Assembly (NCBI GenBank): GCA_003220315.1
Contig: QHSA01000140.1
Location: 1 to 49,491, forward strand
Direction of reading: 5' to 3'
Length of the DNA: 49,491 nt
Source of the DNA: Candidatus Rokuibacteriota bacterium
GTDB lineage: Bacteria; Methylomirabilota; Methylomirabilia; Rokubacteriales; CSP1-6
Shown here: in pieces, positions 1-49,491 of the stretch
Position numbering within the stretch: the first letter of the stretch is position 1
How the letters are laid out: each line of letters starts with the position of its first letter
Position numbers and translations under genes: made by a program
Notes under the pieces: generated by a model
Told to the model about the DNA's origin: nothing
The model's database searches: none
Seen by the model: the letters and a program-made list of their open reading frames with translations, nothing else

Positions 1-636
1 GTGGCGGAGTTCTTCAAAGCCGATGCGGAGAAGAAGGGCATCAAGGTTCTCGGCTTCGAGGGCACCGAGGAGAAGTCGAACTTCGACCCCATCATCACCC
101 CGATCAAGGCGAAGAATCCGAACGTCATCTACTTCGGCGGCATCTACGACCAGGCGGCGCCGTTCTTCAAGCAGACCCGGGAGAAGGGCGTGAAGTCGAA
201 GTTCCTGGGCCCCGACGGCATGGACTCCTCCGACCTGACGAAGATCGCCGGCAAAGCCGTCGTCGGGATGTACTACACCTCGGCCGCCGGCCCGGCCTCG
301 GCCCTGCCCAAGGCCAAGGCCTTCGTCGAGGACTTCAAGAAGAAGTTCGGCAAGAACCCCGAGCCGTACGCCGCCGAGGCCTACGATGCGACCGCCATCG
401 CGCTCAAGGCCATCGAAGCCGCGGCCAAGAGCGGCAAGCTGAGTCGCGAGGACGTGGCGACGGCGGTCCGGAAGACGAAGCACAGCGGCATCACCGGCGA
501 GATCGAGTTCGACACGAAGGGTGACCGGAAGAAGGCGCTCTACTTCGTGCTGCAGGTCGCCAGCGACGACCCGGCGAAGTGGGGCGACAACAAGATCGTC
601 AAGCAGCTGACCATCGCCCCGCCCGAAAAGAAGTAG
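1..636 (+). CDS. livK: Branched-chain amino-acid ABC transporter, substrate-binding protein (5' truncated)
   Basis: This is the C-terminal part (211 residues visible) of a type I periplasmic binding protein of the LivK/Peripla_BP_6 family, which captures amino acids or related small molecules outside the inner membrane for an ABC importer. The visible part has the second alpha/beta lobe with VIYFGGIYDQAAPF and the family stretch AAEAYDATAIALKAIEAA. It ends with ITGEIEFDTKGDR, a typical closing strand. The reading frame is open to base 1, so the GTG there is probably not the true start, and the signal peptide lies outside the window. It precedes livHMGF on the same strand, which supports the assignment. 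The ligand cannot be deduced. Confidence 0.9.
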   Translation: MAEFFKADAEKKGIKVLGFEGTEEKSNFDPIITPIKAKNPNVIYFGGIYDQAAPFFKQTREKGVKSKFLGPDGMDSSDLTKIAGKAVVGMYYTSAAGPASALPKAKAFVEDFKKKFGKNPEPYAAEAYDATAIALKAIEAAAKSGKLSREDVATAVRKTKHSGITGEIEFDTKGDRKKALYFVLQVASDDPAKWGDNKIVKQLTIAPPEKK

Positions 637-639
637 CGC

Positions 640-793
640 AGGAGACGAGACGGTAGACGTCGAAGGGCGGGCCGGGAAGCTCTCCGAGACCCGTAGCTTC
701 TGGGGGTCGACCGGAGCTGGCGCGGTGGGCAGTCACCCAGCGCGTTGCCGCTAGCGTGGTCGAGGAGAGCTCCCGGCCCGCCCCTCGTCTCTA
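640..793 (+). repeat. Family 1 structured intergenic element, copy 1
   Basis: This gap between livK and livH folds into one long interrupted stem. Bases 665-685 pair with 764-784 with a single bulged A. Outside that, GAGACGAG (642-649) pairs perfectly with CTCGTCTC (784-791). A small GACG/CGTC hairpin sits between the two left arms. Inside the stem are the blocks GAGACCCGTA (686-695), CTTCTGGG (697-704) and TAGCGTGGTCGA (752-763). GACC and GGTC can pair next to facing GA/GA steps that could form tandem sheared G-A pairs. The region between these blocks can form two more hairpins. A second copy with the same blocks and spacing lies at 33234-33390. It matches no RNA class I recognise. The last paired base is 6 nt before the livH ATG, which has no Shine-Dalgarno sequence of its own. 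Confidence 0.75.
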
Positions 794-797
794 ACGT

Positions 798-1769
798 ATG
801 GACTACCCGCTCCTCCTCGGCATCTTCCCGCAAGTCTTCCTCGACGGCATCATCCTCGGCTTCATGTACGCGCTGATCGCGCTGGGCTACACGATGGTCT
901 ACGGGGTGCTCGAGTTCATCAACTTCGCGCACTCCGAGATCTTCATCGTGGGCGCCTTCGTCGGCGTCGAGCTCCTCCTCGGCCTCAAGAGCGTCGGGCT
1001 GCTCGACGGCCTCCCCTGGCCGCTCGTCTTGTTCCTCACCCTGGTCGCCGGCATGGCCGCGAGCGGGCTGCTCGCCGTCACCGTCGAGCGGGTCGCCTAT
1101 CGTCCGCTGCGCAACGCGCCCCGGCTGATCCCGCTCATCTCGGCGATCGGAATCTCGTTCTTCCTCCAGGACCTGATCCGGCTCTTCGAGTCGCTCTGGC
1201 GGAACGCCTTCAACCTCGTCTACCCGACGATCGATGTGCTGAATCTCCGCTTCGAGCTCACCGAGACCATCGACGTCTCGGTCAAGTCACTCGTCGTCAT
1301 CGTCGCCGCGTTGCTGATGCTGTGGGCGCTCCACGTGATCGTCAACCGCACGACGATCGGGACCGCCATCCGCGCGGTGGCCGAGGATCAAGCGGCGGCG
1401 AGCCTCATGGGCATCAACGTCAACCGGATCATCTCGCTCACGTTCCTGATCGGCGGGGCGATGGGGGGGGCCGCCGGCGTCTTGTTCGGCGTCCAGTACG
1501 GACTGATCAATCCCTACACCGGGTTCATTCCGGGGCTGAAGGCCTTCACCGCGGCCGTGCTCGGCGGCATCGGCAACATCCCCGGCGCGATGCTCGGCGG
1601 GCTCGTGCTCGGGCTGCTCGAGGCCTTCGCCGCCTCCTATCTGTCCCTGCTCACGGGGGGGGCGTTCGGCGCCGAGTACAAGGACATCTTCGCCTTCTCG
1701 GTGCTCATCGTGATCCTCATCTTCCGACCCAAGGGCCTGCTGGGCGAGATCGTCCGAGAGCGCGCGTGA
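798..1769 (+). CDS. livH: Branched-chain amino-acid ABC transporter permease LivH
   Basis: LivH-family inner-membrane permease of 323 residues, the usual family length. It forms the translocation pore with LivM. The hallmark N-terminal region is present (GYTMVYGVLEFINFAHSEIF, near residues 33-52), followed by about eight hydrophobic segments. The cytoplasmic coupling region follows (AVAEDQAAASLMGINVNR), then the C-terminal GLKAFTAAVLGGIGNIPGA motif. The ATG at 798 is the first start in frame after the structured element. No clear ribosome-binding site precedes it, so translation may depend on the leader fold. The stop overlaps the livM GTG by 4 bases, implying translational coupling. Confidence 0.95.
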   Translation: MDYPLLLGIFPQVFLDGIILGFMYALIALGYTMVYGVLEFINFAHSEIFIVGAFVGVELLLGLKSVGLLDGLPWPLVLFLTLVAGMAASGLLAVTVERVAYRPLRNAPRLIPLISAIGISFFLQDLIRLFESLWRNAFNLVYPTIDVLNLRFELTETIDVSVKSLVVIVAALLMLWALHVIVNRTTIGTAIRAVAEDQAAASLMGINVNRIISLTFLIGGAMGGAAGVLFGVQYGLINPYTGFIPGLKAFTAAVLGGIGNIPGAMLGGLVLGLLEAFAASYLSLLTGGAFGAEYKDIFAFSVLIVILIFRPKGLLGEIVRERA

Positions 1770-2968
1770 GCCTGTACTCCGTCCTCGCCACGGCCGCCGT
1801 CGCCCTGTCCAGCCTCGCCGTCGCGACAGCTCCACGCTCGGTCCTCGCCTTCCTGGCCTTCCAGGGCGCGCTGCTCTTCGTCTACCTGGCGCGGATCCCG
1901 ACGTGGCTCCGGGTCGGTCTCCTCGGGGTCGCCCTGCTGCTGCTGATGCCCCTGATCGGGGCCTTTAACGGCTACTACCTCGAGGTGGCGACGCAGGTCG
2001 GGATCTTCGCCGCGCTGGCGCTCGGCCTCAACATCGTGGTCGGCCTGGCCGGACTGCTCGACCTCGGCTATGTCGCGTTCTTCGCCGTCGGCGCCTACTC
2101 CTGGGCCATCTTCGGCTCGCCGCACGCGAACGTCATCTTCGGCGGCGGGTTTCCCCTGGCCGGCGTATGGTTCTACGCGTTCCTGTTCGTCGGGCTCTTC
2201 GTGGCGGCGATCACCGGCATCCTCCTCGGGCTCCCGGTGCTGCGCCTGCACGGCGACTACCTCGCCATCGTCACCCTCGGCTTCGGCGAGGTCATCCGCG
2301 TTCTCGCCAACAACCTCGACAAGCCGATCAATCTCACGAATGGCCCGAAGGGCATCACGCCGATCTCTCGCCCGCCGGCGCCGCTCGGGCTGCCCTACGG
2401 CGAGTACTTCTACTTCCTCGTCCTGCTCATCGTCGTCGTGGTCGTCCTCGTGAACCGCCGGCTCGAGGACTCCCACATCGGCCGGGCGTGGGAGGCGATC
2501 CGTGAGGACGAGCTGGCGGCGCGCGCCATGGGGGTGCCGCTCGTGCGGATGAAGCTCCTGGCCTTCGCTTGCGGCGCGTCCTTCGCCGGCATCATGGGTG
2601 TGCTGTTCTCGGCCAAGCAGGTGTTCATCAATCCGGAGTCGTTCACCTTCCTCGAGTCCATCGGCGTCCTGGCCATGGTGATCCTCGGTGGGATGGGCTC
2701 CATTCCGGGCGCCGTGCTCGGCGCCACGGTCGTCACCGTCCTCAACCTCCAGGTGCTGAAGGGGCTGTCGCTCTGGCTCAACGAGCTCAAGAACGCCGGC
2801 GTCACCGTCCTCGGCTACAGCCTCGCCGACCTGCCGACGCAGTTCGAGCCGGCCAAGTACGAGCGGATGATCTTCGGCGTCATCCTGGTCCTCATGATGA
2901 TCTTCCGCCCCCAGGGCATCCTGCCGGCCCGGCGGCGGCAACGAGAGCTCGCTCACCTGGAACGGTAG
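1766..2968 (+). CDS. livM: Branched-chain amino-acid ABC transporter permease LivM
   Basis: LivM-family permease of 400 residues, partner of LivH. The GTG start at 1766 overlaps the livH stop (GTGA). The frame stays open upstream of it, but that part is livH read out of frame. Several N-terminal hydrophobic helices are followed by the LivM signature ALGLNIVVGLAGLLDLGYVA and by LPVLRLHGDYLAIVTLGFGE. The coupling segment AIREDELAARAMGVP and a C-terminal LGGMGSIPGAVLGA come next. The length is toward the upper end for the family because of an extra hydrophobic N-terminal segment. The stop codon is followed immediately by the livG ATG. Confidence 0.95.
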   Translation: MSLYSVLATAAVALSSLAVATAPRSVLAFLAFQGALLFVYLARIPTWLRVGLLGVALLLLMPLIGAFNGYYLEVATQVGIFAALALGLNIVVGLAGLLDLGYVAFFAVGAYSWAIFGSPHANVIFGGGFPLAGVWFYAFLFVGLFVAAITGILLGLPVLRLHGDYLAIVTLGFGEVIRVLANNLDKPINLTNGPKGITPISRPPAPLGLPYGEYFYFLVLLIVVVVVLVNRRLEDSHIGRAWEAIREDELAARAMGVPLVRMKLLAFACGASFAGIMGVLFSAKQVFINPESFTFLESIGVLAMVILGGMGSIPGAVLGATVVTVLNLQVLKGLSLWLNELKNAGVTVLGYSLADLPTQFEPAKYERMIFGVILVLMMIFRPQGILPARRRQRELAHLER

Positions 2969-3760
2969 ATGGCGGCCCTCTTCGACGCCCGAGGGGTGAC
3001 CAAGCGGTTCGGCGGCCTCACCGCGCTGCAGGCGGTGGACTTCGCGCTCGAGTCGGGCATCGCGTCGATCATCGGGCCGAACGGCGCGGGAAAGACGACG
3101 CTCTTCAACATCTTCACGGGGCTCTATCCCGCCGACGAGGGCAGCGTCACGTTCCGCGGGCGAGCGCTCTTCGGCCTCCGCCCCGACCAGATCACGGCGC
3201 TCGGAATTTGCCGGACGTTCCAGAACATCCGGCTCTTCGCGAACATGACGGTGATCGAGAACGTCCTCGTGGGCATGAACTCGCGCATCGCGCTCGGTCT
3301 GTGGGACGTCCTCTCGCACGGCCCGCGCTTCGCTCGGACCGAGGCGGACCTCTCGACGCGCGCGGTGGCGCTGCTCGATCGCGTCGGACTCCAGGCGAAC
3401 GCCAACGACGTGGCCCGCAACCTTCCGTACGGCGACCAGCGCCGGCTGGAGCTCGCCCGCGCGCTCGCCTCCGAGCCCGCGTTGCTCCTGCTCGACGAGC
3501 CGACCGCCGGGATGACGCGGACGGAGGCCGGCGCGCTCATGCGCCTGCTGCGCGAGCTCGTCGTCGACCTCGGGCTCGCCATCATCTTGATCGAGCACAA
3601 CATGCGCGTCGTCATGGAGGTGTCCGACCGGGTGACCGTGCTGGACCACGGCGAGAAGATCGCGGAAGGGCCCCCGCGCGAGGTCCAGAGTGACGCGCGG
3701 GTCATCGAGGCGTACCTCGGCACGCGCGGCTCGGCTCCCCAGAGGGCGCGCCGTGCTTAG
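2969..3760 (+). CDS. livG: Branched-chain amino-acid ABC transporter ATPase LivG
   Basis: Cytoplasmic ATPase of 263 residues that powers the LivHM permease. Walker A is GPNGAGKTT (36-44). The signature region is LPYGDQRRLELARAL, an accepted LivG variant of LSGGQ in which D replaces the second conserved Q or E. Walker B is LLLLDEPTAGM. The H-loop lies in ILIEHNMRVVMEV, and the C-terminal extension typical of the BCA_ABC_TP_C family is present. The ATG abuts the livM stop with no gap, so the two are probably translated together. The livF GTG lies inside its 3' end. Confidence 0.95.
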   Translation: MAALFDARGVTKRFGGLTALQAVDFALESGIASIIGPNGAGKTTLFNIFTGLYPADEGSVTFRGRALFGLRPDQITALGICRTFQNIRLFANMTVIENVLVGMNSRIALGLWDVLSHGPRFARTEADLSTRAVALLDRVGLQANANDVARNLPYGDQRRLELARALASEPALLLLDEPTAGMTRTEAGALMRLLRELVVDLGLAIILIEHNMRVVMEVSDRVTVLDHGEKIAEGPPREVQSDARVIEAYLGTRGSAPQRARRA

Positions 3761-4454
3761 CGTCGATTCGCTCGACGTCGCCTACGGTGAGATCCGGGCA
3801 CTCAAGGGCGTGGGGCTCCAGGTGGGCCGCGGCGAGATCGTCACGATCCTCGGCAACAACGGCGCCGGGAAGACGACGACGCTCAAGACGATCTCGGGCC
3901 TCCTCCAGCCCCTGCGCGGCACGATCACGCTCGAGGCCGAATCGCTCGTCGGGGTGCCGCCTCACGAGATCGTCGGTAGAGGCGTCGCGCACGTGCCCGA
4001 GGGACGGCGGATCTTCAACCGTCTCACGGTCCGCGAGAACCTCATGATGGGCGCCTACCCGAGGCGCGACGCGGGGGTCCCCGCCGACCTCGAGCGCGTC
4101 GTGACGCTCTTCCCGAGGCTCAAGGAGCGGATCACGCAGGTCGCGGGCACGCTGTCGGGGGGCGAGCAGCAGATGCTCGCCATCGGCCGCGCGCTGATGG
4201 CGAACCCGAGACTCCTCCTGCTGGACGAGCCGAGCATGGGGCTCGCCCCCGTCCTCGTCGAGCAGATCTTCGACACGATCGCCGACATCAACCGGCAGGG
4301 GACGACGATCCTCCTCGTGGAGCAGAACGCCGCGATGGCGTTGTCGATCGCGCACCGGGGCTACGTGCTCGAGACCGGCGCCATCGCGCTCGCGGGAACC
4401 GCGACGGAGCTGGCCGACAACCCGGAGGTCCGCCGGGCCTACCTGGGGGAGTAG
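3753..4454 (+). CDS. livF: Branched-chain amino-acid ABC transporter ATPase LivF
   Basis: Second ATPase of the liv system, 233 residues from the GTG at 3753. That start overlaps the end of livG by 8 bases and gives the usual LivF N-terminus (VLSVDSLDVAYGEIRALKGV). Walker A is GNNGAGKT (34-41), the signature is LSGGEQQMLAIGRAL, and Walker B is LLLLDEPSMGLAP with the Ser-Met-Gly variant usual in LivF. The H-loop lies in ILLVEQNAAMALSIA. It is the last gene of the operon. Its final 16 bases overlap the 3' end of the convergent glycosyltransferase. Confidence 0.95.
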   Translation: MLSVDSLDVAYGEIRALKGVGLQVGRGEIVTILGNNGAGKTTTLKTISGLLQPLRGTITLEAESLVGVPPHEIVGRGVAHVPEGRRIFNRLTVRENLMMGAYPRRDAGVPADLERVVTLFPRLKERITQVAGTLSGGEQQMLAIGRALMANPRLLLLDEPSMGLAPVLVEQIFDTIADINRQGTTILLVEQNAAMALSIAHRGYVLETGAIALAGTATELADNPEVRRAYLGE

Positions 4455-6103
4455 GGAAGCGCGGGAGTCGTAGACTCCCCGTTCTTGAGCTCGGGCCGCC
4501 GCCAGCCTTCGACCACCAGCAATCCCACGCTCTCCAGGTGGTTCACGGGGCCTGCGACGGGAATTCGGACAACGGCCAGACGCTCGGCATGCGTCTGCAC
4601 GAAGTAGCCGGTCTGCAGCGCCCACCCGATCGTGTAGGGTCCGTCGCTCCATCCCGTGGGGAGGCCGGGTGCGGGAGGGAGAACGGGCGGGACGTGTCCG
4701 GCGGGCGGGAAGAGTAGGCCGCCCACCAGCCAGACCCGGTGCCGGGACTCCAGCGCGCCTTGGATCGCACCGTACAGGGGCGCCAGGGGCTCGGCCGACG
4801 TCATCCGGAGCTTGAGCAGGTCGTATCGGTGGACGGTGAGGTCCTCCATCGGGGGGAGGGTCATCCACGGCACCGGGCCGCGATAGTACCGGTTGAACGT
4901 GATGCCCACGTACCACGGGTTGACGAGGATGAGATCACCCGGTTGGGCCGCGGTGTGAACGTACTGGGCGATCAGGTCGACGTTGGTCTGACGAATGCCG
5001 ACGCGGTCCATCGAGACGGGGAACGCGAGCGCGGTCGCCAGGACGGCGACGCCGGCCCGCGCCCAGCGGAGGGAGCGTGTCCCCCCGAGCACGACGTCGA
5101 TGGCGAGCGCCACCACCGCGATGAGGGGCACGAATTGCCAGGCCTGCGGGACGCGACCCGCGAGCTTCAGAAAGCCGAGATGAAGACTCGTGGCGGCCAC
5201 GATCACCAGCGCCGCATAGAGCACGTGCGGGCCGGACGTCGGCTCGCCGCGCGATGACCGCCGGAGCGTGCGCACGACACCGTACGAGACGAGCCCGGCG
5301 GCTGCCGCCCACAGCGCCACGAGCGGCCAGCTCCCCTCCGTCACCATCTCATTCGATCGCACGAGCAGCGCGTGTGCGCCGAACTCCGACTGGTTCAGCG
5401 GCCTCCAGCTCCGGGAGGTCAGCAGGACGCCGACGTACGGCAGCAGGGACGCCGCCGCCACGACGCCGGTCACGATCACGGCGAGCGCCGCCGAGCGCTC
5501 CCGGGCCACCGCAGCGACCGCGAACCCCGCGACGCACACGGCCAGGATGAGGGGGGCGTTGTGGTAGAGGGTTTGCACGGCGAGGATGGCGACCGTGAGG
5601 GCGTAGAGGAGCGAGCGGCGACGCGGAGCGGCCGTGAGGCGTCCGATGGCGCCAAACGCCAGGACGATGAAGAGGCTCCCGAGACCGTACGGCTTCACCG
5701 AGCCCGCCGTCTGCAGCGTCCCTGCGTGCGCGGCGAACACGGTGAGCGCCAGCAGCGGCGGGCCGGCGGCGAGCACTCGGCCGGTGACCCAGATGGCGCC
5801 GACCATCGCCGCGGCCACGCCGAAGCCAAGGACGCGGAGGGCGACGTCCTGCCCGCCGTCGCTCCACGGTGACGACCAGAGTCGCAGGAGCGTCGGATAC
5901 AAGGCGGGCGCGGAGTCCAGAGACAGGGACCTCAACACCTCGGTGTACGTCGATCGGGTGGCGAGTTGGACCGTGGACACTTCGTCCCGCCACAGCGGCC
6001 CGGCTTGGGTGGCGAAGCGCAGGTTGAGCGAAACGATGAGCGCGGTGATCAGCAGGGCGAGAGCCAGCTCGGCCCACGCCAGCGCCCCGTGGGGGCGCCT
6101 CAT
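4439..6103 (-). CDS. GT39-type membrane glycosyltransferase
   Basis: Polytopic inner-membrane protein of 554 residues resembling the dolichyl-phosphate-mannose/ArnT-like (PMT_2, GT-C) superfamily. These enzymes use lipid-linked sugars on the periplasmic side. After the first membrane helix (about 11-28) comes WRDEVST (38-44), the acidic pair in the first periplasmic loop that is catalytic in GT-C enzymes. About ten further hydrophobic segments follow, then a C-terminal soluble domain (about 360-554). The start ATG overlaps the stop of the upstream fusion gene (ATGA), making this the third gene of a minus-strand operon. Acceptor and donor cannot be told from sequence. Confidence 0.8.
   Translation of the reverse strand: MRRPHGALAWAELALALLITALIVSLNLRFATQAGPLWRDEVSTVQLATRSTYTEVLRSLSLDSAPALYPTLLRLWSSPWSDGGQDVALRVLGFGVAAAMVGAIWVTGRVLAAGPPLLALTVFAAHAGTLQTAGSVKPYGLGSLFIVLAFGAIGRLTAAPRRRSLLYALTVAILAVQTLYHNAPLILAVCVAGFAVAAVARERSAALAVIVTGVVAAASLLPYVGVLLTSRSWRPLNQSEFGAHALLVRSNEMVTEGSWPLVALWAAAAGLVSYGVVRTLRRSSRGEPTSGPHVLYAALVIVAATSLHLGFLKLAGRVPQAWQFVPLIAVVALAIDVVLGGTRSLRWARAGVAVLATALAFPVSMDRVGIRQTNVDLIAQYVHTAAQPGDLILVNPWYVGITFNRYYRGPVPWMTLPPMEDLTVHRYDLLKLRMTSAEPLAPLYGAIQGALESRHRVWLVGGLLFPPAGHVPPVLPPAPGLPTGWSDGPYTIGWALQTGYFVQTHAERLAVVRIPVAGPVNHLESVGLLVVEGWRRPELKNGESTTPALPYSPR
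4463..4479 (+). terminator. Candidate terminator hairpin after livF
   Basis: GGGAGTC, a GTA loop and GACTCCC form a 7-bp perfect hairpin starting 9 bases after the livF stop. It is followed by CGTTCTTG, a weak U tract. It lies inside the last codons of the opposing gene, which is compatible with a compact convergent terminator. Being palindromic, it could act in both directions. Confidence 0.4.
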
Positions 6104-7581
6104 GTGGTGGTCGTGCGCTCGGACATCCCCGACTCGACCGCCATCGGGACCTTCTCCACCCTCTCAGCGACGATGACGCACTGAACGAACAGGTCGCGGA
6201 TGCCGAAGGAGTACTCGCGCAGGGCGAATCCGGTGTCGCGCAGGAGCGCCACGGCCTCGGCGCGGGAGCCGAGGAGGGATATCTCGTCGGGGTGGAACTT
6301 CGGTTCGGCGCGTGACACGAGCCGGATGAGACGCCGGAGCGCGTGCAGGAACAGCACGCTGGAGCCCCGACGGTGGGGCCAGAAGACCACGAGCTTCCCG
6401 CGCGGCTTCAGGACGCGATGGAGCTCGTCGAGAATCTCTCGGATCTCGTGCGGATGGAAGTGCTCGAGGACACCGAGGTTGTAGACGCCATCGAACGCGC
6501 CCGCCTCGAACGGGAGGTCGAAGATGCTCGCCTGCTCGATCCGGCTCGCGTGCGGGTTGTTCCGGGCATAGAGCCTCAACGCCCGCTCGGAGATGTCGAC
6601 GGCGGTCACTCGAAACCGCTCGTGGAGGCCCGCGTCCACCTGTCCGCTGCCGCATCCCGCGTGGAGGACCCGTGCGCCCGCGGCGAACGATCGCTCCGCG
6701 TACCGGCGAAGGTTGCGCCGGATCACGCGCCGATACACGGCGGCGACGAGGTCGTAGAGCGTCCCGAGCGCCGTTCGCTTCTCGCTCCAGTACTCGTCCC
6801 AGCCCTGCGACTCGACGAGCTCTGGACGCAGCCGGTCGATCGGGCGGGAGCGTCGGAAGCGGCCGGGGTTCGCCAGCTGCGCGAAGAACAGCCTCAACAG
6901 AAATCGTCCGCTCCGGACGCCCTCTCGGGCGGTGAGCTTGGAGCTCCCGTACACCCGGGCCTGGAGCACGATCGGAATCTCTCGGATGCGAGCGCCGTTA
7001 CGACACAGAATGAAGAGGCTTTCGAAGAAGAACGCGTAGGCGCGGGCCGTCACGAGCTCGAAGAGCTCGCGCGGGATCCGCCGCAGGTCGTAGAGCCGGA
7101 GGGCGCCACTCGCATCGTACGGCATGCGCAAGAGCACCCGCGTCAGGAAATGCCCGAGCCGCGTCAAGAACAGACGGTGGGGGCTCCAGCCGGGAAGGCT
7201 GTCGGGTCCGAGGTAGCGCGAGGCCACCACCACGTCCACGTCGCTGGCGTGCGCGGCCAGCAGGCGGGGGAGGTCGGCCGGGCTGTGCGAAAAGTCGGCG
7301 TCCAGCGTGATGAGCAGGTCGTACCCCTTGTCGTAGGCGTACGCGATGCCGGCACGATGCGCACTGCCGATGCCGAGCTTGCCCTCCCGATGGATCACCG
7401 AGATCCGAGGGTGCTGGCGCGCGAGCCGATCGAGCGTCGCGCCGGTGCCATCGGGAGAGCCATCGTCGATGAAGAGGATGTCCGCGTTCAGCGGAAGCGC
7501 CCGGAGTTCCGCGCAGAGCCGCTCGACGTTGCGGTTCTCGTTGTAGGTCGGGACGAAGATGAGGAGACGGGAGGGCGTCAT
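6100..7581 (-). CDS. Fusion: polyprenol-phosphate-sugar synthase (GT2) plus SAM methyltransferase
   Basis: 493 residues with two domains. Residues 1-235 are a DPM1-like GT2 enzyme with PTYNENRNVERL at 11-22, DDGSPDGT at 39-46 and TLDADFSHSP at 92-101. It also has the family motif YGSSKLTAREG, near 211-221, and would attach a sugar to a polyprenol phosphate. Residues 255-480 are a class I methyltransferase with VLHAGCGSG (305-313) and NLGVLEHFHPHE in the post-II/IV region. I chose ATG 7581, which overlaps the stop of the upstream gene (ATGA); the open frame further upstream is a shadow. Fusion of these two activities is not one I recognise as standard. The downstream GT39-type gene could use its lipid-linked product. 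Confidence 0.82.
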   Translation of the reverse strand: MTPSRLLIFVPTYNENRNVERLCAELRALPLNADILFIDDGSPDGTGATLDRLARQHPRISVIHREGKLGIGSAHRAGIAYAYDKGYDLLITLDADFSHSPADLPRLLAAHASDVDVVVASRYLGPDSLPGWSPHRLFLTRLGHFLTRVLLRMPYDASGALRLYDLRRIPRELFELVTARAYAFFFESLFILCRNGARIREIPIVLQARVYGSSKLTAREGVRSGRFLLRLFFAQLANPGRFRRSRPIDRLRPELVESQGWDEYWSEKRTALGTLYDLVAAVYRRVIRRNLRRYAERSFAAGARVLHAGCGSGQVDAGLHERFRVTAVDISERALRLYARNNPHASRIEQASIFDLPFEAGAFDGVYNLGVLEHFHPHEIREILDELHRVLKPRGKLVVFWPHRRGSSVLFLHALRRLIRLVSRAEPKFHPDEISLLGSRAEAVALLRDTGFALREYSFGIRDLFVQCVIVAERVEKVPMAVESGMSERTTTT

Positions 7582-8825
7582 CGATGTGACGTCGAGACCA
7601 CCTCGATCGAGGGGAGGGGAAACATCAGCTTGCCGCCCGCCGCCAGATACGCCGCTTCCCGCTCGACGAGGCCGGCGCGGAAGTGCCACGGGAAGACCAG
7701 AAAGTAATCCGGCTTGCGCGCGCGCGCCTCCGCCTCCGAGATGATCGGGATCCACGTCCCCGGCGTGACGCACCCGAACTTGTCCTCGTTCACTTCGGCG
7801 ATCGCGGGGAGCAGGTTTCGATCGATGCCGGTGAACTGGAGGATCACGTTGCCCTTCGTGGAGGCGCCGTAGCCCAGCACGCTGTTCCCCCGGGCGCGGA
7901 TCGCCTCCAGGCGCTCGCGCAGCTCGCGCTTGTGGGTCATGACACGATCGCGGAACTCCTTGAAGGGCCGAAGCGAGTCGAAGCCCAGGCGCCGCTCTTC
8001 GTCCAGGAGTCGCGCCACCCGTGTGCCGCACCCCTCGCCCCGACGTCGCGCCCGGCCGAGCGTCACCGCGAAGCTCCCGCCGTTGACGTCATTCTCCTCC
8101 ACGTCCAGGATCGTGAGGCCCACCTTGTCCGCCAGCCACTTGATCTGGGCCACGGCGTAGTACTCGACGTGCTCGTGGCAGACCGTGTCGTAGGCATTCG
8201 CTCGCAACATCGCCGGCAGGTAGCTCTGCTCCAAATGCCAGATGCCGTCGTCGGCCAGGATGTCGGCGACCTCGCGGACGAACTCGAGCGGCCGCTCCAG
8301 ATCGTAGAACATCGCGATCGACGTGACGATCCGCGCCTTCCGGCCGCCCAGCGCGGAGCGGAACAGGTCCGCCGAGAAGAAATCCGCGATCAGCCGGCTG
8401 TCGACGGGATAGCCGCCGCGCCAGCGCGCGGCCGACGGATCGACGCCGAGAAGGCAGAGGTTCTTGCCCGAGAAGAACGAGAGCAGCGTGCCGTCGTTGC
8501 TCCCGATGTCCACGATCACGTCGTCCGGCCGGAGGTCGACGGCTCCCAGGAGCATCCGGGCCTTGTCTTCGAGGTGGCTGACCATCTTCCGGTTCAACGA
8601 CGAGCGATAGCCGTAGTGCGCGCCGTAGAGCTCCGTTCGCTCGTAGGAGTAAAGGAGCTGGACCAGACCACACTCGTCGCACCGCACGAGCGTCAGGGGT
8701 CCCTTCGTGAGTGACTCGTCGACGCTGCGCGGAAACACGCCCGTCAGGAACTGCGTACCCAGATCGAGCAGAACGTCGAGCCACTCGCTCCCGCATATCC
8801 GGCATCCAGTTATCTGGCGATGCAT
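7578..8825 (-). CDS. NDP-sugar C-methyltransferase (TylC3/NovU-like)
   Basis: 415 residues from ATG 8825. The N-terminal zinc domain (Methyltransf_13 type) has CRIC (C8, C11) and CDEC (C49, C52). Next comes a SAM-binding fold with VIVDIGSNDGTLL, then the family's HEHVEYY motif, whose His and Tyr are thought to be catalytic in this class. The C-terminal Rossmann-like domain has VLGYGASTKGN. Such enzymes add a branching methyl to a keto-sugar nucleotide, giving rare deoxysugars in surface glycans. An in-frame ATG at 8834 is possible. However, the sigma-54 promoter at 8838-8853 predicts transcription starting at about 8827-8825, which favours ATG 8825 and a leaderless or nearly leaderless message. 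First gene of a three-gene operon. Confidence 0.87.
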   Translation of the reverse strand: MHRQITGCRICGSEWLDVLLDLGTQFLTGVFPRSVDESLTKGPLTLVRCDECGLVQLLYSYERTELYGAHYGYRSSLNRKMVSHLEDKARMLLGAVDLRPDDVIVDIGSNDGTLLSFFSGKNLCLLGVDPSAARWRGGYPVDSRLIADFFSADLFRSALGGRKARIVTSIAMFYDLERPLEFVREVADILADDGIWHLEQSYLPAMLRANAYDTVCHEHVEYYAVAQIKWLADKVGLTILDVEENDVNGGSFAVTLGRARRRGEGCGTRVARLLDEERRLGFDSLRPFKEFRDRVMTHKRELRERLEAIRARGNSVLGYGASTKGNVILQFTGIDRNLLPAIAEVNEDKFGCVTPGTWIPIISEAEARARKPDYFLVFPWHFRAGLVEREAAYLAAGGKLMFPLPSIEVVSTSHR

Positions 8826-8837
8826 GAGGCCCATTTT

Positions 8838-8853
8838 AGCAAGTCCTGTGCCA
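8838..8853 (-). promoter_or_regulatory. Sigma-54 promoter for the glycan operon
   Basis: Read on the minus strand, the sequence is TGGCACAGGACTTGCT. It matches the sigma-54 consensus TGGCAC-N5-TTGCW at every fixed base, with GG and GC separated by exactly 10 bases, a C before it and AAA after it. The -12 C falls at 8839, predicting a start near 8827, 2 bases from the A of the methyltransferase ATG. The sigma-54-dependent activator encoded at 25050-26399 shows that this regulatory class exists in the genome. Confidence 0.72.
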
Positions 8854-8871
8854 GACACTCCAGAGCGGTAA

Positions 8872-8908
8872 CCAAGGTCCGCGTCAACGACAGGAACGCG
8901 GATCTTGG
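8872..8908. promoter_or_regulatory. Inverted repeat upstream of the sigma-54 promoter (candidate activator site)
   Basis: CCAAGGTCCGCGT (8872-8884) and ACGCGGATCTTGG (8896-8908) form a 13-bp inverted repeat with one G-T mismatch, separated by 11 bases. Its centre is about 63 bp upstream of the predicted sigma-54 start on the minus strand. A second small palindrome, GGTCC-GGG-GGACC, follows at 8907-8919. Enhancer-binding proteins bind dyads upstream of sigma-54 promoters, usually 80-150 bp away, so this position is somewhat close but plausible. The rest of the divergent gap (8920-9120) shows a TTGACA at 9071-9076 without a convincing -10 box, and otherwise nothing I can name. Confidence 0.4.
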
Positions 8909-9120
8909 TCCGGGGGACCGCCCAGGTGCCCATGGTAAGCGGAGACGCCCCGTGAATGTCGTCGGTATACTGGACCCACCATCACGATCCACGGAGCACC
9001 ACGCGCGACGAGGGTGCCTGCGCGCTCCTCGATCGGAGAGCCGGCCGGTCGCGGGATCAGGCGTGCCGGCTTGACATCTATCGAGACACGACAACGCTGA
9101 CACCTGCCGCGACCGTCTCG

Positions 9121-10719
9121 ATGAGCAGGCGGCCGGGCCTCGGGGCGTGGGCCTTGCTGGGCCTGATCGTCCTCGGCGCCGCCGCGTTGAGGCTCCGCCT
9201 GCTCGACGTCCCGCTCGACCGCGACGAGGGCGAGTACGGGTATTTCGCGCAACTCCTGCTCCAGGGCGTTCCGCCGTACGCGCAGGCCTACAACTTGAAG
9301 CTGCCGGGCATCTACGGCGTGTACGCGGCGATCCTCGCCGCGTTCGGTCAGTCGCCCGCGGCGATCCATCTGGGGCTGCTCGTCGTCAACGCTGCGACGA
9401 CCGTCCTCGTGCTCTGCTTGGCGGCCCACCTGTACAACTCGACGGTCGCTGTCTCGGCGGCCGCGGTCTTCGCGGTCCTGTCGCTCGGCCCGCGGCTCTA
9501 CGGGATCGCGGCATACGCCGAGCATTTCGTCCTGCTGCCAGCGCTGGCCGGCACGCTCGTCCTGCTCCGTGCGCTCGAGTCCTCTCGACCGCAGGCCTTT
9601 CTCGCCAGCGGAGCCCTCTTCGGCCTCGCCATCCTCGTCAAACAGAGCGGCGCGGCGTTCGGTCTGTTCGCCGTCGTCTACACGCTCCTCGGTGGGGTGT
9701 CGCCCGGGGTCCGCGGCGACTGGAGACGACGTTTCCTGCCAGCCGGGGCGGTCGTCGCCGGGGCGCTCGCGCCGCTTGCGCTGGTGTGCGCCGTTCTGGC
9801 CGGCGCGGGAGTGTTCGACCGCTTCTGGTTCTGGACGGTCACCTACGCGCTCCACTACGCCTCCGCGGTGCCCCTGACCACTGGCGTCGTGCTGTTCGCC
9901 CACAAGGCGGGCGAGCTCCTCGCCGCCTCGTATCTGGTCGCAATCCTCGCCGCCGTGGGCGTCTCGGCCCTCGTCTGGCACCCGGAGGCGCGGCAGAGAC
10001 GCGCCTTCGTCCTCCTCCTAGCACTCCTCTCGCTCTGCGGGACGTCGGCCGGCCTCTACTTCCGCAACCAGTACTTTGTGCTCCTCCTCCCATCCGTCGC
10101 GCTCCTCGCCGGCCTCGGCGTGGACGCGCTGGCCGGGAGCGTCGCGCGTGGGACGCTCCGCCGGGGCCTCGCGGCGGCGCTCACCGCTGTCCCACTCGTG
10201 GCCTTCCTCTTCGCCGAGCGCGTGATCCTGTGGGAGGCGCCTCCCGAACGGGTCACACGCGAGCTCTTCGGTCTCAGCCCGTTCCCCGAGTCGGTCGAGA
10301 TCGCCAGATACCTGAGATCCCGGACCGCCGAGGGGGAGCGGATCGCCGTGATCGGCTCGGAGCCCGAGATCTACTTCTACGCCGGCCGGCGCGGGGCCAC
10401 GGGGCATGTCTACATGTACCCGTTGATGGAGGACCAGCCCTACGCCTCGCGCATGCAGCGCCAGATGATCGACGAGATCGAGGCCGCGCGTCCTCGGTTC
10501 GTCGTCCTCGTCAATGCGTCGGCCTCATGGAACGTGCGGCCGCAGTCGGATCGGACGCTCTTCGAGTGGTGGGCGCGATACGCCAAGAACTTCGACCGCG
10601 TGGGTTTCGTCGACATCGTGTCGGACCGGCTCACGACGTACGCGTGGGGCGCGGAGGCGGCCGGGTACGTGCCGAAATCCCTCGTCTGGGTCGCGGTTTT
10701 CGAACGGAAGAGCCCGTGA
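9121..10719 (+). CDS. GT39/PMT_2-type membrane glycosyltransferase, paralog A
   Basis: 532-residue polytopic membrane protein. I chose ATG 9121 because it starts just before the first membrane helix (GAWALLGLIVLGAAAL); the open frame upstream to 8956 has no family character. The conserved first-loop motif LDRDEGEYGYF (32-42) carries the acidic residues expected of GT-C enzymes. About ten hydrophobic segments follow, then a soluble C-terminal domain with IAVIGSEPEIYFYAGRR. The next gene is a clear paralog sharing the same loop and domain landmarks, so this is a tandem duplication. Likely role: transfer of a lipid-linked sugar to a glycan or protein on the outer face of the inner membrane. Confidence 0.82.
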   Translation: MSRRPGLGAWALLGLIVLGAAALRLRLLDVPLDRDEGEYGYFAQLLLQGVPPYAQAYNLKLPGIYGVYAAILAAFGQSPAAIHLGLLVVNAATTVLVLCLAAHLYNSTVAVSAAAVFAVLSLGPRLYGIAAYAEHFVLLPALAGTLVLLRALESSRPQAFLASGALFGLAILVKQSGAAFGLFAVVYTLLGGVSPGVRGDWRRRFLPAGAVVAGALAPLALVCAVLAGAGVFDRFWFWTVTYALHYASAVPLTTGVVLFAHKAGELLAASYLVAILAAVGVSALVWHPEARQRRAFVLLLALLSLCGTSAGLYFRNQYFVLLLPSVALLAGLGVDALAGSVARGTLRRGLAAALTAVPLVAFLFAERVILWEAPPERVTRELFGLSPFPESVEIARYLRSRTAEGERIAVIGSEPEIYFYAGRRGATGHVYMYPLMEDQPYASRMQRQMIDEIEAARPRFVVLVNASASWNVRPQSDRTLFEWWARYAKNFDRVGFVDIVSDRLTTYAWGAEAAGYVPKSLVWVAVFERKSP

Positions 10720-12332
10720 GCCTCCGCCGCGCCTGGGCGCTCGGGGTTCTGGCCCTCGTCGGCCTGGCCACGGCGGGAATCCGACTGAGACTGCTCGACA
10801 TCCCGCTCGACCGCGACGAGGGCGAGTACGCGTACTTCGGCCAGCTGCTGCTCCGGGGGATTCCGCCGTACGCGCAGGCGTACAACTTCAAGATGCCGGG
10901 CATCTACGCCGTCTACGCCCTGATTCTCGCGGCGTTCGGCCAGACGCCCGCGGGCATCCACCTCGGGCTGCTCGTCGTCAACGTCGTGACGATCGCTCTC
11001 GTGTTTCTGGTCGCCCGCCGGCACTTCGACGCGCGCGTCGCCGTGGTGGCCGCTGCGGCCTTCGCGGCGCTCTCGTTGAGCCCGAGACTGCTCTCGACCG
11101 CGGCCTACGCCGAGCACTTCGTCCTGCCGCCCGTTCTCGCGGGCCTGCTCATCCTCCCTCGCGCGATCGATCGTCGCCGCATGGCGACGTATCTGGGCAG
11201 CGGAGCGCTTTTCGGCACGGCCTTTGTCGTGAAGCAGAGCGCCGGCGCCTTCCTGCTGTTCGCCGTTCTGTACGTTCTGCTCGGCATGCGCGACGACACG
11301 CGCCTTCGCCTCGCCGCCAGCGCGGCGCTCGTGGCGGGTGCGCTGGCGCCGTTCGCGGCGGTGTGTCTGCTCATGCTCCTGGCGGGAACCTTTCCTAACT
11401 TCTGGTTCTGGACCTTTACCTACGCGTCCAAATACGCCACCGCCATGCCTCTCGCGCGTGGCGTGCTGAATCTGGATAGCGCGCTCCGCCGCATCCTCCC
11501 GGCGTCGTATCTCGTCGTTGTGCTCGCGTGCCTCGGGCTCTCGACGTTCTTATGGGATCGCGAGACGCGCTCCAGAGGTCTCCTCGTCCCGCTTCTCCTC
11601 GGTGCCTCACTCCTCGCGACGTCGGCGGGGCTCTACTTCCGGCCCCAGTATTTCGTCCTCCTCCTTCCAGCCCTCGCGATCCTCACCGGCGTGGCGGTCG
11701 ACGCCGTCGCGCGACGCCTCGCGTCGGTCCGCGCGCGGGCGCTCCGGTACGGGATCCCGATCGTGCTGGCCACCGTCCCGCTCCTCCACCTCGTCTACCT
11801 GGAACGCACGATCCTCTTCACCGATACACCGCACGAAGTGTCGCGTGCCATCTACGGATCGAATCCCTTTCCCGAGTCCGTCGAGATCGGGCGGTACATC
11901 CGGGAACACACGACCCCGGGCGAGCGGATCGCCGTGGTCGGCTCGGAGCCCCAGATCTACTTCTACGCGCGGCGGCTGGCGGCCACCGGGTACGTCTACA
12001 CGTACGCCTTGATGGAGCCGCAGCCGTATGCCGCGGCGATGCAGCACCAGATGATCCGAGAGATCGAGGCCCTGGATCCCCGGTTCATCGTCTTCGCGAG
12101 TGTCTGGACCTCATGGCTGATCCGGCCGGACTCAGACCTGACGGTCTTCCGCTGGTTTGGCGACTATCAGAAGAAGTTCGAGAAGGTCGGGGTCGTCGAG
12201 ATCATCTCGCCCCAGCGGACCACGTACGTGTGGGGTCGGGACGCGGCTGCGTACACGCCGCGGGCCGACGCGTGGCTCGCGATCTACGAGAGACGGCCCA
12301 CCGCGCACGCCGTCGACACGAGGGGGCATTGA
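10716..12332 (+). CDS. GT39/PMT_2-type membrane glycosyltransferase, paralog B
   Basis: 538 residues from GTG 10716, which overlaps the stop of paralog A (GTGA). The long open frame upstream is a shadow of that gene. It shares long stretches with paralog A: LDRDEGEYAYFGQLLL, PPYAQAYNFKMPGIYAVY, AAYAEHFVL and IAVVGSEPQIYFYARR. The duplicated proteins keep the same first-loop acidic motif, so both are probably active. They may differ in donor or acceptor specificity. Confidence 0.82.
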   Translation: MSLRRAWALGVLALVGLATAGIRLRLLDIPLDRDEGEYAYFGQLLLRGIPPYAQAYNFKMPGIYAVYALILAAFGQTPAGIHLGLLVVNVVTIALVFLVARRHFDARVAVVAAAAFAALSLSPRLLSTAAYAEHFVLPPVLAGLLILPRAIDRRRMATYLGSGALFGTAFVVKQSAGAFLLFAVLYVLLGMRDDTRLRLAASAALVAGALAPFAAVCLLMLLAGTFPNFWFWTFTYASKYATAMPLARGVLNLDSALRRILPASYLVVVLACLGLSTFLWDRETRSRGLLVPLLLGASLLATSAGLYFRPQYFVLLLPALAILTGVAVDAVARRLASVRARALRYGIPIVLATVPLLHLVYLERTILFTDTPHEVSRAIYGSNPFPESVEIGRYIREHTTPGERIAVVGSEPQIYFYARRLAATGYVYTYALMEPQPYAAAMQHQMIREIEALDPRFIVFASVWTSWLIRPDSDLTVFRWFGDYQKKFEKVGVVEIISPQRTTYVWGRDAAAYTPRADAWLAIYERRPTAHAVDTRGH

Positions 12333-12398
12333 GACCACACGGCCTGACCTTCGAGCAGGGCACGGAGGTCACGCAGTGAGCGGCCGCAGCATACGGGC

Positions 12399-13571
12399 AT
12401 GACGCGCACCGCCGACGTCGTCGTCATCGGGGGGGGCGTCACGGGCGCCTCGCTCGCCTTCCATCTGACCGGGCTCGGCCTCGGGCGGGTGCTCGTGCTA
12501 GAGCGCCGGTTCCTCGCTGCCGGAGGCACCGGGCGCTCGGTCGGAATCATCCGCCAGCTCTACCCCACGCCCGAGGCGAGCGCGATGGTCCTGCGCTCGC
12601 TCCGCGTCTTCCAGCGCTTCGGCGACGCGGTCGGTGGCGAGGCGGGCTACGTGGGCTGCGGAACGCTGATCGGCGTCTCGCCCGCGATGCGACCGAAGCT
12701 CGAGTCGACGCTCGCCGTCCAGCGGGCGCTCGGCATCCGCGCCGAGCTCCTCGAGCCCGACGATGTCGCCCGCGTGGAGCCGCGGATCGACCCGGCGGGC
12801 CTCGGCGCAGTGCTCTACGAGCCGGAGTCGGGCTACGGCGATCCGACCGGGGTGACGCTCGGGTACGCCGACGCGGCTCGCCGCCGGGGCGCGGTCATCG
12901 AACAAGGCGCCGAGGTCGTCGCGATCCACCAGGGGGGCGGTCGCGTCACCGGCGTCACGACCGCGGCCGGTGACCGCGTGGACGCGCCCGTGGTCGTGAA
13001 CGCCGCGGGGCTCTGGTCGCCCGCCGTCGCGCGGCTCGCCGGCGTGGAGCTTCCGATCGTGATCGGCCGCCATCCCGTCTTCGTCGTCGAGCGCGATCCG
13101 TCGTTCGGCGCGCCCCACCTCGTCTACCTGGATCTCGCCGGGGGGAGCTACGTGCGCCCCGAGACCGGGAACCTCACGCTGACGGGGTCGCTCACCGATG
13201 ACGAGGCGGAGCATCCGATGGATCCCGAGCTCCTCGGCAGCGAGGCGGGCTTCACGGAGGCGAGCACGATCCTCGATCGGACCGGACGCGCCGTGCCGCG
13301 GCTCGCCGACGCCCGCTACCGCCGGGGCTACGCCGGTGCCTTCGACATCACCCCCGACTGGATGCCGATCCTCGACGAGTCCTCCCTTCGAGGGTTCTTC
13401 ATCGCCGCCGGCATGAGCGGCCACGGGTTCAAGTTGGCGCCGGCGGTCGGCGAGCTGATGGCCTCGCTCATCACGCGAACCCCGCCGCCGGTGAGCCCTG
13501 TGCCCTTCGCCCTCGGGCGGTTCACGGGCACGACCGTGGCCGGCACGTTCGTCGCGTCCTACCTCCGTTGA
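12399..13571 (+). CDS. FAD-dependent oxidoreductase, DAO (sarcosine/glycine oxidase-like) family
   Basis: 390 residues. The N-terminal dinucleotide-binding motif VVVIGGGVTGASLAFHL has G11, G13 and G16 in the GxGxxG pattern. The substrate domain follows, and the C-terminal FAD-contact motif is GMSGHGFKLAPAVGELMA. Family members oxidise secondary amines or amino acids to imines or keto acids, with release of H2O2 or transfer of electrons to a partner. The start is the ATG at 12399, with only a weak ribosome-binding site. It sits within the glycosyltransferase run without obvious functional connection, 66 bases after paralog B, and might be co-transcribed with it. Substrate unknown. Confidence 0.85.
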   Translation: MTRTADVVVIGGGVTGASLAFHLTGLGLGRVLVLERRFLAAGGTGRSVGIIRQLYPTPEASAMVLRSLRVFQRFGDAVGGEAGYVGCGTLIGVSPAMRPKLESTLAVQRALGIRAELLEPDDVARVEPRIDPAGLGAVLYEPESGYGDPTGVTLGYADAARRRGAVIEQGAEVVAIHQGGGRVTGVTTAAGDRVDAPVVVNAAGLWSPAVARLAGVELPIVIGRHPVFVVERDPSFGAPHLVYLDLAGGSYVRPETGNLTLTGSLTDDEAEHPMDPELLGSEAGFTEASTILDRTGRAVPRLADARYRRGYAGAFDITPDWMPILDESSLRGFFIAAGMSGHGFKLAPAVGELMASLITRTPPPVSPVPFALGRFTGTTVAGTFVASYLR

Positions 13572-13710
13572 GGACCGCGGGCGATCGGCGCGGTGACGGG
13601 CGTGACAAAAGTGAGACCCGTCGTGGCACGTCGCCGGAACGCGTCCCCCGACGCCGGCCGGGTTTGCCTCGTCGGTCCTTAGTTATCGCGGCTTAAGCGA
13701 CGCCGCCCGC

Positions 13711-13726
13711 TGGCCCCTCGCTTGCA
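13711..13726 (+). promoter_or_regulatory. Sigma-54-like promoter before the glycosyltransferase/asnB operon
   Basis: TGGCCCCTCGCTTGCA has GG and GC spaced by 10 bases and matches TGGCAC-N5-TTGCW except for A to C at one position. The predicted start is near 13737, about 50 bases before GTG 13787. The remainder of the gap from 13572 shows a GACGGG/CCCGTC dyad (near 13596 and 13616), which could be a weak terminator for the upstream gene. There is also an exact TATAAT at 13769-13774, which lacks a -35 box. Confidence 0.5.
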
Positions 13727-13786
13727 CCCGAGTCATCCCGAGCCATGGGGATTCCCGGCCCGCGCGACTATAATGGCGGCGTCACA

Positions 13787-15316
13787 GTGATCGGGTACAT
13801 CGATCGAGCGCGTCCGGCCGTGGTGTACGGATGGCTCGCCGTGCTGCTGGCAGCTGTCTTCGTCCCGATGTCGCTCTTCGGGCTCGTCGACGGCGACGAG
13901 GGCACCTACCTGCTGGTCTCGCGGCTCGTCATCGAGGGACAGCTCCCCTATCACGACTTCTACTATCCGCAGATGTTCCTCCTTCCCTACGTGTACGGCG
14001 CCTGGATGACGCTCGTCGGCTATTCCTGGTACGGGGCCCGCCTGCTCTCCGCATTCTTCTCGGTCGCCTTGGGCCTCCTCCTCTACCGCCAGGCGGCCCG
14101 GCGGGCCGGCGCCCGGGCGTGGGGCCTCCTCGCCGCCGTGCTCCTCACGTTCACCAGCCTCGCATTCGGCTGGTATCCCCTCGTCAAGACCTTCGCGCTC
14201 CCGACGCTCCTGCTCTTCGCCGCATACACCGTGCTGTCCACGCGGTCGCGCTGGAAATGGGCCGCCAGCGGGTTCCTGCTCGGGCTCGCGGTCGCGTGCC
14301 GAGTGTACGTGATCGCCGTCACCCCCGCGTTTCTCCTCGAGATCTCCCTGACGGAGAAGGAGCTCAAGCCCCGCCTCATGGAGACCGCCCGGTTCGCGAT
14401 CGGCCTCACGCTCGCCCTGCTGCCGACCGAGTTCTTCTTCCTCCTCGACCCGGCCACGTTCGTGTTCAACATCGTCGGCAGCCAGACCATTCGGGCGGAC
14501 TACAGCCTCATGGACTGGTGGGCCCAGAAGACGATGGCGCCGAAGACGCTGCTGGGTCTCGGGCTCGCCGAGGGCGTGATCAGCCTGCAGTTCATCCTGC
14601 TCTTCGTGGTGAGCGTCGCGTCCTGGGTCTCGTGTGCGCTCTCGCGGGAGCGCCTGCCGCTCGCGTCGGCGATCGCCGTGCTCCTCACCCTCGCCAGCCT
14701 CGTGCCGACGCCCGCGTACACCCAGTACTTCTGCATGCCCCTCCCGTTCCTCCTCGCGGACGCCGTCGTCTTCTGCGCGGCGCTCACGCGCGAGAGCCCC
14801 GCGCCGCGGCTCCGATACCTCCTCGCCTCGATGGCCGTCGTGTACCTCAGCGTGTCCCCGCTCGATCTCTACCGTTACACGATCAGCGGGGCGATGGTCT
14901 CCGGCATCCTTCCCGGCGAGAGCCCGGCCAACTGGCGGCTCTCGACGATCCGCGCCGTCGGAGCGGCCATCGACCGCGAGGTGCGTCCGAATCGACCGCT
15001 CGCGATCAGTCTCTGGCCCGGGTACTTCGTGGAGACCCAGGCCTCGATCCTGCCGGGCATGGAGAACCACTTCGCGCTGATGTTCTCTCGCCGGGTGACG
15101 CCGCGTGAGCTCGACCGGTTCAAGCTGATGTCCTATCCCGCCCTCTTCTGGCACCTCGAGCACCACACGGTCGACGTCGTCGTCCTGGGCAACTGGACGA
15201 GCTGGACCGAGAGCCCGGAGCTGCTCCGGGACCGGCTCCTCAAGAACGGCTACACGCTGAAGGAGCGGATCGCGCAGGCCGAGATCTACACGCTCCAGCT
15301 CGACGGCCGCCGATGA
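13787..15316 (+). CDS. Membrane glycosyltransferase, GT39/PMT_2-like
   Basis: About 509 residues from GTG 13787; ATG 13745 is an alternative that would add 14 polar residues. The family layout is the same as the GT-C proteins upstream. First helix AVVYGWLAVLLAAVFV is followed by the acidic first-loop motif LVDGDEGTYL, then PYHDFYYPQMFLLPYVYG. Several helices and a soluble C-terminal segment containing ISLWPGYFVETQ follow. It is more distant from paralogs A and B than they are from each other. Its stop overlaps the ATG of the next glycosyltransferase, so it opens a coupled five-gene run to 19899. Confidence 0.78.
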   Translation: MIGYIDRARPAVVYGWLAVLLAAVFVPMSLFGLVDGDEGTYLLVSRLVIEGQLPYHDFYYPQMFLLPYVYGAWMTLVGYSWYGARLLSAFFSVALGLLLYRQAARRAGARAWGLLAAVLLTFTSLAFGWYPLVKTFALPTLLLFAAYTVLSTRSRWKWAASGFLLGLAVACRVYVIAVTPAFLLEISLTEKELKPRLMETARFAIGLTLALLPTEFFFLLDPATFVFNIVGSQTIRADYSLMDWWAQKTMAPKTLLGLGLAEGVISLQFILLFVVSVASWVSCALSRERLPLASAIAVLLTLASLVPTPAYTQYFCMPLPFLLADAVVFCAALTRESPAPRLRYLLASMAVVYLSVSPLDLYRYTISGAMVSGILPGESPANWRLSTIRAVGAAIDREVRPNRPLAISLWPGYFVETQASILPGMENHFALMFSRRVTPRELDRFKLMSYPALFWHLEHHTVDVVVLGNWTSWTESPELLRDRLLKNGYTLKERIAQAEIYTLQLDGRR

Positions 15317-16281
15317 GGGGACACGACGCGACGCCGCTCTCGGTCGTCCTCCCCGTCCTCAACGAGCAGGACAATCTCGAGCCGCTCCACGCGCGGCTCA
15401 CCGAAGCCCTCGAGCCGATGGGGCGCGAGTACGAGGTGATCTATGTCGACGACGGCTCGAGCGACGGCTCGTGGGATGCGCTCCGGAAGATCGCGGCGCG
15501 CGACCGCCGTGTCCGCCTCGTGCGCCTCAGGAAGAACTTCGGACAGACCTCGGCCCTGGCCGCCGGCTTCGCCTACTCGCGGCACCCGCTCCTGGTGACG
15601 CTCGACGCCGACCTCCAGAACGATCCCGCCGACATCCCCCGGCTCGTCGAGCGGCTCGGCGACGCGTACGACGTCGTGTCGGGCTGGCGTCGTCACCGGA
15701 GAGATCCCTGGCTCACGCGGCTCCTGCCCTCCCACATCGCGAACTTCCTCATCCGTCGCGTGAGCGGCGTCCGCCTGCACGACTTCGGCTGCACGCTCCG
15801 GGCCTACCGGCGCGAGATCATGCAGGACCTCAGCCTCTACGGCGAGATGCACCGCTTCCTGCCGGTCCTCGCGCAGTGGGTCGGCGGACGCGTGACGGAG
15901 CTCGAGGTGGCCCACCACCCGCGGGTGCGTGGCGTCTCGAAGTACGGCTTCCTCCGGACCTACAAAGTGCTCGTCGACCTCATCACGCTCAAGTTCATCG
16001 GCGACTTCCAGTCGCGGCCGAACTACATCTTCGGGGGCTTCGGGCTCTTCGCGCTGATGCTCGGCTTCCTCGCGCTCGACGTCGTGGCGTACCGCGTGTT
16101 CGTGCTCAGGCGGCTCGAGGCGACGCCGATGGTCTTCCTGATGGTCATCTTCTTCCTGACCGGCGTCTTCTCGCTCTTCATCGGCTTCCTCGCCGAGATC
16201 GTCATCCGGGGCTTCTACGACACCCAGCGCAAGCCCATCTACCACGTCCGCGAGACCGTGGGCGTGGACCGGACGGACTGA
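15313..16281 (+). CDS. Polyprenol-phosphate glycosyltransferase, GT2 (GtrB/ArnC-like)
   Basis: 322 residues. GT2 core: VVLPVLNEQDNLEPL (11-25), VDDGSSDGS near 45-53 and VTLDADLQNDP near 97-107. The C-terminal hydrophobic part has two clear membrane helices (FGGFGLFALMLGFLALDVVA and MVFLMVIFFLTGVFSLFIGF), as in GtrB/ArnC enzymes. These move a nucleotide sugar onto undecaprenyl phosphate at the cytoplasmic face, supplying GT-C enzymes such as the adjacent one. ATGA overlap with the upstream gene. Confidence 0.9.
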   Translation: MRGHDATPLSVVLPVLNEQDNLEPLHARLTEALEPMGREYEVIYVDDGSSDGSWDALRKIAARDRRVRLVRLRKNFGQTSALAAGFAYSRHPLLVTLDADLQNDPADIPRLVERLGDAYDVVSGWRRHRRDPWLTRLLPSHIANFLIRRVSGVRLHDFGCTLRAYRREIMQDLSLYGEMHRFLPVLAQWVGGRVTELEVAHHPRVRGVSKYGFLRTYKVLVDLITLKFIGDFQSRPNYIFGGFGLFALMLGFLALDVVAYRVFVLRRLEATPMVFLMVIFFLTGVFSLFIGFLAEIVIRGFYDTQRKPIYHVRETVGVDRTD

Positions 16282-16286
16282 GCGTC

Positions 16287-18176
16287 GTGTGCGGCATCGT
16301 CGGCAATGTCCTCGCCCGCGCCGATCGGGCGCCGGATCCCGCCGTGCTCACACGCATGAACGAGCGGCTCACCCACCGCGGGCCTGACGACGAGGGCATC
16401 CTCGTCCAGGGGCCCGCGGGGCTCGCCATGCGACGGCTCAAGATCATCGATCTCGCGACCGGTCACCAGCCGATGGCGGGCGAGGCGGGGCGCGTCTGGA
16501 TCGTCTATAACGGCGAGATCTACAACTACCAGGAGCTCCGAGAGACCCTCGCCCGACGCGGCCATGCGTTCACCACGCGTTCGGATACCGAGGTGGTCGT
16601 GCACGCGTACGAGGAGCGCGGTCTCGCGGCGCTCGGCGACCTGGAAGGCATGTTCGCGTTCGCGCTCTGGGACGCACCCGCGCGCACGCTCGTGCTCGCC
16701 CGCGATCGCCTCGGGATCAAGCCCCTCTACTATGCGGTGCGACCAGACCAGATCGTCTTCGCGTCCGAGCTCCGGGCGCTCCTCGAGCACCCGGCGGTCG
16801 ACCGGACGCTCGACCTCACCGCGCTGTCCCGCTATCTCGCCCACGAGTACGTCCCGGCGCCGCATTCGATCTTCCGAGCGATCAAGAAGCTCCCGGCCGG
16901 CCACTGGCTCACGTATTCCGAGGGCCGGGTCAAGATCGAGCCGTACTGGGACGTTCACTTCGGCCAGGCGCAGGCGATCGGTGAGATCGAGGCCGTGGAG
17001 GCGCTCCGCGCCGTGCTCGATCTCTCGGTGCGGCAGCACCTCGTGAGCGACGTCCCGCTCGGGGTCTTCCTCTCGGGGGGCATCGACTCGAGCACGGTCG
17101 CCGCGTTCGCCGCGCGGCATTTCGGGGGGCGCCTCAAGACCTTCTCGATCGGGTTCGACGACTCGTCGTTCGACGAGACCGCGCACGCGCGCCGCGTCGC
17201 ACGCACCCTCGACACCGACCATCACGAAGAGGTCTTGGGCCCGCGCGCGGCGCTCGACCTCGTCGCGCGCCTTCCCGACCTCCTCGACGAGCCGCTGGCC
17301 GACGCGTCGCTCCTCCCCACCTACCTGCTCTCACGCTTCGCCCGACGCGCCGTGACCGTCGCGCTCTCGGGCGACGGCGGGGATGAGCTGTTCGCCGGCT
17401 ATCCGACCTACCAGGCGCACCGTCTGGCCCGCGCGCTCGAGCTCGTTCCCCGCTGGGTTCGACACCGACTCGTGCGTCCCGCCGTCGAGCGCCTCCCCGT
17501 CTCGCTCGACGACCTGAGCCTCGATTTCAGGCTCAAGCGCTTCGTGGAGGGTATGGACTTCGCCCCGGTCGAGCGCCACGCTGCGTGGCTCGGCTCCTTC
17601 ACGCCGGCGGAGCAGGGGGCGCTGCTCACCGCGGACGCGCTCGCGCGGCTCCCGGGGCCGCCGTCCTACGCCGCGTTCCACGAGATGCTCGCGCACGCGC
17701 CGTCGGCGTCCGGGCTGGAGCGCATGCTCTATCTCGACCTCAAGGGGTACCTCGGCGAGGGCGTGCTCACGAAGGTGGACCGCGCGAGCATGGCCTGCTC
17801 ACTGGAGGTGCGGGTGCCGCTCCTCGATCGCCGGGTCGTCGAGCTCGCGGCGAGCCTGCCGATCCGTCTGAAGCTCCGGGGCCTCACGACCAAGTACGTG
17901 CTCAAGCGCACGCTCGCGGGGATGCTGCCGCGCGAGATCCTGGCGCGCCCAAAGAAGGGCTTCGGCGTCCCGCTGGCACGCTGGTTCCGCGCCGACCTGG
18001 CGCCCCTCCTCCGGGACCTCTGCGCGCCCGACGTGATCCGCCGCGCGGGCCTGTTCCGGCCGGACACGGTCGAGCGCCTCCTCACCGAGCACGCGGCAGG
18101 GCGTCGCGACCATCGGAAGAAGCTGTATACGCTCCTGGCCTTCCAGCTCTGGGCCTCGCGGTACCATCCGGCGTGA
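16287..18176 (+). CDS. asnB: Asparagine synthetase, glutamine-hydrolysing
   Basis: 629 residues from GTG 16287. This start places the catalytic Cys at position 2 (VCGIVGNV) for exposure after processing. N-terminal Ntn glutaminase: RGPDDEG, YNGEIYNYQELR and SDTEV. C-terminal ATP-pyrophosphatase domain: LSGGIDSSTVAA (PPi loop), SGDGGDELFAGY, and EVRVPLLDRRVVELAASLP. The frame continues upstream but only as a shadow of the GT2 gene. In glycan clusters AsnB-type enzymes may amidate uronic acids rather than make asparagine. Its position between a glycosyltransferase and two methyltransferases makes that possible here, but sequence alone does not decide. Confidence 0.92.
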   Translation: MCGIVGNVLARADRAPDPAVLTRMNERLTHRGPDDEGILVQGPAGLAMRRLKIIDLATGHQPMAGEAGRVWIVYNGEIYNYQELRETLARRGHAFTTRSDTEVVVHAYEERGLAALGDLEGMFAFALWDAPARTLVLARDRLGIKPLYYAVRPDQIVFASELRALLEHPAVDRTLDLTALSRYLAHEYVPAPHSIFRAIKKLPAGHWLTYSEGRVKIEPYWDVHFGQAQAIGEIEAVEALRAVLDLSVRQHLVSDVPLGVFLSGGIDSSTVAAFAARHFGGRLKTFSIGFDDSSFDETAHARRVARTLDTDHHEEVLGPRAALDLVARLPDLLDEPLADASLLPTYLLSRFARRAVTVALSGDGGDELFAGYPTYQAHRLARALELVPRWVRHRLVRPAVERLPVSLDDLSLDFRLKRFVEGMDFAPVERHAAWLGSFTPAEQGALLTADALARLPGPPSYAAFHEMLAHAPSASGLERMLYLDLKGYLGEGVLTKVDRASMACSLEVRVPLLDRRVVELAASLPIRLKLRGLTTKYVLKRTLAGMLPREILARPKKGFGVPLARWFRADLAPLLRDLCAPDVIRRAGLFRPDTVERLLTEHAAGRRDHRKKLYTLLAFQLWASRYHPA

Positions 18177-19168
18177 AGCGGCGGCTCCTCGACTGGCTCG
18201 CCTGCCCGGCGTGTCGAGGCGCGATCACCCTGACACGCGGGGCGCCGGAGGCTGACGACATCCACGACGGCGAGCTCGCGTGCGGCGCCTGCCTGGCGCG
18301 ATACCCGATCGAGCGCGGGATCCCGCGCCTGGTGCCCCCGGCCCTCGACGCCGAGGTGCGGGCCACCGTGGAGCGCTTCGGCTACGAATGGACGCGCTTC
18401 GCAGAGATCCGCCCGGAGTACGAGGCCCAGCTGCTCGGCTGGATGGCGCCCGTCGGGAAGGACGCCTTCGCCGGGCGGCGCGTCCTCGACGCTGGCTGCG
18501 GCAAGGGCCGCCACCTCCGGCTCGCCGCGGCGTTCGGCGCCAAGGAGGTCATCGGCGTCGACCTGGGCCCGGCCGTGGACGCCGCCGCGCAGAACACCGC
18601 CGACCTCGACAACGTGCACGTGGTTCAAGGGGACCTCACGCGCCCGCCCTTCCGTCTGGAGAGCGTGGATCTGATCTACTCGATCGGGGTGCTCCACCAC
18701 CTGCCCGAGCCCGAGGCGGGATTCCGGGCCCTGTCGCCCCTCCTCGTCCCCGGCGGGCGGTTCGTCGCGTGGCTCTACGCCCGCGAGGGTAACGGCTGGG
18801 TGCTGGCGCTGGTGGACCCGGCACGGCGGCTCACGAGCCGGTTGCCGCTACGACTCGTAAGCGGGCTCGCCGGGGTCGTCACGGTCCCGCTCTGGATCGC
18901 GCTGCGCGTGCTCTACGCCCCGGCGCGAACGCGCCCCCGGCTCGCGCGGACCCTCCCGTATGCGAGCTACCTGACGGACCTCGCCCCCTTCCCCTTCCGG
19001 GAGGTGCACTCGATCGCGTTCGACCACTTCCTCGCGCCGGTCGCGCACTACATCGCGCGCGCCAGAGTCGAGCGCTGCTTCGCCGAGGGTGGGCTGACCC
19101 TCGAGTCGCTCCGCTGGCACCACGCCAACAGCTGGGCCGCGAGCGGGACGCGCCCCGAGGCGCCCTAG
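18173..19168 (+). CDS. SAM methyltransferase with Trm112-like zinc N-terminus
   Basis: 331 residues from GTG 18173, overlapping the asnB stop (GTGA). The N-terminal Trm112/UPF0434-like zinc ribbon has CPAC (C11, C14) and CGAC, followed by ARYPIERGIPRLVP. A class I methyltransferase follows with VLDAGCGKGRHLRLA and IYSIGVLHHLPEPEAGF. After it comes an amphipathic or hydrophobic stretch containing VSGLAGVVTVPLWIALRVLY, possibly membrane-associated. Such proteins are common in O-antigen and capsule clusters, where they methylate sugars or lipid carriers. Target unknown. Confidence 0.85.
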   Translation: MKRRLLDWLACPACRGAITLTRGAPEADDIHDGELACGACLARYPIERGIPRLVPPALDAEVRATVERFGYEWTRFAEIRPEYEAQLLGWMAPVGKDAFAGRRVLDAGCGKGRHLRLAAAFGAKEVIGVDLGPAVDAAAQNTADLDNVHVVQGDLTRPPFRLESVDLIYSIGVLHHLPEPEAGFRALSPLLVPGGRFVAWLYAREGNGWVLALVDPARRLTSRLPLRLVSGLAGVVTVPLWIALRVLYAPARTRPRLARTLPYASYLTDLAPFPFREVHSIAFDHFLAPVAHYIARARVERCFAEGGLTLESLRWHHANSWAASGTRPEAP

Positions 19169-19899
19169 TGGACGAGGTCTTCTGTCGGACGGTCTATGAG
19201 ATCGAGAAGACCCACTGGTGGTGCGTCGCGCGCCTGCGGATCGTCGAGGACGTGATCGACCGGTGGATCGAGCTCCCGGCCGGCGCGCGCGTCCTCGACG
19301 TCGGCTGCGGCACGGGCGCCGTCCTCGAGGCGTTGTCGAGCCGCTTCGAGGCCTACGGGACCGACACCTCCCCGCTCGCCATCGATCTCTGTCGGCAGCG
19401 CGGTCTCACGAACGCCTTCTGCGGCACGCTCGAGGCGTTCCCCCGACACGGCCTCACGTTCGACCTGGTCACGCTGCTCGATGTCGTCGAGCATCTCGAT
19501 GACGACCTCGGCCTCTTGCGCCAGGCGCAACGCTCCCTGAGGGCGGGCGGGTGGGCTCTGGTGACCGTCCCAGCCTATCAGTTCCTGTGGGGCCCCCACG
19601 ACGTCGTGAACCACCACAAGCGACGCTACACGCGGGCCGGCCTCCGGCGGGTCCTGCGTGCCGCGGGCTTCGAGCTCCGGATGCTCTCGTACTTCAACAC
19701 GATCCTCTTCCCCGCGGCGCTCGTCGCCTGGGTGGGGGAGAGGCTCGCCGGGGTCCGGGCCGATCCCCGGCCCCACGTGCCGCCGCCGCCGCTCAACAAC
19801 ATGCTCACCACCGTCTTCGCGATGGAGAAGTACCTCCTGCGCGGCATCACGCTGCCCTACGGCCTCTCGCTCATCGCCCTCGCCCGACGCCCGTTGTAA
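19168..19899 (+). CDS. SAM-dependent methyltransferase
   Basis: 243 residues, starting at GTG 19168 with a 1-base overlap to the previous stop (TAGTG). The class I methyltransferase signature is VLDVGCGTGAVLEAL. Motif II/post-I region: LVTLLDVVEHLDDDLGLL. The N-terminal EKTHWWCVARLRIV box is typical of methyltransferases in polysaccharide clusters. The C-terminal half has one hydrophobic segment (NTILFPAALVAWVGERLAG). It ends the coupled run that starts at 13787. Confidence 0.87.
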   Translation: MDEVFCRTVYEIEKTHWWCVARLRIVEDVIDRWIELPAGARVLDVGCGTGAVLEALSSRFEAYGTDTSPLAIDLCRQRGLTNAFCGTLEAFPRHGLTFDLVTLLDVVEHLDDDLGLLRQAQRSLRAGGWALVTVPAYQFLWGPHDVVNHHKRRYTRAGLRRVLRAAGFELRMLSYFNTILFPAALVAWVGERLAGVRADPRPHVPPPPLNNMLTTVFAMEKYLLRGITLPYGLSLIALARRPL

Positions 19900-19908
19900 A
19901 CTTCCGCC

Positions 19909-22125
19909 ATGCCGGCCCGGCTCGGCGTCGACATCGGCGGCACCTTCACCGATCTCGTCGTCATCGACGAGGCGACGGGAACGGCGCGCGTCGGCAAGGT
20001 CCTGACGACGCCGAAAGACCCGGCGCACGGCGTCGAGGAGGGGATCCGCGCGCTCCTCGACGACGCGGGCGTGAGACCCGACGAGGTCAGGGCCGTCGTC
20101 CACGGGACGACGCTCGCGACCAACGCCTTGATCGAGAAGAAGGGCGCCAAAACCGCGCTCCTGACGACCGAAGGGTTCCGCGACGCCCTGGAGATCGGGC
20201 GCGAGGGCCGCTACGACATGTACGATCTCTTCATCGACCCGCCCCCGCCCCTCGTCCCGCGCCACCTGCGCCGCGAAGTCCCGGAGCGGCTCCTCGCCGA
20301 CGGCTCGATCGCGAGAGCGATCGACGAGGTGGCCGCGCGGCGCGTGCTCGCCGAGCTCGCCCAGGACGGCGTCGAGGCGCTCGCGATCTGCCTCCTGCAC
20401 GCCTACGTGAACCCGGCGCACGAGGCGAGACTCGTGGCGCTGGCGCACGAGGCGATTCCCGGGGTCTTCGTCTCCTGCTCGTCGGAGGTGGTGCCCGAGA
20501 TCCGTGAGTACGAGCGTGCCTCGACGACCTGCGCCAACGTCTACGTGGCGCCCCTCATGGCGCGGTACCTGGAGGATCTCGAGCGCCGGCTCGCGGGGCT
20601 CGGGATCCCAGGCCAGCTCTACATCATGCAATCCTCTGGCGGGATCGCGGTCCCGCCGCTCGCGCGACGCCTCCCGGTCCGCCTCATCGAGTCCGGTCCC
20701 GCCGCCGGCGCCCTGGCGGCCGCGCAGGCGGCGGGCCAGCGCCGTGAACCCAAGCTCCTCTCGTTCGACATGGGCGGCACGACCGCGAAGGCGTGCGTGA
20801 TCGACGACGGCGTCCCACTCGTCGGGCGCGAGTTCGAGGTGGCGCGCGCCGACCGGTTCAAGAAGGGCTCGGGGCTCCCGATCCGCGTCCCCGTCATCGA
20901 GCTGATCGAGATCGGCGCGGGCGGTGGGTCGATCGCGCGCGTGGACCGGATGGGCCTCCTGAAGGTCGGTCCGGACAGCGCCGGGGCCGACCCCGGTCCC
21001 GCCTGCTACAACCTCGGGGGCCGGTTCCCGACAGTGACGGACGCGGACCTCCTGCTCGGCTATCTCGACGCCGAGTTCTTCCTGGGCGGACGCATGCGCC
21101 TGGATCGGGAGGCCGCGCGCCGCAGCGTCGAGGAGCACGTGGCCCGCCCGCTCGGTCTCGACGTGACGGGGGCGGCGTGGGGGATCCATCGCCTGGTCAA
21201 CGAGAACATGGCCGCCGCCGCCCGCATCCACGGCATCGAACGCGGGCGCGACCTGCGCCAGTACCCGCTCTTCGCCTTCGGTGGCGCCGGCCCCGTCCAC
21301 TGCTGGCAGGTGGCGAAGATCCTCAAGGTCCCGCGCATCCTGATCCCGTTCGGTGCCGGCGCGATGTCGGCGTACGGGCTCCTCGCGGCGCCGCTCGCGT
21401 TCGACTTCGTGCGGACGGGACAGGAGCGGCTCGACCGCGCCGACTGGCCTGCGATCAACCGGCGCTTCGCCGAGATGGAGGAGGAAGGGCGCGCGCTCCT
21501 CGCGCGCGCGGGCGTGGCGCCGACTGACGTCGGCCTCGCACGCATCGCCGAGATGCGCTACGCCGGCCAGGGCCACGAGGTGGAGTGCCGAGTGCCGCTC
21601 GGGGCGCTGTCGACCGAGAGCCTCCCCGCGATCACGGCGAGCTTCGAGAGCGCCTACCGCGCCCTCTATCACCGGCTGCCGCAGGGCGTGCCCATCGAGG
21701 CGCTCAACTGGCGCCTCACCGTCTCCGGGCCGAAGCCGACGAGCGAGCCGACCGGGCGACCGGAGCCAGGCCGCGATGTCGGAGCGGGGTCCGCGAGGCC
21801 GGCGTCTGTTGGAGCGGGGTCCGCGAGGTCGGCGTCTGTTGGAGCGGGGTCCGCGAGGCCGGCTCGCGCCGAAGGTGGCCTGACACAGGCACGAAGTGGC
21901 TCCGCGCGTGGAGCCAACCCGCTGAAGGCGACTCGCATGGCTTACTTCGCCGAGGCGGGAGGCTTCGTGGAGACGCCGGTCTACGACCGCTACGCTCTCC
22001 GTCCGGGCGCCGGGTTCACCGGACCCGCGATCGTCGAGGAGCGCGAATCGACGGCCGTCGTCGGCCCCGGCGGGCGCTGCCGCGTGGACGACGGACTGGC
22101 CCTGATCGTGGGGATGCCATCATGA
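19909..22125 (+). CDS. hyuA: Hydantoinase/5-oxoprolinase subunit A (HyuA)
   Basis: 738 residues, longer than the usual 680-700. It has an ASKHA-type fold: LGVDIGGTFTDLVVIDE at the N-terminus, VHGTTLATNALIEKKGAKTALL, and DMGGTTAKACVI. With HyuB it performs ATP-dependent opening of hydantoins, 5-oxoproline or related cyclic amides. The extra length is an insertion at about residues 618-676. It contains three 30-bp tandem repeats (21781-21863) that encode GAGSARPASV units, followed by a hairpin (TGGCTCC/GGAGCCA, 21897-21916). Conserved C-terminal sequence resumes with AYFAEAGGFVETPVYDRYAL, so the frame is intact. Confidence 0.92.
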   Translation: MPARLGVDIGGTFTDLVVIDEATGTARVGKVLTTPKDPAHGVEEGIRALLDDAGVRPDEVRAVVHGTTLATNALIEKKGAKTALLTTEGFRDALEIGREGRYDMYDLFIDPPPPLVPRHLRREVPERLLADGSIARAIDEVAARRVLAELAQDGVEALAICLLHAYVNPAHEARLVALAHEAIPGVFVSCSSEVVPEIREYERASTTCANVYVAPLMARYLEDLERRLAGLGIPGQLYIMQSSGGIAVPPLARRLPVRLIESGPAAGALAAAQAAGQRREPKLLSFDMGGTTAKACVIDDGVPLVGREFEVARADRFKKGSGLPIRVPVIELIEIGAGGGSIARVDRMGLLKVGPDSAGADPGPACYNLGGRFPTVTDADLLLGYLDAEFFLGGRMRLDREAARRSVEEHVARPLGLDVTGAAWGIHRLVNENMAAAARIHGIERGRDLRQYPLFAFGGAGPVHCWQVAKILKVPRILIPFGAGAMSAYGLLAAPLAFDFVRTGQERLDRADWPAINRRFAEMEEEGRALLARAGVAPTDVGLARIAEMRYAGQGHEVECRVPLGALSTESLPAITASFESAYRALYHRLPQGVPIEALNWRLTVSGPKPTSEPTGRPEPGRDVGAGSARPASVGAGSARSASVGAGSARPARAEGGLTQARSGSARGANPLKATRMAYFAEAGGFVETPVYDRYALRPGAGFTGPAIVEERESTAVVGPGGRCRVDDGLALIVGMPS
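21781..21863 (+). repeat. Three 30-bp in-frame tandem repeats within hyuA
   Basis: Units begin at 21781, 21811 and 21841 (the last is 23 bp). Each starts GGAGCGGGGTCCGCGAGG, and the units differ from one another at few positions. The 30-bp period is a multiple of 3, so hyuA stays open. The core resembles the end of the family 2 element next to rplW (CCGGCCTCGCGG followed by CCCGCT, on the other strand), so it may derive from the same kind of sequence. Confidence 0.85.
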
Positions 22126-22141
22126 CCGAGATGCGACCTGA

Positions 22142-22285
22142 GGAACGGAGCCGGGGCGCACCTTGTCCCAGGCCACCCACCGTCGAGGCCTGTTCCCCTG
22201 GAATGAATAGCGCCATGCGGATCGGAGCCGGGCCCTGCCTCGTCTCAGGCCACCCACCGAGTGTTCCGACCCCGCAGCCCTCGCT
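22142..22285 (+). repeat. Family 2 element (tandem pair) between hyuA and hyuB
   Basis: This gap holds two direct copies of a roughly 77-nt unit beginning GGAACGGAGCCGG / GGATCGGAGCCGG. Both contain GGCCACCCACCG, at 22171-22182 and 22248-22259. The second ends 26 nt before the hyuB ATG, and no Shine-Dalgarno sequence is present. The same two-unit arrangement, in the same orientation relative to transcription, lies between rplD and rplW at 46672-46815. No reading frame is evident. It is probably a transcribed leader element or an interspersed repeat. Confidence 0.75.
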
Positions 22286-23887
22286 ATGATGGACCCGGTG
22301 ACGCTCGAGATTTGCTGGAGCCGGCTGATCGGCGTCGTCAACGAGCAGGCGGCGGCGCTCCAGCGCACATCGTTCACGTCGATCGTGCGCGAGGCGGGAG
22401 ACCTCTCGGCGGGCGTCTTCGATCGCCGCGGCTACATGGTCGCCCAGGCGGTGACGGGCACGCCGGGTCACATCAACTCCATGGCGCTCGCCATGAAGCA
22501 CTTCCTCGCGGCGTGCCCGCCAGAGACGCTCCGGCCGGGCGACGTCCTGATCACGAACGACCCCTGGCTCACCTCCGGGCACCTCAACGACGTCACGATC
22601 GCCTCGCCGATCTTCCGCCGCGAGGAGTGCGTCGCCGTCTTCGCCTCCACGTGCCACACCGCGGACATCGGCGGCCACGTGCTCTCCGCCGAGGCGCGCG
22701 AGGTATACGAAGAGGGGCTCCAGATCCCGATCATGAAGCTCTACGAGGCCGGACGGCCCAACGAAGCGTTGCTCGCGATCATCCGTGCGAACGTGCGCGT
22801 GCCCGAGATGGTGCTGGGCGACTTCCACGCCCAGATCGCGGGCGGCGCCGTGGGTGGCGAGCGGCTCCTGGAGTTCATGGACGAGTTCGGGCTGGCACGG
22901 CTCGAGCCGTTGGCCGACGAGATCATCGGGCGAACCGAGCGCGCGATGCGTGCGGCGATCCGGGCCCTCCCGCCGGGCGTGTACGAGTACGCGATCACCT
23001 CCGACGGCTTCGACGAGCCGATCACGATCCGCGCGCGCTGCGAGGTACGGGGCGACGAGCTCTGGATCGACTACGCGGGCTCCTCCCCCGCGAGCCGGCG
23101 CGGCGTGAACGTGGTGATGAACTACACCGAGGCCTACACGACCTACGGCGTGAAGGTCGTCGTCAGTCCGGACGTTCCGAACAACGAGGGGGCGTTTCGG
23201 CCGCTCCGCATCACGGCGCCGGAGGGGTCGATTCTCAACGTGCGCCGCCCGGCGGCGGTCGCTGCGCGGCACGTCATCGGCCACTTCCTACCGCACGTCG
23301 TCGCGGGCGCGCTCGGGCAAGCCCTGCCCGCGCGCGTCATGGCCGAGGGCTCGGCCAACATCTGGGGGATCCAGGTCGCCGGAACAGACGAGCGCGGTGC
23401 GCCCTTTACGTACGTCTTCTTCTCCTCGGGTGGCACCGGCGCGCGCGCCACGAAGGACGGCCTCTCGGCGACCGCGTTCCCGTCGGGTGTCCTCGGCACG
23501 CCCGTCGAGGTCATCGAGAGCCTCGCTCCGCTGGTCGTCGAGCGAAAGTGCCTGCGACCCGACTCGGGCGGCGCGGGCAAGTATCGCGGCGGCCTTGGCC
23601 AGACGATCGCGTTCCGCGCGCGGACGCGCGAGCCCTACACGTGCTCGGTTCTCTGCGATCGGACGGTGCACCCGGCGGCGGGCTTCCTCGGCGGTGGCCG
23701 CGGCGCACACGGCGTGGTGCGCATCGACGGCGTGGCGCCGTCGAACGCGAAGGCAGAGCAGCTGGTCTCGCCGGGAGCCCTCGTGGAGGTGCACCTGCCG
23801 GGGGGCGGCGGCTACGGGCCGCCGTCCGCACGCGACCCCGAATTGGCCGCGCGGGACCTCCTGGAGGGCTACGTCACCCGCCCCTAG
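22286..23887 (+). CDS. hyuB: Hydantoinase/5-oxoprolinase subunit B (HyuB)
   Basis: 533 residues, normal for HyuB. Family landmarks: TSFTSIVREAGDLSAGVFD near the N-terminus, PGHINSMALAMKHFL, GDVLITNDPWLTSGHLNDVT and TCHTADIGGH. Near the C-terminus are GGAGKYRGGLGQ and LPGGGGYGPP. It is the partner of HyuA. ATG 22286 is followed directly by a second in-frame ATG at 22289, and either could be used. The 160-nt gap to hyuA, unusual in this compact region, is filled by the family 2 element. Confidence 0.93.
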   Translation: MMDPVTLEICWSRLIGVVNEQAAALQRTSFTSIVREAGDLSAGVFDRRGYMVAQAVTGTPGHINSMALAMKHFLAACPPETLRPGDVLITNDPWLTSGHLNDVTIASPIFRREECVAVFASTCHTADIGGHVLSAEAREVYEEGLQIPIMKLYEAGRPNEALLAIIRANVRVPEMVLGDFHAQIAGGAVGGERLLEFMDEFGLARLEPLADEIIGRTERAMRAAIRALPPGVYEYAITSDGFDEPITIRARCEVRGDELWIDYAGSSPASRRGVNVVMNYTEAYTTYGVKVVVSPDVPNNEGAFRPLRITAPEGSILNVRRPAAVAARHVIGHFLPHVVAGALGQALPARVMAEGSANIWGIQVAGTDERGAPFTYVFFSSGGTGARATKDGLSATAFPSGVLGTPVEVIESLAPLVVERKCLRPDSGGAGKYRGGLGQTIAFRARTREPYTCSVLCDRTVHPAAGFLGGGRGAHGVVRIDGVAPSNAKAEQLVSPGALVEVHLPGGGGYGPPSARDPELAARDLLEGYVTRP

Positions 23888-23910
23888 CCACGCGGGTCGA
23901 AGTGACCGTG

Positions 23911-23993
23911 GTTCGAGCGGCGGCTTTTGCCGCCGCAATCGAATCCTGGGGGGAGGTTTCGGAAGGGGGGCTTCGCCCCCCTCCGAGGTTTTA
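23911..23993 (-). repeat. Family 3 hairpin module after the FIST gene (candidate bidirectional terminator)
   Basis: On the minus strand the module begins at the stop codon of the FIST-like gene (TAAAACC). It continues as a GGAGGGGGGCG / CCCCCCTTCC hairpin with an AAG loop, then CCCCCCAGGA, then a second hairpin. Read on plus, that second hairpin is GCGGCGGC-TTTT-GCCGCCGC (23917-23936), flanked by TTCGA and TCGAA. On plus, the G/C hairpin is followed by GAGGTTTTA, so it could terminate hyuB transcription as well. The same architecture, including the stop-codon TAA, recurs at rpmJ. Confidence 0.75.
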
Positions 23994-24959
23994 GCGGCGG
24001 GGGGCGTCGCCGAGGGCGACGACGACGAGCGAGCCGTGGGCGTCGGCGGGGCGCACACCGCGGCCGTACGCGGCGACGGACTGGCAGAGCCAGCCCACGC
24101 AGGGCACGCGCGCGTCCACCTCGTTCTTGATCGCCGTCCATTCGTCGCCCGCCGCGGAGCCGAGGGCCCGGTGGCGCGCGTCCGACTCGACGACGAGGAC
24201 GAGCCTCGCGGCGTCACCGTCGAGGCGCTTGACCGCCGCGCGTGTGGCTTCCACCGTGCCCTGGATGAGCGCCTGGCGGTCGGGCATCGAACCCGCCTCG
24301 AAACCCTCGGCGTACCCGAGGCCCGTCGAGTACGGCGCCTCGAGGCACGCCGCGCTCACGATCGGCTCGTTTTGCGACGCGCCGTAGACCGCGGGGGTCG
24401 AGAGCACGCTGCACACCGTGCGCATCTTCGGCCCCATCAGAAGACGCCAGGACGCGAGGAACGACTCGGCCGGGGCGCCGACGCCCGGCCGGCAGAAGGC
24501 GAGCCCGAGGCCGCGCGGATAGCGCATCCGGAAGGGCCAGCCCGCGAGGATCAGCCGCGCCGCGCCCTGGGCCGCGTCCGCGAGGTCTCGCCCCGACGAC
24601 GCCGCGACGCCGCTGACGGCGCCGTCGCCATTCGCGAGGCAGACGACGAGCGCGCCGCTGCCGACGGCGCCGTTGTGCGTGAGGATCGCCGCCGTCGCCC
24701 CGCCTGCGACCCCGACCGGCCCGAGCACGGATCGGATCATCGGCATCGTGTCCTGGCTCGGGACCCCGGCAGTGACGAGCAGCACCATCTCTGCCGACGC
24801 GCCCTGGAGTCCGGCACGCGCCATCGCGGTCGCGCGCACCGCAGCCCAGATTGCGTCCTGGTGGGTGGCGAACCCCACCCCCACCTGGAGGGTCTTCGTC
24901 CCGATCTCGAGAGGCGCGATCTCAAGCACGCTGTCCGGAAACTGCAGGGGGGATGCCAA
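23991..24959 (-). CDS. FIST-domain-like sensory protein
   Basis: 322 residues, starting from TTG 24959 with no strong ribosome-binding site. The N-terminal half (VGVGFATHQDAIWAAVRATA, then LVTAGVPSQD and ILTHNGAVGSGALVV) resembles a FIST_N domain. The C-terminal half (LVLVVESDARHRALG and VPCVGWLCQSVAAYGRG, ending with H and SLVVVAL) resembles FIST_C. FIST domains are small-ligand (probably amino-acid) sensors, usually fused to kinases or cyclases; here it stands alone. It lies 90 bases downstream of the sigma-54 response regulator on the same strand, so the two may work together. Assignment is by pattern only. Confidence 0.55.
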   Translation of the reverse strand: MASPLQFPDSVLEIAPLEIGTKTLQVGVGFATHQDAIWAAVRATAMARAGLQGASAEMVLLVTAGVPSQDTMPMIRSVLGPVGVAGGATAAILTHNGAVGSGALVVCLANGDGAVSGVAASSGRDLADAAQGAARLILAGWPFRMRYPRGLGLAFCRPGVGAPAESFLASWRLLMGPKMRTVCSVLSTPAVYGASQNEPIVSAACLEAPYSTGLGYAEGFEAGSMPDRQALIQGTVEATRAAVKRLDGDAARLVLVVESDARHRALGSAAGDEWTAIKNEVDARVPCVGWLCQSVAAYGRGVRPADAHGSLVVVALGDAPRR

Positions 24960-24999
24960 CTATAAACCAGCGAAACATAAGGAAACTCGAAGGAGGCGG

Positions 25000-25053
25000 A
25001 TGACCGATCGGTGTCACTTCGTCAAGACTGTGACTCAATCCTTGACTCTTTAG
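25000..25053 (+). CDS. Possible 17-residue peptide with strong ribosome-binding site
   Basis: GAAGGAGG followed by CGG and ATG at 25000 is one of the best Shine-Dalgarno/start contexts in the window. It opens a 17-codon frame, MTDRCHFVKTVTQSLTL, ending in TAG at 25051-25053. It is on the plus strand in the gap between two minus-strand genes, and its last 4 bases overlap the end of the response regulator. TATAAA at 24961-24966 could be a -10 box but no -35 is clear. It may be a leader-type peptide, an antisense regulator or chance; no homolog is recognised. Confidence 0.3.
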   Translation: MTDRCHFVKTVTQSLTL

Positions 25054-26399
25054 AGCATTCCGTACTCCTTCAGGCGACGATAGATCGTCCGGCGCGAGAT
25101 GCCGAGCGCCGTCGCCGCGGCCTCCTTGTCGTCCTTGTAGAACGCCAGGGCCCTCAAGATCAGCTCCTTCTCGACCTCGGCGAGCTGGGGAATGGCGCCG
25201 CTCGTGGCGGCGACCGGCGCCGCCTGGCCGGCGGTGAGGCTCGGCAGGTCGGTAAGGGAGATCTGCTCCCGCGCGCCCATGGCGAAGGCGCGCTCGATGA
25301 GATTCTCGAGCTCGCGCACGTTGCCGGGAAAGTCGTACGCCTGGAGCGCGGCGAGGGCCTCCGGCGTGGTGCCGTGAATCTCACGGCGGAAGCGACGACT
25401 GAAGCGGCGGATGAAGTGGTTCACGAGCGGCGGAATGTCGTCGCGACGCGAGCGGAGCGGAGGCAGGGTCACACGCACCACGTTGAGGCGATAGTACAGG
25501 TCCTGGCGCAGCTGGCCCTCCGCGATCGTCCGCTCGAGGTCGCGGTTCGTCGCCGCGATCACGCGCACGTCGACCGCGTACGCCTTGGTCGAGCCGACGG
25601 GGCGCACCTGCATCTCCTGGAGGACACGCAGGAGCTTTACTTGAAGTCCCGGCGAAAGCTCGGCGACCTCGTCGAGGAAGATCGTCCCCTCGTTGGCGCC
25701 TCGGAACAGCCCGAGCGTGTCGGAGACGGCGCCCGAGAAGGCGCCACGGACGTGACCGAAGAATTCGGACTCCAGGAGGTCCTCGGGGATCGCGCTGCAG
25801 TTCACGGGGATGAACGGCCCCTTGGCGCGCGGTGAGAGGCGGTGGATCGCCGCGGCGACGAGCTCCTTGCCGGTGCCGCTCTCGCCCTCGATGAGCACGG
25901 GAGAGTCGGTCGGCGCGACCTTCGAGATAATCTCCTTCACGCGCTGCATGGGCGCGGAGTTGCCGACGAGCTCGTTGACCGTGAGCTCCTCGCCCAGGCG
26001 CGCGCGGAGCGAGTGGACCTCGCCGCGCAGGAACCGCCGCTCGGTCATCCGCGCCATCAGGTGGCGCAGCTCGTCGAGGAGCAGGGGCTTGGAGAGGTAG
26101 TCGAACGCGCCTTCCTTGAGCGCCTCCACCGCCGAGGCGATGGTCGGGTATCCTGTCATCACGACGACCTCGACCGACTCGTCGTGACGCTTGATCTCCT
26201 TGAGGAGCTCGAGGCCGTTCATGTCGGGCATGCGGATGTCGGTGATGACGGCGTCGAACATGTCGCCGCGGAGCGCCTGGAGCGCCTCGGCTGCGCTCGT
26301 CGCGCCCGTGACCTGATAGCCCCACTGAGTGAGGGCTTCCTTCAGGAGCCTCAGGATTGCAGCCTCGTCGTCGACGACCAGGATCCTTGCCGGTTCCAT
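25050..26399 (-). CDS. Sigma-54-dependent response regulator, NtrC family
   Basis: 449 residues with the complete three-part layout. The receiver domain (1-120) has acidic pair D10/D11, phosphorylation site D54, T82 and K104. The AAA+ domain (about 143-370) has Walker A GESGTGKE (171-178), the sigma-54 contact loop GAFSGA (218-223, Ser replacing the usual Thr of GAFTGA), Walker B GTIFLDE (237-243) and an arginine-finger region PPLRSRRDDI. The C-terminal Fis-type helix-turn-helix is KEAAATALGISRRTIYRRL. Once phosphorylated it would remodel sigma-54 polymerase at distant promoters. No histidine kinase is adjacent, so it is an orphan here. It diverges from trxA. Confidence 0.96.
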   Translation of the reverse strand: MEPARILVVDDEAAILRLLKEALTQWGYQVTGATSAAEALQALRGDMFDAVITDIRMPDMNGLELLKEIKRHDESVEVVVMTGYPTIASAVEALKEGAFDYLSKPLLLDELRHLMARMTERRFLRGEVHSLRARLGEELTVNELVGNSAPMQRVKEIISKVAPTDSPVLIEGESGTGKELVAAAIHRLSPRAKGPFIPVNCSAIPEDLLESEFFGHVRGAFSGAVSDTLGLFRGANEGTIFLDEVAELSPGLQVKLLRVLQEMQVRPVGSTKAYAVDVRVIAATNRDLERTIAEGQLRQDLYYRLNVVRVTLPPLRSRRDDIPPLVNHFIRRFSRRFRREIHGTTPEALAALQAYDFPGNVRELENLIERAFAMGAREQISLTDLPSLTAGQAAPVAATSGAIPQLAEVEKELILRALAFYKDDKEAAATALGISRRTIYRRLKEYGML

Positions 26400-26431
26400 C
26401 TGTGCCAGCTTCAGACTCTAGCACGACGGGG

Positions 26432-26444
26432 TGTCAGACTGACA
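26432..26444. promoter_or_regulatory. Palindrome TGTCAGACTGACA in the response regulator/trxA divergent gap
   Basis: A perfect 6-bp dyad around a central A lies 33 bp upstream of the response regulator ATG and 82 bp upstream of trxA. It could be an operator, including one for autoregulation by the Fis-type domain of the neighbouring regulator. No second copy was seen in the window. Confidence 0.3.
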
Positions 26445-26455
26445 AGGTTCTCGTA

Positions 26456-26471
26456 CGGCCCCTGCCTTGCG
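26456..26471 (+). promoter_or_regulatory. Weaker sigma-54-like promoter before trxA
   Basis: CGGCCCCTGCCTTGCG keeps the GG-N10-GC spacing and TTGC, but departs from the consensus at the first T, one A and the final W. It resembles the element at 13711 (GGCCCCT, two bases, CTTGC). The predicted start is near 26482, leaving a 45-nt leader with GAGGAG before the trxA ATG. Confidence 0.33.
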
Positions 26472-26526
26472 CCATCCGAGGGGGCATGTTAGCGTTGACG
26501 TTGACTTTTTATTGAGGAGATCGTTC

Positions 26527-26856
26527 ATGGCTGACACCGCAACCGTCCACCTGACGGAGCAGAGCTTCGACGAAGCACTGAGCCAGCACCATGAACTCGT
26601 GATGGTGGACTTCTGGGCCGAATGGTGCGGGCCGTGCCGAGCAATCTCGCCGATCCTGGAAGAACTGACGCGCGAGTCGGCTGGACGCGTGACGCTCGCC
26701 AAGGTCAACGTGGACGAGAATCCCGGCCTTGCCGCCCGCTACGGAATCCGCTCGATCCCGACGATCCTGTTCGTCAAGCAGGGCAAAGTCGTCGACCAGG
26801 TCGTCGGGGCGGTTCCCAAGGCCAAGTTCAGAGAGAAGCTGGACGCTCTCGCCTGA
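26527..26856 (+). CDS. trxA: Thioredoxin
   Basis: 109 residues, the normal length. The active site is WCGPC (33-37, with redox cysteines C34 and C37), preceded by VDFWAE. The cis-proline loop lies in IRSIPTILFVKQG. It is a cytoplasmic disulfide reductase. ATG 26527 is chosen because TTGAGGAG precedes it by 7 bases and the family N-terminus follows; the frame runs 60 bases further upstream without family similarity. It is divergent from the sigma-54 response regulator and followed in the same frame by trpE after 102 bases. Confidence 0.96.
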   Translation: MADTATVHLTEQSFDEALSQHHELVMVDFWAEWCGPCRAISPILEELTRESAGRVTLAKVNVDENPGLAARYGIRSIPTILFVKQGKVVDQVVGAVPKAKFREKLDALA

Positions 26857-26898
26857 CACGGGCCGGGCGGGGACCGCATCAGCACCTCGGGCATAGTC

Positions 26899-28409
26899 AT
26901 CCCGTCCCTCTCCCCTACCCGTGACGAGTTTCGCGCTCTCGCGGCACAGGGGAACCTTGTGCCGGTGTTCGCCGAGCTGCCGGCGGATCTCGACACCCCG
27001 CTCTCCGCGTACCTGAGGCTCCGCCCCGGTCCCTACGCGTTCCTGCTCGAGTCGGTGGAGGGCGGCGAGGTCTGGGCGCGCTACTCGTTCCTCGGCGCCG
27101 ATCCGCTCATGGTCCTCACGGCGAAGAACGGACGCCTCACGCTCAAGCGCGGCGCCCGAACGGAGCGGCTGCCCGACGGCGACCCGCTCCCGGCCGTACG
27201 CGAGCTGCTCGGGCAGTTCCAGCCGGTGCCGGTCCCGGGGCTCCCGAGGTTCCAGGGCGGCGCGGTGGGCTATCTCGCGTACGACATGGTCCACCACATG
27301 GAGCGGCTGCCGCGGACGACCCAGGACGATCTCAATCTCCCGGACGCGGTCTTCCTCTTCACGGACTCGCTCCTGGTCTTCGACAACCTGCGCCACCGCC
27401 TGCTCGTCATCGCGAACGCGGTCGTAGACAAGCGCGATCCCGCGTCCCTCGACCGCGCGTACGATCGCGCGGCCGTGCGCATCGGCATGACGCTCGCCAA
27501 GCTCGCGCGCCCCGTGCGCGCCCCCGCGCCCCTGGCCCTGACGGCGCCCGGCCCGTTGCTGGCGCTCGGCGAGGAGGGCTTCGCCTCGACGATGAACGAG
27601 GCGCAGTTCACCGATGCGGTCCGGCGCGCCAAGGAGTACATCGCGGCGGGCGACGCCTATCAGATCGTCCTCGCACGGCGGCTCGACTGCCCTCTCACCG
27701 CGGACCCCTTCACCGTGTACCGGGCGCTCAGGACGATCAACCCGTCCCCGTACCTCTTCTTCCTGCGCCTCGGCACGCTGACGATCGTCGGCTCCTCGCC
27801 CGAGGTCCTCGTGCGCGTCGAGGGCGAGGACGTGGCCTTGCGGCCGATCGCGGGCACGCGCCCGCGCGGGGCGACCGAGGCTCGGGACCGCCAGATCGCA
27901 GAGGAGCTCGTGGCCGACCCGAAGGAGCGCGCCGAACACGTCATGCTCGTGGACCTCGGGCGCAACGACGTCGGGCGGGTCTCAGAGCTGGGCTCGGTGA
28001 AGGTCACGGAGTTCATGGCGATCGAGCGCTACTCCCACGTGATGCACTTGGTGAGCCACGTGACGGGACGACGCCGGCAGGCGACCGACGCGCTCGACGT
28101 GCTCCGAGCGTGCTTCCCCGCGGGCACGCTCACCGGCGCGCCGAAGATCCGCGCGATGGAGATCATCGACGAGCTCGAGCCGACCCAGCGCGGCCCGTAC
28201 GGCGGCGCCGTGGGATACGTGTCGTACTCGGGCAACCTCGACTCGTGCATCACGATCCGGACGATCGTCTGCCACGGCCAGCGCGCGTCGGTCCAGGTGG
28301 GCGCCGGCATCGTCGCCGACTCTGATCCGAAGACCGAATGGCTCGAAACGTGCTCGAAGGCCCAGGGGATGCTGCTGGCACTCCGGATGGCAGCGGGCGC
28401 TGTGCGGCG

Positions 28410-28413
<4 letters not shown>
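26899..28413 (+). CDS. trpE: Anthranilate synthase component I
   Basis: Chorismate-utilising enzyme making anthranilate with glutamine-derived ammonia from TrpG. C-terminal motifs: AGDAYQIVLARRL, IAGTRPRGATEARD, LVDLGRNDVGRVS, CFPAGTLTGAPKIRAMEIIDELEP and GGAVGYVSYSGNLDSCITIRT. The first normal start codon is GTG 26959 (484 residues). However, the 20 codons before it read PTRDEFRALAAQGNLVPVF across the GTG, which is the usual TrpE N-terminus, so the true protein starts further upstream. No ATG, GTG or TTG exists in frame between the trxA stop and 26959. The candidates are ATA 26893 or ATC 26899, or a mutated or misread start. I give 26899 as a tentative start. Confidence 0.85.
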
Positions 28414-28978
<565 letters not shown>

Positions 28979-28982
<4 letters not shown>

Positions 28983-29995
28983 GCACGCGCGCCACCGAAC
29001 GCCAGCTGATCGAGATCATCCGCCGCGCCGGCGCGCGAGGGACTGGAGTCCGCATCGGGATCGGCGACGACTGTGCCGTCCTGGAGCCGGGCGCCGGGCG
29101 TCTCGTGCTCGCGACAACGGATCTCCTCATCGAGGACGTCCACTTCCGCCGCCGCTACGCGACGGCCGCCGATGTGGGCTGGAAGTCGCTCGCGGTGAAC
29201 CTCTCGGACATCGCGTCGATGGGCGGCCGCCCGCGCTGGGCCCTGGTCGCGCTCGCCTGCCCCGAGGGCGTGACCGTCGAGGAAGCGGAGGCGTTCTGGG
29301 CCGGATTGCTCGAGCTCGCCCGGGCCCACGACGTCGCGGTCGTTGGCGGCGACACCTCCACCTCGCCCCGGGGCTGGATCGTGAACGTGACGCTCCTCGG
29401 CGAGGCGGTGCCGGCCTCCGTGCTGCGGTCCACGGCCAAGCCCGGCGATGTCGTCGCCGTGACCGGCACCCTCGGCCGCGCCGCCGCCGGGCTCGCCGTG
29501 CTTGAACGCGGGGCGGCGCCCCCGGGCGTGGCGCCGGCGGCGCTCGACGAGGTGAAGGCCGCGCACCTGCGTCCGAGGCCGCGCGTGCGCGAGGGCCAGT
29601 GGCTCGCCGCTGCGGGCGGCGTGACGGCCATGATCGACCTCTCCGACGGTCTCGCCACCGACCTCGGCCACATCGCCGAGGAGAGCCGGGTCGGCACACG
29701 GATCGAGCTCGCGCGGCTCCCCCTGGGCGCCGCCGTGCGGGCCGTGGCCGCCGCGGTCGGCGGCGACCCGCTCGCCTGGGCGACGGGCGGCGGCGAGGAT
29801 TACGAGCTCCTCGTGACCTGTCATCCGGACGCGTTCGCCCGCCTCGTCGACGGCCTCGCCGCCGCGACGGGCACGCTGCTCACGGGGATCGGCGAGGTCG
29901 CCGCCTCCGCCGCCGGCGTCCGCTACACGGACGCCGCCGGCCGCGAGGTCGCCGTCGCCCCGGGGTTCGAGCACTTCGTGACGGGGCGCCCGTGA
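28979..29995 (+). CDS. thiL: Thiamine-monophosphate kinase
   Basis: 338 residues of the PurM/ThiL family. It phosphorylates thiamine monophosphate to the pyrophosphate cofactor. Motifs: GIGDDCAVLEP (28-38, metal/ATP site), ATTDLLIEDVHF, KSLAVNLSDIASMGG, VVGGDTS, VAVTGTLGRAAAGLAVLERG and MIDLSDGLATDL. ATP-binding GGGEDYELL is near the C-terminus. GTG 28979 overlaps the trpG stop (GTGA). Confidence 0.95.
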
Positions 29996-31269
29996 GCGAC
30001 GGGCTGGTCGTCAAGCTCCTGAGCCTCATCGTGTTCGTCGCCTGTTCCGCGCTCTTCACGGGCGCCGAGGCCGCCTACTTCTCCCTCGGCCGCGCACGGC
30101 TCAAGCGCGTGGCCGCCCAGGGGGCGGAGGGCGGTGGGGTGAAGCCGCTGATCGAGCGACCTCACGAGCTCCTCGTGACGCTGCTCGTCGCGATCACGGT
30201 GATCAACATCGCCGCCGCGGCGCTCGCGGCCCTGATCGCCGACCAGCTCTTCGGCCAGCGGTACGCCCTCGTCATCCAGGTCCTCGTCACGATCCTGATC
30301 CTCACGACCTTCGGTGAGGTCTTGCCGATGACCCTGGCGGTGAAGTACCCCGAGCGGTTCCTGGCCCTCGTCCACCGTCCCGTCGGCTGGCTCGCGATTT
30401 TAATGACGCCGGTACGCGCGCTCCTCGGTGGGCTCTCCGCGCTCAGCGTGCGGCTCATCGGCAGCGAGCGGTCGGGCGAGCCGGAGCTCTCCGAGGAGGA
30501 GCTGCGCACGCTCGTCGACGTCGGGGCGAGCGAGGGTGTCGTCGAGCGCGAGGAGCGCGAGATGATCCACAAGGTCTTCGAGCTCGAGGACACGCTCGTA
30601 CGGTCCATCATGGTGCCCCGGCCCGACATGTTCTGCCTCGACGTTGCGACGCCGGTGGACCGGATCCTGCCGGCGCTGCGCGAGCACCTGCACTCCCGCG
30701 TTCCCGTCTTCGAGGGCGAGATCGACGTCATCGTGGGCATCCTCTACACCAAGGACCTCCTGCCCTACGTCCGCGAGGGCCTCCCGCCCGACTTCGACCT
30801 GCGCGCGCGGCTGCATCCCCCCTACTTCGTGCCCGAGTCCAAGCGGGCGGACGCGCTCCTGCAGGAGTTCCAGGCGAAGAAGCTCCACATGGCGATCGTC
30901 GTGGACGAGTACGGCGGAACCTCGGGGCTCGTCTCGCTCGAGGACCTCTTGGAAGAGCTGGTCGGTGAGATCGCCGACGAGTTCGACGAGCCGGAGCGGC
31001 TCATCCAGCGCGTGGACGCGACGACGTTCCGCGTCGCAGGCAAGCTCTCGATCGACGACCTCAACGCCGCGACCGGGCTCCACGTCTCGAGCGAAGCGTA
31101 CGACACGGTGGGCGGGTGGGTGCTCGACCTCTTCGGGCGCGTCCCCCGGCGCGCCGAGCGCGCCGAGACGCCGGAGCTCAGCGTGACGGTCGAGAAGGTC
31201 GAGCGCACGCGTATCGTCGAGGTGCTCGTCTCGCTCAAGAAGCCCGCGTCGCGCGAGGTGGCGGCGTGA
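29992..31269 (+). CDS. CNNM/CorC (HlyC) family transporter-like protein, paralog 1
   Basis: 425 residues. A DUF21/CNNM membrane domain of about four helices (VVKLLSLIVFVACSALFTGA, LVTLLVAITVINIAAAALAA and LVIQVLVTILILTTFGEVLP) is followed by a CBS pair. The CBS pair has VRSIMVPRPDMF and VVDEYGGTSGLVSLEDLLEE. A C-terminal CorC_HlyC transporter-associated domain (IDDLNAATGL, GGWVLDLFGRVPR) completes it. Family members are implicated in Mg2+ or Co2+ efflux. GTG 29992 overlaps the thiL stop. Its neighbour downstream is a paralog, and such pairs may form hetero-oligomers. Confidence 0.9.
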   Translation: MSDGLVVKLLSLIVFVACSALFTGAEAAYFSLGRARLKRVAAQGAEGGGVKPLIERPHELLVTLLVAITVINIAAAALAALIADQLFGQRYALVIQVLVTILILTTFGEVLPMTLAVKYPERFLALVHRPVGWLAILMTPVRALLGGLSALSVRLIGSERSGEPELSEEELRTLVDVGASEGVVEREEREMIHKVFELEDTLVRSIMVPRPDMFCLDVATPVDRILPALREHLHSRVPVFEGEIDVIVGILYTKDLLPYVREGLPPDFDLRARLHPPYFVPESKRADALLQEFQAKKLHMAIVVDEYGGTSGLVSLEDLLEELVGEIADEFDEPERLIQRVDATTFRVAGKLSIDDLNAATGLHVSSEAYDTVGGWVLDLFGRVPRRAERAETPELSVTVEKVERTRIVEVLVSLKKPASREVAA

Positions 31270-32513
31270 CCATGCTCGGGCTCGCGGCGCTGTGCCTCGT
31301 GGCGACGATGTTCTTCTCGGCCGCGGAGATGGCCTTCATCGCGGCGAACCGCCCGCGGCTCCGGCACCTCGCGGAGCAGGGGAGCGCCACGGCGACGGCC
31401 TACCTCGAGGCCTTCCGCCAGCCCGAGCGCGTGCTCTCGACCGCGATGATGGGCGTCACGGTCGCGCACATCGTCGCCGCGTCGGCCATGACGTGGAGCC
31501 TCCTGCCAGCGCTCGGCGGCCTGGCGCCCGTCGTCGTCACGCTGATCCTCACCCCGGTCATGCTCGTGTTCGGCGAGATCATCCCCAAGGCCGTCGCGCG
31601 CGCGTGGGCGACGAGCCTGATCCTCCGGCTCTACCGCCCCCTCACGTGGACCTCGGCCGTGCTCATCCCCCTCGTGGCCTTCGCGAACCTCGTCGTCGCC
31701 GGGACGCTCCGCCTGTTCGGCGCCCGGCAGGCGGACACCCGTGCCTTCGTCTCGCGCGAGGAGCTGAAGGCGCTGCTCCAGCTGGAGCCCGGCGAGGCCG
31801 AGGTGACGACGCAGGAGGCCGAACTGATCGACAACATCTTCGACCTCGGCGACACGGTCGTCCGCGAGGTGATGGTGCCGCTCGTCGAGGTCACGATGCT
31901 GCCCGACACCGCCTCGCCACCAGAGGCGATCAGGGTCATCCAGGAGCGCGGGTTCTCGCGCATTCCGGTCTACCGGCAGCGGGAGACCAGCATCGTCGGC
32001 GTCGTCGCCGCGATGGATCTGCTGAGCCGAGGCGCGGAGGCGACGACCCTGGACGAGCTGAAGCGGCCGCCGTACTATGTGCCGGAGACGAAGCGGATCG
32101 ACGACCTGCTCCGCGAGATGCAGCGCTCCCGTACGCACATCGCGGTGGTCGTCGACGAGTACGGCGGCTCGACCGGAATCGTCACGCTCGAGGACATCCT
32201 CGAGCAGATCGTCGGCGAGATCCAGGACGAACACGACCGCACGCCCGCGTCGGTGGAGCGCCTGCCCGATGGCAGCTATCGCGTGGCCGCACGAACGAAC
32301 ATCGACGAGCTGAACGAAGCCTTCGACTGGACCCTGCCCAAGCACGACTACGAGACCGTCGCGGGGCTCGTCCTCGCGACGCTCGGTCGCATCCCGCGCG
32401 CGGGCGAGGTGTTCCAGATCCCGGGCTACACGATCACGGTGCTGGAGGCCGACACCCGGCGCGTCGCCGCCGTGAAGATCACCCCGACCCCCGGGTCCAA
32501 AGGAGGTTCCTGA
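31266..32513 (+). CDS. CNNM/CorC (HlyC) family transporter-like protein, paralog 2
   Basis: 415 residues with the same order of domains: membrane helices (LAALCLVATMFFSAAEMAFI, VVTLILTPVMLVFGEIIPKA), CBS pair (VREVMVPLVEVTML, VVDEYGGSTGIVTLEDILEQ) and a CorC_HlyC domain ending in GYTITVLEADTRRVAAVKI. GTG 31266 overlaps the previous stop (GTGA), and ATG 31272 is an alternative. The last codons contain the strong Shine-Dalgarno AAAGGAGGT that serves the next gene. Confidence 0.9.
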   Translation: MTMLGLAALCLVATMFFSAAEMAFIAANRPRLRHLAEQGSATATAYLEAFRQPERVLSTAMMGVTVAHIVAASAMTWSLLPALGGLAPVVVTLILTPVMLVFGEIIPKAVARAWATSLILRLYRPLTWTSAVLIPLVAFANLVVAGTLRLFGARQADTRAFVSREELKALLQLEPGEAEVTTQEAELIDNIFDLGDTVVREVMVPLVEVTMLPDTASPPEAIRVIQERGFSRIPVYRQRETSIVGVVAAMDLLSRGAEATTLDELKRPPYYVPETKRIDDLLREMQRSRTHIAVVVDEYGGSTGIVTLEDILEQIVGEIQDEHDRTPASVERLPDGSYRVAARTNIDELNEAFDWTLPKHDYETVAGLVLATLGRIPRAGEVFQIPGYTITVLEADTRRVAAVKITPTPGSKGGS

Positions 32514-32515
32514 GC

Positions 32516-33190
32516 ATGCCTGGCAAGATGGTGGAGTTTCCGTCGAACGGCACCAAGACGTCCGCGTACCTCGCCACGCCCGCGGCCGGCAAGGGGCCCG
32601 GCGTCCTGGTCATCCAGGAGTGGTGGGGTCTCGTCCGCCACATCAAGACCGTCTGCGACCGGCTCGCGACCGAGGGGTTCACGGCGCTCGCGCCCGACAT
32701 GTACCACGGCAAGACGGCGAGCGAGCCCGACGCGGCGGGCAAGCTCTTCATGGCGCTCAACATCGCCCAGGCCGAGAAAGACCTGCGCGGCGCCGCGCAA
32801 TACCTCGCGGGCCAATCCTCCACGAAGAAGCTCGGCGTCGTCGGCTTCTGCATGGGGGGCCAGCTCGCCCTCTACGCGGCGACGCTGAATCCGACGATCG
32901 GGGCGTGCGTGAACTTCTACGGGATCCACCCGAACGTGAAGCCCGACTACTCGAAGCTCTCGGGTCCGGTCCTCGGCCTCTTCGCCGAGAAGGATGGCTT
33001 CGTGACGCCCCAGGTCGCGAAGGAGACGGACGCGGCGATCAAGAAAGCGGGCAAGCAATCGGAGATCCACATCTATCCGGGCGTGGACCACGCGTTCTTC
33101 AATGACGAGCGGCCCGAGGCGTACAACAATGCCGGGGCGGCCGACGCCTGGAAACGCACGCTCGCCCTCTTCCGCCAGCACCTGAAGTAG
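32516..33190 (+). CDS. Dienelactone hydrolase family protein
   Basis: 224-residue alpha/beta hydrolase. The nucleophile elbow is GFCMGG with C112. The acid is D159 (AEKDGFVTP) and the base H191 (GVDHAFF). The spacing matches the Cys-Asp-His triad of dienelactone hydrolase. The conserved QEWWGL and PDMYHGK are also present. It hydrolyses dienelactones of chloroaromatic degradation or related esters; many members have unknown natural substrates. ATG 32516 is set by AAAGGAGGT 8 bases upstream. It is the last gene of this plus-strand run. A CCGGCC/GGCCGG hairpin (33191-33210) follows the stop directly and may end transcription. Confidence 0.93.
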   Translation: MPGKMVEFPSNGTKTSAYLATPAAGKGPGVLVIQEWWGLVRHIKTVCDRLATEGFTALAPDMYHGKTASEPDAAGKLFMALNIAQAEKDLRGAAQYLAGQSSTKKLGVVGFCMGGQLALYAATLNPTIGACVNFYGIHPNVKPDYSKLSGPVLGLFAEKDGFVTPQVAKETDAAIKKAGKQSEIHIYPGVDHAFFNDERPEAYNNAGAADAWKRTLALFRQHLK

Positions 33191-33233
33191 CCGGCCGGGC
33201 GGCGGGCCGGCGGCGCGCGACGAAGTGGTGAAT

Positions 33234-33390
33234 CAGACAGCCTGAGTGTCTGCGGTGCGCTGAAGAGGGCGGGGCCGGGAGGCCGTCCGAGACCCGTATC
33301 TTCTGGGCGTTGCTTCGGCGAAACCGAACGGATGGCGCTGATGTAAGGAGTGGTAGCGTGGTCGAGGACGGTCTCCCGGCCCCGTCCCAC
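33234..33390 (+). repeat. Family 1 structured intergenic element, copy 2
   Basis: The element lies between the convergent dienelactone hydrolase and rplQ genes. Bases 33267-33288 pair with 33366-33388 with one bulge and one G-T. The internal blocks GAGACCCGTA and CTTCTGGG (33289-33307) and TAGCGTGGTCGA (33354-33365) match copy 1 at all but one position, and the distance between blocks is 46 nt against 47. The lower-stem sequence differs from copy 1 (CCGTCC/GGACGG in place of CTCTCC/GGAGAG), so pairing is kept while bases change. The variable interior can form a UUCG-capped hairpin. A CAGACA/TGTCTG hairpin (33234-33252) precedes it. Confidence 0.75.
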
Positions 33391-33397
33391 GCCGATG

Positions 33398-33871
33398 CTA
33401 CGCGGACGCCGCGGCGGCCTTTTCCTTCTTCTTCCGCTTCCCCGAGGTACCCGCCTCACCGCGGGGTGCCTTCTCCTTCTGGTCACCCTTCTTCTCCTTG
33501 TCCTTGGGCGCCTCGACGCGGTCCACCAGCTCGAGCAGGACCAGCGGCGCGTTGTCGCCGGCGCGGCGGCCGGCCCTGATGAGGCGCGTGTAGCCGCCGT
33601 TGCGCTCGCCGAGGCGTGGGGCGATCGTGCCGAACAGCTGGCCCACGACCTCCGTGTCCGGCACCATCGCGAGGACCTGCCGCCGCGCGTGGAGGGTGTC
33701 GCGCTTCGCGAGCGTGATCATCTGCTCGGCGAGCCCACGCACGGCCTTCGCCTTGGCCTCGGTCGTCTGGATGCGCTCGTGCCGGAAGAGGGCCACCAAG
33801 AGATTTCGGAAGAGCGCCCAGCGGTGGGCGGTGACGCGCCCGAGCTTGAAGCCGTCCCTCCGGTGCCTCAT
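33398..33871 (-). CDS. rplQ: 50S ribosomal protein L17
   Basis: 157 residues. The L17 core is MRHRRDGFKLGR, HRWALFRNL and IQTTEAKAKAVRGLAEQMI, ending with NGGYTRLIRAGRRAGDNAPL and LVLLELVDR. A lysine- and alanine-rich tail of about 40 residues extends beyond the usual end. Its ATG overlaps the rpoA stop (ATGA). It is the last gene of the alpha operon; family 1 copy 2 follows. Confidence 0.96.
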   Translation of the reverse strand: MRHRRDGFKLGRVTAHRWALFRNLLVALFRHERIQTTEAKAKAVRGLAEQMITLAKRDTLHARRQVLAMVPDTEVVGQLFGTIAPRLGERNGGYTRLIRAGRRAGDNAPLVLLELVDRVEAPKDKEKKGDQKEKAPRGEAGTSGKRKKKEKAAAASA

Positions 33872-34851
33872 CGCGGAACCCCGCCACGCCCGAGCGCCCC
33901 GAGGACGTTCGGGTCGATGCGCATGCCGAGCGAGAGCCCGAGGGCGGCCAGCGCGGTCTTGATCTCTTCGATGGACTTCTCGCCCAGATTCTTCACGTGC
34001 TCGAGGTCACCCTCGCCTTTCTGGACGAGGTCCACGACCAGGTTGATGTCGGCGTTCTTGAGCGCGTTGATCGCCCGCGCGGGCAGTGCCAGCTCCTCGA
34101 GCGTCTTGGCGAGCGCCTCGCGCAGGAAGGCCTCGCCGCCCACCCCCTCGGTGTCCGCGGCCTCCTCTGGCGCACCGGCGGCGAGCGGCGTGAAGTGCTC
34201 CTCGAGGTACGTCGCCGCGCGTGTCAGGGCGTCGTCGGGGCTCACGCCACCGTTCGTCCACACCTCGAGCACGAGCTTCTCGTAGTCGGTGATCTTCCCG
34301 AGCCGCGACATCTCAACGTTGTACGTCACCTTCGTGATCGGCGAGTACGCCGCGTCGAGCGGCAGGGCCCCCGCCGGCGGCGGCGACGTCTTCCGATCCG
34401 CCGCCTCGTAGCCGCGCCCCACCCCGACGCCGAGGTCCATCACGACGGTCGTGGCGCTCTCGAGCGTGAAGAGCGGGACCTCCGGGTTCACGATCTCGAC
34501 TTCGGTCTCGGGCACGTCGGCGCCCGTGACCGCCTTGGGGCCCGTGACCTCGAGTCGAAGAACCTTCGGCTCGCCCGATGGCACCTGGACCGTGAGCTTC
34601 CTGATGTTCAGCAGGACGTCGACCGTGCTCTCCGTGACGCCGGGGATCCGCGCGTCGACGTTCCGCACCCCGTCGATCTTCACCCACGAGACCGCCGCGC
34701 CTGGGACGATCGACAGCAGCGTGCGCCGGAGGGAGTTCCCCACGGTGAGCGCGTAGCCCTTCTCGAACGGCTCGGCGACGAGCCGGCCGTACTGGTCGCT
34801 CAGGATCTCCCACTCGACCTTCTTCGGCTTCTGAAACGGAATGCGTGACAT
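33868..34851 (-). CDS. rpoA: DNA-directed RNA polymerase subunit alpha
   Basis: 327 residues. The N-terminal assembly domain includes GYALTVGNSLRRTLLSIVPG and IPGVTESTVDVLLNIRKL. The C-terminal domain (about 255-315) contacts UP elements and activators: LEELALPARAINALKNADI and LGEKSIEEIKTALAALGLSL. The linker has an Ala/Glu-rich stretch. ATG 34851 gives the normal N-terminus (MSRIPFQKPKKVEWE); the frame remains open upstream as a shadow of rpsD. It is coupled to rplQ. Confidence 0.97.
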   Translation of the reverse strand: MSRIPFQKPKKVEWEILSDQYGRLVAEPFEKGYALTVGNSLRRTLLSIVPGAAVSWVKIDGVRNVDARIPGVTESTVDVLLNIRKLTVQVPSGEPKVLRLEVTGPKAVTGADVPETEVEIVNPEVPLFTLESATTVVMDLGVGVGRGYEAADRKTSPPPAGALPLDAAYSPITKVTYNVEMSRLGKITDYEKLVLEVWTNGGVSPDDALTRAATYLEEHFTPLAAGAPEEAADTEGVGGEAFLREALAKTLEELALPARAINALKNADINLVVDLVQKGEGDLEHVKNLGEKSIEEIKTALAALGLSLGMRIDPNVLGALGRGGVPR

Positions 34852-34871
34852 GGGTCCGCCTGCTCTCTTCC

Positions 34872-35495
34872 CTACTTGCTGTACAGCTCGACGATGAGCT
34901 GCTCGGCTACGGGGATCTGGATGTCGTCGCGGAGCGGCAGGCTGCGCACGGTCCCCTTCTTCTCGTTGGGGTCGACCTCCAGCCACTGGGGCACCTGGCC
35001 GCGGCCCGCGTTCAGGTTGTCGTCCAGGCGCGGCACGAGCTTCGAGGTCGGCCGAAGCTGGACCACATCCCCCACCTTCACCAGGTACGACGGCACCGAG
35101 ACCTTCCGGCCGTTCACCTGGAAGTGGCCGTGCGCGACCATCTGCCGCCCCTCGCGGCGCGAGGCCGCGAACCCAAGCCGGTGCACCACATTGTCGAGCC
35201 GGAGCTCGAGCAGCCGGAGCAGGTTCTCCCCCGTCACGCCTTTCTGCGCCTCGGCCCACTCGAAGTACTTGCGGAACTGACTCTCGAGCACGCCGTAGAT
35301 CCGCTTGGCCTTCTGCTTCTCACGGAGCTGCACGCCGAAGGGCGTGAGCTTGCCGCGGTTGAGGCCGTGCTGGCCCGGCGGATAGTTGCGTCGCTCGATG
35401 GCGCACTTGTCGGTGAAGCAGCGGGCGCCCTTGAGGAAGAGCTTCATCCCCTCACGGCGACAGAGCCGGCACTTCGCGTCGCGGTACCGCGCCAT
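34872..35495 (-). CDS. rpsD: 30S ribosomal protein S4 (zinc-binding form)
   Basis: 207 residues. The N-terminus carries the zinc cysteines C9, C12, C26 and C31 (CRLC and CFTDKC), the C+ form of S4. Conserved PPGQHG and [12 protein letters not shown] follow. The S4 RNA-binding domain has [13 protein letters not shown] and [13 protein letters not shown]. In many bacteria S4 represses its own alpha operon by binding a pseudoknot in the leader; that site was not identified here. The gap to rpsK is 10 bases. Confidence 0.97.
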
Positions 35496-35505
35496 GGCCC
35501 GCCTC

Positions 35506-35913
35506 CTACACCCGCCGCCGCTTCGGCGGGCGGCACCCGTCGTGCGGAATCGGCGTCACGTCGCGGATCGCGGTGATCTCGAGGCCCACGGCCTGGAGCG
35601 AGCGGATGGCGGCCTCGCGGCCAGCCCCGGGCCCGCGCACGAAGACCTCGACCTGCTTGAGCCCGTACTCCATCGCCTTGCGCGCGGCGACCTCGGCGGC
35701 CGTCTGCGCGGCGAACGGCGTGCTCTTGCGAGAGCCCCGGAAGCCGGCGCTCCCGGAGCTCGACCAGGCGACGACGTTGCCCATCCGGTCGGTGAGCGTG
35801 ACGATCGTGTTATTGAAGGTCGCCTGGATGTGCGCGATGCCCGTGCGGACCTCGCGCCGCTCGCGCTTCTTGCCGCCCTTCCTCCGTGGTGTCGGCTTCT
35901 GCTCTTCGGCCAT
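35506..35913 (-). CDS. rpsK: 30S ribosomal protein S11
   Basis: 135 residues: [20 protein letters not shown] and the invariant [20 protein letters not shown], with a C-terminal [18 protein letters not shown]. The N-terminal arm is lysine- and arginine-rich. It sits in normal alpha-operon order between rpsM and rpsD, with 3 bases to the rpsM stop. Confidence 0.97.
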
Positions 35914-35916
35914 GCC

Positions 35917-36333
35917 TTACGCTCCTGCCTTCTTCGGCGCGGGCGCTGCGGGCGCCGCGGCCGCCGGTTTCTTCTTCACCATCACGCCGCGGCGGGGCCC
36001 CTTCCGCGTCCGCGCGTTCGTGTGCGTCCGCTGGCCGCGCACCGGCAGACCGCGCCGGTGGCGGATCCCGCGATAGCACCCGATGTCCATGAGTCGCTTC
36101 ACGTTCATCGACACCTCGCGGCGCAGGTCGCCCTCGACCTTGAGCTCGCGCTCGATGATGTCGCGGATGCGGCCGACCTCGTCCTCGGTCCACGCCTTCA
36201 CCCGCTTGTTCGGATCCACGTTGGCCCGAAGCAGGATCCGGCGCGCCGTCGGGCGTCCGATGCCGTAGATGTAGGTGATCGCGACCTCGCCCCGCTTGTC
36301 CCGGGGGAGGTCCACTCCCGCCACTCTCGCCAT
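35917..36333 (-). CDS. rpsM: 30S ribosomal protein S13
   Basis: 138 residues from ATG 36333, which is preceded by GAGAGGAAAG. It has [31 protein letters not shown] and the C-terminal [20 protein letters not shown], followed by RTRKGP. A tail rich in Ala, Pro and Lys, about 20 residues long, follows that normal end. The frame stays open upstream through the family 3 repeats, which are not part of the protein. Confidence 0.96.
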
Positions 36334-36350
36334 CTTTCCTCTCCTGTCTC

Positions 36351-36490
36351 TCGAGCGGCAGCTTTGCCGCCGCAACCCCTGTTCGAGCGCCGGCTTCGCC
36401 GGCGCAACCCTGTTCGAGCGCGGGCTTTGCCCGCGCAACCCTCCTGGGGGGCGGTTCCGGAAGGGGGGCAACGCCCCCCTCCGGGTTTTA
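36351..36490 (-). repeat. Family 3 hairpin module between rpmJ and rpsM
   Basis: On the transcribed (minus) strand it starts with the rpmJ stop TAA (TAAAACC). It continues with a G/C hairpin with the outer pair CCGG/CCGG (36457-36484), then CCCCCCAGGA. Three tandem small hairpins of about 30-nt period follow. Read on plus, these are GCGCGGGC-TTT-GCCCGCGC (from 36418), GCGCCGGC-TTC-GCCGGCGC (from 36387), and a less perfect GCGGCAGC-TTT-GCCGCCGC (from 36355), each preceded by TTCGAG or TCGAG and followed by AACCC. Stem bases change in pairs between copies. It replaces the normally short rpmJ-rpsM spacer. Confidence 0.78.
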
Positions 36491-36601
36491 CCCCTGTCGT
36501 GCCTTGTGCCGGGGGTTCTTGCAGATGATGCGCGTCACGCCCCGGCGCTTGATGATCTTGCAGTGCTCGCACCGCGCCTTGATCGACGGTCTGACCTTCA
36601 T
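36488..36601 (-). CDS. rpmJ: 50S ribosomal protein L36
   Basis: 37 residues: [20 protein letters not shown] then [17 protein letters not shown]. Zinc ligands are C11, C14, C27 and H32. Its stop TAA coincides with the start of the family 3 module. It lies 25 bases downstream of infA, in the usual order infA-rpmJ-rpsM. Confidence 0.97.
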
Positions 36602-36626
36602 CGCTCGTCGGTCCTTGCTCGCCGTC

Positions 36627-36845
36627 CTATTTGAATCGATACGTGATCCGGCCGCGCGTGAGGTCGTACGGCGACAACTCGACCTTCACGCGGTCGCCCG
36701 GGAGGATCCGGATGAAGTTCATCCGCATCTTGCCGCTCACGTGCGCGAGCACCCGGTGGCCGTTGTCCAGCTCCACTCGGAACATCGCGTTCGGCAGCGG
36801 CTCCACCACGGTCCCTTCGACCTCGATCGCGTCTTCTTTCGTCAT
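36627..36845 (-). CDS. infA: Translation initiation factor IF-1
   Basis: 72 residues, the normal length. The OB-fold sequence is [20 protein letters not shown], then [20 protein letters not shown] and [20 protein letters not shown], ending [12 protein letters not shown] 36845 overlaps the map stop (ATGA). Confidence 0.97.
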
Positions 36846-37591
36846 TTTCGCGTCAACACCTCGGGCTCGCCCTCGGTCACTGCCACGGTGTGCTCGAAGT
36901 GGGCCGCGAGGCTCCCGTCCTTCGTGACTGCCGTCCACCCGTCGTCGAGGATCTTGACCTCCCAGCTCCCCATCGTGACCATCGGCTCGATCGCGAGCAC
37001 CATGCCCGGCCGCAGCTGTGGGCCCCGCCCGGGATCGCCGAAGTTCGGCACCTGGGGCTCTTCGTGGAGCGCCCGGCCGATGCCGTGCCCGACGAACGCG
37101 CGCACGACCGACAGGCCGTGCGCCTCGACGTGCGACTGGACGGCGTGGGACACGTCGGAGAGCCGCCGGCCAGGCCAGCACTCCTTGATGGCCAGCTCGA
37201 GACTCTCGCGAGTGACGTCGAGCAGCTTCTGGACGTTCGGAGGAACGACGCCGACCGCCAGCGTGAGCGCGCAGTCGGCATAGTACCCGTCCACGATACA
37301 CCCGAGGTCCAGTCCCACGATGTCCCCCTCCGCGATGCGCCGGTGCGGCGAGGGGATGCCGTGGACGACCTCCTCGTTGACTGAAACGCACACGGTCGCC
37401 GGGAACCCGCGGTAGCCCTTGAAGGCGGGCGTGGCGCCCCGGCCGCGGATGAACGCCTCGACGTCCTCGTCGATCTCAAGCGTGGACCGGCCGGCCCTCA
37501 CCGAGGCGCGGAGGTGCGTTGCGACGTCAGCCAGGATGTGACCCGCCTGGCGCATCAGCGCGATCTCGCGCTCGGATTTCAGTACGATCAC
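36842..37591 (-). CDS. map: Methionine aminopeptidase, type I
   Basis: 249 residues from GTG 37591. It removes the initiator methionine. The metal ligands of the pita-bread fold can be placed: D95 (GLDLG) and D106 (YYAD), the His in [12 protein letters not shown], Glu in LAIEPM and Glu in FEHTVAV. The substrate-side His78 is in NEEVVHGIP. The GTG lies 4 bases after the adk stop; the open frame further upstream is a shadow of adk. Confidence 0.96.
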
Positions 37592-37595
37592 GGGC

Positions 37596-38240
37596 TCACG
37601 CCCCCACCACGGCGCGGATCGCGCGGCGGACCGCCTCGATCGACCCTTCGCCCGCCACGGGTACCAGCAGGCCGCGCTCACTGTAATAGGCGAGCAGCGG
37701 CGCCGTCTGTTGCGCGTAGACCTCGAGCCGGTGCTGCACAGTCGCCTCGCTGTCGTCCTCGCGCTGGTAGAGCTCGCCGCCACACTTGTCGCACACGTCC
37801 GGCCTCCTCGGCGGCGCCGAGATGAGGTGGTAGACCGTCTGGCACCGGCGGCAGATGCGCCGCCCGGTGAGCCGCCGCAGCAGCTCCGGCTCGGAAATTT
37901 CGAAGTAGATCACGCGGTCGAGCGCCTGCCCCGAGTCCTTCAGGAGGCTGGCCAGCGCCTCGGCCTGGGCGATCGTCCGCGGGAAGCCGTCGACGATGAA
38001 GCCCCTCGCGGCGTCGGGCCGGGCCAGGCGCTCGCGCATCAGGTCGATGATCACCTCGTCGGGCACGAGCGCTCCCCGGTCCATGTACCGCTTGGCCTCG
38101 AGACCCAGTCCCGTTCCAGCAGCCAGCGCCTCGCGGAGCATGTCGCCGGTGGCCAGGTGCACCACGCCCCACTCGCGCGCGAGCTCGCGCGCCTGGGTGC
38201 CCTTGCCGGCGCCGGGAGGTCCGAGAAAGACGAGCCGCAT
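37596..38240 (-). CDS. adk: Adenylate kinase (zinc-LID form)
   Basis: 214 residues. P-loop GPPGAGKGT (7-15), AMP-binding region ATGDMLREA, and core FIVDGFPRTIAQAEAL. The LID has two cysteine pairs (CRRC and CDKC) that would bind zinc, as in Gram-positive and many other lineages. ATG 38240 is 2 bases after the secY stop. It maintains adenine-nucleotide balance. Confidence 0.97.
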   Translation of the reverse strand: MRLVFLGPPGAGKGTQARELAREWGVVHLATGDMLREALAAGTGLGLEAKRYMDRGALVPDEVIIDLMRERLARPDAARGFIVDGFPRTIAQAEALASLLKDSGQALDRVIYFEISEPELLRRLTGRRICRRCQTVYHLISAPPRRPDVCDKCGGELYQREDDSEATVQHRLEVYAQQTAPLLAYYSERGLLVPVAGEGSIEAVRRAIRAVVGA

Positions 38241-38242
38241 AC

Positions 38243-39574
38243 CTAGCTGCGCGCGAACGCCCCGCTCGAGCGCGACTTGGACCGCTTGAGGAAGCCCTCG
38301 TAGTTGCGCATCAGCAGGTGCGACTCCATCTGGCGCACGGTGTCGAGCGCCACGCCGACGACGATCAGCAGGCTCGTGCCCCCGAAATAGAAGGGCACGT
38401 TGAACCACCTGATCAGGTAGTCGGGGAGCACGGAGATCAGGGCCAGGGACAGAGCGCCTGGCAGCGTGATCCGAGTGAGCGTCCGGTCGATGTACTCGGC
38501 CGTCTTCTTGCCCGGCCGCACGCCCGGGACGAAGCCGCCGTACTTCTTCATGTTGTCCGCCAGGTCGATCGGGTTGAACACGATCGCCGTGTAGAAGTAC
38601 GCGAAGAAGACGATCAGGCCCATGTAGAGCAACGTGTAGGTGAACCGCCCCGGGCTCATCGCGTCGGCGATGGCCTTCATCCAGGGATGGGGCATGAAGT
38701 TGGCCAGCGTGGCCGGGAACAGGATCAGCGAGGAGGCGAAGATGACCGGGATGACGCCCGCCGTGTTGATGCGGAGCGGGATGTGGGTGGACTGCCCGCC
38801 GTAGACGCGCCGCCCGACGACGCGCTTGGCGTACTGCACCGGAATCTTCCGCTGCCCCTCCTGCATGAGCACGACGGACGCAGTCACCGCGACCATGAGC
38901 AGCACGATCACGGCGAAGACGACGGGCTTCAGCTCGCCCGTCGAGATCAGGGTGTAGGAGGCCATGACGGCCGACGGCAGGCGGACGACGATGCCGGCGA
39001 AGATGATCAGCGAGATTCCGTTGCCGATCCCCTTCTCGGAGATCTGCTCGCCCATCCACATGATGAGCGCCGTCCCCGCCGTCAGCGTGACCATCGTCAG
39101 GAGCCGGAAACCCCAGCCCGGATGGGGAACGATCGTGGCGCCGGTGGGCGTCGGCATCCGCTCTAGGCCGTAGGCGATTCCCAGAGACTGGACGGCGCTC
39201 AGGACGATCGTCCCGTAGCGCGTGTACTGCGTGATCTTCTTCCGTCCCGCCTCGCCCTCCTTGGCCAGCCGCTCGAGTGCCGGGATGACGACGGTGAGGA
39301 GCTGCAGGATGATCGAGGCGGAGATGTACGGCATGATCCCGAGCGCGAAGATGGAGAGCCTTCTCAGGTTGCCGCCCGAGAAGAGGTCGACCATACCGAG
39401 CAGCGTGCCCTGCGCCTGGTCGAAGAACTGGGCGAGGGCGTGGCCGTCGATGCCCGGCGTCGGGACGTGGGCGCCGATGCGGTAGGCGACCAGCATCCCC
39501 GCCGAGAACAGGACGCGGCGCTTCAGCTCGGGGATCTTGAAGACGTTCTGGAAGCTCTGGAGGCCTTCGATCAC
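38243..39574 (-). CDS. secY: Protein translocase subunit SecY
   Basis: 443 residues, ten-helix channel of the Sec translocon. N-terminus FQNVFKIPELKRRVLFSAGM. Plug-region motif GMVDLFSGGNLRRLSIFALG, followed by IMPYISASIILQLL. Cytoplasmic loop QEGQRKIPVQYAKRVVGR and C-terminal GGTSLLIVVGVALDTVRQME are present. The start overlaps the rplO stop by 4 bases. Confidence 0.97.
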   Translation of the reverse strand: MIEGLQSFQNVFKIPELKRRVLFSAGMLVAYRIGAHVPTPGIDGHALAQFFDQAQGTLLGMVDLFSGGNLRRLSIFALGIMPYISASIILQLLTVVIPALERLAKEGEAGRKKITQYTRYGTIVLSAVQSLGIAYGLERMPTPTGATIVPHPGWGFRLLTMVTLTAGTALIMWMGEQISEKGIGNGISLIIFAGIVVRLPSAVMASYTLISTGELKPVVFAVIVLLMVAVTASVVLMQEGQRKIPVQYAKRVVGRRVYGGQSTHIPLRINTAGVIPVIFASSLILFPATLANFMPHPWMKAIADAMSPGRFTYTLLYMGLIVFFAYFYTAIVFNPIDLADNMKKYGGFVPGVRPGKKTAEYIDRTLTRITLPGALSLALISVLPDYLIRWFNVPFYFGGTSLLIVVGVALDTVRQMESHLLMRNYEGFLKRSKSRSSGAFARS

Positions 39575-40038
39575 GGAGCCGACACCTGCGCCCCGAGCAC
39601 TTCGACGCGACCGCCCTTCGCCTCGATCTTCGCCCGCGCGGACGCGCTGACGGCGTGCGCCTTCACGGTCAGGGCGTGCGCGACGTCGCCCGCGCCGAGA
39701 ATCTTCACGCGCGAGCGGTCGCGCCCCTTGATGAGCCCGGCCTGGGCCAGGGCGGCGGGATCGACCACCGCGTCCGCGGCGAAGCGGTCGAGAGCCTTGA
39801 GATTCACGACGGCGTACTCGGTCTTGCCGCCGTAGGGGAGGAACCCGCGCTTGGGCAGCCGCCGGTAGAGCGGCATCTGGCCGCCCTCGAAGCCGCCGCC
39901 CTTGCCGCCGCCGGAGCGCGCGTGTTGGCCTTTGTTGCCCTTGCCCGCCGTCTTGCCGTGGCCCGAGCCGGGGCCTCGCCCGACGATCTTGCGCCGGTGC
40001 GTGGCGCCCGGGGCCGGACGCAGCTCGTCAAGCCTCAC
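39571..40038 (-). CDS. rplO: 50S ribosomal protein L15
   Basis: 155 residues. N-terminal RNA-binding arm: [20 protein letters not shown] and [19 protein letters not shown]. Further matches are [18 protein letters not shown] and a C-terminal [20 protein letters not shown]. Its ATG lies 11 bases inside the preceding S5-L30 chimeric gene, an unusual overlap that reflects the altered end of that gene. Confidence 0.96.
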
Positions 40039-40468
40039 GGGTCACCTCGAGGACGTGCGGGGCCTTCGCGATCATGCCGCGCACGGTTGGGAGGATGTCC
40101 TGGACGCCCGCCGCCTCGAGGATCGGTCGCACGGCGCCGCCGGCGATGACGCCGGTGCCCGCGACCGCCGGCTTCAGGAACACGCGCCCGGCGCCGAAGT
40201 GACCCGTGATCTCGCACGGGATCGTCGTGTCCTTGAGCGGCACGAAAATAAGTTCCTTCTTCGCGTGCTCGACTGCTTTTCGTATCGCTTCCGGCACTTC
40301 ATGAGCCTTTCCAAGGCCCATCCCCACATGGCCCCGGCCGTCGCCGACGACGACGAGCGCCGTGAACGAGAACCGGCGACCACCCTTGACCACCTTGGCC
40401 ACCCGGTTGATGGACACCACCCGGTCGGTCAGCTCGAGCACGCTCGGATCAATCTTCGCTTCCGCCAC
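40028..40468 (-). CDS. rpsE: Chimeric S5-L30: ribosomal protein S5 fused to the tail of L30
   Basis: 146 residues. Residues 1-126 or so are a normal S5, with [35 protein letters not shown] and [18 protein letters not shown], up to [10 protein letters not shown]. The next residues should be the S5 end (KSLGS/KAYGS, NPINVVRAT). Instead they are [20 protein letters not shown], which is the C-terminus of L30. No separate rpmD is present between rpsE and rplO, where it belongs. The joint (near 40090-40095) is in frame. It looks like a deletion of about 200-260 bp removing the last helix region of S5 and most of L30. Either a real rearrangement or an assembly error. Confidence 0.8.
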
Positions 40469-40484
40469 TCACTATCTCCTGTCT

Positions 40485-40850
40485 CTAAAATCCCAGTCCG
40501 CCAGCGCGGGCCGCGTCGGCAAGCGCCTTCACCCGCCCATGGTACCTGTAGCCTCCGCGGTCGAACACCACCCGGTCGATCCCGCGGGCCTTGGCCTGCT
40601 GGGCGAGGAGCTCGCCGACCGCCTTCGCCGCGGCAACGTTGCCGCCGGTCGTGTGCTGGGCCCGGAATGTCTTGCTGCGGCTGTCGGCGGCGAGGAGCGT
40701 CCGCCCCGCGTCGTCGTCGATGAGCTGCGCATAGATATGGTTGAGGCTCCGGAACACGGCGAGGCGGGGCCGCGTCGCGGACCCGCGCACGTAACGCCGA
40801 ACCCGCCGGTGCCGCAGGTCGCGCGCCGCCCGCCGCTCCTTCGTGATCAT
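40485..40850 (-). CDS. rplR: 50S ribosomal protein L18
   Basis: 121 residues from ATG 40850, which overlaps the rplF stop (ATGA). Sequence landmarks: [37 protein letters not shown] and the C-terminal [20 protein letters not shown], then ARAGGLGF. It binds 5S rRNA. The longer open frame upstream is a shadow. Confidence 0.97.
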
Positions 40851-41395
40851 TTCGCGCCGGCCCCCGCCTTCTTGCCGACCTTGCGGCGGACCACCTCGTC
40901 CGAGTACTTGATGCCCTTGCCCTTGTACGGGTCCGGCTTGCGCAGCATGCGGAGCTTCGCGGCGGTCTCGCCCAGCAGGGCCTTGTCCGCGCCGCGCAGC
41001 GTGATCAGCGTCTGCTTGTCGATCTCCGCCGTGATGCCGTCCGGAAGCGGGAAGATCACGGGATGCGAGTACCCGAGCGCGAGCTGGATCGCGCGCCCCT
41101 GGACCTGGGCGCGGTAGCCGATGCCGACGATCTCGAGCTTCCTCTCGAAGGGCTCCTTCACGCCCGCGACCATGTTCTGGACCAGCGACCGCGCCAGCCC
41201 GTGCAGGGCGCGGACCTTTCGGTCCTCGCCCGCGCGGGAGATGATCACCCGGCTGTCCTCGACCTTCGCGCTGAGCCCCGGCGGCAACGGCTGGACCAGC
41301 TTGCCCTTCGGGCCCTCGGCGCTCACCCCTCGATCGACCACCTGGACTTTCACGCCCTGCGGGATCACGACGGGCTTGTTGCCGATGCGTGACAT
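40847..41395 (-). CDS. rplF: 50S ribosomal protein L6
   Basis: 182 residues. [19 protein letters not shown] at the start, [33 protein letters not shown], and the C-terminal [20 protein letters not shown], then KVGKKAGAG. Normal length and order (rpsH-rplF-rplR). Confidence 0.97.
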
Positions 41396-41401
41396 CGCGC
41401 C

Positions 41402-41797
41402 TCACCACACGTAGGCGAGGACTTCCCCGCCCACACCCTGCTTGCGCGCGTCGCGGTCGGTAAAGACGCCCCTCGACGTCGACATGAGCGCGACGCCCAT
41501 GCCGCCGAGGATCGACGGGATCCGGTCGCGGGTGACGTACACGCGCCGCCCCGGCGTGGACACGCGCACGAGCCCGGAGATCATCCTCTCGTTTGCCCCG
41601 CCGTACTTGAGGTACACGCGCAGCGTCCCCTGCGTCGCGTCCTCGAGCAGCCGGAAGTTCTTGATGAAGCCCTCGTCCTTCAGGATCTCGGCGACCCGCA
41701 CCTTGAGCCTCGACGCCGGGATGTCGACCTTCTCGTGCTCGGCGCGGCTCGCGTTGCGGATGCGCGTCAGCATGTCGGCGATCGGGTCGCTTCGCAT
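41402..41797 (-). CDS. rpsH: 30S ribosomal protein S8
   Basis: 131 residues: [34 protein letters not shown] and the C-terminal [20 protein letters not shown], then AYVW. It binds 16S rRNA helix 21; in some bacteria it also represses the spc operon at rplE. The next upstream gene is rpsN, 4 bases away. Confidence 0.97.
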
Positions 41798-41801
41798 GGG
41801 C

Positions 41802-41987
41802 TTACCAGCTCGCCTTCACGATGCCGGGCACCTCGCCCTTGAGCGCCAGCTCGCGGAAGCACAGACGACACATCTCGAACTTCCGGAGATAGCCGCGCGG
41901 GCGGCCGCAGAGCTTGCACCGGTGGTGGGCGCGGGACGGGAATTTCGGTTTCCGCTGCGATTTCATGATGAGCGCCGTCTTGGCCAT
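41802..41987 (-). CDS. rpsN: 30S ribosomal protein S14, short zinc type
   Basis: 61 residues from ATG 41987. Zinc ligands C24, C27, C40 and C43 lie in CKLC and [20 protein letters not shown] at the start and [11 protein letters not shown] at the end identify the short (type Z) form. The open frame continues upstream without S14 similarity. Confidence 0.97.
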
Positions 41988-41994
41988 ACGCCTG

Positions 41995-42678
41995 CTACTC
42001 CCCGAACGGCATGCCGAGGTGCGCGAGGAGCGCTTTCGCGTCCTCATCGGTCCGCGCCGTCGTGACGATGTTGATGTCCATGCCGCGGATCTTGTCGACC
42101 TTGTCGTAGACGATCTCGGGGAAGATCACCTGCTCCCGGAGCCCGAGCGCGTAGTTCCCTCGGCCGTCGAATCCCTTCCCCGGCACGCCCTTGAAGTCGC
42201 GCACGCGCGGCAGCGCGACGTTGATGAGCCGATCGAGAAACTCGTACATCCGCGCACCACGGAGCGTCACCTTCGCGCCGATCGGCACGCCCTCGCGCAG
42301 CTTGAAGTTCGCGATCGACTTCTTCGCGCGCGTGACGATCGGCTTCTGCCCGCTGATCGATTGCAGATCGGCCGTCGCGAAGTCGAGCACCTTGGCGTTC
42401 TCCCGCCCCTCGCCCACACCCATGTTGATCACGACCTTCTCGAGGCGCGGCACCTGCCACGGGTTCGCGTACCCGCGCTCCTTCATCAGCGCCGGGATCA
42501 CCGTCTGCTGGAACGCCACCTTGATCCGCGGCGGGACCTCGCCCGCGCCCTTCGGACGCCCCTTCGCGACGGCCGCGCCCTGCGGCGCGCCCGCGCCCTT
42601 CTTCGGCTGAGCCTTCGCCGCGGCGGCGGGCTTGTCGGTCTGCGGCTTCGGCGCTGGCTTCGGCGCATCCTTGGCCAT
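41995..42678 (-). CDS. rplE: 50S ribosomal protein L5 with N-terminal extension
   Basis: 227 residues. The L5 core starts near residue 48 with [20 protein letters not shown], followed by [37 protein letters not shown], and [19 protein letters not shown]. It ends [20 protein letters not shown]. The first 47 residues are low-complexity Ala/Pro/Lys-rich and have no counterpart in ordinary L5 (about 180 residues). ATG 42678 is the first start after the rplX stop, 5 bases away. An internal start nearer the core (no ATG; only GTG/TTG) is not excluded. Confidence 0.93.
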
Positions 42679-42683
42679 GACCC

Positions 42684-43013
42684 CTACCCCTTGTCGATCG
42701 GCTCGCCGCACCGCTTGCAGATGCGGACCTTGCGGTCGTCGGCGAGCACCTTGATCCCGATCCGGACCGGCCGGTCGCAGCGGCCGCACACGAGCAACAC
42801 GTTCGAGAGGTGGAGCGCGCCCTCGCGCTCGATGATGCCGCCCTGACGCAGCCGCTGCGTGGGACGCTGGTGCTTCTTGACCATGTTGATCTTCTCGACC
42901 AGCACCCGCCCGTCACCGAGGAGGACGCGCAGCACCTTGCCCCGCTTGCCGCGCTCCTTACCCGCGATGACGGCGACCGTGTCGCCCCGACGGACGTGGC
43001 TCGTGGACGCCAT
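42684..43013 (-). CDS. rplX: 50S ribosomal protein L24
   Basis: 109 residues from ATG 43013: [20 protein letters not shown] (KOW motif), [11 protein letters not shown] and [13 protein letters not shown]. The C-terminal half has CGRC and CKRC pairs ([24 protein letters not shown]), suggesting a zinc ribbon as seen in many L24 proteins. It overlaps the rplN stop by 1 base. Confidence 0.96.
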
Positions 43014-43381
43014 CAGATGACCTCCGGCGCGAGCGAGATGATCTTCGCGAACTGCCGCTCGCGGAGCTCGCGCGCGACCGGGCCGAAGATGCGCGTGCCG
43101 ACCGGATTCTCGTCCGGCTTGAGGAGCACGACCGCGTTGCGGTCGAAGCGGATGTACGAGCCGTCCTTGCGTCGGACCTCCTTCACCGTCCGGACCACCA
43201 CCGCGCGGGCGACCTCGCCCTTCTTCACGGTCCCGTCGGGCGCCGCTTCCTTCACGGCCACGATCACAGTGTCCCCCAGGGACGCGTAGCGCTTGTTGGA
43301 GCCACCCATCACGCGGATGCACTGCACCCGCTTGGCCCCCGAGTTGTCCGCCACGTCGAGCATCGAGCGCGGTTGGATCAT
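43013..43381 (-). CDS. rplN: 50S ribosomal protein L14
   Basis: 122 residues, exactly the family length: [20 protein letters not shown], then [37 protein letters not shown] and [20 protein letters not shown]. It ends [17 protein letters not shown]-like (here [17 protein letters not shown]). Confidence 0.97.
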
Positions 43382-43385
43382 GGAC

Positions 43386-43634
43386 TCAGGATGCGCGGCT
43401 CAGGATCTTGCGGATCCGCCAGCGCTTCTCCTTCGACAGAGGCCGGGTCTCCTCGATCAGGACGCGGTCCCCGACCCGGCTCTCGTTGGCCTCGTCGTGT
43501 GCCTTCAGCCGCTTCGACGCCCGGACGACACGCTCGTACTGCGGATGGCGGTACACGCGCTCGATCCGTACGACGCGCGTCTTCTGCATCGCGTCGCTCA
43601 CCACCACGCCTTGCCGGGTCTTGCGCTCGCCCAC
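43386..43634 (-). CDS. rpsQ: 30S ribosomal protein S17
   Basis: 82 residues: [40 protein letters not shown] and [21 protein letters not shown]-fold protein that binds 16S rRNA early in assembly. The gaps on both sides are 4 bases. Confidence 0.97.
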
Positions 43635-43638
43635 GCGG

Positions 43639-43827
43639 CTACCCCTTCCTCTCGCGGAGCACCGTGTAGACGCGCGCGAGATTCCTCCGGGCCTGGCCCA
43701 GCCGCGACGGGTTCTTGGCCACGCCCATCGAGAGCTGGAACCGCAGCGTAAAGATCTCCTCGCCGAGCTCGCGCGCCTTCTGCGTGAGCTCCTCGTCGGA
43801 GAGATCGCGCCACTTGCTCGCCTTCAT
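43639..43827 (-). CDS. rpmC: 50S ribosomal protein L29
   Basis: 62 residues: [33 protein letters not shown] and [14 protein letters not shown]. Its ATG overlaps the TGA of a possible 23-codon frame filling the spacer behind rplP. Confidence 0.96.
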
Positions 43828-43895
43828 CGCCGACGCTCCTCGAACGCGCGCCCCGCGTGCCGCGCCAGAGGCGCCGTCCCGGCTCGGGCCGCCAT
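43824..43895 (-). CDS. Possible 23-codon coupling ORF between rplP and rpmC
   Basis: ATG 43895 overlaps the rplP stop (TGATG), and the frame ends in a TGA that overlaps the rpmC ATG (ATGA). The predicted product is [20 protein letters not shown] followed by RRR. rplP and rpmC are normally only a few bases apart, so a 67-base spacer that is exactly bridged by one short frame is notable. It may serve to keep ribosomes moving into rpmC rather than to make a functional peptide, or may be chance. Confidence 0.3.
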   Translation of the reverse strand: MAARAGTAPLARHAGRAFEERRR

Positions 43896-44311
43896 CAGAG
43901 CGTCCGGGTGCGCATCACGAACTTCGTCGCGATGGCCATCTTCTGCGCGGCCGTCCGGAACGCCTCGCGCGCCACGTCCTCCGGCACGCCCTGCATCTCG
44001 TAGATGATCCGCCCGGGTTTCACGACGGCCACCCACTCCTCCGGGTTGCCCTTGCCCTTGCCCATCCGGGTCTCGGCCGGCTTCTTCGTCACGGGCTTGT
44101 CGGGGAAGATCCGGATCCAGATCTTGCCGCCGCGCTTGAGGCTCCGCGAGAGCGCGACGCGCGCCGCCTCGATCTGCCGGTTCGTCACCCAGCCCGGCTC
44201 GAGCGCCTTCAGTCCATACGCGCCGAACGCGAGCGTCGCGCCACGCTGCGCGGTCCCCTTCATCCGCCCCCGCTGGGCCTTCCGGTACTTGACGCGCTTG
44301 GGCATCAGCAC
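43895..44311 (-). CDS. rplP: 50S ribosomal protein L16
   Basis: 138 residues. The GTG start gives the conserved opening [19 protein letters not shown], with AGGGAG 7 bases upstream. Other matches are [40 protein letters not shown] and [20 protein letters not shown]. It ends [18 protein letters not shown]. Full length. Confidence 0.97.
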
Positions 44312-44323
44312 GCGAGAGCTCCC

Positions 44324-44710
44324 TCACGCTTCCGCCGGCGCGGCGCGCAGCACTTCGCCCTTGAAGATCCAGACCTTCACACCGATCGTCCCGTAGGTCG
44401 TGTGCGCGGTCGCGAGCCCGTAGTCGATGTCGGCCCGGATCGTGTGGAGCGGCACGCGCTCCACCTCCGAGCCCTTCCGGCCGATGATGATGCCCGGCCG
44501 GGCGGTCGAGATCGTGATCCGCGCCCGGTTGGCCGAGCGCTCGATGTCGATCTTGGAGATGCCCGCGTGGTAGAGCTGGTCCTTGATGTAGCGCCGGATC
44601 TTCACGTCCTCGTGCAGCAGGCCCGCGTAGCCCTTCGTCGCGAACCAGCGGGAGCTCCAGGTCCGCGTCGCGCCGAGGCGGAAGCCGATCGGATGCGTCT
44701 TCTGGCCCAT
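44324..44710 (-). CDS. rpsC: 30S ribosomal protein S3, internally deleted
   Basis: 128 residues where S3 normally has 210-230. The N-terminus is normal ([35 protein letters not shown]) and runs to the KH-domain loop [16 protein letters not shown]. It then jumps directly to [20 protein letters not shown] and [17 protein letters not shown], the normal C-terminal segment. By alignment to E. coli S3 from memory, about 86-87 residues (about 260 bp) are missing, covering the end of the KH domain and most of the C-terminal domain core. The joint, near 44457-44464, is in frame. A real S3 of this form is unlikely to be functional alone. See findings. Confidence 0.85.
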
Positions 44711-44712
44711 CT

Positions 44713-45240
44713 CTATCTCTTCTCCTTGGACTTGGGACGCTTGGACTTCCCGGCGCCCTTGGCCGCCGTGGTCCTCGGCCGGGCCGCGGCGCGCTCCTTC
44801 GTGGCGGCCGACGCACCCGAAGCCGCCGGCGCGCCAGCCGGCCCGGCCTGCCGTGCGGCCGGCGCGCTCTCGCGGGGCGGCGGGACGGGCCGCGCGGCGC
44901 CGTTGGTCTCGTCACTCACCCCGATCGTGAGATGGCTGGACCGGTGCCGGATGAAAAAGGCGCGCCCCATCGCGCGCGGCTGCACGCGCTTCATCGAGGG
45001 TCCCCCGTCGGCCACCGCGTGGACGACGCGGAGGTCGTCGAGGTTGCGCACCTGGTGGTTGTGCTCGGCGTTGGCGATCGCCGACCGGAGGACCTTCTCG
45101 ACGATCCGGGCCGCGGCGCGCGGCGTGTACTGGAGCGTCGCCAGCGCCTCGCCGACCGACTTCCCGCGAATCTGGTCGAGCACGAGCCGCGCCTTACGAG
45201 CGGACACGCGGACGAAGCGGGCCCTCGCGAGCGTGCGCAT
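44713..45240 (-). CDS. rplV: 50S ribosomal protein L22 with C-terminal extension
   Basis: 175 residues. Core (1-110): [40 protein letters not shown] and [20 protein letters not shown], then TIGVSDE. The last 65 or so residues are a Pro/Ala/Arg/Lys-rich tail absent from standard L22 (110-115 residues). The gap to rpsC is 2 bases. Confidence 0.95.
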
Positions 45241-45244
45241 GGCG

Positions 45245-45538
45245 CTACGTCTTCCCCGTGGGCGAGGTTGCGGCCTTCTCGGCCGCGCCGTGCGCCTTGA
45301 ACGTGCGGGTCATCGCGAACTCGCCCAGCCGGTGGCCGACCATGTTCTCGGTGACGTAGACCGGGATGAACTTCTTGCCGTTGTGGACGGCGAGCGTATG
45401 GCCCACGAACTCCGGCGCGATCGTCGTGCGGCGCGACCAGGTCTTCAGCACCTTCTTCTGGCGGCTCCGGTTCAGCTCCTCCACCCGCGCCAGGAGGGTC
45501 TCGTCGATGTACGGCCCCTTCTTGAGCGAACGCCCCAT
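45245..45538 (-). CDS. rpsS: 30S ribosomal protein S19
   Basis: 97 residues: [60 protein letters not shown] and [12 protein letters not shown]. Slight C-terminal extension. Normal order between rplB and rplV. Confidence 0.97.
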
Positions 45539-45547
45539 GGCCGGTTC

Positions 45548-46372
45548 CTATTTCCTCCGCCGCGTCACGATGTCGCGGTCCGAGGGCCTCGCCCCGCGGC
45601 GGGTCTTGTAGCCCTTGGTGGGCTTGCCCCACGGGGTCATCGGGTGGTTGCCCTTGCCTTTGCCCTCGCCGCCGCCCATCGGGTGGTCGACAGGGTTCAT
45701 CACCGTACCGCGCACTGTCGGGCGGAAACCGAGCCACCGCACCCGGCCCGCCTTGCCGATCGACACGTTCTCGTGGTCGAGATTGCCCACCTGGCCGATC
45801 GTCGCCATGCAGGCGACCGACACCATCCGCACCTCGCCCGACGGGAGCTTGAGGGTCGCCCGCTCGCCCTCCTTCGCCAGGAGCTGCGCCTGAGCGCCAG
45901 CGCTCCGGCACATCTGCGCGCCGCGGCCCGGCTGGAGCTCGACGTTGTGGACGAGCGTGCCGACCGGGATGTTGCGGAGCGGCAGCGCGTTACCGGGCAG
46001 GATGTCGGCCTGCGGCCCGGACATGACCGTGTCACCCACCTTGAGCGCGAGGGGCGCGATGATGTAGCGCTTCTCGCCGTCGCGGTAGTGGAGCAGCGCG
46101 AGCCGGGCGGAGCGGTTGGGATCGTACTCGATCGCCGCCACGCGGGCCGGGACCCCGAACTTCTCGCGCCGGAAGTCCACCGTCCGCAGCATCCGTTTCG
46201 CCCCGCCGCCGCGGTGGCGGACGGTGATCCGCCCGTACGTGTTACGCGCGCTCGTCCGCCGCGTGGGCTCGAGCAGGCTCTTCTCCGGCTCCTTCTTGGT
46301 GATCTCCTCGTTCGTGACGTACGTGAGGTACCGGCGGGCCGGCGAGGTCGGCTTGAGGGTGCGGATTCCCAC
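45548..46372 (-). CDS. rplB: 50S ribosomal protein L2
   Basis: 274 residues from GTG 46372, the usual length. [14 protein letters not shown] at the start, [60 protein letters not shown] and [20 protein letters not shown]. The essential peptidyl-transferase-proximal His lies in DHPMGGGEG. The start is 5 bases after the rplW stop. Confidence 0.97.
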
Positions 46373-46377
46373 GGCGC

Positions 46378-46671
46378 TCAGGCTCCCTCGACCAACTCGA
46401 TCTTGTGACCCGGCTGGAGCTTCACGATCGCCTTCTTCCAGTTCGCTCGCCGGCCCTCGAAGCGCCCCATCCGCTTGAGCTTCCCCTCGAACGACGCGGT
46501 CCGGACCGACGCGACCTTGACGTTGAACACCGCCTCGACGGCGACGCGGATCTCGACCTTGTTCGCATCCGGCCGCACCTTGAACGCGACGGTGTTCTGC
46601 TCTTCCTTCTGGCGCATGCTCTTCTCGGTCATGAGTGGGCGGATCAGGATCTCGCGGGCCGCGCGGGTCAT
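46378..46671 (-). CDS. rplW: 50S ribosomal protein L23
   Basis: 97 residues: [40 protein letters not shown] and [20 protein letters not shown]. Its ATG follows the family 2 element directly, with GCGGGGCCCGCTACA before it and no ordinary Shine-Dalgarno. Confidence 0.96.
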
Positions 46672-46815
46672 TGTAGCGGGCCCCGCGAGGCCGGAACCAT
46701 CGGTGGGTGGCCCGAGAGGCGGCGCGCTCCGGCTCCGTTCCGCTTGCCGCTCTCCATTCCATCGGACCCCTGCGGGGCCGGGACCATCGGTGGGTGGCCT
46801 GCCGTCGGCACGCGC
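46672..46815 (-). repeat. Family 2 element (tandem pair) between rplD and rplW
   Basis: On the transcribed strand two units contain GGCCACCCACCG (complements of 46788-46799 and 46701-46712, 87 nt apart). Each is preceded by a CGG-rich arm, with GGAACGGAGCCGG before the second. The second motif ends 29 nt before the rplW ATG. Aligned over the whole gap, it matches the hyuA-hyuB gap element, including shared GGAATG and GTTCCG blocks. These genes are normally separated by a few bases, so the insertion is evident. Confidence 0.75.
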
Positions 46816-46819
46816 AGCT

Positions 46820-47251
46820 TCATCCCGCCAACGCCTGTTCCAGCGCCTGGAGCGCGGCGCGATCGCACACCACGCGCCGCGCCCTCAGTAATTGGTAGAC
46901 CGAGACATGCGCCGGCGTCTCGACGATCAGCCACGGCACATTGCGCGACGCGCGCGCCAGGTGCCCGTCGAGCTCGTGAACGACCAGGAGCGTCGGCTCG
47001 CCCTTGAGCCCGAGCGCACCGAGCTGCGCCACGAGGGACTTGGTCTTGCCGTCGGCGACGTCGAGCGCCTCGATCACGGCGAGTCCGCTGTCGGCGATCC
47101 GCGCCGCGACCGCGGCTCGCAGCGCCTCTCGGCGCATCGCGCGCGGCAGGTCCTGCTCGTAGCTGCGCGGCTTCGGACCGAAGGGCTTCCCGCCGCCCTT
47201 CCACTGGGGCGCGCGGATCGAGCCCTGACGCGCGCGACCGGTCCCCTTCTG
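46820..47251 (-). pseudogene. rplD: 50S ribosomal protein L4, 5'-truncated remnant
   Basis: 143 codons of genuine L4 from QKGTGRARQGSIRAPQWKGG, then GKPFGPKPRSYEQDLPRAMR, to PWLIVETPAHVSVYQLLRAR and the stop. The first 65-70 residues of L4 and its start codon are missing: immediately upstream, in another frame, is the end of rplC. No ATG or GTG lies at the head of the remaining L4 sequence, so it would not be translated as a normal L4 unless rplC shifts frame at about 47251. Consistent with a deletion of about 200-260 bp spanning the rplC-rplD boundary, or with an assembly error. Confidence 0.8.
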
Positions 47252-47889
47252 TGCTTCACGCTCTTGCGGATCATCACCACGGAGCCGTTCGCCCCTGGGA
47301 TCGCGCCGCGGACGAGGACGAGGTTCTGCTCGGGCATCACACGCACGACGCTGAGGTTTAGCACGGTGCGGCGCTGGCCCCCCATGCGTCCCGGCAGGTG
47401 ATGGCCGGGCCAGACGCGCGACGGGTCCGACGAGGCGCCGATCGAGCCGGGCGCCCGGTGGAACATCGAGCCGTGGGTCGCGTCGCCGCCGTACCAGCCG
47501 TAGCGCTTGACGCCGCCCTGGAAGCCCTTGCCCTTCGAGACGCCGACGACATCCACGAGCTCGCCCGGTTGGAACACCTCCACCGTGAGCGCCTGTCCCA
47601 CCTGGTAGCCCTGGAGCTTCTCGGCCTTCTCGAGCCGGATCTCGCGGACGACCCGCATCGGGGCGACGTTCGCCTTCTTGAAGAGGCCCGCCTCGGGCTT
47701 GGACACGTGCTTCTTCTTGGCGCCAAAGCCGAGCTGGAGCGCGTCGTAGCCATGGGTGTCCTTGGCCCGGATCCCCACGATCGTGCATGGCCCCGCCTCG
47801 ATGACGGTCACGGGCACCTGGTTGCCGTCGTCGCCGAAGACCTGGGTCATACCGATCTTGCGGCCGATGAGCCCCTCCTTGCGCGCCAT
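47074..47889 (-). CDS. rplC: 50S ribosomal protein L3, reading out of frame into rplD
   Basis: Residues 1-212 are a normal L3: KEGLIGRKIGMTQVFGDDGN, VSKGKGFQGGVKRYGWYGGD, HGSMFHRAPGSIGASSDPSR and PGRMGGQRRTVLNLSVVRVM. They end GANGSVVMIRKSVK at 47254, where L3 normally stops within a few residues. No stop codon is present there. The frame runs on for 59 codons through rplD sequence in the wrong phase and stops at 47074. So the L3 part is essentially complete but gains an aberrant Arg/Ser/Ala-rich tail. Confidence 0.88.
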   Translation of the reverse strand: MARKEGLIGRKIGMTQVFGDDGNQVPVTVIEAGPCTIVGIRAKDTHGYDALQLGFGAKKKHVSKPEAGLFKKANVAPMRVVREIRLEKAEKLQGYQVGQALTVEVFQPGELVDVVGVSKGKGFQGGVKRYGWYGGDATHGSMFHRAPGSIGASSDPSRVWPGHHLPGRMGGQRRTVLNLSVVRVMPEQNLVLVRGAIPGANGSVVMIRKSVKHRRGPVARVRARSARPSGRAAGSPSVRSRAATSRTCRARCAERRCEPRSRRGSPTADSP

Positions 47890-47893
47890 CAGC

Positions 47894-47967
47894 TTATTCG
47901 GAGGGGGCCTCGACGGCCCCGACCTTCTCCACCACTGGGGGAGGCGGCGGCAAAGCCGCCGCTCGAA
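47894..47967 (+). repeat. Family 3 hairpin module, divergent copy before rplC
   Basis: GGGGCC-TCGAC-GGCCCC (47904-47920) is followed by CTGGGGGAGG and GCGGCGGC-AAA-GCCGCCGC (47944-47962) plus TCGAA. The order, hairpin sizes and flanking TCGAA match the modules at 23911 and 36351, but this copy is inverted relative to the transcript it lies in. It occupies the rpsJ-rplC spacer. Confidence 0.6.
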
Positions 47968-48019
47968 GGCCCGGCCGCAGGACGATCAACACGGCCCAGA
48001 TACGAGTCGGCGAGGGGGC

Positions 48020-48138
48020 GCGAGTCCAAATGGCGAGCATCGCGAGGCTCGAGGGAGGAGCGGCCCGGAGCGTACGCGGTTGTACGTGAGGATCGGCGAC
48101 GACCGAGAACGAAGCGAGGCGACGCCAGTTGGACTCGC
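48020..48138. repeat. Family 4 element with 16-bp terminal inverted repeat after rpsJ
   Basis: GCGAGTCCAAATGGCG (48020-48035) and CGCCAGTTGGACTCGC (48123-48138) form a 16-bp inverted repeat with one mismatch. They enclose 87 bases with an inner CGTAC/GTACG hairpin. The right arm ends 1 base before the rpsJ stop codon (on the minus strand). With the family 3 copy, it fills the 250-base rpsJ-rplC gap, which in most bacteria is a few tens of bases. No reading frame is supported. Confidence 0.65.
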
Positions 48139-48139
48139 A

Positions 48140-48460
48140 TCAGAGCTTGATCTCGACGTCGACGCCGGCGGGCAGGTCGAGCTTCATCAGCGAGTCCACG
48201 GTCTGAGGCGTGGGATCGACAATGTCGAGGAGTCGCTTGTGGGTGCGCATCTCGAACTGCTCGCGCGAGGTCTTGTCGACGTGTGGGCTCCGCAGCACGG
48301 TCCAGCGGTTGATGATCGTCGGCAGCAGCACCGGCCCCGAGACGCGGGCGCCCGTCCGGCGTACCGTCTCCACGATCTCCTTGACCGACCGATCAAGCAG
48401 CTGATGATCGTAGGCCTTCAGGCGGATGCGGATTTTCTGATCGGTGGTCAAGGTCGCCAT
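48140..48460 (-). CDS. rpsJ: 30S ribosomal protein S10
   Basis: 106 residues: [60 protein letters not shown] and [20 protein letters not shown]. It ends [10 protein letters not shown]. First gene of the S10 cluster, following tuf with a 3-base gap. Also a component of antitermination complexes. Confidence 0.97.
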
Positions 48461-48463
48461 GCG

Positions 48464-49491
<1,028 letters not shown>

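Follow-up and report, generated by a model that had tools for sequence, protein, structure and literature searches.

A family of long hairpins with a conserved tip and freely varying arms in genomes of Candidatus Rokubacteria

What is the long hairpin that separates a livK-like from a livH-like gene in this bacterium, and why does it recur between two convergent genes? In the window, by which we mean the whole 49,491-nt stretch that was analysed, long hairpins occur at these two places alone. Copy A occupies positions 664-785 on the forward strand (94.4 bits with the covariance model R1, E 8e-18 over the whole genome). The livK-like gene, encoding a periplasmic binding protein (end at 1-636, forward strand; Pfam Peripla_BP_6, 2e-30), stops 27 nt before it, and the livH-like gene for a branched-chain amino acid permease (798-1769, forward strand; BPD_transp_2, 1e-41) begins 12 nt past it. 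Copy B (33267-33387, forward strand; R1 114.5 bits, E 1.9e-22) lies downstream of a dienelactone hydrolase family gene (32528-33190, forward strand; DLH, 3e-57) and ends about 10 nt from the stop codon of the convergent rplQ, for ribosomal protein L17 (33398-33871, reverse strand; Ribosomal_L17, 4e-36). Copy B has an orthologue in the related genome G003 (C24:8856).

In copy A the 5' arm (664-685) pairs with the complementary 3' arm (764-785) around one bulged A, and the stem runs outward to about position 661. The arms enclose a 5' core, GAGACCCGTAGCTTCTGGG (686-704), conserved in 15-90 copies, an inner variable region of near-constant length (705-751), and a 3' core, TAGCGTGGTCGA (752-763). 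The corresponding conserved blocks of copy B are at 33289-33307 and, as an exact match to TAGCGTGGTCGA, at 33354-33365. A first-pass annotation of this DNA had placed the two copies at 665-784 and 33267-33388, boundaries that move by only a nucleotide here. The three blocks that it saw in both, GAGACCCGTA (686-695; from 33289 in copy B), CTTCTGGG (697-704; to 33307) and TAGCGTGGTCGA, do leave gaps of 47 and 46 nt, and the closing stem of more than 20 bp indeed has arms that are complementary within each copy yet different between copies.

The pair belongs to a much larger family, which we denote family 1. The 3' core occurs exactly 16 times in the 4.26 Mb source genome and its reversed control not once, which places the family far above chance. 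The R1 search finds 25 matches with E<1e-5 in the same genome, giving about 25 copies of the hairpin, and up to about 26 are present per related genome. The hosts are soil bacteria of the Candidatus Rokubacteria (Rokuibacteriota), known mainly from metagenome-assembled genomes. Within one Candidatus Rokubacteria family, the covariance model detects the element in 36 of 57 genomes; among 38 genomes from other families of the phylum it detects none. Known RNA families were ruled out, since Rfam gave no match at or above the gathering threshold and the evalue mode returned microRNA matches at chance level only; an origin in plasmids, phages or viral contigs was likewise rejected for want of a match in any of the three. 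We found no description of such a repeat in the literature on Rokubacteria. The proposal that these hairpins form an undescribed family, with stems that covary and inner blocks that stay fixed, has thus held up: the search of relatives with a covariance model, which its authors had recommended, recovered further copies, and none of the outcomes they had named as damaging (no copies in relatives, no covariation, an Rfam match) was found. Two contigs of G000, C188 and C192, terminate in almost identical element and flank sequence (the end of L079 at C188:9944-10017 and L092; 98.8% identity over 249 nt), so that one locus may have been counted twice, and the assembly breaks at hairpins.

Each element is about 122 bp long and consists of two complementary arms flanking a near-fixed tip module, composed of GAGACCCGTnnCTTCTGGG, 45-50 variable nucleotides and TAGCGTGGTCGA, with a core-to-core length of 77-79 nt in most copies. 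The arms measure 20-45 bp, and their sequence differs from copy to copy while always matching itself within a copy. An alignment of 15 copies resolves a covarying stem of 22 bp, a G.A/A.G step, a GACC/GGTC helix, a bulged T and C-G/G-C pairs. Double-sided changes affect 21 of the 29 stem pairs and number 84, against 27 in shuffles, and 92% of cells are paired, compared with 72% in shuffled and 44-55% in slid alignments. Covariation in the stem is therefore overwhelming, and the stem has been selected for pairing. The G.A/A.G step can also be swapped as a unit for Watson-Crick pairs: GAGACC/GGTCGA is replaced by GCGACC/GGTCGC in L121, L074 and L066 and by TCGACC/GGTCGA in L067, and in L118 GACC/GGTC becomes GAGC/GCTC. 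These replacements indicate that the core helix is structural, and they support the tandem G.A pairs that had been suggested from copies A and B.

Within the inner variable part, an extra covarying helix gives weak signals only. Sequence identity of the inner part (0.57-0.84) is often well below that of four-fold sites (0.63-0.85); the few control intergenic gaps diverge equally, and hypermutation of the inner part is therefore not claimed. Four copies are longer variants with inner lengths of 90-91 nt (L062, L063, L064 and L151), some of them from other genera, and may form a distinct subfamily. One copy in G000 (L096, C205:596-694) is degenerate and lacks GAGACCC, unlike its intact orthologues in G002 and G003.

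The mismatches tolerated in the stems are not symmetrical between strands. Read on the core strand, family-1 stems contain 67 G.T but 26 A.C mismatches (p 2.5e-5, with orthologous copies not being independent of each other), and the excess persists whatever the direction of the neighbouring gene (23 G.T against 9 A.C in antisense copies alone). One strand is thus selected to fold. RNA and single-stranded DNA cannot be told apart on this evidence, which fits both; a duplex or a cruciform would not produce the bias. This strand-specificity bears on the idea that the hairpin is a chromosome-level DNA site, similar to REP or BIME, bound by gyrase, a nucleoid protein or the replication machinery with no regard to gene direction. 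Such a site would suit the orientation of the copies, which is indifferent to genes and flipped between genomes at 4 of 15 orthologous sites, as well as the preference for convergent and same-direction gaps and the tolerance inside genes. Against it stand the bias of G.T over A.C and the freedom of the arm sequence; the GC skew is too weak for calling the direction of replication. We consider a DNA site of this kind improbable.

Comparison of orthologous loci shows that the elements were inserted in the past. Six species from two genera have comEC genes with an in-frame insertion of about 124 nt that the other genera in the comparison lack; G024 carries the empty site (29 nt). Among the comEC orthologues the core has remained 0.93 identical while the variable part has fallen to 0.65, and the core's reading frame is 0 in G002 but 1 in the other copies, so the constraint is on the nucleic acid. 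In the linker of ligD, core 1 lies antisense in five species, of which G002 has an inner part of another subfamily than the rest. The cores of resident in-gene copies have been kept, which suggests that selection acts in place as well as at transposition. Around half of the copies are shared as orthologues among G000, G002 and G003; the evidence for mobility therefore concerns the past. A mobile repeat, one of the options that the first-pass annotation had kept open, is borne out by these insertions into genes and gaps and by the second tip found at the same sites (see below). No target-site duplication was seen, and none can be delimited in the GC-rich flanks of the clear insertions. It is almost certain, in our judgement, that the family is real and was formerly mobile.

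Elements have also come and gone, or changed their tips, at fixed sites. At site B of C188 the close relative G002 is empty; G000 has core 1 and G003 has core 2, with the outer arms kept and the inner arms and tip changed together. The same joint replacement of inner arms and tip within kept outer arms is seen at C58:25009 in G002. G002 is empty at site A too, and other genomes carry the element there in either orientation. Such presence and absence at orthologous sites is a feature shared with MITEs.

The tip first met in G003 defines a second family, recovered by the model R2. Its tip is NNGY-GAGTGTCGTTCCGA-RCNNA, 23 nt long, and is flanked by long variable arms as in family 1. R2 places it at loci L242-L271, L287:9982-10048, L143:3156-3222, L219:1444-1510 and L217:2065-2132, with 12 copies in G000, 11 in G002, 19 in G003 and 28 in G013; 22 of 56 genomes from the bacterial family have it, and none of 38 from outside. 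Family-2 stems show the same direction of bias (19 G.T, 3 A.C). Of the 22 genomes with family 2, 20 carry family 1 as well (Fisher p 0.001, uncorrected for phylogeny), and the two share insertion sites: at two sites one species has tip 2 where its relatives have tip 1. In the ligD linker, tip 2 takes the place of tip 1 in G003 and G013, and R2 puts it at this region in G033 too.

The livK-livH site of the window has its own history. Its counterpart in G002 is a palindrome with no core, whose outer arms are homologous to those of copy A and which is joined at an AGCT common to both arms, the pattern that a slippage deletion would leave; the hairpins of G001 and G003 are also coreless. Together, the site comparisons indicate that tips are lost, gained and exchanged while the outer arms can persist. 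Template-switch correction of quasi-palindromes is a known mutational process, and it might keep any palindrome perfect and so yield covariation with no selection at all. The slippage-like deletion in G002 would agree with such self-perfection, as would the arms of convergent copies, which extend into both gene ends. The process leaves the conserved tips and the G.T bias unexplained, however, and of the 18 long hairpins present in 398 kb of G002, 17 belong to family 1 or 2 (one of them a variant identified by eye and R2), implying that palindromes lacking a tip neither arise nor persist. We therefore regard mutational self-perfection as very improbable.

The position of the copies relative to genes speaks to what the folded strand might do. 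Among copies with callable neighbours, 24 lie in convergent gaps, 30 between genes of the same direction (21 antisense, 9 sense), 3 in divergent gaps and 11 inside predicted genes; this location, mainly in convergent or unidirectional gaps, is shared with REP/RAYT systems. Copies typically start or end within 10-40 nt of a stop codon. The flanks beyond the arms contain no conserved tag or promoter-like sequence, and a promoter belonging to the element was accordingly rejected. With mixed orientation, near-empty divergent gaps and in-frame copies in comEC and ligD, the element is no simple regulator of the following gene, in agreement with the earlier view that a riboswitch for that gene does not fit. 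At L080 an inverted family-1 pair of one divergent subfamily (2903-3024, reverse strand, and 3996-4116, forward strand; 1 kb apart) flanks pilin-like genes with N-terminal FTLLE motifs, which we read as a local duplication.

The strongest rival to a mobile element is a hairpin useful to the host at the ends of messages, where a tip-binding protein or an RNase III-type enzyme might process or protect the 3' end and, for example, raise livK over livHMGF. REP hairpins in other operons raise an upstream over a downstream gene in this manner. The livK-livH position fits, all the more as each of the four species keeps a long hairpin there, including those that have lost the core; so do the toleration of G.U on the core strand in both families, the near-constant length of the inner part, and copies that stand a few nucleotides behind stop codons and are nearly absent from divergent gaps. 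Of the 41 same-strand or in-gene cases, however, 26 have the core strand antisense to the host gene and 15 have it sense, cleavage inside comEC or ligD would harm the message, and the arms have no conserved promoter-like flank. An RNA element of this type is possible, though on balance we doubt it. Of the functional RNA that had been proposed from the two copies in the window, selection for the folding of one strand stands; a role as RNA is weakened by the antisense majority and by the G.T bias that antisense copies show too.

By its behaviour family 1 resembles REP and MITE repeats, yet it fails their defining features, namely a short, conserved and tagged stem, conserved terminal repeats and a RAYT. 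Like REPs and REPINs, it is made of interspersed palindromes mostly in convergent or same-direction gaps, sometimes intragenic, with frequent G.T stem pairs and a function argued at the RNA or the DNA level (PMC3733652). REPs of the GTAG and CGTC families have conserved stems of 5-13 bp and a GTAG or CGTC tag, and those of the CGTC family likewise have no dedicated transposase (PMC3733652); stems of family 1 are 20-45 bp, free in sequence and untagged, and it is the tip that is conserved. ERIC, Correia/NEMIS and RUP elements share with it a size of about 100-200 bp, long stem-loops if transcribed, intergenic and intragenic sites in mixed orientation and the lack of a gene of their own, but conserve their terminal inverted repeats (PMC2229807), whereas the ends of family 1 are its least conserved part and its arms differ between copies. 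Rickettsia palindromic elements, of 105-150 bp, also sit in frame in unrelated genes, with several families per genome (PMC10969869, PMC2229807); they conserve an encoded peptide, in contrast to the comEC core, which is conserved as nucleic acid and read in different frames. STAXI and other candidate structured-RNA motifs likewise have a covarying structure and an uncertain RNA or single-stranded DNA role, STAXI having been proposed as possibly single-stranded DNA (PMC2864571), but family 1 has no sequence or Rfam match and is interspersed at about 25 copies per genome.

A conservation almost confined to the tip, a stem free to vary as long as it pairs, and a strand-specific tolerance of G.T point to a folded single strand recognised by a factor. 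We propose that a protein supplied in trans would recognise the folded strand, as RNA or single-stranded DNA, by its tip, G.A and bulge features with any arm sequence, and that the same protein would copy or place the element, with a preference for gaps that follow stop codons and for palindromes already present. Spread or maintenance would then depend on folding, and resident copies would be retained as hairpins that fold and bear a tip, and may slightly affect messages at the ends of genes. Our best reading is accordingly that family 1 represents an old and mobile hairpin, REP/MITE-like in kind and obliged to fold as a single strand; to the mechanism with a trans-acting factor as described we give about an even chance. 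What argues against this mechanism, besides the target-site duplications that were not seen, the many orthologous copies and the cores kept inside genes, is that no mobilising enzyme was detected: in the copy-rich genomes G000-G003, G006 and G027, neither the Y1 (RAYT) transposase (PF01797) nor a reverse transcriptase (RVT_1, PF00078) had a match. A REP system with a RAYT was ruled out on the former result, which separates family 1 from REP/RAYT systems in its copy-rich genus, and a reverse-transcribed element (retron or group II) on the latter.

A bolder version, tentative and in our view rather unlikely, holds that a small fixed tip is placed and exchanged at palindrome centres by a machinery that reads the folded strand and not the ends, with the two tips competing for sites. 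If true, these would be mobile or self-renewing hairpins of a new class. Two tip families at common sites lend themselves to a clean test of the spread and swapping of hairpins. The interspersed repeats compared here conserve their ends or their stem; family 1 conserves almost nothing except its tip and leaves the stem free if paired. With family 2 it accounts for nearly all long hairpins in the examined stretches of these genomes, and the two explain some odd linkers in comEC and ligD, which is of use for annotation. We conclude that Candidatus Rokubacteria carry interspersed palindromic repeats of a new sort, and there is a genuine possibility that they are more than that.
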